From an uncultured Lachnospiraceae bacterium (GTDB lineage: Bacteria > Bacillota > Clostridia > Lachnospirales > Lachnospiraceae), in NCBI GenBank assembly GCA_902761225.1, contig CACWJQ010000024.1, positions 1 through 45,256 on the forward strand: DNA of 45,256 nt, read 5' to 3'. The notes beneath the pieces were generated by a model. It was given only the letters and a program-made list of their open reading frames with translations, ran no database searches and had not been told where the DNA came from. Positions within the stretch are counted from its first letter, which is position 1, and every line of letters starts with the position of its first letter. This document shows positions 1 through 45,256 of this stretch, one piece after another. Position numbers and translations under genes: made by a program.

Positions 1-1251
1 TATATTGTCCGTCACAGCATAGGATATAAAGATCACTGCCGCGGATACGGCGCATAGCCATGAGATAATGCTTTCCCTGCGGCCGGCTGATGCATTTCCG
101 GTAACCGGTGTATTTTCACTGATCGTTGAATTTACACTGACAGCTTCCGGCTTTTCGTCACCTGATCCGTCACTGTTTTCACAGGTTTCAGTACCCTTTT
201 CATTAATGACACACTTGTCACATATCACCACAGCCACTATCCAGAACAGTATCCACTGATATCTCATGATCAGATGATAATTGACATCCGGTGTGATCAT
301 AAGAACGATATTGGCTGAAAGCGGCACAAGGATCACGGTAAGAAGCCCCACCCAGTAGAACCATATCTTCTTATAGAGCTTCTTCTTAATGACAAGCACT
401 GTAGCAGAAAACACAGCTGCAAGGGCAAGTACAAGACCTGCTGCCGCGCATGCTTTTCCGGTAAGGAATCCCTTGGAAAAAGTAAACTTCACAAAGTCCT
501 TATACATTGACGGGATGGCAGATAACCTGTGTGACATTCCCGAATCACCGAGTGAATCGATGCCCTGATATGTATCCAGCACTTTGCCCTCGATCTTCAG
601 AAGGATCATAAGGATCACATAATAGAGTACAGCACCGGCGATGCCCATGTACAGACAATCAAGGCACTTCCTGATGCAGCCCTTTTCCCCGCGGATCATA
701 ACATCCCACACTAGACAGATGCAGAGCAGCATCGCAAAGGGAAGATATGCCTGATATACACCCATACTGAATGCCAGTGATATTCCACCGGATATAAAAT
801 GTCCCTTCTTCACCGCATATACGGCAAGTACCGCAAAAAGAAGCCCTGCCATGTATCCGTCAAGAGTAAACACATACGCAAAGGTCGATGCAAGAGAAGG
901 AAAGCTGACTAACAGACCCGAGACCAAAGCGATCGTAATTCCTGACTTTATCTCAAATATCCTTTTGAGTAGAACCGATGTTATCCCAAGCTCAAAAAGC
1001 GCGATAAGTCCGATGATCCAGGGAACGGTATAGAAGGAGGAGGCTGCACAGACAGCGGCAAGGAACCACCTTCCGGAGGTGATCATGTTCTGCGAAAAAT
1101 GCATGCTCGCAAGGCCGTCATGATTGGGAACGTCCATAAGCATGGCAGGCATATGGACAAGAAGTCCTATCAAAAATGCGCTGATAAAGGCCGTCCTGTC
1201 ACCTTTCGATATCCGCTTATCAAGTTTTGTCAAAGCATCATTCACTGTCAT
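1..1251 (-). CDS. GtrII-like polytopic membrane glycosyltransferase (3' end beyond left edge)
   Basis: An open frame of 417 codons starts at an ATG at 1251 and runs off the left edge without a stop. The product is strongly hydrophobic with many membrane segments. It has motifs I associate with the Glucos_trans_II (GtrII) family: PNHDG after the first membrane segment, a GRWFL stretch, LDGYMAGLLFAVLAVY, and GVYQAYLPF. Family members transfer glucosyl or other sugars from a lipid-linked donor to surface polysaccharide at the membrane. The start overlaps the end of the SGNH hydrolase gene by 14 bp, so the two are probably translationally coupled, and GGTGGAG lies upstream. A hydrophilic acidic, Ser/Thr-rich loop follows the last full membrane segment near the edge. 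The substrate cannot be read from sequence. Another polytopic GT-C type enzyme is the main alternative. Confidence 0.7.
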   Translation of the reverse strand, partial: MTVNDALTKLDKRISKGDRTAFISAFLIGLLVHMPAMLMDVPNHDGLASMHFSQNMITSGRWFLAAVCAASSFYTVPWIIGLIALFELGITSVLLKRIFEIKSGITIALVSGLLVSFPSLASTFAYVFTLDGYMAGLLFAVLAVYAVKKGHFISGGISLAFSMGVYQAYLPFAMLLCICLVWDVMIRGEKGCIRKCLDCLYMGIAGAVLYYVILMILLKIEGKVLDTYQGIDSLGDSGMSHRLSAIPSMYKDFVKFTFSKGFLTGKACAAAGLVLALAAVFSATVLVIKKKLYKKIWFYWVGLLTVILVPLSANIVLMITPDVNYHLIMRYQWILFWIVAVVICDKCVINEKGTETCENSDGSGDEKPEAVSVNSTISENTPVTGNASAGRRESIISWLCAVSAAVIFISYAVTDNI

Positions 1252-2128
1252 CGCAAGTTATCGCTCCACCAAGATAATCTGCAAGAAGATCGCTTATCAC
1301 ATATCTTCCGTAGTAGTTGGGATGTGTTCCATCAACAGTATATTTAAAGCCGGTCACGGCTTCATCAGTCACTTCGTCTCCAAAGGAGGAGACTTCCCTT
1401 TCATACAGTTCGTACATACTTATGTACTCTACGCCAAGCTCTTCTGCCATCATTCTCTGGGCCTCGACATATTCATCGAGTATGCCTCCGCCGTAGGAAT
1501 AATCACTGGCATTAACTCCGTCGGGCATCCACTTTTCTGTAGGTGATACAAGTATGATGCGGATATCCGGATTGATCCTTCTGATATGATCAACGGACAT
1601 TCTCAGCGCTCCGCAATATGTATACTCGGAATCAGAATCCGCATCGCCTATAGGTATCGCACAATGATAATCGTTAATGCAGTGCTCGATGATCACGATA
1701 TCGGATTCCTTAAGATCAAGATGCGTAAGCTCTTCTATCCTCTCCGGAAAAAACTCCGTGGCAGGGTCCGATACATGAGCATTTATCTGCACCGAGAAAT
1801 CATCCGCAAGCAGTGCTCTGGATATGGCAGCCATGCAAAGGAAATTCCCGGACGATCCTATGGAGCCGTTTGCGGCATTGTAGGCCATCATTGTCCCGCC
1901 AAAGGAAAAATCACCGACGCTCAGTCCCGTCTTTGCCGAGAGCATGGAGGCTACCGATGTCTCATCCTGCTCATTGGCAACGATGCTGTCGCCGAATATG
2001 ACCACATCATACCCCTGTCTGTACCCGGTGCCTGCATTAAGGATGATAAAGGATACTGCAATCAGAACCGCGCTGATCATAACGCCTGCGATCACAGGTA
2101 TCAGTTTTCCCTTGCCTTTGCTTGTCAT
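1238..2128 (-). CDS. Membrane-anchored SGNH/GDSL-type hydrolase
   Basis: This 296-residue protein has one N-terminal membrane anchor (about residues 9-31) followed by an extracytoplasmic SGNH fold. The block I motif is FGDSIV with the catalytic Ser at about 48. Block II is the GG around residue 78, block III is IIEHCINDY with the Asn in place, and block V is DGTHPN at 266-271 with the catalytic Asp and His. SGNH enzymes of this kind usually remove or add O-acetyl groups or cleave esters on glycans. The start overlaps the upstream ABC gene in an ATGA and the end overlaps the downstream glycosyltransferase gene. That context suggests an esterase or acyl-modifying role on a surface polysaccharide. 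The exact ester bond is unknown. Confidence 0.75.
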   Translation of the reverse strand: MTSKGKGKLIPVIAGVMISAVLIAVSFIILNAGTGYRQGYDVVIFGDSIVANEQDETSVASMLSAKTGLSVGDFSFGGTMMAYNAANGSIGSSGNFLCMAAISRALLADDFSVQINAHVSDPATEFFPERIEELTHLDLKESDIVIIEHCINDYHCAIPIGDADSDSEYTYCGALRMSVDHIRRINPDIRIILVSPTEKWMPDGVNASDYSYGGGILDEYVEAQRMMAEELGVEYISMYELYEREVSSFGDEVTDEAVTGFKYTVDGTHPNYYGRYVISDLLADYLGGAITCDDSE

Positions 2129-3870
2129 CTTTCCCTGGTTATCCTGCCGTCACCTACTCTGAACACCATGTCACATTTCTCGATGGTCTGAAGTCTGTGA
2201 GCAATTATGACGAGAGTCTTTCTTCCCATGAACCTCCCTATGGATTCCATGATAAGACTCTCTGTCTCGTTATCGAGAGCAGAGGTTGCTTCGTCGAGTA
2301 TCAGCACCTCGGGATCTTCGTAAAGAGCTCTCGCTATGCCTATTCTCTGACGCTGTCCTCCGGATATGCGTATGCCTCTTTCTCCGATGCTGGTATCCAG
2401 TCCGTCGGGAAGGCTTCTTACAAAATCATCAAGAGCAGCTTCCCTCAGAGCCTCCCATATCCTGCCTTCATCCTGCTCTTCGGGAGCAACACCGAATGCC
2501 ACATTATTCCTGATGGTGTCATCCAGCATGAAGATCATCTGGGGGATGTATCCAACGTTCCTGAGGAAGCTTCTGTAGTTATCCCTTATATCCGCACCGT
2601 CCGCTCTTATGACTCCCTCACTCGGCTTAAGCAGTCCGAGAAGGATGTCAACGAGAGTACTCTTTCCGGCTCCCGTGGTGCCCACTATACCTATGCTTGA
2701 TCCGATAGGAATGGTCAGATCAGCCTTATCAAGGATCTTCACATCGGATCCGGGATAGGAATAGGTGATGCCGTCAAAGGAAATGTTCTCCTTAAGTTCA
2801 AGCTTGGGAACATCGGATGCAAATGTCATATCGGTATTGGAGTCATCAATATCCTCCTGAAGATTATCGCTGACGTTCATCAGGAAGGGCTCGAAATACG
2901 ACATGGAATTGATCTGGTTATTGATGCGGTTAACAGCTGGAAGAAGTACAAGAGCCGCAGCGGCAAGAGTGGCAAAATCGCTTATGAGAGATTCGGAGCC
3001 TCTGCCCAGCGCTATCATCACTATCATGTAGATCATCATGACCGAAACACATACCGCCTCGATAAGGAGCTTGGGAATACTGTTGTAGAGGCTGTACTTC
3101 TGAACGGCATTCACATATCCGTTTCCGCATCTGTTATAGCTGTCGACAAAATACTGCTCGCGTCCGAATATCTTAACTTCCTTGATGCCCATAACACTCT
3201 GAGATATCCACTTGAACAGTCCGCTGTAAAAATCCTGGTTATCCTTTCCCGCTTTATACATGACGGGCTTCAGCACCTTCTTGATGATAAAGAGAAGAAG
3301 TATGAGCACCGCAGCAAGGATAACGGTCATAAGTCCGCTCTGTGCAAGGCAGAACGCACACACGCAGAGTGATACAAAGCCGTCCGAGATAAGCTGGAGT
3401 ATTGCAAGTATCAGTGCGTACATGTTGTTCACATCCGAGGTTATTGAACGCTGAACCACTGCGGTATCGGCGTTCAGGTAATACTCGTAATCCCTGCGCA
3501 CGAAATTCCTCATCATGCGCTCCGATGTTGAAAACTGATTTCTGTAGACAAATGCATACATTGCCTTCTGCTGTATGTACAGGAAGAGATTCTTCACAAC
3601 AAACACAAGGATCATGGATACCATTACCGTATACTGGAATATCCTGTATCCTTCCTCGGATGTCTTACCTATGATGTCATAGAAGATCCTTGCTATCTGC
3701 GAATCCGCGCTCTTCACCGGATCGATGACGATATTGACAACGGATACGAGCATCCCGACGCCCGCTGTCTGAAGCAGCGCCCCGATTATCATCATAACGG
3801 TAAGAAGCGCCATATGCCTCTTCTGTTCGGGTGAAAGAAGCTTATTCAATTTACTTATGATCTTACGCAT
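2125..3870 (-). CDS. ABC exporter, fused permease and ATPase (MsbA/PglK-like)
   Basis: This is a 581-residue half-transporter with a six-helix membrane domain (about residues 20-320) and a C-terminal ATPase domain. The ATPase has Walker A GTTGAGKST at about 397, Q-loop YIPQ at 441-444, signature ISGGQRQ at about 502, Walker B VLILDEATSAL at about 522, and an H-loop IAHR. Such proteins work as homodimers that flip lipids, lipid-linked glycans or peptides across the membrane. The neighbours are a PseG-like sugar-nucleotide enzyme, an SGNH hydrolase and a GtrII-like transferase. A PglK-like flippase for a glycolipid is therefore my best inference, but the substrate is not shown. The stop overlaps the next start as ATGA. 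Confidence 0.88.
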   Translation of the reverse strand: MRKIISKLNKLLSPEQKRHMALLTVMMIIGALLQTAGVGMLVSVVNIVIDPVKSADSQIARIFYDIIGKTSEEGYRIFQYTVMVSMILVFVVKNLFLYIQQKAMYAFVYRNQFSTSERMMRNFVRRDYEYYLNADTAVVQRSITSDVNNMYALILAILQLISDGFVSLCVCAFCLAQSGLMTVILAAVLILLLFIIKKVLKPVMYKAGKDNQDFYSGLFKWISQSVMGIKEVKIFGREQYFVDSYNRCGNGYVNAVQKYSLYNSIPKLLIEAVCVSVMMIYMIVMIALGRGSESLISDFATLAAAALVLLPAVNRINNQINSMSYFEPFLMNVSDNLQEDIDDSNTDMTFASDVPKLELKENISFDGITYSYPGSDVKILDKADLTIPIGSSIGIVGTTGAGKSTLVDILLGLLKPSEGVIRADGADIRDNYRSFLRNVGYIPQMIFMLDDTIRNNVAFGVAPEEQDEGRIWEALREAALDDFVRSLPDGLDTSIGERGIRISGGQRQRIGIARALYEDPEVLILDEATSALDNETESLIMESIGRFMGRKTLVIIAHRLQTIEKCDMVFRVGDGRITRER

Positions 3871-3927
3871 TTATTATCTGTTTATTCCATATCTGCAGAA
3901 AAACGTCTCCGCACCGGGCTTAAGCGG

Positions 3928-4938
3928 TCAATCCTCAAGAATGAGAGATGCCAGTCTTTCGGCTCCCTTTCCGTCCACAAGCTTCTGAAGTCTTACAGAC
4001 ACATCGGCCCTGAATGACCATTCCTTCATCTTATCCAGAAGCCTGCACACTCCCTGCGGAACATCTCCGCTTCTTGCATCACCTGCGCAGGGCATCAGGC
4101 CGCATTTGTCAAAGTATGTGACATTTGGGATCTGATTGTCTGCCAGGGAATATGTAATGGTGGGAACTCCCATGGAGGAAAGCTCGTACAAAGTGCTTCC
4201 GCCTGCAGATACAGCAATATCCGTCTGTTCATACAGATTCCATATATCTGCGACATGAGGGAAAATGTGAATCCCGGAATGATCCTTATACCTTTCCCTC
4301 AGTTCAGCTTCCTTCAGGTTATAATTTCCGCATATGACATTTATGTCGCTATATTCATCAAGAGGAATTGTTTCAAGTATCTTTCCGATGATACCGAAAG
4401 GGTCCGATCCTCCGGACATTATCAGGATGTTATCCGCTTTTTGTTTTATCTTCTTGGGATGAGGATCAGTAAATGCCTTTCTTAAGGGTGCATATCCGCA
4501 TCCGAGATAATACCTCGTCCCCGGAAACCTGTCGGGATAATACTCATCATCCGCATATACGGCATAGTCGATCACAGCATGTACCGGATAGGCGAAGGAA
4601 TTCAGATCATCAAGGTAAAATACATCGGTCAGGCTGTTCACCCTGCGAAGGTAGCTCTCCGTCACCTGATAAGAATCTATCAGCAGTCTGCCTATACCTT
4701 TATCGCGGATCACCTTCTCAAGCTCTCCGACCTCTCCATCCATATCATCCCATTTCGTACCAAGGACTATACATTCATATCCTCTTTCCCGGATAAGGGA
4801 CAGCGGCTGATCGTCGGCTGTTATAAAAATGCATCCTGCTCCAAGGTCTGCCGCAGCATCCGCAACGGAAAGACACCTCATAACATGCCCCATGGATACC
4901 AGGCTGTTCATATCTGCTCTTATATACAGATCGTTCAC
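3928..4938 (-). CDS. pseG: PseG/SpsG-like UDP-sugar hydrolase or glycosyltransferase
   Basis: The 336-residue product has the hallmarks of PseG, the MurG-like GT-B enzyme that hydrolyses UDP-2,4-diacetamido-2,4,6-trideoxy-beta-L-altropyranose in pseudaminic acid synthesis. The N-terminus has IRADMNSLVSMGHVMRC, with His18 where the family has its catalytic His. A central MSGGSDPFG nucleotide-binding loop follows, and then AGGSTLYELSSMGVP near the C-terminus. The start is a GTG at 4938 with AGGAG 11 nt upstream. No other pse or leg gene is present in the window, so the enzyme is an orphan here. It sits 17 bp after truA and just before a glycan-type ABC exporter. It may act on a related UDP-sugar, so the symbol is by family only. 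Confidence 0.75.
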   Translation of the reverse strand: MNDLYIRADMNSLVSMGHVMRCLSVADAAADLGAGCIFITADDQPLSLIRERGYECIVLGTKWDDMDGEVGELEKVIRDKGIGRLLIDSYQVTESYLRRVNSLTDVFYLDDLNSFAYPVHAVIDYAVYADDEYYPDRFPGTRYYLGCGYAPLRKAFTDPHPKKIKQKADNILIMSGGSDPFGIIGKILETIPLDEYSDINVICGNYNLKEAELRERYKDHSGIHIFPHVADIWNLYEQTDIAVSAGGSTLYELSSMGVPTITYSLADNQIPNVTYFDKCGLMPCAGDARSGDVPQGVCRLLDKMKEWSFRADVSVRLQKLVDGKGAERLASLILED

Positions 4939-4955
4939 TTAGAAGAAAACTCCTG

Positions 4956-5900
4956 TCAGTAATCAACCGAGACAAGACTGAGACCTCTTGCCGGAGCGGT
5001 AAATCCCGCCTGTGATCTGTCGCGTGCTTCAAGAATATCCGGAACGGAATCACTGCTTCGCTTTCCCAGCCCGACTTCCAGCAAAGTACCTGTCATAATA
5101 CGGACCATATACTGTAAAAAACCGGTCCCGTGATATGTGAAGGTCAGTCTCTCATCGGAATATTCAATATCAATCCTGTCCACGCATCTTACACAGGATT
5201 TCTTCATCTTCGGATTTCCGCAAAAGGATGTGAAATCATGCTCTCCGATGATATATCCCGCTGCCCTGCGCATTTCTCCGATATCCGGAACGCTGCCAAG
5301 TTCATAGCAGTACCTTCTGTCGAACACCGGCTTTAACTCCCCTGCATAGCAGGTATATCTGTATGTCTTGCCGGTGGCGTTATATCTGGCATGAAATCTG
5401 TCCGGGACGATCTCCACATTTGTGACACATATGTCATCCGGAAGATTGCGGTTTAGTCCATCTCTTATCTGAGTACAGTTAAGACCGGTATCAAGATGTA
5501 CGTTGGCACACATTCCGAGGGCATGAACCCCGCCATCCGTCCTTCCGGCGGATATTATCTCAGGGATATCCCCTTCAAAGCTTCCGAGGCAGTTCCTGCC
5601 TGCCGCACAGTCCTGAACCGCACTCTTTAATGCCTTACCGTTTGCAGCTGCTGCTCCGACATCATACGTCTCTGAATTCCGGGTATCTGCCTCCGCATTC
5701 CGTACATCTGCTTCCGATCTCCCGGCATTTACCTCTGAATTCCCGGCCCCCTCCTGAAAAGAAGCCTTGCCCGAGGGATTCAGCATGCGGATCACCGCCA
5801 GCTCCATCTTGCCCTGAATGGTCATATCGGTACCGGGCTGGTGTTCCCATCCCTTGTACCTTGTACCGTCATATCTGATTATCAGCTTATAGTTCCTCAA
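4956..5900 (-). CDS. truA: tRNA pseudouridine synthase A with a repetitive insertion
   Basis: TruA isomerises uridines 38-40 of the tRNA anticodon stem. The N-terminus YKLIIRYDGTRYKGW and the catalytic loop SAGRTDGGVHALG (catalytic Asp at about 122) are diagnostic. The C-terminal FTYHGTGFLQYMVRIMTG also matches the family. At 314 residues it is longer than the usual 245-270. The excess is an insertion at about residues 45-112, before the catalytic loop. Within it, residues 53-80 form four 7-residue repeats (GNSEVNA, GRSEADV, RNAEADT, RNSETYD). The rest is Ala/Gly-rich. The start is TTG at 5900, because the family N-terminus begins there and no ATG is available. Its ribosome binding site is weak. 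The core fold and active site look intact. Confidence 0.93.
   Translation of the reverse strand: MRNYKLIIRYDGTRYKGWEHQPGTDMTIQGKMELAVIRMLNPSGKASFQEGAGNSEVNAGRSEADVRNAEADTRNSETYDVGAAAANGKALKSAVQDCAAGRNCLGSFEGDIPEIISAGRTDGGVHALGMCANVHLDTGLNCTQIRDGLNRNLPDDICVTNVEIVPDRFHARYNATGKTYRYTCYAGELKPVFDRRYCYELGSVPDIGEMRRAAGYIIGEHDFTSFCGNPKMKKSCVRCVDRIDIEYSDERLTFTYHGTGFLQYMVRIMTGTLLEVGLGKRSSDSVPDILEARDRSQAGFTAPARGLSLVSVDY
5661..5744 (-). repeat. Four 21-bp tandem repeats inside truA
   Basis: Four in-frame 21-bp units encode heptads of the form [GR][NS]xExxx inside the truA insertion. The outer two units are nearest to each other in sequence, and the other two are more diverged. Since the unit length is a multiple of three, copy-number change would keep the frame. 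Confidence 0.85.
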
Positions 5901-5964
5901 TATTTTTCTGCCGCCGGCCTGTTTATATCCGCCACATACTAAAAAGCATCGGCGGTAATCAGTT

Positions 5965-6567
5965 TTACTTCATCACCTCAGTGATGGCATTAAGAAGCTC
6001 ATCATATTCCTCAAATGCGGGATACTGGGGATAATCCTTCTTAAGCTGCTCGGTAGTCCTGAACAGGAAACCTGCCTTGCTGGCTTCTATCATTCCCAGA
6101 TCATTGAAGGAATCGCCGCTTGCGATGGTTTCATATCCGATGGACTGAAGAGCCCTGACGGTTGTGAGCTTGGACTTGTCACATCTCATTTTATATCCGG
6201 TGATCTCACCGTTTTCAGCAACCTCGAGAGTATTGCATAGTATGGTAGGCATTCCCAGCTTTTTCATCAGAGGCGCTGCGAACTGCTCGAAGGTGTCGCT
6301 GAGAATGAGCACCTGAGTCCTTGAGCGAAGCTCATCAAGGAACTCCTTAGCGCCGGGAAGGGGATCGAGTCCTGCTATGGTCTCCTGGATCTCCTTAAGC
6401 CCCAGTCCGTGCTCCTTCAGTATTCCTATCCTGAACTTCATAAGCTTATCGTAATCAGGCTCATCCCTGGTGGTCCTCCTGAGCTCCGGGATCCCGGTCT
6501 TCTCTGAAAACGCGATCCAGATCTCCGGAACAAGAACACCTTCAAGGTCAAGACATGTAATATACAT
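5965..6567 (-). CDS. thrH: Phosphoserine phosphatase/homoserine phosphotransferase, HAD family
   Basis: The 200-residue protein matches ThrH closely. It begins CLDLEGVLVPEIWIAF, which is HAD motif I in the ThrH form DLEG. It continues with ILSDTFEQF (motif II), a motif III lysine region around CDKSKLT, and SGDSFNDLGM (motif IV). ThrH dephosphorylates phosphoserine and can transfer the phosphate to homoserine, so it links serine and threonine synthesis. The length is typical. The start is an ATG at 6567 preceded by AAAGGA. A plausible promoter lies about 90 bp upstream. It is the first gene of the minus-strand run toward truA, with a 64-bp gap and no clear terminator between. Confidence 0.92.
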   Translation of the reverse strand: MYITCLDLEGVLVPEIWIAFSEKTGIPELRRTTRDEPDYDKLMKFRIGILKEHGLGLKEIQETIAGLDPLPGAKEFLDELRSRTQVLILSDTFEQFAAPLMKKLGMPTILCNTLEVAENGEITGYKMRCDKSKLTTVRALQSIGYETIASGDSFNDLGMIEASKAGFLFRTTEQLKKDYPQYPAFEEYDELLNAITEVMK

Positions 6568-6655
6568 CGAATCAATTCCTTTCTGTAAAAAACATGGGTA
6601 TTTTCACAGGCACACCAAAAACAGGCTGAAAAAACACCCTTTAAACCCAACTTAT

Positions 6656-6684
6656 AGAATAACAGAAAATGCCCGAAAAGTGAA
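6656..6684 (-). promoter_or_regulatory. Putative sigma-A promoter of thrH
   Basis: On the minus strand TTCACT (6679-6684) and TATTCT (6656-6661) are separated by 17 bp. The -35 box is weak and the -10 box is fair. It points to thrH, with a leader of roughly 80 nt. Confidence 0.4.
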
Positions 6685-6891
6685 CCTTTTTAAGCCGTTC
6701 CCGATGCCGGAAAAGCATGCGGATCCCAACGCTTTACCTCCGGCCAATATTATCAGTGCACCGCATCAGCTCAGTGTCACCGGACTTGAAATCCACTCAT
6801 TCAGGATTTTAAATTGTCTGAATATTAAAACAATTACTTAAACGTTATCGAAATTCTTTTAAATATTTTTATTTATTTTTTGAAAAATGTG

Positions 6892-6920
6892 TTGACAAGG
6901 ACGAATTATTAGATTATTAT
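6892..6920 (+). promoter_or_regulatory. Strong sigma-A promoter of a non-coding transcript
   Basis: A perfect -35 TTGACA (6892-6897) and a -10 TATTAT (6915-6920) are separated by exactly 17 bp, within an AT-rich upstream region. Transcription should begin near 6927 on the plus strand. It is the best promoter in the window, yet no normal gene follows it. Confidence 0.8.
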
Positions 6921-7268
6921 AAGCACATAAAACAAAAGCAAACGAAAACAGACAAGTTTTAAAGGCTTTTAGAAAGGTAGGTACACTCCAATGGGAAACT
7001 AAGAAGCAACCCATTAACCAGCACGGAGGGCAGTCCAATGTACTAGACAGATATGATGAGATAAACCGGACGTAATACCCGATCGTAACCGGATACAGTC
7101 TCAGGGAAGAAAGTGAAAACACGGCATAGGCACATGAAGTGTAGATCATCCTATGAGAGCAGAATGCACCGTTTAATATATGCTTTCGGATGAATGAGCC
7201 GTAAGAAGAATGAAGCTAAGCTTACAAAGAGGCACAGCCGGAAATTCGCAAATCGGGTTAATATATAC

Positions 7269-7310
7269 AGGAGGTATCCGCCAATGGATATTGAGGAACC
7301 CATCTACTAG
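7269..7310 (+). other. Possible leader-peptide ORF MDIEEPIY with AGGAGG
   Basis: A perfect AGGAGG (7269-7274) stands 9 nt before an ATG at 7284 that opens an 8-codon frame (MDIEEPIY) ending at TAG 7308-7310. The stop lies one base before the terminator stem, so a translating ribosome would cover the stem. It may be a real micro-ORF or a structural element that resembles one. Confidence 0.35.
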
Positions 7311-7311
7311 G

Positions 7312-7351
7312 GGCGCCATTCGATTAAGTTATCGGATGGCGCCTGCTTTTT
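7312..7351 (+). terminator. Intrinsic terminator of the non-coding transcript
   Basis: An 11-bp stem (7312-7322 with 7333-7343, one G-T pair) with a 10-nt loop is followed by a T run at 7347-7351. It acts on the plus strand only, since no U tract lies on the other side. Confidence 0.85.
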
Positions 7352-7357
7352 GTCCTT

Positions 7358-8053
7358 TTATACCAGATCCATCAGGTAGCTGTTATCATCCAGCCACTTT
7401 TTGTGTTTCTTATAATCGGGCATCCTGCTTTCTACTTCTGCCCAGAATTCACGGGAATGATCCATGTGAAGCCTGTGGCACAGCTCGTGAACGATCACAT
7501 AATCTATCGCCTCAGGCGGACACATGCACAGATGCCAGGACAGGGTTATCTTACCGGTCTCCGAACAGGACCCCCATTTGGATCTTGCTCCGGTTATCAT
7601 GAGTTCCCTGTAGGTGATCCCCATCTCCCATGCCCTGCTTTGAAGGCGCGGAGGAAGATACTCCTTAGCCCTCGCCTTAAGCCACCTAACATATGACTCA
7701 TTATCCGACCCTTCCGGGAAAAAAATATCCTTTCCGATCTTCTTTACCCTTCCGTGACCGCCTACATGAACGTTAAGCTCTTCTCCGAGATACAGGACCT
7801 TCCCGCCCTCTTCCACTTTATGATCCATGCTCTTTTCAAGCCTTGCCTGAATGCGGACATAATTGGTCCTGATCCAGCGGCTCTTTTCATTCATGAACTG
7901 ACGGATCTCAGTCTCCGGCAGGTGCAATGGTGCACTCACCACAAGCGTCCCCGTCACATCGAATTTCATTGACAGGGTACGCCTCTTTGAATATGTGATT
8001 TTTACAGGGATATCACCAAAAGTCATTTTTCTGAACAAAAAAGGCTGACACAT
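7358..8053 (-). CDS. YgjP-like (DUF45) zinc metallopeptidase
   Basis: The 231-residue protein is a YgjP/DUF45 (WLM-like) metal-dependent hydrolase. The zinc motif is VIVHELCHRLHMDHSREFW in the C-terminal third, with HExxH and the downstream His. It is preceded by the family signature ARSKWGSCSETGKITLSWHL. The function of the family is poorly defined. The start at 8053 is preferred because GGAGG lies 9 nt upstream. That ATG lies in the loop of the asnA terminator hairpin. An alternative ATG at 8026 fits the family N-terminus but has no ribosome binding site. The gene converges on the non-coding RNA terminator at its 3' end. Confidence 0.88.
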   Translation of the reverse strand: MCQPFLFRKMTFGDIPVKITYSKRRTLSMKFDVTGTLVVSAPLHLPETEIRQFMNEKSRWIRTNYVRIQARLEKSMDHKVEEGGKVLYLGEELNVHVGGHGRVKKIGKDIFFPEGSDNESYVRWLKARAKEYLPPRLQSRAWEMGITYRELMITGARSKWGSCSETGKITLSWHLCMCPPEAIDYVIVHELCHRLHMDHSREFWAEVESRMPDYKKHKKWLDDNSYLMDLV

Positions 8054-8064
8054 TACTGTCAGCC
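8038..8064 (-). terminator. asnA terminator overlapping the next gene's start
   Basis: A perfect 8-bp stem (8057-8064 with 8043-8050) with a 6-nt loop is followed on the minus strand by five T (8042-8038). The loop contains the downstream ATG (8053-8051), and the stem takes up part of the GGAGG, so terminator and translation start are one structure. Confidence 0.7.
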
Positions 8065-8080
8065 TCCATTTATGTCATTA

Positions 8081-9091
8081 TCAAAGGAGCTTTACGCCCT
8101 TCTTCTCAGCTTCAGCAGCCCATTCCTCGGGCCAGATCGAGGATTGAACCTCTCCGATATGCGCCTTTCTGAGGAAGAACATGCATATTCTCGACTGTCC
8201 GATACCTCCGCCAATGGTGTAGGGAAGTCTTCCTTCAATGATAGCCTTCTGGAAGGGGAGCTCCGCTCTCTCGGGGCAGCCTGCCTTTTCAAGCTGGCTT
8301 ACCATGGAGTCCTCATCGACTCTGATACCCATGCTGGAAAGCTCAAGAGCTATATCAAGCACCGGATAGTACACGAAGATGTCACAGTTAAGAGCCCAGT
8401 CATCATAATCGGGAGCCCTGAAATCATGAACCTCGCCGGATTTAAGCTTATCGCCGATCTGCATGAGACATACAGCACCCTTTTCCCTGGTGATGGCATA
8501 TTCTCTTTCCTTGGGAGTCTTGTCAGGATACATATCCTCCAGCTCCTGTGTGGTGATAAAGAATATATCGTGGGGAAGGATCTCCTGTATATAGTCATAC
8601 TGGATGGCCATATACTTCTCGGTCTTTCTGAGAGCTACATAGACATCGAGCACGGTATCCTTGAGAGTGGTAAAGTTTCTGTCCGCCTTAAGGATGATCT
8701 TCTCCCAGTCCCACTGATCCACAAATACGGAGTGGATGTTGTCGGGGTCTTCATCGGCCCTGATGGCGTTCATGTCGGTGTAGAGTCCTTCATCAACCTC
8801 AAAGCCGTACTTGGCAAGAGCGTATCTCTTCCACTTTGCAAGTGACTGCACGACCTGAGCCTTGCGTCCGTTCTCACATGCTATGGTGAATTCAACCGGA
8901 TGTTCGACACCATTGAGATTATCGTTAAGACCTGATTCAGGGGTTACAAATAAAGGCGCAGATACTCTCTGGAGATTCAGTCTCTCCGATAGTCTTGCCT
9001 GAAAATAATCCTTAACCGTCTTGATGGCTACCTGTGTGTCGTGAAGGTTAAGGTGTGATTTATAACCTTCCGGAATATAGATACTGCTCAT
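8081..9091 (-). CDS. asnA: Aspartate-ammonia ligase
   Basis: AsnA makes asparagine from aspartate, ammonia and ATP in the cytoplasm. The fold is related to class II aminoacyl-tRNA synthetases. The 336-residue product matches over its whole length: the N-terminal LNLQRVSAPLFVTPESGLNDNLNG, then VQSLAKWKRYAL, MNAIRADEDPDNIHSVFVDQWDWE, and the C-terminal LPYTIGGGIGQSRICMFFL. I place the start at ATG 9091 because GGAGG lies 5 nt upstream. A longer frame to 9109 is possible but lacks this. An intrinsic terminator follows directly. A plausible promoter sits about 90 bp upstream, and a small GC-rich hairpin lies in the leader. Confidence 0.95.
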   Translation of the reverse strand: MSSIYIPEGYKSHLNLHDTQVAIKTVKDYFQARLSERLNLQRVSAPLFVTPESGLNDNLNGVEHPVEFTIACENGRKAQVVQSLAKWKRYALAKYGFEVDEGLYTDMNAIRADEDPDNIHSVFVDQWDWEKIILKADRNFTTLKDTVLDVYVALRKTEKYMAIQYDYIQEILPHDIFFITTQELEDMYPDKTPKEREYAITREKGAVCLMQIGDKLKSGEVHDFRAPDYDDWALNCDIFVYYPVLDIALELSSMGIRVDEDSMVSQLEKAGCPERAELPFQKAIIEGRLPYTIGGGIGQSRICMFFLRKAHIGEVQSSIWPEEWAAEAEKKGVKLL

Positions 9092-9178
9092 GGCATCCTC
9101 CATTCTCACGCTTTTACGTGATGCGCGTTCGACTCCCGGCCAGTCGGGTCGTCTTCTTACGCATAAAACAACTATCTT

Positions 9179-9206
9179 ATTTTATCACCGCAGAAAAATA
9201 TTACAA
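9179..9206 (-). promoter_or_regulatory. Putative asnA promoter
   Basis: TTGTAA (9201-9206) and TAAAAT (9179-9184) on the minus strand are 16 bp apart, just after the upstream gene. This gives a leader of about 80 nt carrying small hairpins. Confidence 0.4.
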
Positions 9207-9211
9207 GTTTT

Positions 9212-10011
9212 TTACTCTGCCCTTGCCGTGATGATCCAGGGTGAAGGCTGGGTCTCGAATACATTCTTGGAATCAAGCTTTGAAACCGAGATCTGGATAA
9301 TGTTCACATCCGTCATTCCGAATCTTCCGAGTATGTCGCGCATATTGGCAGCTACCCTGAAATCCAGTGTATAGATGACGAACTCCATATTCGGATTGAG
9401 TTCCTTAAGATACGTTATCTCCTGCTCCATGCTTGCAGAGGCAACCAGCATGGTGGTGTCGGGAATGGGAAGATCCTTCATGGTCTTCGCATCAACATGG
9501 TCGATGTCGCTCTCCTTGTATTCAACAGCGATGACAGCTCCCTCTCCGCAGATCATTGCTGTCTCAACAGCTATGGACTCACCCGAGATAACGCAGAAGT
9601 TCTTATTCTCTGCAATCTGCATCTTGGAGAGAATGACGGAACGGATCTCACTTCCCACATATCTTACGGAACCGGATGCAAAATTCTTGTTATCCATTCC
9701 GAATTTGATGGTGCTGCGCGCGTTGGGATTGAGAACGATCATCCCGGCACTTGCATTGATGCCGCGGTCGATCATGTCGGCAACAAGATTTCTCTTGATG
9801 GCACCCACAGGCTCGGAACCTTCGTTATAGATGACCTCGCATTCTCCGAGTCCCACACTCCACATGCGGTAGAAGATGTCCTGGTCTCCCGCCTCGGTGA
9901 AGTTCGGGTTATGTCCAGGATCTTGACATGCTCAAGATCTATGTCTGTATTGCTTGAAAAATACTGAAGCCAGGAAAGAATATGATCATTCGTAAAAAGT
10001 TGTTTTGCCAT
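9212..10011 (-). pseudogene. Frameshifted CobL/CbiT-like methyltransferase-domain gene
   Basis: A start at ATG 10011 with GGAGG 6 nt upstream opens MAKQLFTNDHILSWLQYF and continues to about 9910. There the protein-like reading changes frame: the sequence PNFTEAGDQDIFYRMW continues one base off and runs to a TAA at 9212. Adding one base near 9905-9911 restores one frame of about 267 residues. The joined protein resembles the end of CbiE joined to CbiT (precorrin-6Y methyltransferase CobL), ending IIQISVSKL...PWIITARAE. The usual SAM-binding glycine motif is replaced by VISGESIAVETA, so it may not bind SAM. No cobalamin genes are nearby. A sequencing or assembly error, a true mutation and recoding are all possible. 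Confidence 0.55.
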
Positions 10012-10119
10012 ATTGATCCTCCGTAACAGTTTATATTCTTATGCGCCCTGCCGCGGATGCGACAGAGCACAGTGTATATTAATCTCTTTACCACACAACT
10101 GATCTGGTGTCGGTCTTTA

Positions 10120-11055
10120 TTACTTGCACTTAGCAAGAAGATCTTCCCACTTCTTGTCTACGTACTGCTGTGCAGCTTCTATCGTCCATTCATTGCCCTT
10201 CTTGAAGCAGTGTGCAAATCTTCCCTGGAGCTTCATGAACTCCTCTACGGGAAGCTTCTTCTTAGGCTCATAGGTAAGTCTGTATTCTCCGTCTACAACC
10301 TCATATACAGGCCATACGCAGGTATCTATCGCAGCCTTGCAGATCGCGATGAGATCCTCTGCAGGATAATTCCAGCCTCTGGGGCAGGGAGTAAGAACGT
10401 TGACAAATGTGGGGCCCTGGGTATAGATAGCGCGGTGTGCCTTCTCATGGAAATCCTTCATATTTCCGAAGAGAGTTGTCTGAGCAGCATAGTGTACTCC
10501 ATGTGCGACAACGATCTGTGTAAGATCCTTCTGATCCTGCTTCTTGCCTACCGATTCTGCGCCCGCAGGTGTGGTGGTCGCTGCAGCGAACCTGGGAGTT
10601 GCAGACGATCTCTGGGTTCCGGTATTCATATATGCATTATTGTCATAGCAGAAATAGGTAAGATCATGTCCTCTTTCAAGTGCACCGGAAAGTGACTGGA
10701 AGCCTATATCATAGGTACCTCCGTCTCCGCCGATGACAAGAACCTTGTAATTCCGGTCAGCAGGAATCTTACCCTTTCTCTTCATAACCTCTACGGCAGC
10801 GCATACTCCCGATGCCGTGGATGAAGCATTTTCAAATGCGGTATGGATATAGGAATCATTCCATGCAGTATAAGGATACTGGAAGGATGAAACCTCAAGG
10901 CAGCCTGTTGCATTGCAGATAACAGCCTTGTCCTGCTCATCAACCGCTCTCATCATTGCCCTGCAGACAATGCCCGCTCCGCATCCCGCACAGAGTCTGT
11001 GACCGGAATTGAAGCGCTCTTCTTTATTCATTTCCTCTTTAAGATTATATGCCAT
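10120..11055 (-). CDS. porB: Pyruvate:ferredoxin oxidoreductase, beta (TPP) subunit
   Basis: PorB binds thiamine pyrophosphate and an FeS cluster in the four-subunit enzyme that converts pyruvate, CoA and oxidised ferredoxin to acetyl-CoA, CO2 and reduced ferredoxin. The 311-residue protein shows CAGCGAG near the N-terminus, CNATGCLEV, and the TPP motif GGDGGTYDIGFQ followed by YDNNAYMNTGTQRS. The length is normal. The start is ATG 11055, preceded by AGAGG 8 nt upstream, rather than the GTG three codons earlier. It follows porA directly and is the last gene of the operon. Confidence 0.92.
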   Translation of the reverse strand: MAYNLKEEMNKEERFNSGHRLCAGCGAGIVCRAMMRAVDEQDKAVICNATGCLEVSSFQYPYTAWNDSYIHTAFENASSTASGVCAAVEVMKRKGKIPADRNYKVLVIGGDGGTYDIGFQSLSGALERGHDLTYFCYDNNAYMNTGTQRSSATPRFAAATTTPAGAESVGKKQDQKDLTQIVVAHGVHYAAQTTLFGNMKDFHEKAHRAIYTQGPTFVNVLTPCPRGWNYPAEDLIAICKAAIDTCVWPVYEVVDGEYRLTYEPKKKLPVEEFMKLQGRFAHCFKKGNEWTIEAAQQYVDKKWEDLLAKCK

Positions 11056-11060
11056 TTTGA

Positions 11061-12130
11061 TCACCTCTCACGCTGACCCATGTGGGTGTAGATGTCGCCA
11101 GTCTCTCCGGTCTCTGCGATCTTGGCGAGTCTGTCATAAACGCTCTTTGCGGCTTCGACGGTAAAGTCTCTTCCGCCGAGTCCGAAGACAATATCCACCA
11201 TAAGAGGTCTCTTTTTCATATTAAAGCATGCACCTGCGGTCTCTGCATAAAGAGGTCCGCCGCATGCGGAAAATCCTTCGCTCTTGTCCATGACCGCAAC
11301 AGCTTTGCAGTTCTCTATAGCCTTGGCGATCTCTTCTCCGGGGAAGGGTCTGAAATCTTATACTCCTCGATCAGACCGTATTTTCTTCCGAAGGTCTTCT
11401 CAAAATCAGCTGCCACATCAAGGATGACCTTTTTGGCATTCATCATGGCATGAGCCTGGGCAACACGTGCTTCCATATAATATGCGGAAATTCCGTAAGG
11501 GCCCACGGCAAGAGGGTTCTCTGCCTTGAGAAGATAATTCTCGGGATGATATTCACCGACGAATTTCTTAACGGCTTCGTCCTCTTCAAGTTCGATATTC
11601 TCGATGGCGTGGGAGGTGATGAATCCGTCCTCACATACCATAAGAGGAAGTCTTACATCGGGATGCTCTGCGATACGGTGAGCCATAAGGTAGTTGTCAT
11701 ATACTTCCTGATTGTTCTCTCCGTAGATCTGTATAAATCCGGAATCGCGCTCTGCCATGGAATCGGAATAGTCATGATTGATATTGATGGGGCCGGTAAG
11801 TGCACGGCAGGCAACGGCGAGCACCACCGGAAGCCTTGAGGATGCAGCCACATAGAGGACTTCATTCATAAATGAAAGTCCGGCACTTGATGTTGCCGTG
11901 ACAGCCCTGCAGCCTGCAGCCTCTGCGCCCAGGCATGCGGAAAGGGATGAATGCTCACTCTCCACGCAGATGAATTCCGTATCCACCTTGCCATCGGCAA
12001 CATACTGGGCAAAGTACTGCGGGATCTCAGTGGAAGGTGTTATGGGAAACATCGCAAATACATCGGGATTGATCTGTCTCATAGCCGTAGCGATGGCTTC
12101 GTTACCCGAAAGTCTCTCTCTGATACTCAT
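11061..12130 (-). pseudogene. porA: porA, pyruvate:ferredoxin oxidoreductase alpha subunit, broken by internal deletion
   Basis: The start at ATG 12130 has GGAGGAG upstream and overlaps the porD stop by one base. The first 258 codons read as a good PorA: GNEAIATAMRQINPDVFAMF, TPSTEIPQYF, ATSSAGLSFMNE, and TGPININHDYSD. After IEEYK the frame is lost, giving a short tail ISDPSPEKRSPRL and a stop at 11315. One frame over, DFRPFPGEEIAKAIENCK, VAVMDKSEGFSACGGP and VFGLGGRD continue to 11061. The two remnants total about 356 residues against about 395 in the family. The stretch that normally lies between EEYK and FRPFP, about 38 residues, is missing. The change is therefore a deletion of 3n+1 bases at 11357/11358. 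No intact alpha subunit can be made from this sequence. Confidence 0.85.
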
Positions 12131-12432
12131 CAGTTCTCCTCCTTCCAGCGGATTGCCTGGAAAGGACAGGCCTTTATGCATATTCCGCAGCCCTTGCAGT
12201 GTTCGTAATCAAATTCGTCTCTTTTTCCGTCCTTAACGGGGATCGAGGCATCGGGACAGAAGGGTGCGCATAACAGGCACTGCTTGCACTTCTCCTTTAT
12301 CCACTCCGGTGTCCTTGATCTCCATTCACCGGTCTTTGTAAGTCTGCTTGTTCCCGGCTCATAGATCTCACACCCGACAGTCAGATCCTGCCAGGCGATA
12401 TGTTCATTTATCTCTTCTGCTTTTAATCCCAT
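12130..12432 (-). CDS. porD: Pyruvate:ferredoxin oxidoreductase, delta (2[4Fe-4S]) subunit
   Basis: The 100-residue PorD is a small ferredoxin-like subunit that passes electrons from the TPP site to ferredoxin. It has two cluster motifs, CKQCLLCAPFCPD and CKGCGICIKACPF, in the C-terminal half. The N-terminus contains the usual GEWRSRTPEW stretch. It starts with an ATG after GAGGGG, one base past the end of porC, and its stop overlaps the porA start. The protein looks complete. Confidence 0.93.
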   Translation of the reverse strand: MGLKAEEINEHIAWQDLTVGCEIYEPGTSRLTKTGEWRSRTPEWIKEKCKQCLLCAPFCPDASIPVKDGKRDEFDYEHCKGCGICIKACPFQAIRWKEEN

Positions 12433-12433
12433 T

Positions 12434-13009
12434 TTAGCCCCTCACTTCCTTCATCGCTGCTCTCAGGCACTGCAGATTACCTTCCACAAGCTGAGGCTTC
12501 TTGGCGAATTTATGTCTGTATGAACTCTCCATATCCTTGAGAAACTGTTCCTTGTCAACACATCCGCTCACCTCAACGACTGCTGCAAGCATGGGGGTGT
12601 TGGGGAAATATTTTCCGAGATAGGCTATGGATATGGCTCTTGCATCAATGGTGCACACTCTTCCCTTATATCCGTTAAGAAGAGGTCTGAACTCTTCGGG
12701 GCTCTTGGAAGAATTGATAATGACTGCGCCGTTCTCACTGAGTCCTGCAGTCACATCGACGCTCTCGAGGAGTGTCTCGTCAACTACCGCAACATAATCG
12801 GGATCGTAGATATTGGAGTGCACTGAGCATCTCTCATCCGAGATCCTGTTATAAGCGGTGATGGGAGCTCCGGATCTTTCGGGACCGTACTCCGGGAAGG
12901 ACTGGACGTATTTTCCTGACATGAAGGCTGCGTCAGCAAGGAGCTGGCTTGCAGTCTTGGCACCCTGTCCGCCTCTTCCGTGCCATCTGATTTCAATCAT
13001 GTTATCCAT
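12434..13009 (-). CDS. porC: Pyruvate:ferredoxin oxidoreductase, gamma subunit
   Basis: The 191-residue protein is the gamma subunit of the 2-oxoacid:ferredoxin oxidoreductase family. It begins IEIRWHGRGGQGAKTAS and has YGPERSGAPITAYNRISD and FPNTPMLAAVVEVSG. It is the first gene of the porCDAB operon, of normal length and intact. Whether the complex uses pyruvate or another 2-oxoacid cannot be decided from this subunit alone, but the porA remnant carries TGPININHDYSD, as in pyruvate enzymes. A TATAAT box lies about 60 bp upstream. Confidence 0.92.
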   Translation of the reverse strand: MDNMIEIRWHGRGGQGAKTASQLLADAAFMSGKYVQSFPEYGPERSGAPITAYNRISDERCSVHSNIYDPDYVAVVDETLLESVDVTAGLSENGAVIINSSKSPEEFRPLLNGYKGRVCTIDARAISIAYLGKYFPNTPMLAAVVEVSGCVDKEQFLKDMESSYRHKFAKKPQLVEGNLQCLRAAMKEVRG

Positions 13010-13066
13010 AGCATCTTAACCTTTCTAAAACCCTACACATATATATGTAAAAACATAATCTGTTGA

Positions 13067-13097
13067 ATTATAGCATAAAACCTCCCTTTGTGTGCAA
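13067..13097 (-). promoter_or_regulatory. Putative por operon promoter
   Basis: A perfect TATAAT (13067-13072, minus strand) with TTGCAC (13092-13097) at a long spacing of 19 bp. The -10 box is convincing and the -35 box is weak. Confidence 0.45.
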
Positions 13098-13113
13098 TAA
13101 GTAAACATATTGA

Positions 13114-13172
13114 TAAAAAAACGGCCTGAGGGCACATAACACCTTATCAGAAGGCATCTGTGCACTCAGGCC
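13114..13172 (-). terminator. Intrinsic terminator after the sugar operon's response regulator gene
   Basis: A long inverted repeat (13123-13136 with 13159-13172, one mismatch) is followed on the minus strand by a seven-T run at 13121-13114. Confidence 0.88.
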
Positions 13173-13235
13173 GGCATTTACCGGACATATTTAACCATGA
13201 CAGTCCATAAAACGAAAGATCCCGGCTTTTTCCGG

Positions 13236-13991
13236 TCACTGACCGGAGGGCGGAGTTACCGATGCGGCATATTCGGAATAGCTCTTGCCGGTATATTTCT
13301 TAAAGCACCGTCCGAAATAATTGGGATCGGGTATGCCAACCTTGGCGGAGATGCTGAACATCTTCATGTCAGGGCCTGCAAGGCGCATGGCATTTTCCAT
13401 CCTGCATTCAGTCAGATACTGGGCAAAGCCTTTTCCTGTCTCGGACTTGAACTTACGGCTCAGATAGGATGAACTGAAGCCAAAAGCCTGCGCGACGGAT
13501 GTCAGGTTAAGAGTCGAGTCGGTATAATTCTCCTGAATATACTTCATTACCGCTTCCGCCATGCTGTGCTGTTGCTCCGAGCTGCCTTCAGCCTCTCCCC
13601 ATGAGACAGGCCCAACTTCATCGAGACGTGCCTTGGCTTTTTTAAGCACCTCCATCACCTCGGATCTGACCATGGGCTTGAGCATGTATTCAAAAATATG
13701 CAGGCTTACACATCTCCTGGCATATTCGAACTTATCATGTGCCGTCATGATAATTATAATAAGATCCGGATATCTCTGGGATGCCAGCTCGGCAAATTCG
13801 ATCCCGTTCATGAAGGGCATTGAGATATCCACGAACGCCAGATCCGGACGTATCTCGTCTATTGTGTTGATAGCCTCTATCCCGCTGGCCGCCTCTCCGA
13901 CGACCTGCATGTTCACGCTCTCCCAATCGATGGAATTGTGCATGAGCTTGCGTGCTGAAGCCTCATCATCTATGATCATAACCTTATACAT
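13236..13991 (-). CDS. YesN-type response regulator, AraC family
   Basis: The 251-residue regulator has a receiver domain (1-120) with the acidic pair D8-D9, phospho-acceptor D55 in FVDISMP, and the conserved Lys in MLKPMV. The C-terminus (about 145-245) is an AraC/XylS double helix-turn-helix with FGFSSSYLSRKFKSETGKGFAQYL and IPDPNYFGRCFKKYTGKSYSEY. Regulators of this class act with YesM-type sensor kinases and usually activate nearby sugar-transport genes. It overlaps the kinase gene by 8 bp, so the two are co-translated. Likely targets are the sugar ABC operon it belongs to. Confidence 0.93.
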   Translation of the reverse strand: MYKVMIIDDEASARKLMHNSIDWESVNMQVVGEAASGIEAINTIDEIRPDLAFVDISMPFMNGIEFAELASQRYPDLIIIIMTAHDKFEYARRCVSLHIFEYMLKPMVRSEVMEVLKKAKARLDEVGPVSWGEAEGSSEQQHSMAEAVMKYIQENYTDSTLNLTSVAQAFGFSSSYLSRKFKSETGKGFAQYLTECRMENAMRLAGPDMKMFSISAKVGIPDPNYFGRCFKKYTGKSYSEYAASVTPPSGQ

Positions 13992-15735
13992 CAGGTTTTT
14001 CCTCCCGTACCAGCGCTCCCTTTATGGCCGGTATTATCAGTTCAACACAGGTATACTCTCCTTCCTCCGATGTGATCCTGAACACATCATCCCTATGAGA
14101 ATAGTACCTTATCCTTTCAATGGTCCCCCACAGTCCGAAGCTTCCCTCATCACCGGATCCATTCTTTTTGCCGGACATGAGCTTATCTATATATTCACTG
14201 CTCATGCCAACACCGGTATCGGTTACGTAAATGTGCAGATCATCGCCCTCGACGGCAGCTTTGATCCTTATCACTCCGGGTTCTCCCTTCGGTCTTATGC
14301 CGTGGTATATACAGTTCTCAACAAGAGGCTGAAGAGTGAGCTTGGGGACGATACAATCGGCTGCTTCCGCCGCTATGTCATATTCATCAATCAGTATATC
14401 ACCGTAACGGAGTTTTTGCAGTGACAGATAATCCTTTACTATGGTAACTTCCTTCTCAAGCGGTATCTCCCTGTCTCCCTTGCTCAGGAAGTTGCGGTAG
14501 AATCTTCCCATGGTCTCAAGTGCGGAACTGACATCTTCGGAATCGTTCTCGAGGGCAAGTGCAGATATTGTACCGATGGTGTTATACAGGAAATGGGGCT
14601 TGATCTGTTCCTGAAGGACTCTCATCTCCGCTCTCTGTACGGATTGTTCCTTGGATATCAGCTCCTGGATAAGTTCGTTGATCCTGGTGACCGTAGAATT
14701 GTAGGAATCCTTGAGGATGCGCAGCTCGTTGCCGGGCATATCCAGATCTATGGGTCTCAGCTCTTCCTTGTCACCGCTGTTCTCGATCTCCCTGGACAGC
14801 CTGTTTATGGGATCTGTGATGTTATGGGATACAAATCTTACCACGATGATGGTTATAAAGACTGTCACAGCCATAAGAAAGATAAGGATCCCGGTGGTCC
14901 TTCCCGGTATGGAGATATTGCCGAGCGAGATGAGACTCATGACCACAACGGGTTCGTCTCCGACTCTTGAAGCGGAAACGAGAACTCTGTTCCCCTGATA
15001 CTCAGTGGTGATATGCGTAACTCCGTGATAAGCCATGGAACGTTCGTAAAAATCCGCAATATCCATGTTGCCGGATATATATGTTCCGTCAACACCCACT
15101 ACGCACACATCATTCTCGGAAAATGAAGACACCGTCTGATCTATGACACTTCCCGAGATCAGCATCATAAGATAGCCGGTGAGCTTCTGTGAATTAAGAT
15201 CATAAACGGCACGCTCAATGGAGATAAAGGGAGTTCCGTTTATCCTCCTGAGCGCGCCGCTTCCATTTACGTATTCTCTTGATCTTCCTCTGAGGGAAAG
15301 AACCTCTGAGGGCCAGTTCTCCTCAGAATTGGTCACACCGTCCAGGGTAAAAACACTGCCCTTGGTGCAGGTATATCTGCCATCCCTTCTGAACACATAT
15401 ACGGCCTCTACACCGTTTGTGACATTGAGGATAGCCTGTATGCTGTATTTAGCATCGTTGGTAAGCCCGGGGATATCACTGTCATTACTTGCACGAAGAA
15501 AGGCAGCCAGATCCGGCTCCATCATAATGAGCCTGGACAGTTCCAGGTAGCTCTCGATCGAAGCTGAAATGCTTCCGGATAATCCGGTGAGCTTGAGCTC
15601 CGCTTCTCTGACCGCAGAATCCATTTCCTCTTTCCTGACCATAAGGAAAGTGGATACAAGGAAAGCTATGGTCATTACAGTGACAACGCTGACAAGCATC
15701 AGACGCAGCCTGCCTGTTAGAGAGCCTCTTCGCAT
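13984..15735 (-). CDS. YesM-type sensor histidine kinase
   Basis: The 583-residue protein has a membrane segment at about 11-33, an extracytoplasmic sensor region (about 35-280) resembling dCache, a second membrane segment at about 281-302, and a HAMP domain. The kinase core is of the His_kinase (LytS/YesM) class, with phospho-acceptor His at 381 in QIKPHFLYNTIG. It then has QPLVENCIYHGI (N box) and DTGVGMS (G box). It should phosphorylate the overlapping AraC-type regulator. The position downstream of a binding protein and two permeases suggests that it senses a sugar outside the cell. The ligand is unknown. Confidence 0.93.
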   Translation of the reverse strand: MRRGSLTGRLRLMLVSVVTVMTIAFLVSTFLMVRKEEMDSAVREAELKLTGLSGSISASIESYLELSRLIMMEPDLAAFLRASNDSDIPGLTNDAKYSIQAILNVTNGVEAVYVFRRDGRYTCTKGSVFTLDGVTNSEENWPSEVLSLRGRSREYVNGSGALRRINGTPFISIERAVYDLNSQKLTGYLMMLISGSVIDQTVSSFSENDVCVVGVDGTYISGNMDIADFYERSMAYHGVTHITTEYQGNRVLVSASRVGDEPVVVMSLISLGNISIPGRTTGILIFLMAVTVFITIIVVRFVSHNITDPINRLSREIENSGDKEELRPIDLDMPGNELRILKDSYNSTVTRINELIQELISKEQSVQRAEMRVLQEQIKPHFLYNTIGTISALALENDSEDVSSALETMGRFYRNFLSKGDREIPLEKEVTIVKDYLSLQKLRYGDILIDEYDIAAEAADCIVPKLTLQPLVENCIYHGIRPKGEPGVIRIKAAVEGDDLHIYVTDTGVGMSSEYIDKLMSGKKNGSGDEGSFGLWGTIERIRYYSHRDDVFRITSEEGEYTCVELIIPAIKGALVREEKPDV

Positions 15736-15752
15736 CGGACAGATACCGCCTT

Positions 15753-16616
15753 TTAACCCTTGACGGCACCTACAACGAAGCTTTCCTGAATCCTCTTACT
15801 CATAAAGATGTAAACGATCAGCATGGGGAATGTAGCGATAACGAGCGCAGCACCTATGGGGCCCCACTCGGTAGTATACTGTCCCGACAACTGCTGTACA
15901 CCGACAGGGAGAGTTCTGTACTTACCGTCACTATTGAATATATTTGCAAACATCAACTCGTTCCAGCACTGAAGGAAGGAATAGATACTGATCGTTGCGG
16001 TAGCGGGCTTCATGAGAGGAAGAATGACAACTCCGAAAGTCTTCCATGCACCGCATCCGTCTATCCTTGCAGCCTCGTCGAGTTCCTTGGGGATCTCGAC
16101 CATGAATCCGGTACAGATCAGTATTCCCATGGCAAGCGAAAATGCTGCATAAGGAAAGATCAGCGCGAAATAGGTATTGGTAAGACCCATGTTCTTCAGT
16201 GTTACGTATACAGGCACGATCGAAGCATGGATGGGGATGGTAAGTCCCAGCATAAAGAATGCATTGACGTGTGCACTCCATTTCCAAGTCAGACGGGTGA
16301 TCGCATATGTTGCCATCATCGAAGCAATGATGACAAGCGCAATGGCACTTACCGATACAATAACCGAGTTGAGAAAGTATAGGGGCATGTTACCGGTGTG
16401 CCATGCCGATACGTAGTTGTTCCATCTCCACTCCCAGGGAAGTCCGATAAGGTTCTTACCGAAGATCTCTTCATTGGACTTAAGGGAGAAAGTGAACATC
16501 CAGTATACAGGGAACAGGTTGATCAATGCCCACAGAACCAATATAACATAAATAACAACTTTTCTTACACCGAATTTTTCTACGGCGTGCTCTCTTCTAC
16601 TAACTTCACTTTCCAT
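15753..16616 (-). CDS. Carbohydrate ABC transporter permease, MalG/MsmG type
   Basis: The 287-residue protein has six membrane segments and the MalG-type EAA loop, EIPKELDEAARIDGCGAWKTFGVVILPLMKPA, which contacts the ATPase. The C-terminus ESFVVGAVKG is typical of the sugar CUT1 class. The start at 16616 has GGAGAG 8 nt upstream and overlaps the MalF-type gene by 11 bp. It is the second permease of the operon and its partner is the upstream gene. The operon has no ATPase gene. Such importers commonly share one MsmK-type ATPase encoded elsewhere. Confidence 0.93.
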   Translation of the reverse strand: MESEVSRREHAVEKFGVRKVVIYVILVLWALINLFPVYWMFTFSLKSNEEIFGKNLIGLPWEWRWNNYVSAWHTGNMPLYFLNSVIVSVSAIALVIIASMMATYAITRLTWKWSAHVNAFFMLGLTIPIHASIVPVYVTLKNMGLTNTYFALIFPYAAFSLAMGILICTGFMVEIPKELDEAARIDGCGAWKTFGVVILPLMKPATATISIYSFLQCWNELMFANIFNSDGKYRTLPVGVQQLSGQYTTEWGPIGAALVIATFPMLIVYIFMSKRIQESFVVGAVKG

Positions 16617-17502
16617 AGATATTTCTCTCCTTAAATGCCTGGGAAATCAGTACCGCAAAAGCAAAGCACAGAATGATCATTATAACAGCTATTGCAGAAC
16701 CCATTCCGTAACGGTTTCTTGCGATCAGCATCTCGAACAGTCTCAATGAAGGAACCTCGGTTGAATGCTTGGGACCGCCGTTGGGTGTAAGGACGTAGAT
16801 AAGGTCATATGACTTGAGGGAACCGGTAACAGCGAAGATAACGCTGACCTTGAGGATGGGCTTGATGGAGGGGATAACGATGTATCTGTTGACCTGACTC
16901 TCGTTGGCTCCGTCAATTCTTGCAGCTTCTCTGATATCAGGAGATACTCCCTTGACTCCCGCATAGAGAAGGAGCATATGATATCCCACATACTGCCACA
17001 GGGTGGGGATGAACACGCACATAAGAGCGGTTCTTACATCACCAAGCCAGGGCTTGCACAGATCACCAAATCCCAGCTTCTGAAGTGCTACGGTAAGAAG
17101 ACCGTAATCGGGATTGTAGATCTTCAGCCATAACTGACCGATAACTACGGTTGAGATAAGTACGGGCATGAAATAGATCGAAAGGAATGCTCTCTCTCCC
17201 TTTATTCCTCTTCCGAGAACAAGTGCGAATCCGAGGGAGATTGGGAGCTGTATGAAAACCGACAAAACCGCGAGCAGGCATGCATTTCCGAGAGCCTTCC
17301 AGAATCCTATGGCTTTGCTGGTGAATAATTCTACGTAATTGGACAGTCCGATGAAGGTCATATCGGACATTCCGTTCCAGTCAAAAAAACTGTAATAGGT
17401 GGATTTAAAGATGGGCGCAATCAATATGAAAATAAAGAGCGCCAATCCGGGCAGAAGAAACAGGATTACGTTGATATAATTTATTACGTCTTTCTTTTTC
17501 AT
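16606..17502 (-). CDS. Carbohydrate ABC transporter permease, MalF/MsmF type
   Basis: The 298-residue protein has six membrane segments, a DWNGMSDMTFIGLSNYVELF periplasmic-side stretch, and the EAA loop DIREAARIDGANESQVNRYIVIPSIKP. It is the first permease subunit of a CUT1 sugar importer. I start it at ATG 17502 because GGAGG lies 10 nt upstream. The frame is open to 17529. It follows the binding-protein gene after a 142-bp spacer that holds a strong hairpin. Confidence 0.92.
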   Translation of the reverse strand: MKKKDVINYINVILFLLPGLALFIFILIAPIFKSTYYSFFDWNGMSDMTFIGLSNYVELFTSKAIGFWKALGNACLLAVLSVFIQLPISLGFALVLGRGIKGERAFLSIYFMPVLISTVVIGQLWLKIYNPDYGLLTVALQKLGFGDLCKPWLGDVRTALMCVFIPTLWQYVGYHMLLLYAGVKGVSPDIREAARIDGANESQVNRYIVIPSIKPILKVSVIFAVTGSLKSYDLIYVLTPNGGPKHSTEVPSLRLFEMLIARNRYGMGSAIAVIMIILCFAFAVLISQAFKERNIYGK

Positions 17503-17546
17503 AAAAAAACCGCCTCCCGGGCGAGTCATAATGCGGTGAAAATATA

Positions 17547-17616
17547 GTATCTGCGTGCGACCTCCGCTGGCGCGAGGGGGTTATTTGCTAAGGCGAAAAG
17601 ATCGCACGCAGTATAC
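17547..17616 (-). other. Intercistronic hairpin between binding-protein and permease genes
   Basis: A long stem (17547-17560 with 17602-17616, one bulge) encloses a GC-rich inner stem. It lacks a clean U tract. Such hairpins after sugar-binding-protein genes usually stabilise the upstream mRNA or partially terminate, giving more binding protein than permease. Confidence 0.65.
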
Positions 17617-17644
17617 TTGTGACATTAGGTGATGTCAGATAAGA

Positions 17645-18988
17645 TTATCTGATATCCTTTGCAAGGCCGTCGATGAACTCCTGTCCGTTAACTTCGCAGC
17701 CGTAAACCATTGCTACATAGTCAAGGTAGGTTCTTGCATCGTCAGCGTTCATAGCGGTATCACCGAAGAGAACGTATCCGGTAGCGTTTCCGCAGATCTT
17801 TGCAACTTCCTGGGTAAGAGCGTTAACAGAAGAGGTATCTCCGTAAGGAGTCCATGCAGGAAGTCCGCATCCGTCAAGATAGCCATAGTGGCAGATGAGC
17901 TTTCCAAGCTCGAAGCAGTACTCAGCAGCAACCTCGGGATGAGCTGAAGATGCAGCAACTGCAAGAGTATCGGAAGGTCCGCCGATGAGCTGGCCAAGCT
18001 GTGCCTTGTCAGCGTTGATAACAGGGAACTCAGCAACCTTTACCTTGGGGAAGAATGCTTCGTTAGCTGCGAAGTCAGCGCAGTTCCAGGTTCCGTTCAT
18101 GTAGAAAGCATACTTGCCATCCATGAAGTTAGCCTTTACTTCGTCGTTTCCAAGAGCGATTCCGTTAGGATCGAAGTAGCCGTTGTTAACAAGGCTCTGG
18201 AAGGTATCAACTGCTGCAGCAACGTCAGCGTTGTTCCAGGTTGACTTTCCAAGGAAGATGTCGTTGAGAGCATCAGCACCAACGCTCTTCTCGATAACTG
18301 ACTCAAGATACTCGGTAACGCACCAGGTCTCTTTTCCTGCACATCCGAAAGGAGTGATGCCTGCAGCCTTAAGAGCGTCACAGCACTTGATGAACTCATC
18401 ATAAGTTCCGGGAATCTCAGTGTAACCAACCTGCTTAAGGAGATCCATGTTAGCGAAGAGGCCAACGATGTTCATGGTAAGAGGTACACCATAGTGATGT
18501 CCGTTGTAGGTTGAGTTGCCGAGCATAGCCTCAGGAAGCTCACTCTTGTAGTTCTGATAAGCATCGTCAAGGCACCATACTCTTCCTGCATCTACGAAAT
18601 CCTGAAGGAATGCGCATGACCAGGTGAAGAAGATGTCGGGCATGTCGTTTGCGGAAACAGCAGCCTTGATCTTGGTCTTGTAAGCTTCGTTCTCGATTGC
18701 TTCCCAGTTAAATGTTACATTGGGATAAGCAGCCTGCATATCGGCGATAGCCTTTTCATAGGACTTACGGTTGGAGTCGCTCTCGGTTGCGATACACCAC
18801 ATGTTAAGGGTGATGTCGCCAACGTTTGCAAGAGTCTCTCCTGCGGTAGCAGAATTAGCGGGAACTCCGCTTGCTCCTGAACCTGAGCCTGATCCTGAGC
18901 CTGAGCCTGAACCGGTATTACCGCCGCAAGCTGCGAGTGACAGAACCATTGCTCCTGTCATGAGAAGTGACAACAGTTTTCTTTTCAT
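17645..18988 (-). CDS. Sugar-binding lipoprotein of ABC transporter (CUT1)
   Basis: The 447-residue protein is an extracellular solute-binding protein (SBP family 1). It has a lipoprotein signal, KRKLLSLLMTGAMVLSLAAC, with lipid Cys at about 21, followed by a GSGSGSGSGS linker. The mature domain shows NMWCIATESDSNRKSYEKAI, FMDGKYAFYMNGTWNCADF and GGPSDTLAVAASSAHPEVA. These are typical of maltose- and oligosaccharide-binding proteins. It would capture a sugar at the cell surface for the two downstream permeases. I start it at ATG 18988, where GGAGG lies 5 nt upstream, rather than 8 codons earlier. The ligand is not identifiable from the sequence. Confidence 0.93.
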   Translation of the reverse strand: MKRKLLSLLMTGAMVLSLAACGGNTGSGSGSGSGSGSGASGVPANSATAGETLANVGDITLNMWCIATESDSNRKSYEKAIADMQAAYPNVTFNWEAIENEAYKTKIKAAVSANDMPDIFFTWSCAFLQDFVDAGRVWCLDDAYQNYKSELPEAMLGNSTYNGHHYGVPLTMNIVGLFANMDLLKQVGYTEIPGTYDEFIKCCDALKAAGITPFGCAGKETWCVTEYLESVIEKSVGADALNDIFLGKSTWNNADVAAAVDTFQSLVNNGYFDPNGIALGNDEVKANFMDGKYAFYMNGTWNCADFAANEAFFPKVKVAEFPVINADKAQLGQLIGGPSDTLAVAASSAHPEVAAEYCFELGKLICHYGYLDGCGLPAWTPYGDTSSVNALTQEVAKICGNATGYVLFGDTAMNADDARTYLDYVAMVYGCEVNGQEFIDGLAKDIR

Positions 18989-19072
18989 AATTTCCTCCTT
19001 ATTAATGATCAAAGAAAAATGTTTATATCCCGGAAGTTGTCTTCCGAAATAATCTTAGATGTGTGCCCGTTC

Positions 19073-19624
19073 CTATTTCTCGGTTCTCACTACGGGCCAG
19101 GGATAATCGACCGTGAGGATATCCCCGTCTATCGAATAGTAAATGTATGTGTCGGGATACATATCGTTATATACGAGCTTGACGATCCCCTTTTCCTCAT
19201 CCACAAAATAATAACCGGGTGAGTAGTAATCCTCCCTGAAGGTTCCGTTCTCGGTAAATTCGAAGGAAAGATATCCGTCCACTTCCTGCCAGTAGCCTAT
19301 GAGGCCATCCGGCTCTCCTTCTCCCTGATACTGATACACTGCCTTCTCATACAGCAGATACTGGTCGTCGCCATTTGGTATGAATCTCATTGAGGTGACA
19401 TTTCCGTCCTTATCAGTCAGCGTAAGGATGTCATTTTCAAGGGTGTAGGTATACTTTATATCGTTGAATACCGCTTTTCCGTTGTCGGACAATGAAAGGA
19501 TCGTTGTCTGCGCGTCATGGATGTACGCCCATTCTTCCGTGTTGGTTCCGGAACATCCTGCCGCCAGTGTGAGGCTTATAACGGAAAGGCATGTAACTAT
19601 TATTCTGTTAAGGCTGCGTTTCAT
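19073..19624 (-). CDS. Lipoprotein of unknown function
   Basis: The 183-residue protein starts KRSLNRIIVTCLSVISLT and has a lipobox LAAGC, so it is predicted to be a surface lipoprotein. The rest consists of two similar beta-rich units, AVFNDIKYTYTLENDILTLT and a later YYSIDGDILTVDYP, separated by GLIGYWQEVDGYLSFEF. This resembles lipocalin-like DUF5640-type repeats, but I do not recognise a family with confidence. I start it at ATG 19624 with GGGGG upstream, not at an earlier TTG. It lies 84 bp upstream of the sugar-binding protein gene with only a weak hairpin between, so it could be the operon's first gene. Confidence 0.7.
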   Translation of the reverse strand: MKRSLNRIIVTCLSVISLTLAAGCSGTNTEEWAYIHDAQTTILSLSDNGKAVFNDIKYTYTLENDILTLTDKDGNVTSMRFIPNGDDQYLLYEKAVYQYQGEGEPDGLIGYWQEVDGYLSFEFTENGTFREDYYSPGYYFVDEEKGIVKLVYNDMYPDTYIYYSIDGDILTVDYPWPVVRTEK

Positions 19625-19806
19625 GATCAGACCCCCATCTGCCAAATCGCCTTTTTACTGAATTTATTTTAGATTTGGGAAAAGGAACTTTAAATGGAAT
19701 AAGTTTACCTGAAAAAGCATTTTTTTTACTTTTGACGGCCAGCAATAAAATACACCCGTTTCTTTTTGTGAGAGTTGCACAAAATTAGGTTTGTTTTAAT
19801 GTTGAA

Positions 19807-19820
19807 TGTAAGCACTTTCA
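19807..19820 (-). promoter_or_regulatory. cre-like (CcpA) operator upstream of the sugar operon
   Basis: On the minus strand the 14-mer TGAAAGTGCTTACA matches the catabolite-repression consensus TGWAANCGNTNWCA at 13 of 14 positions. It lies about 185 bp upstream of the lipoprotein gene that precedes the sugar importer. Confidence 0.4.
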
Positions 19821-19877
19821 CAAGAAGAAATTGTTTTCCGCTGTTTTGATGACAAAGAATTCCCTGTCAGAATGCAT

Positions 19878-19917
19878 AAAAAAAGCCCCGGATATCCGTT
19901 GACAGAATGTCCGGGGC
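19878..19917 (-). terminator. Intrinsic terminator of the flavoprotein gene
   Basis: A GCCCCGGA-type inverted repeat (19885-19917) is followed on the minus strand by seven T (19884-19878). It lies right after the stop at 19931. Confidence 0.88.
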
Positions 19918-19930
19918 AGGATCCTTCACC

Positions 19931-20809
19931 TTATTTTTTTTCATTCAGGTACTTTACAACAGAGAGCGCTGCGGTGAGGCCTTCGCCCGCTGCCTTGATC
20001 AGCTGATAGGGAGCACCGGCGATGTCGCCTGCTGCATAGAGGCCGGGTACGGAGGTAGACATATCACGCCGGCATTTAACGGTGCCGCCCTCGGTCTCAA
20101 GTCCCGGAACAAGGGAGGCTGCGGAGATCTGATCCCTCAGGATAAATATTCCGTCAGTCTTCAGGGTATCCTGATCGGTGATAAGAGTATCCGCCTTGAA
20201 GCCGCCCTTTATCTCTGCAGGCTTCTGCTTAAGTACCGTTATTCCGGAGTCCGCGGCCATGATCTCTTCGGCATCCTTGCCCTCGCCGAACTCGTACATG
20301 GGGATGTAGATGACTCCAGATGCATACTTTTTCAAAAAGATGGCCTCCTCTTCGTAATCTTTGGAATAGGATACGACTACCGCATTCTTTCCCTTATACA
20401 TTGCGGCATCGCAGGTCGCACAGTAGCTGACACCACGGCCAAGGAATTCATTTTCTCCGGGAAGGGTATTGGCCGGTGCGACACCTGTTGCAAGGATCAC
20501 CGAGCTTGCCTCTATCATATCCTCGCCGCACTGGATCCCGAAGTATTCACCGTAAGGGTAAATAAGGGTTACTCTTCCATCTGTTATCTCAACTCCCATG
20601 GATGCGGCATGATCGAGCATCTTCTGCGCAAGATCGTCTCCGCTGACTGAAGGGATGCCGAGATAGTTATCGATCTTTTCGGCAGATCTTACCTTGTTGC
20701 TGGAATTCTTTTTTCCGATAAGGATGATATTCTTCTTCCTGATGGTAAGTGTTATGGCAGCTTCAAGTCCGGCAGGTCCTGTGCCTATTATCGCTGTATC
20801 ATATCTCAT
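19931..20809 (-). CDS. Thioredoxin-reductase-like FAD/NAD(P) oxidoreductase
   Basis: The 292-residue flavoprotein has the FAD-binding IIGTGPAGLEAAITLTIR at its N-terminus and a redox CATC (in YCATCDAAMYKG) in the middle. VILATGVAP and the C-terminal second FAD motif VPGLYAAGDIAGAPYQLIKAAGEG follow. This is the thioredoxin reductase layout. The second nucleotide-binding site, VVVSYSKDYEEEAIFL, lacks the usual GGGDSA motif, so cofactor use may differ. No thioredoxin gene is adjacent. It may reduce thioredoxin or a ferredoxin- or peroxiredoxin-linked partner. The start at 20809 has AAGGAGG upstream. Confidence 0.85.
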   Translation of the reverse strand: MRYDTAIIGTGPAGLEAAITLTIRKKNIILIGKKNSSNKVRSAEKIDNYLGIPSVSGDDLAQKMLDHAASMGVEITDGRVTLIYPYGEYFGIQCGEDMIEASSVILATGVAPANTLPGENEFLGRGVSYCATCDAAMYKGKNAVVVSYSKDYEEEAIFLKKYASGVIYIPMYEFGEGKDAEEIMAADSGITVLKQKPAEIKGGFKADTLITDQDTLKTDGIFILRDQISAASLVPGLETEGGTVKCRRDMSTSVPGLYAAGDIAGAPYQLIKAAGEGLTAALSVVKYLNEKK

Positions 20810-20894
20810 GTCCGGTCCTCCTTATCTTTTCACATTATATGAACCTTTATCATCACAGCATACCGGAGGCTTTACCGGATCTACTGCCTCCGTA

Positions 20895-21467
20895 TCAGTT
20901 ACCGTAATCCATCGCCCCCGTAAAGAGCATTATGGTGATCGCCAGTGCCGGAACAGCTGCAGAGACTGACGCCAGGCACATAACGGTTATGGAGGCGCTC
21001 GATACAGAAGAGCCGGATCCTCCGAGCATACTCAGAGTGCTCTGGAGCATCCTGATCGCATTGGCACCCATCCACGCATCCCACACGGCATCAAGTGCAA
21101 TCAGTGCACCTGCCACCATGGCATAATTCCTGCTTATCCTGCCTGCCAGTATATAAAGAAGTATGGCACCGTGTCCGAGGATACTGACTATAGCGTTTGT
21201 AATGGAGGACAATGAATGAGGCCCCATTAACATTCCGAGCACTTCAGCGGCTATTACGGCGCCAAGGCTTCCAAGGATAAGATTCTTCTCATTGTCATTT
21301 TCAACGAAGCACACAAAGGCCAGCAGTCCGTTTGCTATAGCGTAGATAAAGCATATAAAACCACAGCCGAAAAAAGGAGCCGCGACTTCGATCACTGCCG
21401 CGATCCCGCACAAAATCCCCATCACCTTCGGCACGCTGCTGTCTCTGTTGATACCCTCTCCAAACAT
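20895..21467 (-). CDS. Polytopic membrane protein of unknown function, copy 1
   Basis: The 190-residue protein has about five or six hydrophobic segments, including VPKVMGILCGIAAVIEVAA and ITVMCLASVSAAVPALAI. I start it at ATG 21467, where AGGTG lies upstream. It is a diverged paralogue of the next upstream gene: both have a short N-terminal loop, a Gly-rich first helix, a polar loop with ENDNE/READRE, and a similar helix pattern. A terminator lies directly upstream of the start, so it may have its own promoter or depend on read-through. No function is recognised. Confidence 0.7.
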   Translation of the reverse strand: MFGEGINRDSSVPKVMGILCGIAAVIEVAAPFFGCGFICFIYAIANGLLAFVCFVENDNEKNLILGSLGAVIAAEVLGMLMGPHSLSSITNAIVSILGHGAILLYILAGRISRNYAMVAGALIALDAVWDAWMGANAIRMLQSTLSMLGGSGSSVSSASITVMCLASVSAAVPALAITIMLFTGAMDYGN

Positions 21468-21482
21468 CTCAACACCTCTCAT

Positions 21483-21519
21483 AAAAAAATATCCGCACCC
21501 CGGATCCGGGATGCGGATA
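21483..21519 (-). terminator. Intrinsic terminator between paralogous membrane protein genes
   Basis: The inverted repeat at 21490-21519 (TATCCGCA arms around a GGATCC centre) is followed on the minus strand by seven T (21489-21483). It sits just before the start of the next gene. Confidence 0.82.
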
Positions 21520-21584
21520 CATTGTAACATATTAAGCTGTTATAATGTGACATTTCCTGCACTAAAGTGAAACCGGCTCCGGTG

Positions 21585-22097
21585 TTAGTCAAGCTTCACG
21601 ATATCCAGTGCGATCATTATCGTTATAATGATCACGGGCATTATCGACAATATGGTTCTTATTATCGACATGGGATCAGATCCCCCAACGGCTTCCGGTG
21701 ATACCGCTGAGATGATGATATCAGCTATGGCATATACGACAACTATTCCGCCGCCGATGATCGGCTTCTTTTTATCGTATGATACCTTGCCAAGATATAT
21801 AAGTATCCCGGCAAAGCCGATAAGCTTGATCAGCAGTCCTATTATGATGACCATAGTAAAACTGCTTCCCGCAAGGAATGCCATAACCTCGGCCAAAGCG
21901 AGTCCGACAAACACTGCGACCATTATCTGTCTTTCCCTGTCAGCTTCTCTCTGACTGAGATAGCAGATTGCTCCATCCGCTATCGCCGCCATAAGACTGT
22001 AGGAACCACCTCCGAAGAAAAAACAGATAAGACTTATAAGTCCGCATGCACCACTCACCATGCCAAGGATCCAGGTTAATCCTTTAGTTCTGTCCAT
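21585..22097 (-). CDS. Polytopic membrane protein of unknown function, copy 2
   Basis: The 170-residue protein is almost entirely hydrophobic, with about five membrane helices: GLTWILGMVSGACGLISLI, MVAVFVGLALAEVMAFLAG, MVIIIGLLIKLIGFAGILIY, IIGGGIVVVYAIADIIIS and IIRTILSIMPVIIITIMIAL. It is paralogous to the downstream gene. The start has GGAGG 4 nt upstream. It follows etfA after a spacer with a strong hairpin, so it could be partly co-transcribed with the butyrate operon. Confidence 0.7.
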   Translation of the reverse strand: MDRTKGLTWILGMVSGACGLISLICFFFGGGSYSLMAAIADGAICYLSQREADRERQIMVAVFVGLALAEVMAFLAGSSFTMVIIIGLLIKLIGFAGILIYLGKVSYDKKKPIIGGGIVVVYAIADIIISAVSPEAVGGSDPMSIIRTILSIMPVIIITIMIALDIVKLD

Positions 22098-22114
22098 GCT
22101 TCCTCCGATGGATC

Positions 22115-22147
22115 CTCCGCATCACCTTTCAGAAAGGCAATGCGGAG
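22115..22147 (-). other. Hairpin between etfA and the membrane protein gene
   Basis: Eight-base arms (CTCCGCAT at 22115-22122 with ATGCGGAG at 22140-22147) enclose a second CCTTTC/AAAGG stem. No U tract follows, so it is not a clean terminator. It may mark an mRNA processing or attenuation point at the end of the butyrate operon. Confidence 0.5.
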
Positions 22148-22188
22148 TCTGCTTAGTTCAAAAACTTTTTTATTAAATTTTCAGATGA

Positions 22189-23238
22189 TCACTTCTCGGC
22201 AATTGCCTTCTTAAGTGCTTCGGTAAGTTCGGGAACGATCTTATTGAGATCGCCTACGATTCCGTAATCTGCAACGTCGAAGATGGGAGCATCCTCATCC
22301 TTGTTGATGGCGATGATGATGTCTGATTCTTCCATACCTGCAACGTGCTGGATCGCACCTGAGATACCGATTGCAAAGTATACGTGAGGTCTTACGGTCT
22401 TTCCGGTCTGGCCTACCTGAAGATCCTTAGGCTTCCAGCCTGAATCAACAACCGCTCTTGAGCAGGAAACCTCTCCTCCGAGCACTGCTGCAAGATCCTC
22501 AAGGATCTTGAAGTTCTCAGGGCTTCCGACTCCACGTCCGCCGGATACAAGGATCTTGGCGTTCATGATATCTACGGTATTGGATACAGCCTTGACTACT
22601 TCCCTGACAGTTACATATCTGTCATTGGGAGTAAATCCGGGATTGTAATCAACTACTTCAGCCTTTGCACCGCTGATGGGCTCGATCTTCTGCATAACGC
22701 CGGGACGAACGGTTGCCATCTGAGGGCGGTTGTTGGGGCATGCGATGGTAGCGATGGTATTTCCGCCGAATGCGGGACGGGTCATAAGAAGCTGATTATG
22801 CTTCTGCTCTGACTCCTTGCCGGGAATTGCAACAAGAGGGAAATCGCCGATGTCAAGCTGTGTGCAGTCAGCGGTAAGTCCGGTTGCAACTCTTGCGGAA
22901 ACGGTAGGTCCGAGGTCACGTCCGATAGCGGTAGCGCCTACGAGCATGATCTCAGGCTTGAACTCATTGATAACGGATGCAAGTCCGTGTGCGTAAGGCT
23001 CGGTCCTGTATACTTCGAGCTCTTTGTCATCAACAACGATGACCTTGTCTGCGCCGTACTCAGCGAGAGAATCAGCAAGACCCTTAACATTATATCCCAT
23101 GAGGACTGCAACTACCTTCTGTCCGAGAGCAGCAGCAAGATCCTTAGCTTTGCCGAGCAGTTCGAAAGAGATTCCGCTGATCTCACCGTCAACCTGCTGA
23201 GCAAAGACATATACGTCTTTATATTCTTCTAAGCTCAT
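22189..23238 (-). CDS. etfA: Electron transfer flavoprotein, alpha subunit
   Basis: EtfA pairs with EtfB and butyryl-CoA dehydrogenase. In anaerobes the complex bifurcates NADH electrons to crotonyl-CoA and ferredoxin. The 349-residue protein has an N-terminal EtfA domain with VGATAIGRDLGPTVSARVATGLTADCT and a C-terminal FAD-binding domain. In the latter, VSGGRGVG, VDSGWKPKDLQVGQTGKTVRPHVYFAIGISGAIQH and IIAINKDEDAPIFDVADYGIVGD are diagnostic. Length is normal. It follows etfB after an unusually long spacer of about 218 bp with several hairpins. The start has AAGGAG upstream. Confidence 0.96.
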   Translation of the reverse strand: MSLEEYKDVYVFAQQVDGEISGISFELLGKAKDLAAALGQKVVAVLMGYNVKGLADSLAEYGADKVIVVDDKELEVYRTEPYAHGLASVINEFKPEIMLVGATAIGRDLGPTVSARVATGLTADCTQLDIGDFPLVAIPGKESEQKHNQLLMTRPAFGGNTIATIACPNNRPQMATVRPGVMQKIEPISGAKAEVVDYNPGFTPNDRYVTVREVVKAVSNTVDIMNAKILVSGGRGVGSPENFKILEDLAAVLGGEVSCSRAVVDSGWKPKDLQVGQTGKTVRPHVYFAIGISGAIQHVAGMEESDIIIAINKDEDAPIFDVADYGIVGDLNKIVPELTEALKKAIAEK

Positions 23239-23263
23239 TTTATACTCCTTTAATCTTTTAATA

Positions 23264-23458
23264 GATACACTGACCGTTTAGCTGCTTCGCAGCTCTCACG
23301 GTCCGGAGTTAATGCCGCATGCATTTACTCCAACATTCACAAATTCACGTATTCCCTTGGGAAATCCGTATTTTGCTCATGTTCACCGGGGTCACAGATC
23401 CGGGATCACTCACCCGTGCGGGCACGGTCTGCTCCCTGGATCTACCCCATTGTGTATC
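23264..23458. repeat. Inverted-repeat-bounded spacer with several hairpins, etfB-etfA
   Basis: The spacer is bounded by GATACAC (23264-23270) and its complement GTGTATC (23452-23458), the latter touching the etfB stop. Inside are at least three hairpins: 23272-23303 (GACCGT and AGCTGC arms), 23304-23330 (GGAGT/ACTCC with ATGC/GCAT), and a CCGTG/CACGG stem near 23424-23437. It has no ORF. It looks like a small palindromic element inserted in the operon. Confidence 0.5.
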
Positions 23459-24242
23459 AGATGACATGCTTCTCAGCAAGCTTCTCTACGATGTACTTAA
23501 CACCGTCGCTGGGTGAATCGGGAACGATCTTCTCACCTGCTCCCTTACGAACCTTATCGGAAGCCTTAGCGATCTTGGTGGGTGATCCTGCAAGACCGAT
23601 GTTGGAATCATCAACATCCTTAAGGTCTGCTCTTCCCCATGTGGTTATCTCTGCCTTGCATGCATCAAAGATTCCGCCGGGAGTCATATATCTGGGAGGA
23701 TTAAGCTCTGAAAGAGCTGTTACGAGGCAGGGCATCTTAGCTTCAACAACATGATATCTGTCATCATACTGTCTCTGAACAACAACCTTGTCTCCCTCAA
23801 TCTTAAGATCCTGTGCATAGGAGATCACAGGGATTCCGAGATGCTCAGCGATCTGGGGACCAACCTGAGCGGTATCTCCGTCGATTGCCTGACGTCCGGT
23901 GATGATGAGGTCATACTCAAGATTTCTGATAGCGCCTGCGATGGTGGTGGAGGTTGCCCATGTATCAGCACCGCCGAGAACTCTGTCAGTTACAAGGACT
24001 GCCTTGTCAGCGCCCATTGCAAGTGCTTCTCTGAGTGCATCTGCTGCCTTGGGAAGTCCCATGGTAAGGACTGTAACCTCAGCGCCGTACTGATCCTTAA
24101 GACGAAGAGCTGCCTCGAGGCCGGCCTTGTCATCGGGATTCATGATAGCGAGCATTGCTGCTCTGTCCAGGGTACCGTCGGGATTGAACTTAACTCCGCC
24201 CTTTGTATCCGGAACCTGCTTTATACAAACTATAATTTTCAC
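23457..24242 (-). CDS. etfB: Electron transfer flavoprotein, beta subunit
   Basis: The 261-residue protein begins KIIVCIKQVPDTKGGVKFNPDGTLDR and has VLTMGLPKAADALREALAMGADKAVL and the signature VVEAKMPCLVTALSELNPPRYMTPGGI. EtfB carries the FAD that bifurcates electrons in Bcd-Etf complexes. The length matches the family. The start is a GTG at 24242 after AAGGAAG. It lies 35 bp downstream of bcd and is part of the butyrate operon. Confidence 0.96.
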   Translation of the reverse strand: MKIIVCIKQVPDTKGGVKFNPDGTLDRAAMLAIMNPDDKAGLEAALRLKDQYGAEVTVLTMGLPKAADALREALAMGADKAVLVTDRVLGGADTWATSTTIAGAIRNLEYDLIITGRQAIDGDTAQVGPQIAEHLGIPVISYAQDLKIEGDKVVVQRQYDDRYHVVEAKMPCLVTALSELNPPRYMTPGGIFDACKAEITTWGRADLKDVDDSNIGLAGSPTKIAKASDKVRKGAGEKIVPDSPSDGVKYIVEKLAEKHVI

Positions 24243-24277
24243 GGTTTATACTTCCTTTCCTTATACTTGGTGGCGGG

Positions 24278-25444
24278 TTATTTAAGAAGGTTAGCGGAGA
24301 TGACCATACGCTGAACTTCTGAAGTTCCTTCGTAGATCTCGGTGATCTTGGCATCTCTCATCATACGCTCTACTTCATACTCTCTGATATATCCATATCC
24401 GCCGTGGAGCTGAACAGCCTTGGTGGTAACTTCCATGGCAACTTCTGCCGCATAGAGCTTAGCCATAGCTGCTTCTACGGAATAAGAAACCTTGGGATTG
24501 GTTACGTACTCCTGCTTCTTAAGTGCTGCCTTGTAAACGAGAGCCTTGGCAGCCTCTACCTTTGTAGCCATATCTGCAAGCTGGAACTGGGTGTTCTGGA
24601 AAGCAGAGATGGACTTGCCGAACTGCTTACGCTCCTTGGTGTAAGCGATGGTTCTCTCAAGTGCGCCCTCAGCGATTCCAAGAGCCTGTGCTGCAATTCC
24701 GATACGTCCGCCGTCAAGGGTGTGCATTGCGATGTTGAAGCCCTTGCCCTGCTGTCCGAGAAGGTTAGCCTTGGGGATACGGCAGTCAGTAAAGATGAGC
24801 TCATAGGTGGATGATCCGCGGATACCCATCTTGTTTTCCTTGGTTCCGAAAGTGAATCCGGGAGTTCCCTTCTCTACGATAAAAGCAGAGATCTCCTTCA
24901 TGATGCGGCCCTTCTTCTCAATCTTGCCGGTAACAGCGAAAATGACATAAACGTCAGCTTCCTTACCGTTGGTGATGAAGCACTTGGATCCGTTGAGAAC
25001 CCACTCATCTCCGTCGAGAACAGCCTTGGTCTGCTGGCCCTGTGCATCGGTTCCTGCTCCGGGCTCGGTAAGTCCGAATGCGCCGAGCTTCTCGCCCTTT
25101 GCAAGGGGAATAAGATACTTCTCTTTCTGCTCGGGAGTTCCGAAGGTCATGATGGGATCCACACAAAGTGAGGTGTGTGCAGATACGATAACTCCGCTTG
25201 TTCCGCAAACCTTTGAAAGCTCCTCAACACACATAACATAAGTGAGAATGTCGCAGCCCTGTCCGCCGAACTCCTTGGGAACGGGGATTCCTAAGAATCC
25301 GTACTTAGCCATCTTATCGACGGTCTCTCTGGGGAACATTTCCTTCTCGTCTACTTCCTGAGCAAGGGGCTTTGCTTCATTCTCTGCAAACTCCTTGAAG
25401 AGGGTACGAGCCATTTCATGTTCTTTGCTCAAAGTAAAATCCAT
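24278..25444 (-). CDS. bcd: Butyryl-CoA dehydrogenase
   Basis: Bcd reduces crotonyl-CoA to butyryl-CoA with electrons from EtfAB. The 388-residue acyl-CoA dehydrogenase shows GLTEPGAGTDAQGQ, GIRGSSTYELIFTDCRIP, QLHGGYGYIREYEVERMMRD, and IYEGTSEVQRMVIS, with the catalytic Glu in YEG. The length is normal and no residues are missing. It is followed by etfB after 35 bp, which is the usual unit for the bifurcating complex. The start has GAGGA about 9 nt upstream. The protein should be soluble and cytoplasmic. Confidence 0.96.
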   Translation of the reverse strand: MDFTLSKEHEMARTLFKEFAENEAKPLAQEVDEKEMFPRETVDKMAKYGFLGIPVPKEFGGQGCDILTYVMCVEELSKVCGTSGVIVSAHTSLCVDPIMTFGTPEQKEKYLIPLAKGEKLGAFGLTEPGAGTDAQGQQTKAVLDGDEWVLNGSKCFITNGKEADVYVIFAVTGKIEKKGRIMKEISAFIVEKGTPGFTFGTKENKMGIRGSSTYELIFTDCRIPKANLLGQQGKGFNIAMHTLDGGRIGIAAQALGIAEGALERTIAYTKERKQFGKSISAFQNTQFQLADMATKVEAAKALVYKAALKKQEYVTNPKVSYSVEAAMAKLYAAEVAMEVTTKAVQLHGGYGYIREYEVERMMRDAKITEIYEGTSEVQRMVISANLLK

Positions 25445-25515
25445 GACTTATAAATTCCTCCGTTTAAAATATTCTCAAAGCACAAATGTGCTTATTTCAC
25501 GACGATCAATACCCA

Positions 25516-25610
25516 ATAACGCCCGGTAACACGACGTTATCAGCGTTAGACCGGGACACAAGCGAACCACGGATGGTGAGCGCCCGGGATAACGCCCGGT
25601 AACACGACGT
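25516..25610. repeat. 22-bp direct repeat pair in the hbd-bcd spacer
   Basis: The 22-bp sequence beginning ATAACGCCCGGTAACACGAC occurs at 25516-25537 and again at 25589-25610, 73 bp apart. The second copy ends at the hbd stop codon. GC-rich complementary pieces (CCCGG and CCGGG) lie between. It resembles a partial duplication of a short element at the end of hbd. Confidence 0.7.
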
Positions 25611-26482
25611 CACTGAGCATCAACTGCAGTCTTGGTCCTGTCAGCATTGTAGATGTAGAAGCCCTTGCCGCTCTTGCAGCCAAGGTTTCCGCCACGTACC
25701 ATCTTACGGATAAGAGGGCATGCTCTGTACTTGCTGTCTCCGGTCTCCTTGTAGAGAACATCCATGATAGCAAGGCAGATATCAAGTCCGATATAATCGC
25801 CGAGCTCAAGGGGTCCCATGGGATGGTTAGCACCAAGCTTCATAGCATTGTCGATTCCCTCGATGTTAGAAACACCTTCCATCTTAATGAAAGCAGCTTC
25901 GTTGATCATGGGGATGAGGATACGGTTTACTACGAATCCTGCAGCCTCGTTGACCTGAACAGGGGTCTTGCCGATCTCTTCGGAAATCTTCTTGATCGCA
26001 TCAACGGTTTCAGCGGGAGTGTTAACACCTGCGATAACCTCGATAAGCTTCATTCTGTCAGCAGGATTGAAGAAGTGCATTCCTACAACAGGACGGTTAA
26101 CGCCCTTTCCGATCTCGGTGATGGAAAGAGATGAAGTATTGGATGCGAAGATGCAGTCAGCCTTGCAGATAGCATCGAGCTCCTTGAAGGTGGTCTGCTT
26201 GACGTTCATATCCTCAAATGCAGCTTCTACAATGAGATCGCAGTCAGCACAGAGATCCTCCTTAAGTCCGGGAGTGATGGCTGCAGTGATCTTGTCAACC
26301 TGCTCCTGAGTGAGCTTGCCTTTCTCTACGAGCTTGGCATAGCCCTTAACGATCTTGTCCTTTCCGCCTTCTGCCCACTCCTGCTTGATGTCGCAGAGTG
26401 CAACAGTGTAGCCTTCTGTCTGGGCAAATGCCTTTGCGATGCCCTGGCCCATTGTTCCGGCGCCGATAACACCTACCTTCAT
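25610..26482 (-). CDS. hbd: 3-hydroxybutyryl-CoA dehydrogenase
   Basis: Hbd reduces acetoacetyl-CoA to 3-hydroxybutyryl-CoA with NAD(P)H. The 290-residue protein has the Rossmann loop GVIGAGTMGQGIAKAFAQ at its N-terminus, then SNTSSLSITEIG, GMHFFNPADRMKLIEVI with the catalytic His, AAGFVVNRILIPMINEA, and a C-terminal domain with GANHPMGPLELGDYIGLD. The length is normal. The start has AAGGAGG 5 nt upstream. It lies between crt and bcd. A 22-bp repeat begins at its stop codon. Confidence 0.96.
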   Translation of the reverse strand: MKVGVIGAGTMGQGIAKAFAQTEGYTVALCDIKQEWAEGGKDKIVKGYAKLVEKGKLTQEQVDKITAAITPGLKEDLCADCDLIVEAAFEDMNVKQTTFKELDAICKADCIFASNTSSLSITEIGKGVNRPVVGMHFFNPADRMKLIEVIAGVNTPAETVDAIKKISEEIGKTPVQVNEAAGFVVNRILIPMINEAAFIKMEGVSNIEGIDNAMKLGANHPMGPLELGDYIGLDICLAIMDVLYKETGDSKYRACPLIRKMVRGGNLGCKSGKGFYIYNADRTKTAVDAQ

Positions 26483-26572
26483 AAATGCCTCCTTAAAAAT
26501 ATATAAATTAAAAATATAGCGTGTTTAAAGTTACAAAAGTCAGGACAGTGTACCTGCCCTGACTTTCATACA

Positions 26573-27367
26573 TTACTCGTTCTTAAATGCGACCTGCTTA
26601 ACCTTTGCAGGGTCATCCTTCTTGCGGAGGAAATTAGCCATTCCTTCCTTCTGGTCATATGACTCGAAGCAGTCACCGAAGAGCTTCTCTTCGATAACGA
26701 GTGCATCGTCGATATTAACCTGAAGGCCTTCGTTTATAGCCTTCTTGCAGTTTCTTACAGCGATGGGAGCGTTGGCTGCGATCTGTGAAGCAAGCTTCAT
26801 TGCCGCATCCATAAGCTCTGCCTGAGGATATACTGCATTTACAAGACCGATGCGGAGTGCTTCGTCTGCCTTGATATTTCTTGCGGTATAGATAAGCTGC
26901 TTAGCCATTCCGACACCGACTGTTCTTGCAAGTCTCTGGGTTCCGCCGAAACCGGGGGTGATGCCAAGACCTACTTCAGGCTGTCCGAACATGGCATTGT
27001 CAGAGCAGATGCGGATATCACAGCTCATGGAGATCTCACATCCTCCGCCGAGTGCGAAGCCGTTTACTGCAGCGATAACAGGAACAGGAAGAGTCTCGAG
27101 CTTTCTGAATACATCATTTCCCTTCTTGCCGAAAGCCTCACCCTCAGCCTTTGTAAGGGTGCTCATCTCACCGATATCAGCGCCCGCAACGAAGCTCTTC
27201 TCTCCTGCGCCGGTAAGAACAACTGCTCTTACGACAGAAGTGTCGATACCGTCGATGACTGCATTAAGCTCGTCGAGCACTGCAGAATTGAGGGCATTGA
27301 GTGCTTCGGGTCTGTTGATGGTGATGACTGCAACACTGTCTTTTACTTCATATAATACAAAACTCAT
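26573..27367 (-). CDS. crt: 3-hydroxybutyryl-CoA dehydratase (crotonase)
   Basis: Crt dehydrates 3-hydroxybutyryl-CoA to crotonyl-CoA. The 264-residue enoyl-CoA hydratase family protein has INRPEALNALNSAVLDEL, SFVAGADIGEM (oxyanion hole), AAVNGFALGGGCEISMSCD, and GQPEVGLGITPGFGGTQRLAR with the catalytic Glu residues. The length is normal. The start has AAGGAG upstream and lies 11 bp after thl, so the two are tightly coupled. Confidence 0.96.
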   Translation of the reverse strand: MSFVLYEVKDSVAVITINRPEALNALNSAVLDELNAVIDGIDTSVVRAVVLTGAGEKSFVAGADIGEMSTLTKAEGEAFGKKGNDVFRKLETLPVPVIAAVNGFALGGGCEISMSCDIRICSDNAMFGQPEVGLGITPGFGGTQRLARTVGVGMAKQLIYTARNIKADEALRIGLVNAVYPQAELMDAAMKLASQIAANAPIAVRNCKKAINEGLQVNIDDALVIEEKLFGDCFESYDQKEGMANFLRKKDDPAKVKQVAFKNE

Positions 27368-27378
27368 ATTTATCTCCT

Positions 27379-28575
27379 TCAGTCTCTTTCAACGATGGTA
27401 GCGCATCCCATTCCGCCGCCGATGCAGAGGGTAGCAAGTCCCTTCTTTGCATCCTTAGCCTCCATCTCATGGAGAAGGGTTACAAGGATACGTGCGCCTG
27501 ATGCTCCTACGGGATGTCCGAGAGCGATAGCGCCTCCGTTGGGATTGAGCTGCTTGTCAACGTCAATTCCGAGATCCTTGCCTACTGCAACTGACTGAGC
27601 TGCAAATGCCTCGTTAGCCTCGATGATATCGAAGTCCTCGATCTTGTATCCGGCCTTAGCCATAACCTTTCTGGTTGCTGCAACAGGGCCGATACCCATT
27701 ACTTCGGGACGAACACCTGCAAGAGCGCCTGCTACGAATGTAGCCATGGGCTTAACTCCGAGCTCCTTAGCCTTCTCTTCGGTCATAAGGACCATAGCTG
27801 CTGCACCGTCGTTGATTCCGGATGCATTACCTGCGGTTACGAATCCATCGGGATTGAGGGGACGGAGCTTTGCAAGTCCTTCGATGGTGGATCCTGCCCT
27901 GGGGCCTTCATCGGTATCGAATACAACAGTCTCTTTCTTCTTCTTGATCTCTACGGGAACGATCTCCTTCTTGAAAGCACCGCTCTCGATAGCTGCGCAT
28001 GCCTTCTGCTGTGACTTAAGTGCGAACTCATCGAGCTCTTCTCTAGTGAGATTCCACTCTCTTGCCACATTATCAGCGGTTGTGATCATGTGATAATCGT
28101 TGAATGCATCCCAAAGAGCATCCTTTACCATGGTATCAACAAGTCCGCCCTGGCTCTGGCTGGGCCACATCATTCTGTATCCGTATCTTCCATTGGGAAT
28201 TGCGAAAGGAGCCATGGACATGTTCTCCATACCACCTGCGATAACGACATCAGCGTCGCCTGCCATGATCATCTGTGCAGCCTGGTTAACGCAGTTAAGT
28301 CCGGATCCGCATACAACGTTCATGGTAACAGCGGGAACCTCGATGGGAAGTCCTGCCTTGATGGATGCCTGGCGGGCAACATTCTGTCCGAGTCCTGCCT
28401 GGATAACGCATCCCATATATACCTGATCAACATCGGAGGGCTTGATGCCTGCACGATTTACAGCCTCCTTGATAACAATTGCTCCGAGATCTGCAGCGGG
28501 GGTCGTTGAGAGCGATCCACCCATAGTTCCGATTGCGGTACGACATGCACCAGCGATTACAACCTTCTTAGCCAT
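27379..28575 (-). CDS. thl: Acetyl-CoA acetyltransferase (thiolase)
   Basis: The thiolase joins two acetyl-CoA molecules to acetoacetyl-CoA, the first step of butyrate formation. The 398-residue protein has the acyl-accepting Cys in NVVCGSGLN at about 88, [30 protein letters not shown] with the catalytic His, and [14 protein letters not shown] with the second Cys. The length is typical. It is the first gene of thl-crt-hbd-bcd-etfB-etfA. A promoter and a cre-like site lie upstream. The start has CGGAGG 7 nt upstream. Confidence 0.96.
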
Positions 28576-28658
28576 TTGATTACCTCCGAAATGATTTTCA
28601 GTGTCCTTTTACCCGGACCTTGATCCGAGATTGTTATTTTTTTGTCAGACCATTTCAG

Positions 28659-28687
28659 ATTTTACCATATGGAGCCGTCAAATACAA
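28659..28687 (-). promoter_or_regulatory. Putative promoter of the butyrate operon
   Basis: On the minus strand TTGTAT (28682-28687) and an extended -10 TGG-TAAAAT (box at 28659-28664) are 17 bp apart. The predicted leader before thl is about 75-80 nt. Confidence 0.55.
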
Positions 28688-28752
28688 TGAACCCCGCAAG
28701 AAAATTTTTCCAAACTAGTGCATCTCTCACGCTTTCCCACTATATATAGAAA

Positions 28753-28766
28753 TGATAGCGCTTACT
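28753..28766 (-). promoter_or_regulatory. cre-like (CcpA) operator upstream of thl
   Basis: The minus-strand 14-mer AGTAAGCGCTATCA matches TGWAANCGNTNWCA at 13 of 14 positions, with an intact AGCGCT core. It lies 66 bp upstream of the -35 box, a position compatible with activation by CcpA. It directly abuts the palindromic element. Confidence 0.5.
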
Positions 28767-29003
28767 TATAAAGCAGGGGATTTGATCCCGGCAATATCCG
28801 TTTGCTTGCCAGTGCCGTCGCTTATAGGTGCAAATCTGTCCTTCGCATATTCTAAATCGCCCTCGGGCAACTCGCGACGCTCACGCTAACTGCGTGAGCT
28901 GCTCAGACAGTGCCCTCGGGAACCGATTTATGCTCAGGACATTTGCACCTGCTCCGGCGGGCTGCGCAATCCGGATATTGCCGGGGTCAAATCCCTATTT
29001 ATA
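28767..29003. repeat. 237-bp near-palindromic, MITE-like element between hpf and thl
   Basis: The ends are inverted repeats of about 34 bp, from TATAAA inward to GGCAATATCCG, with two mismatches and small gaps. Complementary blocks continue inward: AGGTGCAAAT with ATTTGCACCT, GTCCT with AGGAC, and AAATCG with CGATTT. An 8-bp apical hairpin has arms 28879-28886 and 28892-28899. The whole element can fold into one hairpin. It has no coding capacity. A TA-type target site is possible, but I see no clear longer duplication. Confidence 0.7.
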
Positions 29004-29013
29004 CAAAATACTG

Positions 29014-29049
29014 AAAAAAAATCCCCGCGGGGAAGCTCCTCGCGGGGAT
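29014..29049 (-). terminator. Intrinsic terminator of hpf
   Basis: ATCCCCGCG arms (29021-29049) are followed on the minus strand by an eight-T run (29021-29014), 20 bp after the hpf stop. Confidence 0.9.
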
Positions 29050-29068
29050 CATAAAAACTATCCTGTTC

Positions 29069-29596
29069 TCAGATCTCGGGCTCTATAAGTCCGTAAGTAT
29101 CTCCCTTACGCTTATACACCACATTGACCTGATCGGTCTCTGCATTGATGAACACGTAGAAGTTGTGTCCGAGAAGATCCATCTGCATGCAGGCATCTTC
29201 AGGATACATGGGCTTGATCTCGAACTTCTTGCTCCTTACAATCTTGATACCATCGTCCTCAGCAGTCTCCTCGGCAGGAGCAAAGTCAGCTATATTGCCG
29301 GCTGCCTGATGTCTGTCGATTATCTTGTTACGATACTTCTTCAGCTGTCTCTCTATGATCTCCTCTACCAGATCGATGGAGATATACATATCGCTGCTGG
29401 ACTGTTCGGAACGAATGATGGTTCCCTTGACAGGGATGGTAACCTCAACCTTCTGCTCTTCCTTTATGACAGAAAGAGTTACATGAGCAGTGGTATCTTC
29501 ATCAAAATACTTGGACAGCTTACCTATCTTGTCCTCAACCGAAGCCTTAAGTCCCGGTGTTACTTCAATGTTTTTTCCGATGATGACAAATTTCAT
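29069..29596 (-). CDS. hpf: Ribosome hibernation promoting factor, long form
   Basis: Long HPF (RaiA family) dimerises 70S ribosomes into inactive 100S particles in stationary phase. The 175-residue protein has the N-terminal S30AE domain, KFVIIGKNIEVTPGLKASVE, about 1-100. A linker follows, and then the C-terminal dimerisation domain with SKKFEIKPMYPEDACMQMDLLGHNFYVFIN and VVYKRKGDTYGLIEP. I start it at ATG 29596, where GAGGG lies 6 nt upstream. A consensus-like promoter lies about 90 bp upstream. Confidence 0.94.
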   Translation of the reverse strand: MKFVIIGKNIEVTPGLKASVEDKIGKLSKYFDEDTTAHVTLSVIKEEQKVEVTIPVKGTIIRSEQSSSDMYISIDLVEEIIERQLKKYRNKIIDRHQAAGNIADFAPAEETAEDDGIKIVRSKKFEIKPMYPEDACMQMDLLGHNFYVFINAETDQVNVVYKRKGDTYGLIEPEI

Positions 29597-29684
29597 ATGC
29601 ATCCCTCACCTTCATTAGGTATTTCGCTCACGGTGCGGCTCTCGCTTAAGTTCCCGTATATGCACCTGCTGTTGCGATGACATT

Positions 29685-29713
29685 ATCTTACCACAAGGGA
29701 AAACGTTTTTCAA
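29685..29713 (-). promoter_or_regulatory. Putative hpf promoter
   Basis: TTGAAA (29708-29713) and TAAGAT (29685-29690) on the minus strand are 17 bp apart, with a TG before the -10 box. Confidence 0.5.
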
Positions 29714-29753
29714 TCACTGACAGAGGGTAATCTTATATCACGCCATGACACGC

Positions 29754-30128
29754 TTATTCAAGATATCCGGCGAAGATCTCCCTGATTCCCTTTTCAAAGG
29801 CTTCGTACCCCTCGGGAAAAGAACCCGTTCCCTGGGCAAAGAGGATATTGCCGTCAGAATCTTCCGCCTCAAGAGAAAAACCTGCTTCGGATGAGGGGTC
29901 CGTCTCATCGAATCCGTCCCATCCCGCTATACCGCATTCCTTGGCCAGCTTTATCACATCATTCCATTCTCCTTCAGATATATCAGCTTCAGCTATCGGA
30001 TCACCCATGGAGTCATACCACACCATCCGGGGACTGTCATCATCTCGGTTTATGAAAACAGAATATATATCATCTTCTGTACTTCCAAGGTTCTCAAATC
30101 TTATGGAAAAAAAACCGTCATCGCTCAT
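29754..30128 (-). CDS. Small acidic protein of unknown function
   Basis: The 124-residue protein begins at ATG 30128, where GGAGG lies 6 nt upstream. It is acidic and soluble, without a signal or membrane segment. It has FFSIRFENLGSTEDDIYSVF, SPRMVWYDSMGDPIAEADI, and a C-terminal FPEGYEAFEKGIREIFAGYL. I do not recognise a family. It stands alone between hpf and the plus-strand chemoreceptor gene. Confidence 0.65.
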   Translation of the reverse strand: MSDDGFFSIRFENLGSTEDDIYSVFINRDDDSPRMVWYDSMGDPIAEADISEGEWNDVIKLAKECGIAGWDGFDETDPSSEAGFSLEAEDSDGNILFAQGTGSFPEGYEAFEKGIREIFAGYLE

Positions 30129-30331
30129 AAGCATCCTCCAAATGATCATCCATGGCAAAGCTGCCTCACCGGTTACCGGACAGATTCATTATATCCTACG
30201 GACCAGATGCCGCAACACCAAAATAACTGTATCCAATTGATAAATTATTAACCCAATTAGTAGTGGACACCTCACATTAATGGGGCGATAATTAACTTAC
30301 ATTTACTTTTTCAAGGATGAAGGAGAAATAT

Positions 30332-32080
30332 ATGAACACAATAAAAAATCTGAACATGAGATGGAAGCTGTTCCTTCTCACAATCCCTCTTGCGATCGCA
30401 GTCATAGTATCCGTTCTTATCGCAGGATACAAGATCAACAAAACAGAAGCGGAACTTACAAATGTGTATTACGGAACGCTCTATCAGGTCAACAGCAATC
30501 TGCTGAATGCCGACAGGGACTTCTATCAGTCCACCTCCGCAGCTGCCAAGGTTCACGAAGTATTGGACGGTCTGCTGGTTCTTCCCGAACCCGTCTTCAA
30601 TGCGGCTGTGGCCGACTACCAGGATAACAGAGATCAGGTTCTCGAAAGAGTAAACGCGGCTGTGGATATCGCCAAAAAAGATGAGCTGCTCTATAGCGGG
30701 ATCAAGTGCGATAACGGAGACACCTTCCAGCAGGCATCGGAAGGATTCTACAGAGCATTCAATGCATGGGACGGCTCATATAATGCAAAGACCGGCGAGG
30801 GTGACTGGGTGACCTTCATGAACACTTTCGATCCTGCCAGAGAATATCTTGATGAAATGCAGGAGATCACGGAAAAGTGGGCAGATTCCCAATATACTTC
30901 CCTCACTGTCAAAAACCGTACTACCATAATCATCTACGCGGTTGTCTATGTTGTGGTGATATTCGGTCTGTTCATATTCGTCACCTTGGTTCTCCATCAG
31001 ATCACTGTCAGCATCAGACAGGTCACGGATGCTCTCGATGCACTTGCAGGCGGTGACCTCAATCATCAGTTCCATGATGAGCGTCTGATAGGAGCAGATG
31101 AACTGGGACGCATACACAGATCCGCCAAGAATCTTTCGGACAAGCTCTCTGCCATAATCGGACAGACCAAGCAGATGTCTGCGGAACTCACGGAATCCGG
31201 ATCAAATCTTGCCGAGTCGGCCGATCAAGCATCACAGGCATCGGGTCAGGTATCCCAGGCTATCGAGGAGATCTCACAGGGTGCCATAAGCCAGGCTGAG
31301 AGCGTGGAAGTTGCTTCCCGCAACACAACCGATATAGGTGAGGATATCGACAAGATCAACTCCGTTATCGATACCCTGTCAGGTAAGACGGTTGATATGC
31401 AGGCCACATGTGACGGAACAGTCTCCACAATGGAAGAGCTTCTTACGCAGAACTCTGAAGTTGTCAGGTCGATGAAGGAGATACACGCACAGATATCCGC
31501 TACCAACGAAGCGGTTAAGAACATAGCCGAAGCTTCAAAGATCATCACCGATATCTCCTCACAGACTAACCTCCTGTCTCTCAATGCCTCCATAGAGGCC
31601 GCAAGAGCCGGAGAATCCGGAAGGGGCTTCGCGGTGGTTGCAACAGAGATCGGTAATCTTGCAGACCAGTCAGGTAATGCAGCCGTCAAGATCTCTCAGA
31701 TAGTGGGAAATCTTGTAGCTGAATCAGCTAAGAGCGTAGCCACCATTGAGGCTATGAGCGTAAGCTTTGAAAAACAGAATGAACAGATCAATACTACAGG
31801 CGATGATATAAAGGCCATGGCACAGGAGGTTGCCGAGATTGCCAAAGAGACTGATGAGATCTCAAGGCAGGTCAAGAACCTGGGCAACTCCAAGGAATCC
31901 CTGGTAGGCATCGTATCGGATCTCTCAGCCGTATCGGAAGAAAATGCGGCATCCACCGAAGAGACCAATGCGGCAATGGAGGAGCTGAACGCAACCTTCA
32001 CTCTCATCAACCATTCCGCAGATCAGCTCCAGATACTTGCAAGAAATCTCAACGACAACATAAGCTTCTTCAAGGATTAA
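30332..32080 (+). CDS. Methyl-accepting chemotaxis protein
   Basis: The 582-residue receptor has an N-terminal membrane segment ([20 protein letters not shown]), an extracellular helical-bundle sensor of about 150 residues, a second membrane segment ([20 protein letters not shown]), a HAMP domain, and the signalling domain. The signalling tip, [20 protein letters not shown] and [16 protein letters not shown], binds CheA/CheW. I start it at ATG 30332 because AAGGAG lies 6 nt upstream, not at the ATG 5 codons earlier. It is the only clear protein gene on the plus strand here. Sensor ligand unknown. Presence of the gene implies a chemotaxis system elsewhere in the genome. Confidence 0.94.
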
Positions 32081-32117
32081 GGCAGCATAGCGGATATGCA
32101 TCACGATCAATACACAT

Positions 32118-32152
32118 AAAAAACCGCCACACCATTAAGGTGTGGCGGTTTT
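32118..32152. terminator. Bidirectional terminator between converging genes
   Basis: Perfect 10-bp arms (32124-32133 with 32139-32148) and a 5-nt loop are flanked by an A run on the left and a T run on the right. It can serve the chemoreceptor gene and the converging lipoprotein gene. Confidence 0.92.
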
Positions 32153-32174
32153 CATATCATCCTTATCCCGGATA

Positions 32175-33209
32175 TCAGCCCTGACCGCTGGAAACATGCT
32201 CGATATCGATCCATGTTATAGTCTTATTCTCATCCACGGGCACATCAGCTATATCCTCGAAAACATCGCCGCTTACAACCATCGCACCAAGATCTTCAAG
32301 CCGGGAAACAAATGCTTCCTCCTGCTCCTTGACTGCCTTGTTATCACTCCATGAGGTTGCTTCGATCATTACATCGTCGCCGGTCTTGTACAGCTGGATC
32401 TGAAGAGCCGATTCATCAGTCAGATGAGGTCTGTCATTGTAGTTCATATCCTCATCCAGCCAGTAGGATATCTCATCGCACCATGTAGCATAGAGGTGAG
32501 CTGATTTGTAGATGTATCCTGCCGACGAATCGGGAGCGATCTGCATACAGTCAAGATACTGTGCACCTGCTCCGCCTGAGCCTCCGCAGAGAATGTATCC
32601 GTCATAATAAAGATCGAAGAAGGATCTGTATCCGAAGGTTGTGGTGTATTTCATGGATAACTGTCCGTTATCATATGCGGCAAATCCGATCCAGTTATAA
32701 AAACTGGGATCCTGATTCTCAAAATACAGAACCAGTATGTCGTCACCCTCAGATCCGCTTGCAGGCTGGAACATCGCATACTTTACATCGTAGTCACCGG
32801 GATAATCGTTAAGCACTGCATCCTTCAGCTCATCGTATGTATAAGTACCGGCAGCAGGAGTCATGTAATCAGCATACTGATCGGCGGGATCTGCGATGAC
32901 CTCCACACTCATCTCCCCTGCAAGGAACTTCTCATATGCATCGGAGCGGGGCATGCTCTCAGTCTGAACTCCGGAAGTGACCGTCTCTCTCGGATCCTCT
33001 TCGGGCTTTACGGGATCGGTCTCTTCGTCTGAGTCTGATCCTTTATCGGATTCCTTATCGTCCTCTTTATCGTCACGTGAAGTTCTGTCATCATCGTCAT
33101 CTTCTTCAACAGAAGGCGAAGCTCCGTTTGTATCGTTTCCTCCGCATCCTGTGATCATGGATAGTGACAGAACAGAACACATAAGGATCATCAGCAGTTT
33201 TCTTTTCAC
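32175..33209 (-). CDS. Lipoprotein of unknown function with acidic linker
   Basis: The 344-residue protein has a lipoprotein signal, KRKLLMILMCSVLSLSMITGC, followed by a very acidic Asp/Glu/Ser/Lys-rich linker (about 35-75). The C-terminal part (about 110-335) is folded, with YDELKDAVLNDYPGDYDVKY and ILVLYFENQDPSFYNWIGF. I do not recognise a family. The start is a GTG at 33209, after GGAGGG. It should be anchored on the outer face of the membrane. Confidence 0.75.
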   Translation of the reverse strand: MKRKLLMILMCSVLSLSMITGCGGNDTNGASPSVEEDDDDDRTSRDDKEDDKESDKGSDSDEETDPVKPEEDPRETVTSGVQTESMPRSDAYEKFLAGEMSVEVIADPADQYADYMTPAAGTYTYDELKDAVLNDYPGDYDVKYAMFQPASGSEGDDILVLYFENQDPSFYNWIGFAAYDNGQLSMKYTTTFGYRSFFDLYYDGYILCGGSGGAGAQYLDCMQIAPDSSAGYIYKSAHLYATWCDEISYWLDEDMNYNDRPHLTDESALQIQLYKTGDDVMIEATSWSDNKAVKEQEEAFVSRLEDLGAMVVSGDVFEDIADVPVDENKTITWIDIEHVSSGQG

Positions 33210-33284
33210 AATTTTCCCTCCCTTGTCTGTTTATCAAACCAATACATGATACCACAGTTTCGGAAAATTACAAATTTCAGGAAA

Positions 33285-33911
33285 TTACTGATCCGTATAT
33301 GTGTAGACGATCCTCTTGGCATTATCCGGTGTCACGCCGCCTCTTTCGAACAGTTCCCTTATGGTGACAAACTCAAATCCCCTGCCCTGAAGTTCGGGAA
33401 TTATGATATCCAGGGCTTCTACGGTATTTTCATTACCCTCCATGTCATGCAGAAGGACAACCGCACCGTCCCTTGCTCCCTCTATGACACGTCTTGCTCT
33501 CTCTTCGGCGCTGACCTCCGGAACCCAGTCCTCGCATCCGTATCCGCTGATGAAGATATAGGGAATGGTCTCGAACATAAGGTCGTTGATATTTATATAG
33601 GGAGGCCTGAAAAATACAGGCTCCTTACCGGTGACAGCCACGATCCTGCGGGTGGTCTCCCTGATCTCACTGTCTATCGTCTCCCTGTCAAGAGTCCTCA
33701 TATCGGAATGTGTAAGTGAATGGTTCTCTATATCACATCCGTAAGCCATCTCCTCCCTTATGATGTATTCTCTTTCGGGAGTGATGTTATTGCCTATCAG
33801 GAAAAAAGAACCCTTTGCATTGTACTTCTTAAGCTTCTCCAGCACCCTCAGGGATGTGGTATCTGACGGCCCGTCGTCAAAAGTCAGTGCCATGTATTTC
33901 TTTTCACTCAT
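33285..33911 (-). CDS. Polysaccharide deacetylase (CE4/NodB domain)
   Basis: The 208-residue protein is essentially one NodB domain. It has motif 1 TFDDGPSD (Asp-Asp), motif 2 HSLTHSDM (the two metal His), motif 3 RPPYI, and the later VVLLHDM His. CE4 enzymes remove N- or O-acetyl groups from peptidoglycan or other glycans using a metal ion. No signal peptide is seen at the chosen start, ATG 33911, which has GGAAGGG upstream. The longer frame upstream has none either, so it may be cytoplasmic or exported without a classical signal. Confidence 0.88.
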   Translation of the reverse strand: MSEKKYMALTFDDGPSDTTSLRVLEKLKKYNAKGSFFLIGNNITPEREYIIREEMAYGCDIENHSLTHSDMRTLDRETIDSEIRETTRRIVAVTGKEPVFFRPPYININDLMFETIPYIFISGYGCEDWVPEVSAEERARRVIEGARDGAVVLLHDMEGNENTVEALDIIIPELQGRGFEFVTIRELFERGGVTPDNAKRIVYTYTDQ

Positions 33912-33963
33912 GATGATCCCTTCCTTATCGGTCCCTTCCAGGGAGAATAAGCGTACCCTCCGT

Positions 33964-34833
33964 TCAATCGCCGGTAACGGTCTCGATGATCTCACGGACC
34001 CTGCCGCTTTCAAGCGGATCGCCGGCCGTGGTAAGGGAGTAGGTAAAGTCTCCGGATGTCCATACTGCAGTATTTACGGTTCCCTCATCATGTCCGAAGA
34101 AGGTGCCTGTTACAGAATCGGAGTCAAGCTCAGTCTCGATCTCGTACTTGTTATAATCTCCGCTTATATCTGCGATATATCCCTTTCTCAGTCTGAACAC
34201 TTCTTCACCGCCGCTGTAGAATATCACCTGGATCAGCGTATCCTCAATGGCGCTGATATGGACATCATATTCATCCATCAGTTCATCCGGTATATCAAAC
34301 TTAAAGCCTGCGATCCTCGATGCCATCTTAAGCGAATCACATTCTTTATAAGGATTTGCTATGTTCACTTCCTGTTCTCCAAGTGTAGCCGGTGCTACAT
34401 CCATGGCTGCATTATCTGACTGCTCAGCGGTTCCGGATTGTGAGATCGCGTGCTGGCTCCAAAGATCAAATACCGATAATCCTTCCTTATCCTCATTGTC
34501 ATAACTGTAGGTATCCGATGAAGCTTCGCTCTCCTCTGCTGACGCACTTTCATAGTACGTTGCTGACTCAGCTGATGAAGGCTCTGCAGAATTGGATGCC
34601 GAATCGCTTCCGTACTGCCCCACTCTCATTGCCGATCTTATGCACACTATGGCGATGAGCAGTCCTGCCGCTGCGGGAATATAATATTTGAGAGATCTGA
34701 CAACTCCGCGCTTTTTCTTTTCTGCCTTAAATGACACGACAGAACCTGCAGCGTCCTCCTGCAGGATCTCGGCTACATATCTGTCATCGATATCACCTAT
34801 CGCCCTGAATAAACTGTTCTTATCCGTCTTCAT
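33964..34833 (-). CDS. Single-pass anti-sigma factor-like protein
   Basis: The 289-residue protein has a short cytoplasmic N-terminus (1-45), a membrane helix (SLKYYIPAAAGLLIAIVCIR at about 47-66), a Ser/Glu-rich linker, and an extracytoplasmic C-terminal domain. The C-terminal domain, MASRIAGFKFDIPDEL to VWTSGDFTYSLTT, resembles DUF4367-type domains found in Clostridia. The start overlaps the ECF sigma factor stop as ATGA, the usual layout for a sigma/anti-sigma pair. It probably holds the sigma factor inactive until an envelope signal arrives. Confidence 0.75.
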   Translation of the reverse strand: MKTDKNSLFRAIGDIDDRYVAEILQEDAAGSVVSFKAEKKKRGVVRSLKYYIPAAAGLLIAIVCIRSAMRVGQYGSDSASNSAEPSSAESATYYESASAEESEASSDTYSYDNEDKEGLSVFDLWSQHAISQSGTAEQSDNAAMDVAPATLGEQEVNIANPYKECDSLKMASRIAGFKFDIPDELMDEYDVHISAIEDTLIQVIFYSGGEEVFRLRKGYIADISGDYNKYEIETELDSDSVTGTFFGHDEGTVNTAVWTSGDFTYSLTTAGDPLESGRVREIIETVTGD

Positions 34834-35387
34834 ACCGTAACACCTTCTTCCTCAAGGCAGGCCTTTAATCTTTCCCTGGATCTGGAGAGGCTCATCTTGA
34901 CCTTACTCTCACCGATACCGTAGATCTCTGCGATCTCTTTGATATCACTTCCGAAGAAGTACCTTCTGACAAAGATCTTGCGGGCCTCGGGCTTTTCTTT
35001 TTCAAGAAATGCATTCAGTATCTCCTTAAGCTCCATTCCCTCACCCGGGACGGGAATCCTGCTGTCGGCAATACATTCCTCGAGTTCGTCAAGCACTGCA
35101 GGTATCTCACCTGCGCCTCTCTTGGCAGCATTCGCACTGTCAAGCCTGTCGAGTGATACATTTCTCACGATCTTGGTCAGGAACGCGGAAAAAATATTTG
35201 GTCTGGTCGGCGGTATTGAGTTCCATGTCTTCATATACGTATCATTCACCGCTTCATCTGCATCCTCGGTATTCCTCAGAATGCGCATTGAAACAGACAT
35301 AAGCATTCTTCCATACTTAGTCTGGGTCTCACTTATCGCGCTTTCGGACCTTGCAAAATACAGATCGATTATCGCAGAGTCTTCCAC
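34830..35387 (-). CDS. ECF-type RNA polymerase sigma factor
   Basis: The 185-residue sigma-70 family protein has region 2, MSVSMRILRNTEDADEAVND and TYMKTWNSIPPTRPNIFSAF, and region 4 with FVRRYFFGSDIKEIAEIYG and ESKVKMSLSRSRERLK. I start it at GTG 35387, with GGAGG 7 nt upstream. A longer frame to 35405 places that GGAGG inside the gene. The layout matches Clostridial ECF factors that begin with a VEDSAIIDLYF-like N-terminus. It should direct a stress or envelope regulon and be held by the downstream membrane protein. Confidence 0.92.
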   Translation of the reverse strand: MEDSAIIDLYFARSESAISETQTKYGRMLMSVSMRILRNTEDADEAVNDTYMKTWNSIPPTRPNIFSAFLTKIVRNVSLDRLDSANAAKRGAGEIPAVLDELEECIADSRIPVPGEGMELKEILNAFLEKEKPEARKIFVRRYFFGSDIKEIAEIYGIGESKVKMSLSRSRERLKACLEEEGVTV

Positions 35388-35501
35388 GTCCGATCCCTCC
35401 TTCACTTATATAGACGGATTATGATCGCCAAGGTCACAAATTAATGTAACCTGCAACATACCAAGTATACCAAAACAGTGTTTAATCGAAAACCCTGCAT
35501 T

Positions 35502-35533
35502 AAAAAGAGGACGGCCTGTAAAGACCGTCCTCT
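35502..35533 (-). terminator. Intrinsic terminator of the GH5 gene
   Basis: Arms AGAGGACGG (35506-35514) and CCGTCCTCT (35525-35533) are followed on the minus strand by a run of five T. Confidence 0.88.
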
Positions 35534-35543
35534 AAGGGTTAAG

Positions 35544-36908
35544 CTATTTAACATAGTCATCTGTCATGGCATCAACCAGATCCTGGTGTACGACATTGCC
35601 TGTTGCTCTGTCGATGAACCCGAATGATTCCGACAATACCGAGCCGGTATTGTTCACCACATTGTTATCCCATGCGATTATGGGGATGGTGTACAGAGCG
35701 GAGCACTCACCCATGAACTCATAGTAATTGACCCTGTCGATGGGATTGCACTTGTCGATGCATCCATACTCACCGATGATGACAGGGATGCCGTTTGCGA
35801 CAAATCTGTCATAGAGGGAAGAAAATACCTGTTTGTTTTCTCTTTCTTCCTTATCGCCGAAGGAGGATGTTCCCGATACATCTCCGGCAAATTCATAAGG
35901 TCTGTAGGAATGTACACTCACAATGATCTTATTATCCGCCGTGTCATAAGGAAGACTGAAGTTCTCGGAGACGGTGGATGAAGGGATATGGCAGTATCCG
36001 CACACCATCAGATATCTGTCCGCATTGTTTCCGCCTGTATCCCTTACGGTATCAACGAAGCGCTGGTTAGCCCTCATCAGAGCATCATATGCATCCAGAA
36101 CCGTGTCGTTTTCAGAGGAGAACCACCACTCATTATTGGTCCCTTTCAGCCTGGGCTCATTGATACATTCGAATATCAGCTTATCGCTCCGATCCTGGAA
36201 ATAATACGCAAGCTGTCTCCAGATGGTCTCTGTGTACTTCAGGGTATTATCCAGATGCTCGGAATCCGGATAAAAATACTTCTTGTCCACGTCATGATGA
36301 ATATTGATTATGACGTACATGTCCTTGCTCAGGGCATAGTCAACGACTTCTCCAACTCTTGCAAGCCACTCTTCGCTGATATTGAACTCTGAGTCCACAT
36401 GGTTATGCCATGAAACCGGAACACGGAGCACATTGTAACCTTCTCTGCAGAGAGAATCGATGTAGGCTGTTGTGGTCTTTGCACCGCACCAGGCCGACTC
36501 ATAATCCATCTCATTGCTCAGCCATGTACAATCCGATGCATCGAATGCGTTGCCCAGGTTCATTCCGCCGTTCATGCCGAGTATGTACTCAAATGCCTCA
36601 TTATCGGGGATGGGCTTTACAGTGTATCCGTTGAGAGTGGTGGTGCCGCAGTCGGTGATGAACTCAAACGGAGCGGGATCTTCAGGCTCCGGGAGAGGTT
36701 CGGGTTCCGGCTCGGGCTCGGGTTCAGGGTCAGATACAGGCTCGGCTGCAGTATTATCGGATACATCCGTGACCACTTCCTGAGACTGTGTCTGATCGGC
36801 AACTTCAGTACCTGCTCCGCCGCCCTGAGGCGCGGTTCCGGTATTTGATACGCAGGCCGTAAGGGCCAGCGTCAGTGCCATGATAATGGCGATCCTTCTA
36901 AATTTCAT
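35544..36908 (-). CDS. GH5 endoglucanase-type lipoprotein
   Basis: The 454-residue protein has a lipoprotein signal with lipobox LTAC (Cys at about 19), a linker containing the Pro-Glu repeat PEPEPEPEPEP (about 61-77), and a glycoside hydrolase family 5 domain. The GH5 domain shows GMNLGNAFDA, YNVLRVPVSWHNHV, IINIHHD, the acid/base Glu in FECINEPR (about 251), and the nucleophile Glu in VIIGEYG (about 380). Family members cleave beta-1,4-glucans or related beta-glucans. It should be anchored on the cell surface. I start it at ATG 36908 with AAAGG upstream. Confidence 0.92.
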   Translation of the reverse strand: MKFRRIAIIMALTLALTACVSNTGTAPQGGGAGTEVADQTQSQEVVTDVSDNTAAEPVSDPEPEPEPEPEPLPEPEDPAPFEFITDCGTTTLNGYTVKPIPDNEAFEYILGMNGGMNLGNAFDASDCTWLSNEMDYESAWCGAKTTTAYIDSLCREGYNVLRVPVSWHNHVDSEFNISEEWLARVGEVVDYALSKDMYVIINIHHDVDKKYFYPDSEHLDNTLKYTETIWRQLAYYFQDRSDKLIFECINEPRLKGTNNEWWFSSENDTVLDAYDALMRANQRFVDTVRDTGGNNADRYLMVCGYCHIPSSTVSENFSLPYDTADNKIIVSVHSYRPYEFAGDVSGTSSFGDKEERENKQVFSSLYDRFVANGIPVIIGEYGCIDKCNPIDRVNYYEFMGECSALYTIPIIAWDNNVVNNTGSVLSESFGFIDRATGNVVHQDLVDAMTDDYVK

Positions 36909-37179
36909 AACGATACCTTTCTTTCTGGAAAAATAAGTGCCATATTCGGATTTTATCACCAAAAATCCCGGCTATCCCGGTTTTAACGGAAAATTAATAT
37001 TATGGATATTGTCAGACTATTTACAGATATCCTCCAAGTTGACTAACTAGGAAAACCTCTATCTGAATATTAAAAATACGTGTGAAAAATGAATATTCTG
37101 CATTTTTTACCAAAACATATATTCGTGGTTTCCATAAAAAACAGGGGTAAATAATGTTATTTTTTTGTGGATAATGTGT
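36909..37179. other. AT-rich intergenic region upstream of the GH5 gene
   Basis: About 270 bp of AT-rich sequence with no convincing gene. An inverted repeat GGATAT (37004-37009) with ATATCC (37027-37032) could be an operator or hairpin. I see no promoter that I would defend. It presumably holds the GH5 promoter. Confidence 0.4.
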
Positions 37180-37365
37180 CTAACTGCGTGAATAACCCCT
37201 TTTTCCAACATTTCTATAACGTTTTCGGTGGAAAACTTCTTCGAAAAAAAATTCTAAAGAAGCATTGACAACCGCCGCATTGGTATTTTTTAACAAAAGC
37301 ATGTTAATAAAGGCTCCGGTAGACATAAAAAGAATGCTGAAAACTGTGATCTGAAGCACTCTCAT
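37180..37365 (-). CDS. Small membrane ORF coupled to the TPR-DUF4037 gene
   Basis: A 61-codon frame starts at an ATG that overlaps the upstream stop as ATGA. The product begins with a hydrophobic helix, VFSILFMSTGAFINMLLL, and ends in a basic tail, FHRKRYRNVGKRGYSRS. The overlap and the membrane-helix-plus-basic-tail pattern suggest a real small protein. I know no family. A chance frame in AT-rich DNA is the alternative. Confidence 0.4.
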   Translation of the reverse strand: MRVLQITVFSILFMSTGAFINMLLLKNTNAAVVNASLEFFFEEVFHRKRYRNVGKRGYSRS

Positions 37366-39836
37366 CTGGCCATAAAGCTCTCCGCGCTCTCCAGACTGTC
37401 ATATCCGTATAATCTTGCGGTATTCTGCATGGTCTCATAGGCAAGATTACGCCCCTCCGAGTAGAGTCCGACTATGAATCCGGCATAGAGCTCCAGCATC
37501 TTGTCGGAATATGTGCCCAGTTCCCCTCTAAGATAGGTCTCATATGAAGTGTCATATGCATAATCCTCGTAGGTATGGATCCTGCGGGCTCTGGCACCCA
37601 TTGCAGGGTATTTTTCGGCAACCTCTTCCATCCACCTTACCTGGATCCCGGCGATCTGGTCGATGATGGCTTTCTTCTCATCGGAAAGAACGGGGAAATT
37701 GTCCTTTATCTGAGCATACCTTTCGGGAGCGGTGGATTCCATCATACGCCCGTATTTTTCCGTTATAAGATTGTGTCCGAGCTTCATCTCCCTCTCAAAG
37801 TCGTAGAGATACTGAAGCAGCATGGTCTTGTTCCAGGTAAGATACTGGCTTCTGCGCATGATATTAAAGGTGGGCCAGTCATCCTGACAGGAAGCCCTGC
37901 CTCCCTCATTGGAGACCTTGTCGAATGCTTCGAACTCAAGCTTAGCTATCTTCATCGCAAGGTCAGGGACGGTCTCGGTGGACCACAGGGACTTCTGCAG
38001 GAGTTCCTCTGTCTGATGATCCAGGTATGGATCTATGTCACTGATATAGTGCTTCCGGTACATCTCCATTGCAAGGAAGGCTCCGACCTCTTCGGAAGAT
38101 GCGGGGTCAGATGCCATTTTCTGAAGCAGTACTTCAAGCTCAGCTCCGCCTTCAAGACTCGCAAGGCCCTTCCTGAGCCATTTATCGTGGGGATAGTATT
38201 TTCCCTCTATGAGATACTGAAGCTTCATGGCCTCCCTGATGGCATCATAGACGAACATCTTAGAGGTTATCTCATCGCCGCGCTCAAGCACCCGTCCGGC
38301 ATTGTACTGCCCCTCACGTGAAAACCTTGCACAGCCCTCAGCCAGGTTAAGGAGAAGTATCTCCTCCGGATATCCCTCACTAAGCTTCTTCCTGAACTCC
38401 GTCACTATCCCTTCATCATCCCGCCATATCTCACCGTTAACCGCGGCGGCAAGGTGGCTGCTTTCCGTATTTTTCCAGTCTATCTTCTCATACACAGGCG
38501 CACCTGTAAGTCTTTCGAAAAATGAAGGGATGACCTGGACGCCGCGCCTGCTCTTACCCTGTACATAGGGCGCTCTCTTATATCCGTCTATCTCATCCGG
38601 CAGTCCGCTGTAAGCCTTTCTAAGGCTCTCACCTATGGCAGCATCGGTCTCTTCTGTTATCCACAGGCAGACAGAGGGACCCCAGTCATGGTCTCTTGAA
38701 AGCTCATCATCGTATCCGAAGGCATCCGAGCCCTCTCCCGCAAGTCCCGCAGCGATCTTAGATGCATACTCCGGGAAGCTTTCCTCTATCATGGGACGTA
38801 CGAAGCGCTCATAATACTTTCTGCATATATCCATTCCCTTTTCATGGGGAGTATTCACATTATGCTTTGCCGTATTACCTTCACCCCGGCTTCCTGCCCC
38901 CGGGCTTCCTGCATCCGGGCTTCCTGCACATGCGCTTCCTGCACCTGTGCTTCCTGCCCCCGGGCTTCCTGCATCCGGGCTTTTCCTGCCGCCGGCAGCG
39001 CTGTCCGCAGGCACATTTTCTTCCTGCGCTTCTGCTTTACCTGCTTCCTTCATTGCACGCAGGCTGGCATTGTAGTTCTCAAGGAGCCTTTCGTAATACC
39101 CGTTCTTGCCAAGCACGCTCTCCATTATGTCACAGCCCTGCTTAAAGCACGCGGCAGCGGCCTCGAACTTTCCGTTCATGAAGTAATAGCTGCCCATTGC
39201 GGAAAAAGCGGCACACAGATGCTGGTCCTTTACCCCGAGACTTTCAAACAGAGCAACAGAACTCTCCGCCGCCTTAAGTGCACCTTCGGATTCACCTGTC
39301 CTGATCATCGTGGCTGCGATATTGGCGAGGGAAACAGCCTCCTCATATTCTCTTCCGTTAGCCCTGTCTATATCGAGGGCCTTGAGAAGAAGTGCCTTGG
39401 CCTTTGCAAATTCTCCCTCCTCCTGATACAAAAGAGCCTCGTTATTGTAAAGACTCGCATAGAGCATGTCATCTGCCTTAAGTGTCATGGCATATATCTG
39501 CTCCACCTCATGATATATCCGCCTGGACTCTGCAAGCCTTCCCGCAGCTCTGTACATGGAGGCCACATTAAGGAGAGTTGTCGCATAGGGAACGGACTCC
39601 TTCGGAAAAACATTACCGGCCACCATCACAGCTCTTCCTGCAATCTCAAAGGCCTTATCCCATTCTCCCGTTTCCCTGTAATGCCCTATCAGTTCATTGA
39701 GGATCTGCAGGAGAAGATAGTCATCCCCCTCCTCCATGGCAGAACCCGCCGTAGAGATAAGGACCTCTTCTGCTTCAGCAGACCTTCCCTGCGAGTACAG
39801 AGAATCTATTATCTCGCGTATCTCATCGATTCCCAT
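37362..39836 (-). CDS. TPR-DUF4037-DUF4125 fusion, putative nucleotidyltransferase-like protein
   Basis: The 824-residue protein has at least four TPR-like helical repeats (about residues 5-265). A Gly/Ser/Pro-rich linker (about 285-320) follows. A DUF4037 domain comes next (about 335-590), with GSDAFGYDDELSRDHDWG, a pattern like a minimal nucleotidyltransferase (GS then Asp-rich). A DUF4125 domain ends the protein (about 610-820), with EKYGRMMESTAPERY, IQVRWMEEVAEKYP and TSYETYLRGELGTYS. The role of these domains is unknown to me. I start it at ATG 39836 with AAAGGA upstream. The stop overlaps a small membrane ORF. An upstream terminator suggests its own promoter or read-through. Confidence 0.75.
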   Translation of the reverse strand: MGIDEIREIIDSLYSQGRSAEAEEVLISTAGSAMEEGDDYLLLQILNELIGHYRETGEWDKAFEIAGRAVMVAGNVFPKESVPYATTLLNVASMYRAAGRLAESRRIYHEVEQIYAMTLKADDMLYASLYNNEALLYQEEGEFAKAKALLLKALDIDRANGREYEEAVSLANIAATMIRTGESEGALKAAESSVALFESLGVKDQHLCAAFSAMGSYYFMNGKFEAAAACFKQGCDIMESVLGKNGYYERLLENYNASLRAMKEAGKAEAQEENVPADSAAGGRKSPDAGSPGAGSTGAGSACAGSPDAGSPGAGSRGEGNTAKHNVNTPHEKGMDICRKYYERFVRPMIEESFPEYASKIAAGLAGEGSDAFGYDDELSRDHDWGPSVCLWITEETDAAIGESLRKAYSGLPDEIDGYKRAPYVQGKSRRGVQVIPSFFERLTGAPVYEKIDWKNTESSHLAAAVNGEIWRDDEGIVTEFRKKLSEGYPEEILLLNLAEGCARFSREGQYNAGRVLERGDEITSKMFVYDAIREAMKLQYLIEGKYYPHDKWLRKGLASLEGGAELEVLLQKMASDPASSEEVGAFLAMEMYRKHYISDIDPYLDHQTEELLQKSLWSTETVPDLAMKIAKLEFEAFDKVSNEGGRASCQDDWPTFNIMRRSQYLTWNKTMLLQYLYDFEREMKLGHNLITEKYGRMMESTAPERYAQIKDNFPVLSDEKKAIIDQIAGIQVRWMEEVAEKYPAMGARARRIHTYEDYAYDTSYETYLRGELGTYSDKMLELYAGFIVGLYSEGRNLAYETMQNTARLYGYDSLESAESFMAR
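38890..38979 (-). repeat. Six 15-bp tandem repeats in the TPR-DUF4037 linker
   Basis: Six 15-bp units (consensus CTTCCTGCMYCCGGG on the plus strand) encode pentapeptides SPDAG, SPGAG, STGAG and SACAG. Two units occur twice in the same order, so the array grew by duplication of a two-unit block. The change preserves frame. Confidence 0.88.
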
Positions 39837-39849
39837 AAGCATTCCTTTC

Positions 39850-39877
39850 AAAAAAGCCACGCCCTCAGGGCGCGGCT
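39850..39877 (-). terminator. Intrinsic terminator of the EAL-HDOD gene
   Basis: AGCCACGCCC-type arms (39855-39877) are followed on the minus strand by a T run, just before the next gene's ribosome binding site. Confidence 0.82.
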
Positions 39878-39882
39878 CTCAT

Positions 39883-41043
39883 TTATTTACCGTCCGATCC
39901 GGTTCCGTAGAACAGATCCCTGTACCAGCTCAGTGACTTTGTATACGAGTCGTAAACATCCGCATCATCGCCCCCGATAAGCACCAGCTGCCTTGATACC
40001 TCTGACCAGTTGGCACTCTCATATGCATTTATGAATTCAAGGATCTGGGCATACTTTCCTGTGCCGTCCAGAAGAGCTCCCTCTATATCCCTGGAAACCC
40101 TGACCATCTCCAGCGCTTCCTTCATCGGTCTGTCAAGCATGGCATCAAGTACCGAGAACAGTCCCATAAGGAAGAGCTCCGATGAAGACGCTGCCATTCC
40201 GAAAACAGGTGCCAGGAGTTCTGCAAATCTTGCCCTTATCAGTGACACCCTTGTGATCTCACTGGGTCTGTCCGCACACAGTTCCCTGGTCACTGCGGTA
40301 TTGATCCAGCGCTTGAGCTCTCTCTGACCCAGCATGGCAGCCGCGTGTCTTACGGTGGACGCTTTATCAAGATCAAAATCGGGATCATTGACAATATTGA
40401 GAAGCTCTACATATGTGGCCTTCAGAGGACTTACATCCTTGCTGGAATTGACAGCGGGAAGCTTGAAGAATTTTCCTTCATAAAGATCGTATCCCCCATC
40501 GGATGTGAGAGCATCATAATCCTCCTGGGTATTAACGTTAACAGCAACCAGAGAGACATTAGGATACACCTTTTGGAAATAGATCCTGGCTTTGGAGATA
40601 TCTATCTTCTTGTGATCGAGAAGCACATAATCCACAAGACTGAGCACACTCTTATATTCCTCGAACTGTTTGACCGCAAGCTTTCTTATGGCAAGCTTAT
40701 AGCCAGAAGCCTTAAGGGCCTTAAGCCTTTCAACGTACATATCCGTCGGAGTGACATTGTGGTCGAACAGAAGGACCAGCTTGTCATGGGAGTCTGTGAA
40801 CTGCTCATCGATATCGGAAAAAATAGAAACAGAATTGACCTCAACGAAGACCGTCTTGTCATCGGTAAGGCTCTGTATTCCCATGCTTTCGACTATATCG
40901 ATACCAAGCACCGAGCCTGAACCGTCGAGCCAGCCGGTACCGAGAAAACTGGGATTGGTATACGAATTGTATTTCTGGGCAAAGATCGAATAGGCCTTAA
41001 CCTGGGTCTGGGAATCAAACAGAGGTATCAGAGTTCCAAACAT
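39883..41043 (-). CDS. EAL-HDOD domain signalling protein (YuxH-like)
   Basis: The 386-residue protein has an N-terminal EAL-like domain (about 1-200) and a C-terminal HDOD domain (about 205-380). The EAL-like part starts with MFGTLIPLFDSQTQVKAYSI and ends with GGYDLYEGKFFKLP, like YuxH, but lacks an EAL motif and the metal-binding Glu/Asp set. It is probably inactive against c-di-GMP and may bind it or act as a scaffold. HDOD shows KASTVRHAAAMLGQRELKRW. I start it at ATG 41043 with AAGGAG upstream. The longer frame has a hydrophobic leader without a ribosome binding site. Confidence 0.83.
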   Translation of the reverse strand: MFGTLIPLFDSQTQVKAYSIFAQKYNSYTNPSFLGTGWLDGSGSVLGIDIVESMGIQSLTDDKTVFVEVNSVSIFSDIDEQFTDSHDKLVLLFDHNVTPTDMYVERLKALKASGYKLAIRKLAVKQFEEYKSVLSLVDYVLLDHKKIDISKARIYFQKVYPNVSLVAVNVNTQEDYDALTSDGGYDLYEGKFFKLPAVNSSKDVSPLKATYVELLNIVNDPDFDLDKASTVRHAAAMLGQRELKRWINTAVTRELCADRPSEITRVSLIRARFAELLAPVFGMAASSSELFLMGLFSVLDAMLDRPMKEALEMVRVSRDIEGALLDGTGKYAQILEFINAYESANWSEVSRQLVLIGGDDADVYDSYTKSLSWYRDLFYGTGSDGK

Positions 41044-41141
41044 AGGCTGCTCCTTTTTCCTTAGGAAAAACGATTTCAACGATAAAAAAATTTTACAACA
41101 AAGCATGAAAAAATACAATTTAATAAACCTGTGCCGGATGC

Positions 41142-41173
41142 AAAAATCCCCCGGACAGATATATCCGGGGGAT
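41142..41173 (-). terminator. Intrinsic terminator of the SDR gene
   Basis: ATCCCCCGGA arms (41146-41173) are followed on the minus strand by five T (41146-41142). Confidence 0.9.
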
Positions 41174-41192
41174 AGAACATTTCAATAAATCA

Positions 41193-41939
41193 TCAGGTCC
41201 AGCCGCCATCCAGGGTTATAACCTGTCCCGTCATGTAGAGCGGAGCCTTAAGGAGCAGTGATGCAAGTCCTGCCACCTCCTCCGGCTTTCCGATGCGGTC
41301 AGCTGGGATTTCCTTCCTGAGTGCCTCCATATCCTCTTCGGAAAATGCGGAATTCATATCCGTATCGATGACTCCGCAGGCTATGGCGTTCACTGCGATG
41401 GAGCTGGGAGCAAGTTCCTTGGAGAGAGCTCTGGTAAAAGCATTCATGCCGCCCTTGGATGCGGAATATGCAGTCTCTAAGGATGCGCCCACATTTCCCC
41501 ATACCGAGGAGATATTAAGTATCCTTCCCGAATGCTTCTTAAGCATAAGGGGAATAGCCTGCCTGCAGGTATAGAATGCGGAGGAAAGGTTGGTGCCTAT
41601 GACATCGTTCCACTCCTCATCGGTCATATCCTGGAGGAGCCCTATGTAGGATATCCCGGCATTGTTCACCAGAACATCAAGATCCGTGATGCCTTCGAAC
41701 AGTTCTCTCACATCTGAAGGGGAGGACATGTCAACGCGCTCCGCACATACGCTTATACCGTATTTTTCCTCAAGGGATGAGGCGTAGCTTTCCAGCTCTC
41801 CGATAGAATTCCTGCAGGTCAGTATCAGGTCGTAACCGTCAGCTGCAAGCGCCTCGGCGATTGCTCTTCCGATACCTCTCGAAGCACCTGTGATAAGTGC
41901 ATTGGGTCTTTCTGAATCAACATAAAACTTCTGTGCCAT
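41193..41939 (-). CDS. Short-chain dehydrogenase, EF-P 5-aminopentanone reductase-like (YmfI)
   Basis: The 248-residue SDR has the NAD(P) motif ALITGASRGIGRAIAEAL, the NNAGIS stretch, catalytic Ser in LNISSVWG, and the YSASKGG motif, ending GQVITLDGGW. The combination SSVWGNVGASLETAYSASKG and LAPSSIAVNAIACGVIDTDM is closer to the YmfI-type EF-P modification reductases of Firmicutes than to FabG. FabG-like 3-oxoacyl-ACP reductase is the alternative. No fatty-acid genes are nearby. The start at 41939 has AAGGAGG upstream. Confidence 0.75.
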   Translation of the reverse strand: MAQKFYVDSERPNALITGASRGIGRAIAEALAADGYDLILTCRNSIGELESYASSLEEKYGISVCAERVDMSSPSDVRELFEGITDLDVLVNNAGISYIGLLQDMTDEEWNDVIGTNLSSAFYTCRQAIPLMLKKHSGRILNISSVWGNVGASLETAYSASKGGMNAFTRALSKELAPSSIAVNAIACGVIDTDMNSAFSEEDMEALRKEIPADRIGKPEEVAGLASLLLKAPLYMTGQVITLDGGWT

Positions 41940-42002
41940 CTTATGCCTCCTTCGATCGATCTGAATACCATTACGCCTGCTGCCGCAATACCTGCCCTGC
42001 TC

Positions 42003-42698
42003 TTACATCCTGTCAGCCATTGCCTTTACGGTGCCGAGTCCCTTCTTAACGGGAGGAAGCAGGATAACGATAACCGTGATCACGGCTTCAGGTAAGATAT
42101 ATGCAAAATTATAGCAGATAGGATATATAGCCGCGAGTGATGAAGGGAAGCTCTCGGGCATATAGTCCATCCAGTAGATATATCCGCCTATGGTGTGGAA
42201 GATACCTCTGAGCAGAACCGCTGCGATATATCCGATGACAAGTCCGTTCTTTTTTCCCTTGAAAAATCCGCTGGCGCCGAGAGCGGTAAAAGCGAAGAAA
42301 TAGTCACAGCACACCTGGAAAGGTGTAAGCATGTATGTTCCGCCGCTCTGGATAAACTGGAGAATACTGTAGACAAATGCAGCCGCAAAACCGACTCCGG
42401 GTCCGAACAGATAACCTACGAATGCCACAAAGAACATGGAAAGAAGTGTTACAGAACCGCCCCAGGGCATCTCATAGATCCTGATGAATGAAAGAACATA
42501 GGCAAGTGCGATCGATGCACCTGCGAAAGTGACAGTGGTGACGGGAAGTTTCTTACCCGACTTACCGTCCTGACTTCCGGCAGCCTTCCTGCCGCGGAGA
42601 ACATCTATGAGGATCATCACCAGAATGGCAATGACTACCAGAGCCCCATAACCGTTCTCATTCAACACAAAATAGCCGTCTTCTGAATTCCAAAACAT
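42003..42698 (-). CDS. thiT: Thiamine ECF transporter S component
   Basis: ThiT is the membrane substrate-binding subunit that captures thiamine for a shared ECF module. The 231-residue protein has an extra N-terminal helix (about 17-36) ahead of the six-helix core. Core motifs are YEMPWGGSVTLLSMFFVAF, LTPFQVCCDY and GGYIYWMDYMPESF. A TPP riboswitch directly upstream confirms the substrate. The start has AAGGAGG 5 nt upstream, at the end of the riboswitch, so its control is probably translational. ECF ATPase and T components are not in the window. Confidence 0.93.
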   Translation of the reverse strand: MFWNSEDGYFVLNENGYGALVVIAILVMILIDVLRGRKAAGSQDGKSGKKLPVTTVTFAGASIALAYVLSFIRIYEMPWGGSVTLLSMFFVAFVGYLFGPGVGFAAAFVYSILQFIQSGGTYMLTPFQVCCDYFFAFTALGASGFFKGKKNGLVIGYIAAVLLRGIFHTIGGYIYWMDYMPESFPSSLAAIYPICYNFAYILPEAVITVIVILLPPVKKGLGTVKAMADRM

Positions 42699-42707
42699 CT
42701 TAGCCTC

Positions 42708-42803
42708 CTTACGCCGGTATTATCCGGATCAAGTACCGGACCATTAAGGTCCGTGGGTTCCGGCCTTCCGCCGGTCTCAGCCTGCCATGCAAGCACCCCT
42801 GTT
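42708..42803 (-). promoter_or_regulatory. TPP riboswitch (THI element) controlling thiT
   Basis: The minus strand holds the conserved thiamine pyrophosphate aptamer: GGGGTGC near 42800-42794, GGCTGAGA near 42783-42776, ACCC, and the second half CTTGATCCGGATAATACCGG. AAGGAGG follows at once, so ligand binding should block translation of thiT. When TPP is scarce the ribosome binding site is free. Confidence 0.95.
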
Positions 42804-42879
42804 ATTAAGTTATGCCGGACTTTTCAAAATCCGACCTTTCAATACTATCACTGTTTTGGAAAAAAGAATATAAGAATTT

Positions 42880-43224
42880 TTACGAATTACTGTTCAGAAT
42901 TTGCTGTGCTTCCGCCTCAACCTGACTGAGCATGCGGATAAGCTCCTGGTGATCCTCCATCACATCAGCCTTCCTGGATTCCCTGGCAGCCCGTTCTATC
43001 TTCTCAGCAAGGTCTCCAACTGCCAGCGCACCCACGCTCCTGGAATTGGACTTTACCGCATGAACCCTGCGGATGTAATCCTCCATCCGGTTATCAAAAA
43101 GTGCCTCGGCCAGTATCTGCCTGCTTTCAGACACAAGCTCGACATACATACCGAGAATATCCATGAAGATCTCCTCGTCGTCTCCGCAGTACATTATCCC
43201 GGCTACTCTGTCTATAAGTGCCAT
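42880..43224 (-). CDS. Stand-alone HPt domain phosphotransfer protein
   Basis: The 114-residue protein is a single HPt four-helix domain, with the phospho-accepting His at about 55 in RRVHAVKSNSRSVGA (HAxKSxS pattern). Such proteins shuttle phosphate between a hybrid kinase and a response regulator. No kinase is adjacent, so it probably serves a relay elsewhere. The length is normal. Confidence 0.85.
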   Translation of the reverse strand: MALIDRVAGIMYCGDDEEIFMDILGMYVELVSESRQILAEALFDNRMEDYIRRVHAVKSNSRSVGALAVGDLAEKIERAARESRKADVMEDHQELIRMLSQVEAEAQQILNSNS

Positions 43225-43288
43225 ACAAATCCTCTCTGGTAAAAATGTGCCTACCGGTCACCATCTGCCTTTAAAGGCGTATTATATG

Positions 43289-43987
43289 TTAGCATCCATG
43301 GCCAAGCAGTGCAAGTTCTTCATCCGTAAGCCTTCTGTACTCTCCGGGCTTAAGGGATCCGTCCAGGCATAATCCGCCCATCCTCAGCCTCTTAAGGAAG
43401 GTCACCTTATTATCCACGGCTTCAAGCATGCGCTTTACCTGATGGAACCTGCCTTCGGTAATGATAAGATGAAGCCCGTCCTCCGCCTCATACGCACGTG
43501 CCGGAAGCGTAGGGCTGTCATCTCCTATATCGACGCCTTCCTCGAGCCTTTTTATATCCGCTTCGGAAACAGGCTTTTCCGTCTGCACCAGATACTCCTT
43601 CTCAACATGCTTCGATGGCGATATCAGATCATGGAGAAGCGCTCCGTCATCCGTAAGGAGCAGCAATCCCTCGGTATCTTTGTCAAGACGTCCCACAGGT
43701 GAGAGATTCTTCACATTCTCGTCTGCAAGAAGCTCCACAACCGTCACGGAAGCCCCCTCCCTTGTTGAAGAGACCGTCCCCGCAGGCTTGTTGAGCATAT
43801 AGTAATGGAATCTTTCGTATTCAATGACCCGCTCATCCATTGTGATGATATCCTTCCCGGGGACAATGTGCATCCCGGGGTCAAATGCAGTAACACCGTT
43901 TACGCAGATACGGCCGGCCTTTACGATCCCTTTTATCTCCTTGCGGGTACCTATTGAATTGTCTGCAAGATATTTATCTATTCTCAT
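43289..43987 (-). CDS. rsuA: 16S rRNA pseudouridine synthase, RsuA family
   Basis: The 232-residue protein has an N-terminal S4 RNA-binding domain (about 1-60, MRIDKYLADNSIGTRKEIKG) and the synthase domain with catalytic Asp in VGRLDKDTEGLLLLTDDG. It ends EGRFHQVKRMLEAVDNKV and LKRLRMGGLCLDGSLKPGEYR. The RsuA type modifies U516 of 16S rRNA, but RluB-type enzymes are close relatives, so the symbol is by family. It starts one base after the nnrD stop and is probably co-transcribed with it. Confidence 0.9.
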   Translation of the reverse strand: MRIDKYLADNSIGTRKEIKGIVKAGRICVNGVTAFDPGMHIVPGKDIITMDERVIEYERFHYYMLNKPAGTVSSTREGASVTVVELLADENVKNLSPVGRLDKDTEGLLLLTDDGALLHDLISPSKHVEKEYLVQTEKPVSEADIKRLEEGVDIGDDSPTLPARAYEAEDGLHLIITEGRFHQVKRMLEAVDNKVTFLKRLRMGGLCLDGSLKPGEYRRLTDEELALLGHGC

Positions 43988-43988
43988 G

Positions 43989-44903
43989 TCAGTAAATATA
44001 CTCCGGTATATCTCCTGCCATTAATGCATGTTCGCACTTTGCGGCTGCGGCCCTGTCACCTGCCAGGGCGTGGATGCGGACACCCCGTGATGCGGCAGTA
44101 TGGGCATCAAGTCCCTGTGCGAGGAGCCCCGCTATAATGCCGGCAAGAACGTCTCCGCTTCCTGCGGTTCCCATTCCCGAATTGCCGCAGTCATCGCTGC
44201 ATATTATTTCCCTGCCGGGGGTGACGGTATATGTAACAGCGCCCTTGGCTGCAACGGTACAGCCAAGATACTCCGACACAGCCAGGGCAATCTCAAGTCT
44301 TGAAGAGTCAGAGTCTGCCCCGGACTTATATACCACATCGGAGATCTCCTCCGAAATCTCTTCCCTGATCCCACTTGGAAGAATATGTGTAAGGGAAAGC
44401 AGTTCGCCTCTGTGGGGCGTGAGTATTATCTGCCTTCCTTCAGATGCCTGCTGCTTTATGATATCGGCTATGTCTTTGCCGCCTCCAATGGACATGATGG
44501 TTATGGCATCCGCATCAAGGACAAGGGGCATCTCACCGCTTCCCGTGATAAGTGCCCTGAGCTGTTCCTCAGCATCCTTATCCGTCCCTATACCGGGACC
44601 CGCCAGAAACACATCGCTCCATCTGCGGATCATCTCCATCCTGTATCCCTCAAAAGCTCCTGTATCGTACAGGGCCTCGGGCAGGGCAGTCTGTATGATC
44701 ACTCTGTTACACTCCGGAGAGGATATCTTAACCATGCCCGCTCCCGTCCTGTATGCGGCCCTTCCCGCAAGCAGGGCGCAGCCCGCGCTTCCGTAGCTTC
44801 CGGAATATATAAATACTTTTCCGAAGGTGCCCTTATATCCGTCAGGTCTGCGCTCCGGAAGAAGTTCTCTTATGCTGCCCGTAATATGTGTGATATTCCT
44901 CAT
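43989..44903 (-). CDS. nnrD: ADP-dependent NAD(P)H-hydrate dehydratase
   Basis: NnrD repairs hydrated NAD(P)H with ADP or ATP. The 304-residue protein has the carbohydrate-kinase-like fold: KGTFGKVFIYSGSYGSAGCA, VFLAGPGIGTD, ILTPHRGELLSL, and the anion hole GNSGMGTAGSGDVLAGIIAGLLAQG with the catalytic Asp in GSGD. The usual NnrE epimerase domain is absent here. The start is ATG 44903 with GGGGAT upstream. A longer frame to a GTG at 44927 overlaps the end of the upstream gene. Confidence 0.92.
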   Translation of the reverse strand: MRNITHITGSIRELLPERRPDGYKGTFGKVFIYSGSYGSAGCALLAGRAAYRTGAGMVKISSPECNRVIIQTALPEALYDTGAFEGYRMEMIRRWSDVFLAGPGIGTDKDAEEQLRALITGSGEMPLVLDADAITIMSIGGGKDIADIIKQQASEGRQIILTPHRGELLSLTHILPSGIREEISEEISDVVYKSGADSDSSRLEIALAVSEYLGCTVAAKGAVTYTVTPGREIICSDDCGNSGMGTAGSGDVLAGIIAGLLAQGLDAHTAASRGVRIHALAGDRAAAAKCEHALMAGDIPEYIY

Positions 44904-44923
44904 ATTATCCCCGTTATCCCATA

Positions 44924-45256
44924 TCACCAGTCGGAATCCCAGCTTGAATAGTCATAATCCCATGAATCGGATGAATCCCACGAATAGTCCGAATCCCAGT
45001 CGTAACTGTAATCACTGCTGTCATAGCTTGAACTTGAGCTGTAGCTGCTTCCTGAATCATACCAGGAAGAATCCTCAAAGGCTGCTCCGTCATGATCATA
45101 AATGCGGTAATCGTCAGCAGTATCATCGTAGATGATATCATCGAGAAAATCACTGTCGAAAAGATCCCAGGTATCATAGGTCTGATTGTAAGAATACCAT
45201 GATCCGTTCTGATAATAGTAATCATTACCGTTATAACGGTAATATCCCCTGGAAGG
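44924..45256 (-). CDS. C-terminus of an acidic Tyr/Trp/Ser-rich protein (5' end beyond right edge)
   Basis: A minus-strand frame enters from the right edge and ends at a TGA at 44924-44926. The 110 visible residues start PSRGYYRYNGNDYYYQNGSW and end in a tail of Asp-Ser-Tyr-Trp units such as YDSSDYSYDWDSDYSWDSSD. It has no membrane segment in view. Low-complexity tails of this kind cap proteins of varied function, so no role can be assigned. It is separated from nnrD by about 20 bp. Confidence 0.6.
   Translation of the reverse strand, partial: PSRGYYRYNGNDYYYQNGSWYSYNQTYDTWDLFDSDFLDDIIYDDTADDYRIYDHDGAAFEDSSWYDSGSSYSSSSSYDSSDYSYDWDSDYSWDSSDSWDYDYSSWDSDW

What the first reader, a model, noticed from the sequence alone, without database searches (positions are those of the whole stretch)
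6892..7351. Strongly promoted, terminated and structured plus-strand RNA without a gene
A near-consensus promoter (TTGACA, 17 bp, TATTAT) and an 11-bp-stem intrinsic terminator bracket about 385 nt with no ORF above 60 codons. Between them I see several local hairpins (AATGGG/CCCATT, CCGGACG/CGT-AA-CCGG, an ACGGC/GCCGT-closed domain) and long purine-rich linkers. tmRNA, RNase P RNA and SRP RNA signatures are absent. The Rfam raiA motif, common in Clostridia and of unsettled function, is one family to test. If it does not match, this could be a new large structured RNA.
Basis: partly seen in the sequence, partly recalled or inferred. Interest (0 to 1): 0.85.

Follow-up and report, generated by a model that had tools for sequence, protein, structure and literature searches.

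The report
New gut-bacterial RNA ending in micro-gene
The stretch belongs to an RNA gene family of Lachnospiraceae (gut and rumen bacteria) that is not in the Rfam catalogue; it carries ribosome-docking-like motifs and ends in a coding frame of only 5 to 9 codons set against its transcription stop signal, and its job is unknown, probably something at the ribosome.

Summary
The observation largely holds: window 6892-7351 has a near-consensus promoter, a strong terminator and no ordinary gene. It matches no Rfam 15 family, raiA included. It belongs to a large RNA family of Lachnospiraceae: 13 of 31 genomes of its genus by BLASTN, own included, and many other genera by covariance model. Of 100 family hits inspected, 95 carry the hallmark, 4 are false, 1 unclear. 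Nine other Clostridia genomes hit in a sample of 341 look like chance. It is not 'without a gene': it ends in an SD-led micro-ORF (here MDIEEPIY; 5-9 codons) whose stop codon abuts or overlaps the terminator stem in 94 of 94 non-redundant copies scored. SD-like modules lie upstream; here two carry 3- and 2-codon ORFs. A central stem shows compensatory changes. Neighbours differ between genera, so it is probably stand-alone. Best guess, 0.4: it engages ribosomes through modules and micro-ORF, stabilising itself and titrating or sensing initiation. Against: no transcript data, weak peptide-level selection, only mild excess of 16S-tail complementarity.

The parts
6892..6920 (+). promoter: -35 TTGACA (6892-6897), 17-nt spacer, -10 TATTAT (6915-6920)
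   Evidence: 11/12; kept in 13 of 13 aligned loci of the genus; TTGAC[AT]-17-TANNNT found upstream in 67 of 90 family loci with at least 600 nt held, shuffle mean 0.95
6927..7351 (+). the RNA (5' end inferred from the promoter, 3' end from the terminator; no transcript data)
6934..6970 (+). 5' hairpin, arms AAAAGC (6934-6939) and GCTTTT (6965-6970)
   Evidence: five of six pairs form in 12 or 13 of 13 loci, the sixth in 10; two pairs have a double change, one sequence each
6973..7002 (+). module M1: purine-rich SD-like, GGTACACTCC (6980-6989), A, micro-ORF ATG GGA AAC TAA (6991-7002)
   Evidence: MG[HN] then stop in 13 of 13 aligned loci and MGY then stop in L033, L034; CAC/CAT and TAA/TGA exchanges
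7025..7046 (+). module M2: GGAGG (7025-7029), micro-ORF ATG TAC TAG (7038-7046)
   Evidence: MY then TAG or TGA in 13 of 13; MDM/MDT then TGA in L034/L033
7121..7202 (+). central structured domain closed by ACGGC (7121-7125)/GCCGT (7198-7202), with inner stems
   Evidence: at least one pair with a double change in each of helices 2-5
7270..7310 (+). module M3: GGAGG (7270-7274) and micro-ORF ATG..TAG = MDIEEPIY (7284-7310)
   Evidence: counterpart in 95 of 100 inspected family hits; 94 non-redundant copies analysed
7311..7351 (+). intrinsic terminator: stem-loop 7311-7344 and T-run, starting at the base after the M3 stop codon
   Evidence: stop-stem adjacency in 94 of 94 copies scored

Best explanation
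SHOWN by sequence: an RNA gene family found, as far as sampled, only in Lachnospiraceae. Typical order: strong sigma-70-type promoter; one or more SD-like modules (GG-N5/6-CC-R-codon-N6-UAA); in some members a hairpin with the fixed loop GACGAGAAA; then an SD-led micro-ORF of 5-9 codons whose stop codon abuts or overlaps the terminator stem. INFERRED: it is stand-alone and works by engaging ribosomes. 30S subunits dock at the SD-like modules. Where the module has AUG, as in this window, they start a 2-3-codon ORF; where AUG is replaced by CCA/CCG, as in many other genera, they dock without starting, like a STAB-SD. This shields the RNA from 5'-3' decay and loads ribosomes beside the terminal micro-ORF. 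A ribosome at its stop codon cannot coexist with a fully folded terminator stem. The ribosome-occupied RNA then titrates, or reports on, initiation-competent 30S subunits.
For: The 59 real loci all have ATG, TTG or GTG as start; model R3 has no start-codon rule, though its training set is mostly ATG. One search counted ATG 72, TTG 20, GTG 2 in 94 copies, but its regex required one of the three. In-frame stop after 5-9 codons, swapped freely (TAA 58, TAG 28, TGA 8). Stem start lies -8 to +1 nt from the base after the stop in 94 of 94. In-frame 3-nt deletion between MDNEEPI. and MDNEPFQ. Start-bearing internal modules: 27 of 34 have at most two sense codons after the start before a stop, against 14.5% of 818 other ATGs. 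Core GGTAYRGWCCV (terminal modules included): 118 copies in 73 of 95 loci, shuffle mean 0.15. Neighbours differ between genera. STAB-SD precedent: an SD-like site that does not start translation is thought to bind 30S and block RNase J1 (PMC4113751, passages). A two-codon minigene possibly raises mRNA stability (PMC8708949, abstract).
Against: No transcript, ribosome-profiling or binding data. Complementarity to a recalled 16S 3' tail is only mildly above shuffles: 141 sites against 108 expected in 23 RNAs, and in four of the 23 the count is below the shuffle mean, the window's own RNA among them (4 against 4.27). AUG is absent from many internal modules (68 of 89 A-type have CCR), yet an in-frame stop triplet stays at the same place (72 of 93 non-start modules), so the module may be an RNA element rather than an ORF. 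192 of 397 family genomes gave no hit. The recurrent GACGAGAAA hairpin suggests a protein partner that this reading does not use. The next called frame is on the same strand in 10 of 24 loci outside the genus, so a cis role is not excluded there.
Confidence: 0.4

Rival explanations
1. Protein-binding scaffold or sponge: the repeated GGUACRGWCC modules and the GACGAGAAA hairpin are sites for an RNA-binding protein, and the terminal ORF is secondary.
For: Module copy number varies (L229 has seven internal modules). The stop triplet is kept without AUG. TGACGAGAAAG occurs in 21 of 95 loci against 0.1 in shuffles, each time with 3-16 pairable bases on either side and differing stem sequence.
Against: The most constant part is the 3' micro-ORF. 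CsrA, a well-known GGA-sponge partner (recalled), has no match over cut-off in 21 of 29 RNA-bearing genomes outside the genus, and the common U-type loops (e.g. UACAGU, UAUAGU) hold no GGA.
Confidence: 0.25
2. Micropeptide mRNA: the product is the 5-9-residue peptide (consensus M-D-x-[E/I]-...), for instance a signal or a regulator of the ribosome or membrane.
For: Asp at codon 2 in 83 of 94, with GAT 47/GAC 36 wobble; codon 4 GAA 36/GAG 18; synonymous fraction 0.236 against a neutral mean of 0.162.
Against: The excess of synonymous change is small (the highest of 500 simulations reached 0.264); residues after codon 2 and the length vary widely; UCC/GGA complementarity around the start codon could by itself favour GAN at codon 2 (seen in the sequences, not tested).
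Confidence: 0.15
3. Translation-coupled attenuator: translation of M3 melts the terminator and lets transcription into a downstream gene.
For: Stop codon overlaps or abuts the terminator stem in 94 of 94, the geometry of a leader-peptide attenuator. Outside the genus the next called frame is on the same strand in 10 of 24 loci.
Against: The next gene is convergent in the window and the next called frame is convergent in 26 of 36 loci (12 of 12 in the genus, 14 of 24 outside); among the ten loci whose neighbours I read, no downstream gene is common to the genera (by eye).
Confidence: 0.1
4. A divergent member of a catalogued family such as raiA.
For: Similar size and host group (recalled).
Against: No Rfam 15 match for the window at gathering score, and none at gathering score in 31 homologous loci except FuFi-1 elsewhere on one contig. 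Six matches below gathering score were seen (one, five), of unrelated families at E 0.17 to 9.9.
Confidence: 0.02

Closest known systems
STAB-SD (cry3A 5' UTR, Bacillus thuringiensis)
   Same: SD-like sequence that does not start translation, thought to bind 30S and protect RNA (PMC4113751, passages)
   Different: STAB-SD lies in the 5' UTR of a protein mRNA; here modules are often repeated in an RNA without a protein gene, and some carry start codons
minigenes / two-codon ORFs (lambda bar, recalled; axe-txe minigene, PMC8708949, abstract)
   Same: AUG + one or two codons + stop
   Different: the axe-txe one acts in cis on a longer gene and lambda bar is toxic on over-expression (recalled); here they are parts of an RNA with no longer gene
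leader-peptide attenuators (MgtL, TnaC, ErmCL; recalled)
   Same: very short ORF next to a terminator-like hairpin
   Different: no shared downstream gene seen; ORF of 5-9 codons; upstream module(s)
dual-function sRNAs (SgrS/SgrT, SR1/SR1P, RNAIII; recalled)
   Same: stand-alone RNA with an embedded small ORF
   Different: their ORFs are several times longer (recalled); no SD-module array (recalled)
raiA motif RNA (RF03072) and other large ornate RNAs (ROOL, GOLLD, OLE)
   Same: structured RNA, function unsettled (recalled)
   Different: no covariance-model match at the thresholds tried

Membership tests
raiA motif (RF03072) | match to the Rfam covariance model | tested here: not met
   no hit at gathering score nor up to E=10 in 6840-7380; none up to E=2 in 31 homologous loci
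tmRNA / tRNA-like RNA | tRNA-like domain or tag frame found by ARAGORN | tested here: not met
   0 genes in the window and in 12 homologous loci
CsrA sponge (CsrB/RsmZ type) | CsrA present in the host | tested here: not met
   24 of 44 RNA-bearing genomes searched have no CsrA over cut-off, 21 of them among the 29 outside the genus; 12 of the 15 genus members, the window's own genome included, do have it. Of 17 genomes taken as RNA-negative, 9 have it (one of the 17, G003, has a weak uninspected R3 hit)
CsrA sponge (CsrB/RsmZ type) | repeated GGA in hairpin loops | tested here: inconclusive
   A-type loops often read UACGGA, common U-type loops hold no GGA; no shuffle test of GGA was made
leader-peptide attenuator | regulated gene directly downstream on the same strand | tested here: not met
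   convergent YgjP-like gene in the window; convergent called frame in 26 of 36 loci, same-strand in 10
leader-peptide attenuator | short ORF adjoining a terminator hairpin | tested here: met
   94 of 94 copies scored
STAB-SD element | 30S binding without initiation that blocks 5'-3' decay | not testable with these tools
   only the SD-like sequence without a start codon can be seen
dual-function sRNA | translated ORF within a regulatory RNA | tested here: inconclusive
   comparative signature of translation (start and stop codon constraint); no expression data, no target known

The most novel reading that the evidence does not exclude
A new class of RNA that gauges translation-initiation capacity by its own ribosome occupancy: upstream SD modules load 30S subunits, a terminal 5-9-codon ORF places a ribosome on the terminator stem, and 3'-end formation or turnover of the RNA thereby depends on free ribosomes, so that the amount of RNA (or what its GACGAGAAA hairpin binds in members that have it) reports ribosome supply to the cell.
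Probability: 0.2. Interest if true: 0.93.

Novelty: categorically new. Interest (0 to 1): 0.8.

Why it matters
An RNA gene found in genomes titled Blautia, Dorea, Butyrivibrio and in many other Lachnospiraceae genera, with a near-consensus promoter and no entry in Rfam 15, would be one of the more widespread unexplained RNAs of the gut microbiome. Its micro-ORFs (2-9 codons) are far below the size that gene callers report. If it engages ribosomes it would be a direct handle on how these bacteria adjust translation. The start, stop, module and hairpin elements are sharply defined, so the function can be tested by simple point changes.

Tried and rejected
Rfam at gathering and at loose thresholds: no family for this RNA; six sub-threshold matches of unrelated families, and FuFi-1 elsewhere on L246. 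tRNA/tmRNA: nothing. Strict exact pattern over 397 family genomes: only 2 hits, both in the genus; too strict, as covariance models later showed. First alignment A1 mixed strands and was discarded for A2. A3 had uneven ends and A6 held minus-strand terminator matches; neither was used. Model R2 (M1+M2, sequence only) gave no confident relative beyond those already found. Long-ORF reading of the window: rejected as spurious. CsrA sponge: not general. Cis-regulator of the upstream HAD gene: rejected, because nine congeneric genomes have that gene with no promoter match and no module match outside what looks like coding sequence in the 900 nt upstream (three chance module matches, in G013 and G020), and two (G008, G021) carry the RNA elsewhere; a twelfth without the RNA beside it, G004, was not examined. 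Occurrence outside the family: ten loci from the nine other genomes hit in the class sample look like chance; two of them, L232 and L237, bear a partial likeness to M3 (CC plus a short frame) but lie at the end of, or inside, a longer frame without modules. Phage and plasmid records: no BLASTN match for 501 nt around the L246 copy; three of four IMG/VR matches are ordinary gene starts. Duplex search against the 16S tail: weak result, reported as such.

Full report
Observation. The promoter TTGACA-17-TATTAT (6892-6920) and the terminator (7311-7344 plus T-run) are present as described. By number alone such sites are not rarer in shuffles of 6000-8400 (promoter-like 4 against 3.6, terminator-like 4 against 2.1), so the weight lies in the 11/12 match and in conservation. 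The RNA between them folds better than 100 of 100 shuffles. Rfam 15 has no match for the window at gathering score; in 6840-7380 the one match up to E=10 is a microRNA model at E 9.9. ARAGORN finds no tRNA or tmRNA. Two longer frames overlap the region (+ 7210-7602, - 6859-7149); I regard both as spurious.

Homologues in the genus. BLASTN finds the sequence in 13 of 31 genomes of the genus, its own included: eleven relatives at 73-76% identity over nearly the whole query and one, G012, in two short pieces. A covariance model of the 3' end (R1) adds two with strong scores (G008, G021), so 15 of 31. The broader model R3 lists 20 of 31 at E<=0.05, of which I trust only the same 15 (the other five are weak and were not inspected). 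The alignment of 13 loci, window included, shows the promoter, the 5' hairpin, three SD-led motifs, a central domain and the terminator conserved. For a named structure of 38 pairs, 96.1% of cells pair; 8 pairs show changes on both sides against 3.0 in shuffles and at most 2 when partners are slid by 1-3 columns; the count of further pair types does not exceed shuffles (20 against 19.4). The structure was derived from these sequences, so the slide control leans in its favour, and the shuffle control ignores relatedness.

The micro-ORFs. In the genus three tiny frames follow SD-like sequences: M1 ATG-GGA-[AAC/CAC/CAT/TAC]-stop, M2 ATG-TAC-stop (MDM/MDT in G021/G008), and M3, here MDIEEPIY. Stop codons swap (TAA/TGA/TAG) and codons change synonymously. 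Between MDNEEPI. and MDNEPFQ there is an in-frame 3-nt deletion.

The family. R1 over 397 family genomes gave 13 hits at E<=0.05. Two are the window's own and a congener. Of the other 11, eight show the M3 form (L062, L063, L065-L069, L072), L062 being the least clear, and three do not (L064, L070, L071). A pattern made from these, run over a collection of one genome per species, found 40 loci: 37 with a frame of 5-8 codons followed by a terminator, and 3 chance matches in longer frames (L083, L085, L109). The titles of the 37 name Blautia hansenii and other Blautia, Dorea, Butyrivibrio sp. NC3005, Agathobacter, Ruminococcus and unclassified Lachnospiraceae; one says only Firmicutes and one Muribaculaceae (L086, probably mis-binned). 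Model R3, built from 25 diverse sequences, matched 205 of 397 family genomes at E<=0.05, 176 of 334 genera. That tally is an upper bound, because R3 also picks up strong terminators. Ninety-five carry the micro-ORF, 4 are false (L230, L286, L297, L298) and 1 is unclear (L301, no start codon). Eight of the 95 were judged by eye where the script failed (L199, L277, L290, L295, L299, L303, L304, L310); three of these (L299, L303, L304) lack the CC element before the start, so a strict count is 92. In a class-level sample of 341 genomes, 10 matched at E<=0.001: the window's own and nine others. Ten of the twelve loci from those nine were inspected; none has the promoter-module-M3 order, though L232 and L237 bear a partial likeness. 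The family is therefore confined to Lachnospiraceae as far as sampled, and patchy there.

Statistics of the 3' end. In 94 non-redundant copies from 104 RNAs (one, L105, was lost to my slicing; close relatives remain in the set) the start is ATG 72, TTG 20 or GTG 2. That regex demanded one of the three; but the 59 real loci, found by R3 without such a rule, all have one, R3's training set being mostly ATG. Frame length is 5 codons in 49, 6 in 25, 7 in 4, 8 in 15 and 9 in 1 (start included, stop excluded). Codon 2 is Asp in 83. The predicted terminator stem starts between -8 and +1 nt of the base after the stop codon in 94 of 94; the scan itself required a fold below -8 kcal/mol in that stretch. 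Synonymous change in nearest-neighbour comparisons is 0.236 against a neutral mean of 0.162, the highest of 500 simulations being 0.264. Selection on the residues is thus weak, and selection on being a short frame is the clearer signal.

Internal modules. A regex found 182 candidate internal modules in 98 RNAs; I kept 153 in 80 RNAs and dropped 29 that did not fit the core (related copies counted). Where the last loop base is A (e.g. GGUACRGACC, 89 modules), CCA/CCG stands at the start-codon place in 68, a start codon in 3, something else in 18. Where it is U (64 modules), a start codon stands in 31, CCR in 13, something else in 20. Of 34 distinct start-bearing modules (a few of them terminal modules of tandem copies), 27 meet a stop after at most two further codons, against 14.5% of 818 other ATGs in the same RNAs. 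Modules without a start codon have an in-frame stop at the same place in 72 of 93, so this triplet may be part of an RNA motif. A strict core, GGTAYRGWCCV, terminal modules included, occurs 118 times in 73 of 95 loci, shuffle mean 0.15. A further element, the exact 11-mer TGACGAGAAAG, occurs in 21 of 95 loci (shuffle mean 0.1), each time flanked by 3-16 pairable bases of differing sequence, the U-G next to the loop counted; the window has no exact copy.

Context. In the genus the RNA lies divergent from a HAD hydrolase gene and convergent to a YgjP-like or another gene. Nine congeneric genomes hold the HAD gene with no RNA signature in the 900 nt upstream, and two carry the RNA elsewhere. By a crude ORF rule the next frame downstream is convergent in 26 of 36 loci with a called frame: 12 of 12 in the genus, 14 of 24 outside, where 10 are on the same strand. 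Among ten loci read by eye the neighbours differ between genera. Tandem copies, each with its own terminator, occur (L090, L182, L221). I infer a stand-alone gene acting in trans.

Mechanism. I commit to ribosome engagement as the likeliest mode, at 0.4. The known precedents are STAB-SD (PMC4113751, passages seen) and a minigene that possibly stabilises its mRNA (PMC8708949, abstract). Against it: complementarity to a recalled 16S tail is only mildly above shuffles (141 sites against 108 in 23 RNAs; below the shuffle mean in four of them, the window's among these), many modules lack a start codon, and no experiment is at hand. A protein partner (0.25), a peptide product (0.15) and attenuation (0.1) stay open. 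A general CsrA sponge is unlikely: 21 of 29 RNA-bearing genomes outside the genus gave no CsrA over cut-off, although 12 of 15 inside the genus did.

Novelty. No Rfam 15 family matches it, and the listings of my eight paper searches show no description of it; most subscription-journal papers are not in that library, and GACGAGAAA was searched only together with two other terms. The combination of SD-like module(s) with a terminal micro-ORF set against a terminator matches no kind of RNA that I know of (recalled). I rate it categorically new as an RNA class, with function unproven.

Noticed in passing
L180, L182, L186, L188, L189, L200, L203, L204, L219, L223, L224, L273, L282-L285, L287, L304, L306, L307, L309: Exact 11-mer TGACGAGAAAG as a hairpin with invariant 9-nt loop GACGAGAAA and variable stems, in 21 of 95 family loci; in L285 and L304 it forms the loop of the terminator itself.
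   Followed up: partly
L246 9199-11015: On an IMG/VR contig a tyrosine-recombinase-like integrase gene ends about 0.3 kb upstream of a complete copy of the RNA, with a phosphoglycerate-mutase-like gene beyond (both named by eye): the RNA locus may serve as a prophage attachment site.
   Followed up: partly
L246 7373-7533: FuFi-1 RNA (RF02986), E 7.4e-33, on the same contig.
   Followed up: no
L221, L090, L182: Tandem duplicates of the RNA gene, each with its own terminator.
   Followed up: no
L084 and L086: A contig filed under a Muribaculaceae MAG (L086) closely resembles a Blautia MAG contig (L084) around the RNA; probably a mis-binned Lachnospiraceae contig.
   Followed up: no
L217 1-359: A run of GAAAGCA 7-mers upstream of the RNA at a contig end.
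   Followed up: no
L229: Copy with seven internal modules, several in near-identical units of about 56 nt, as if grown by tandem duplication.
   Followed up: no
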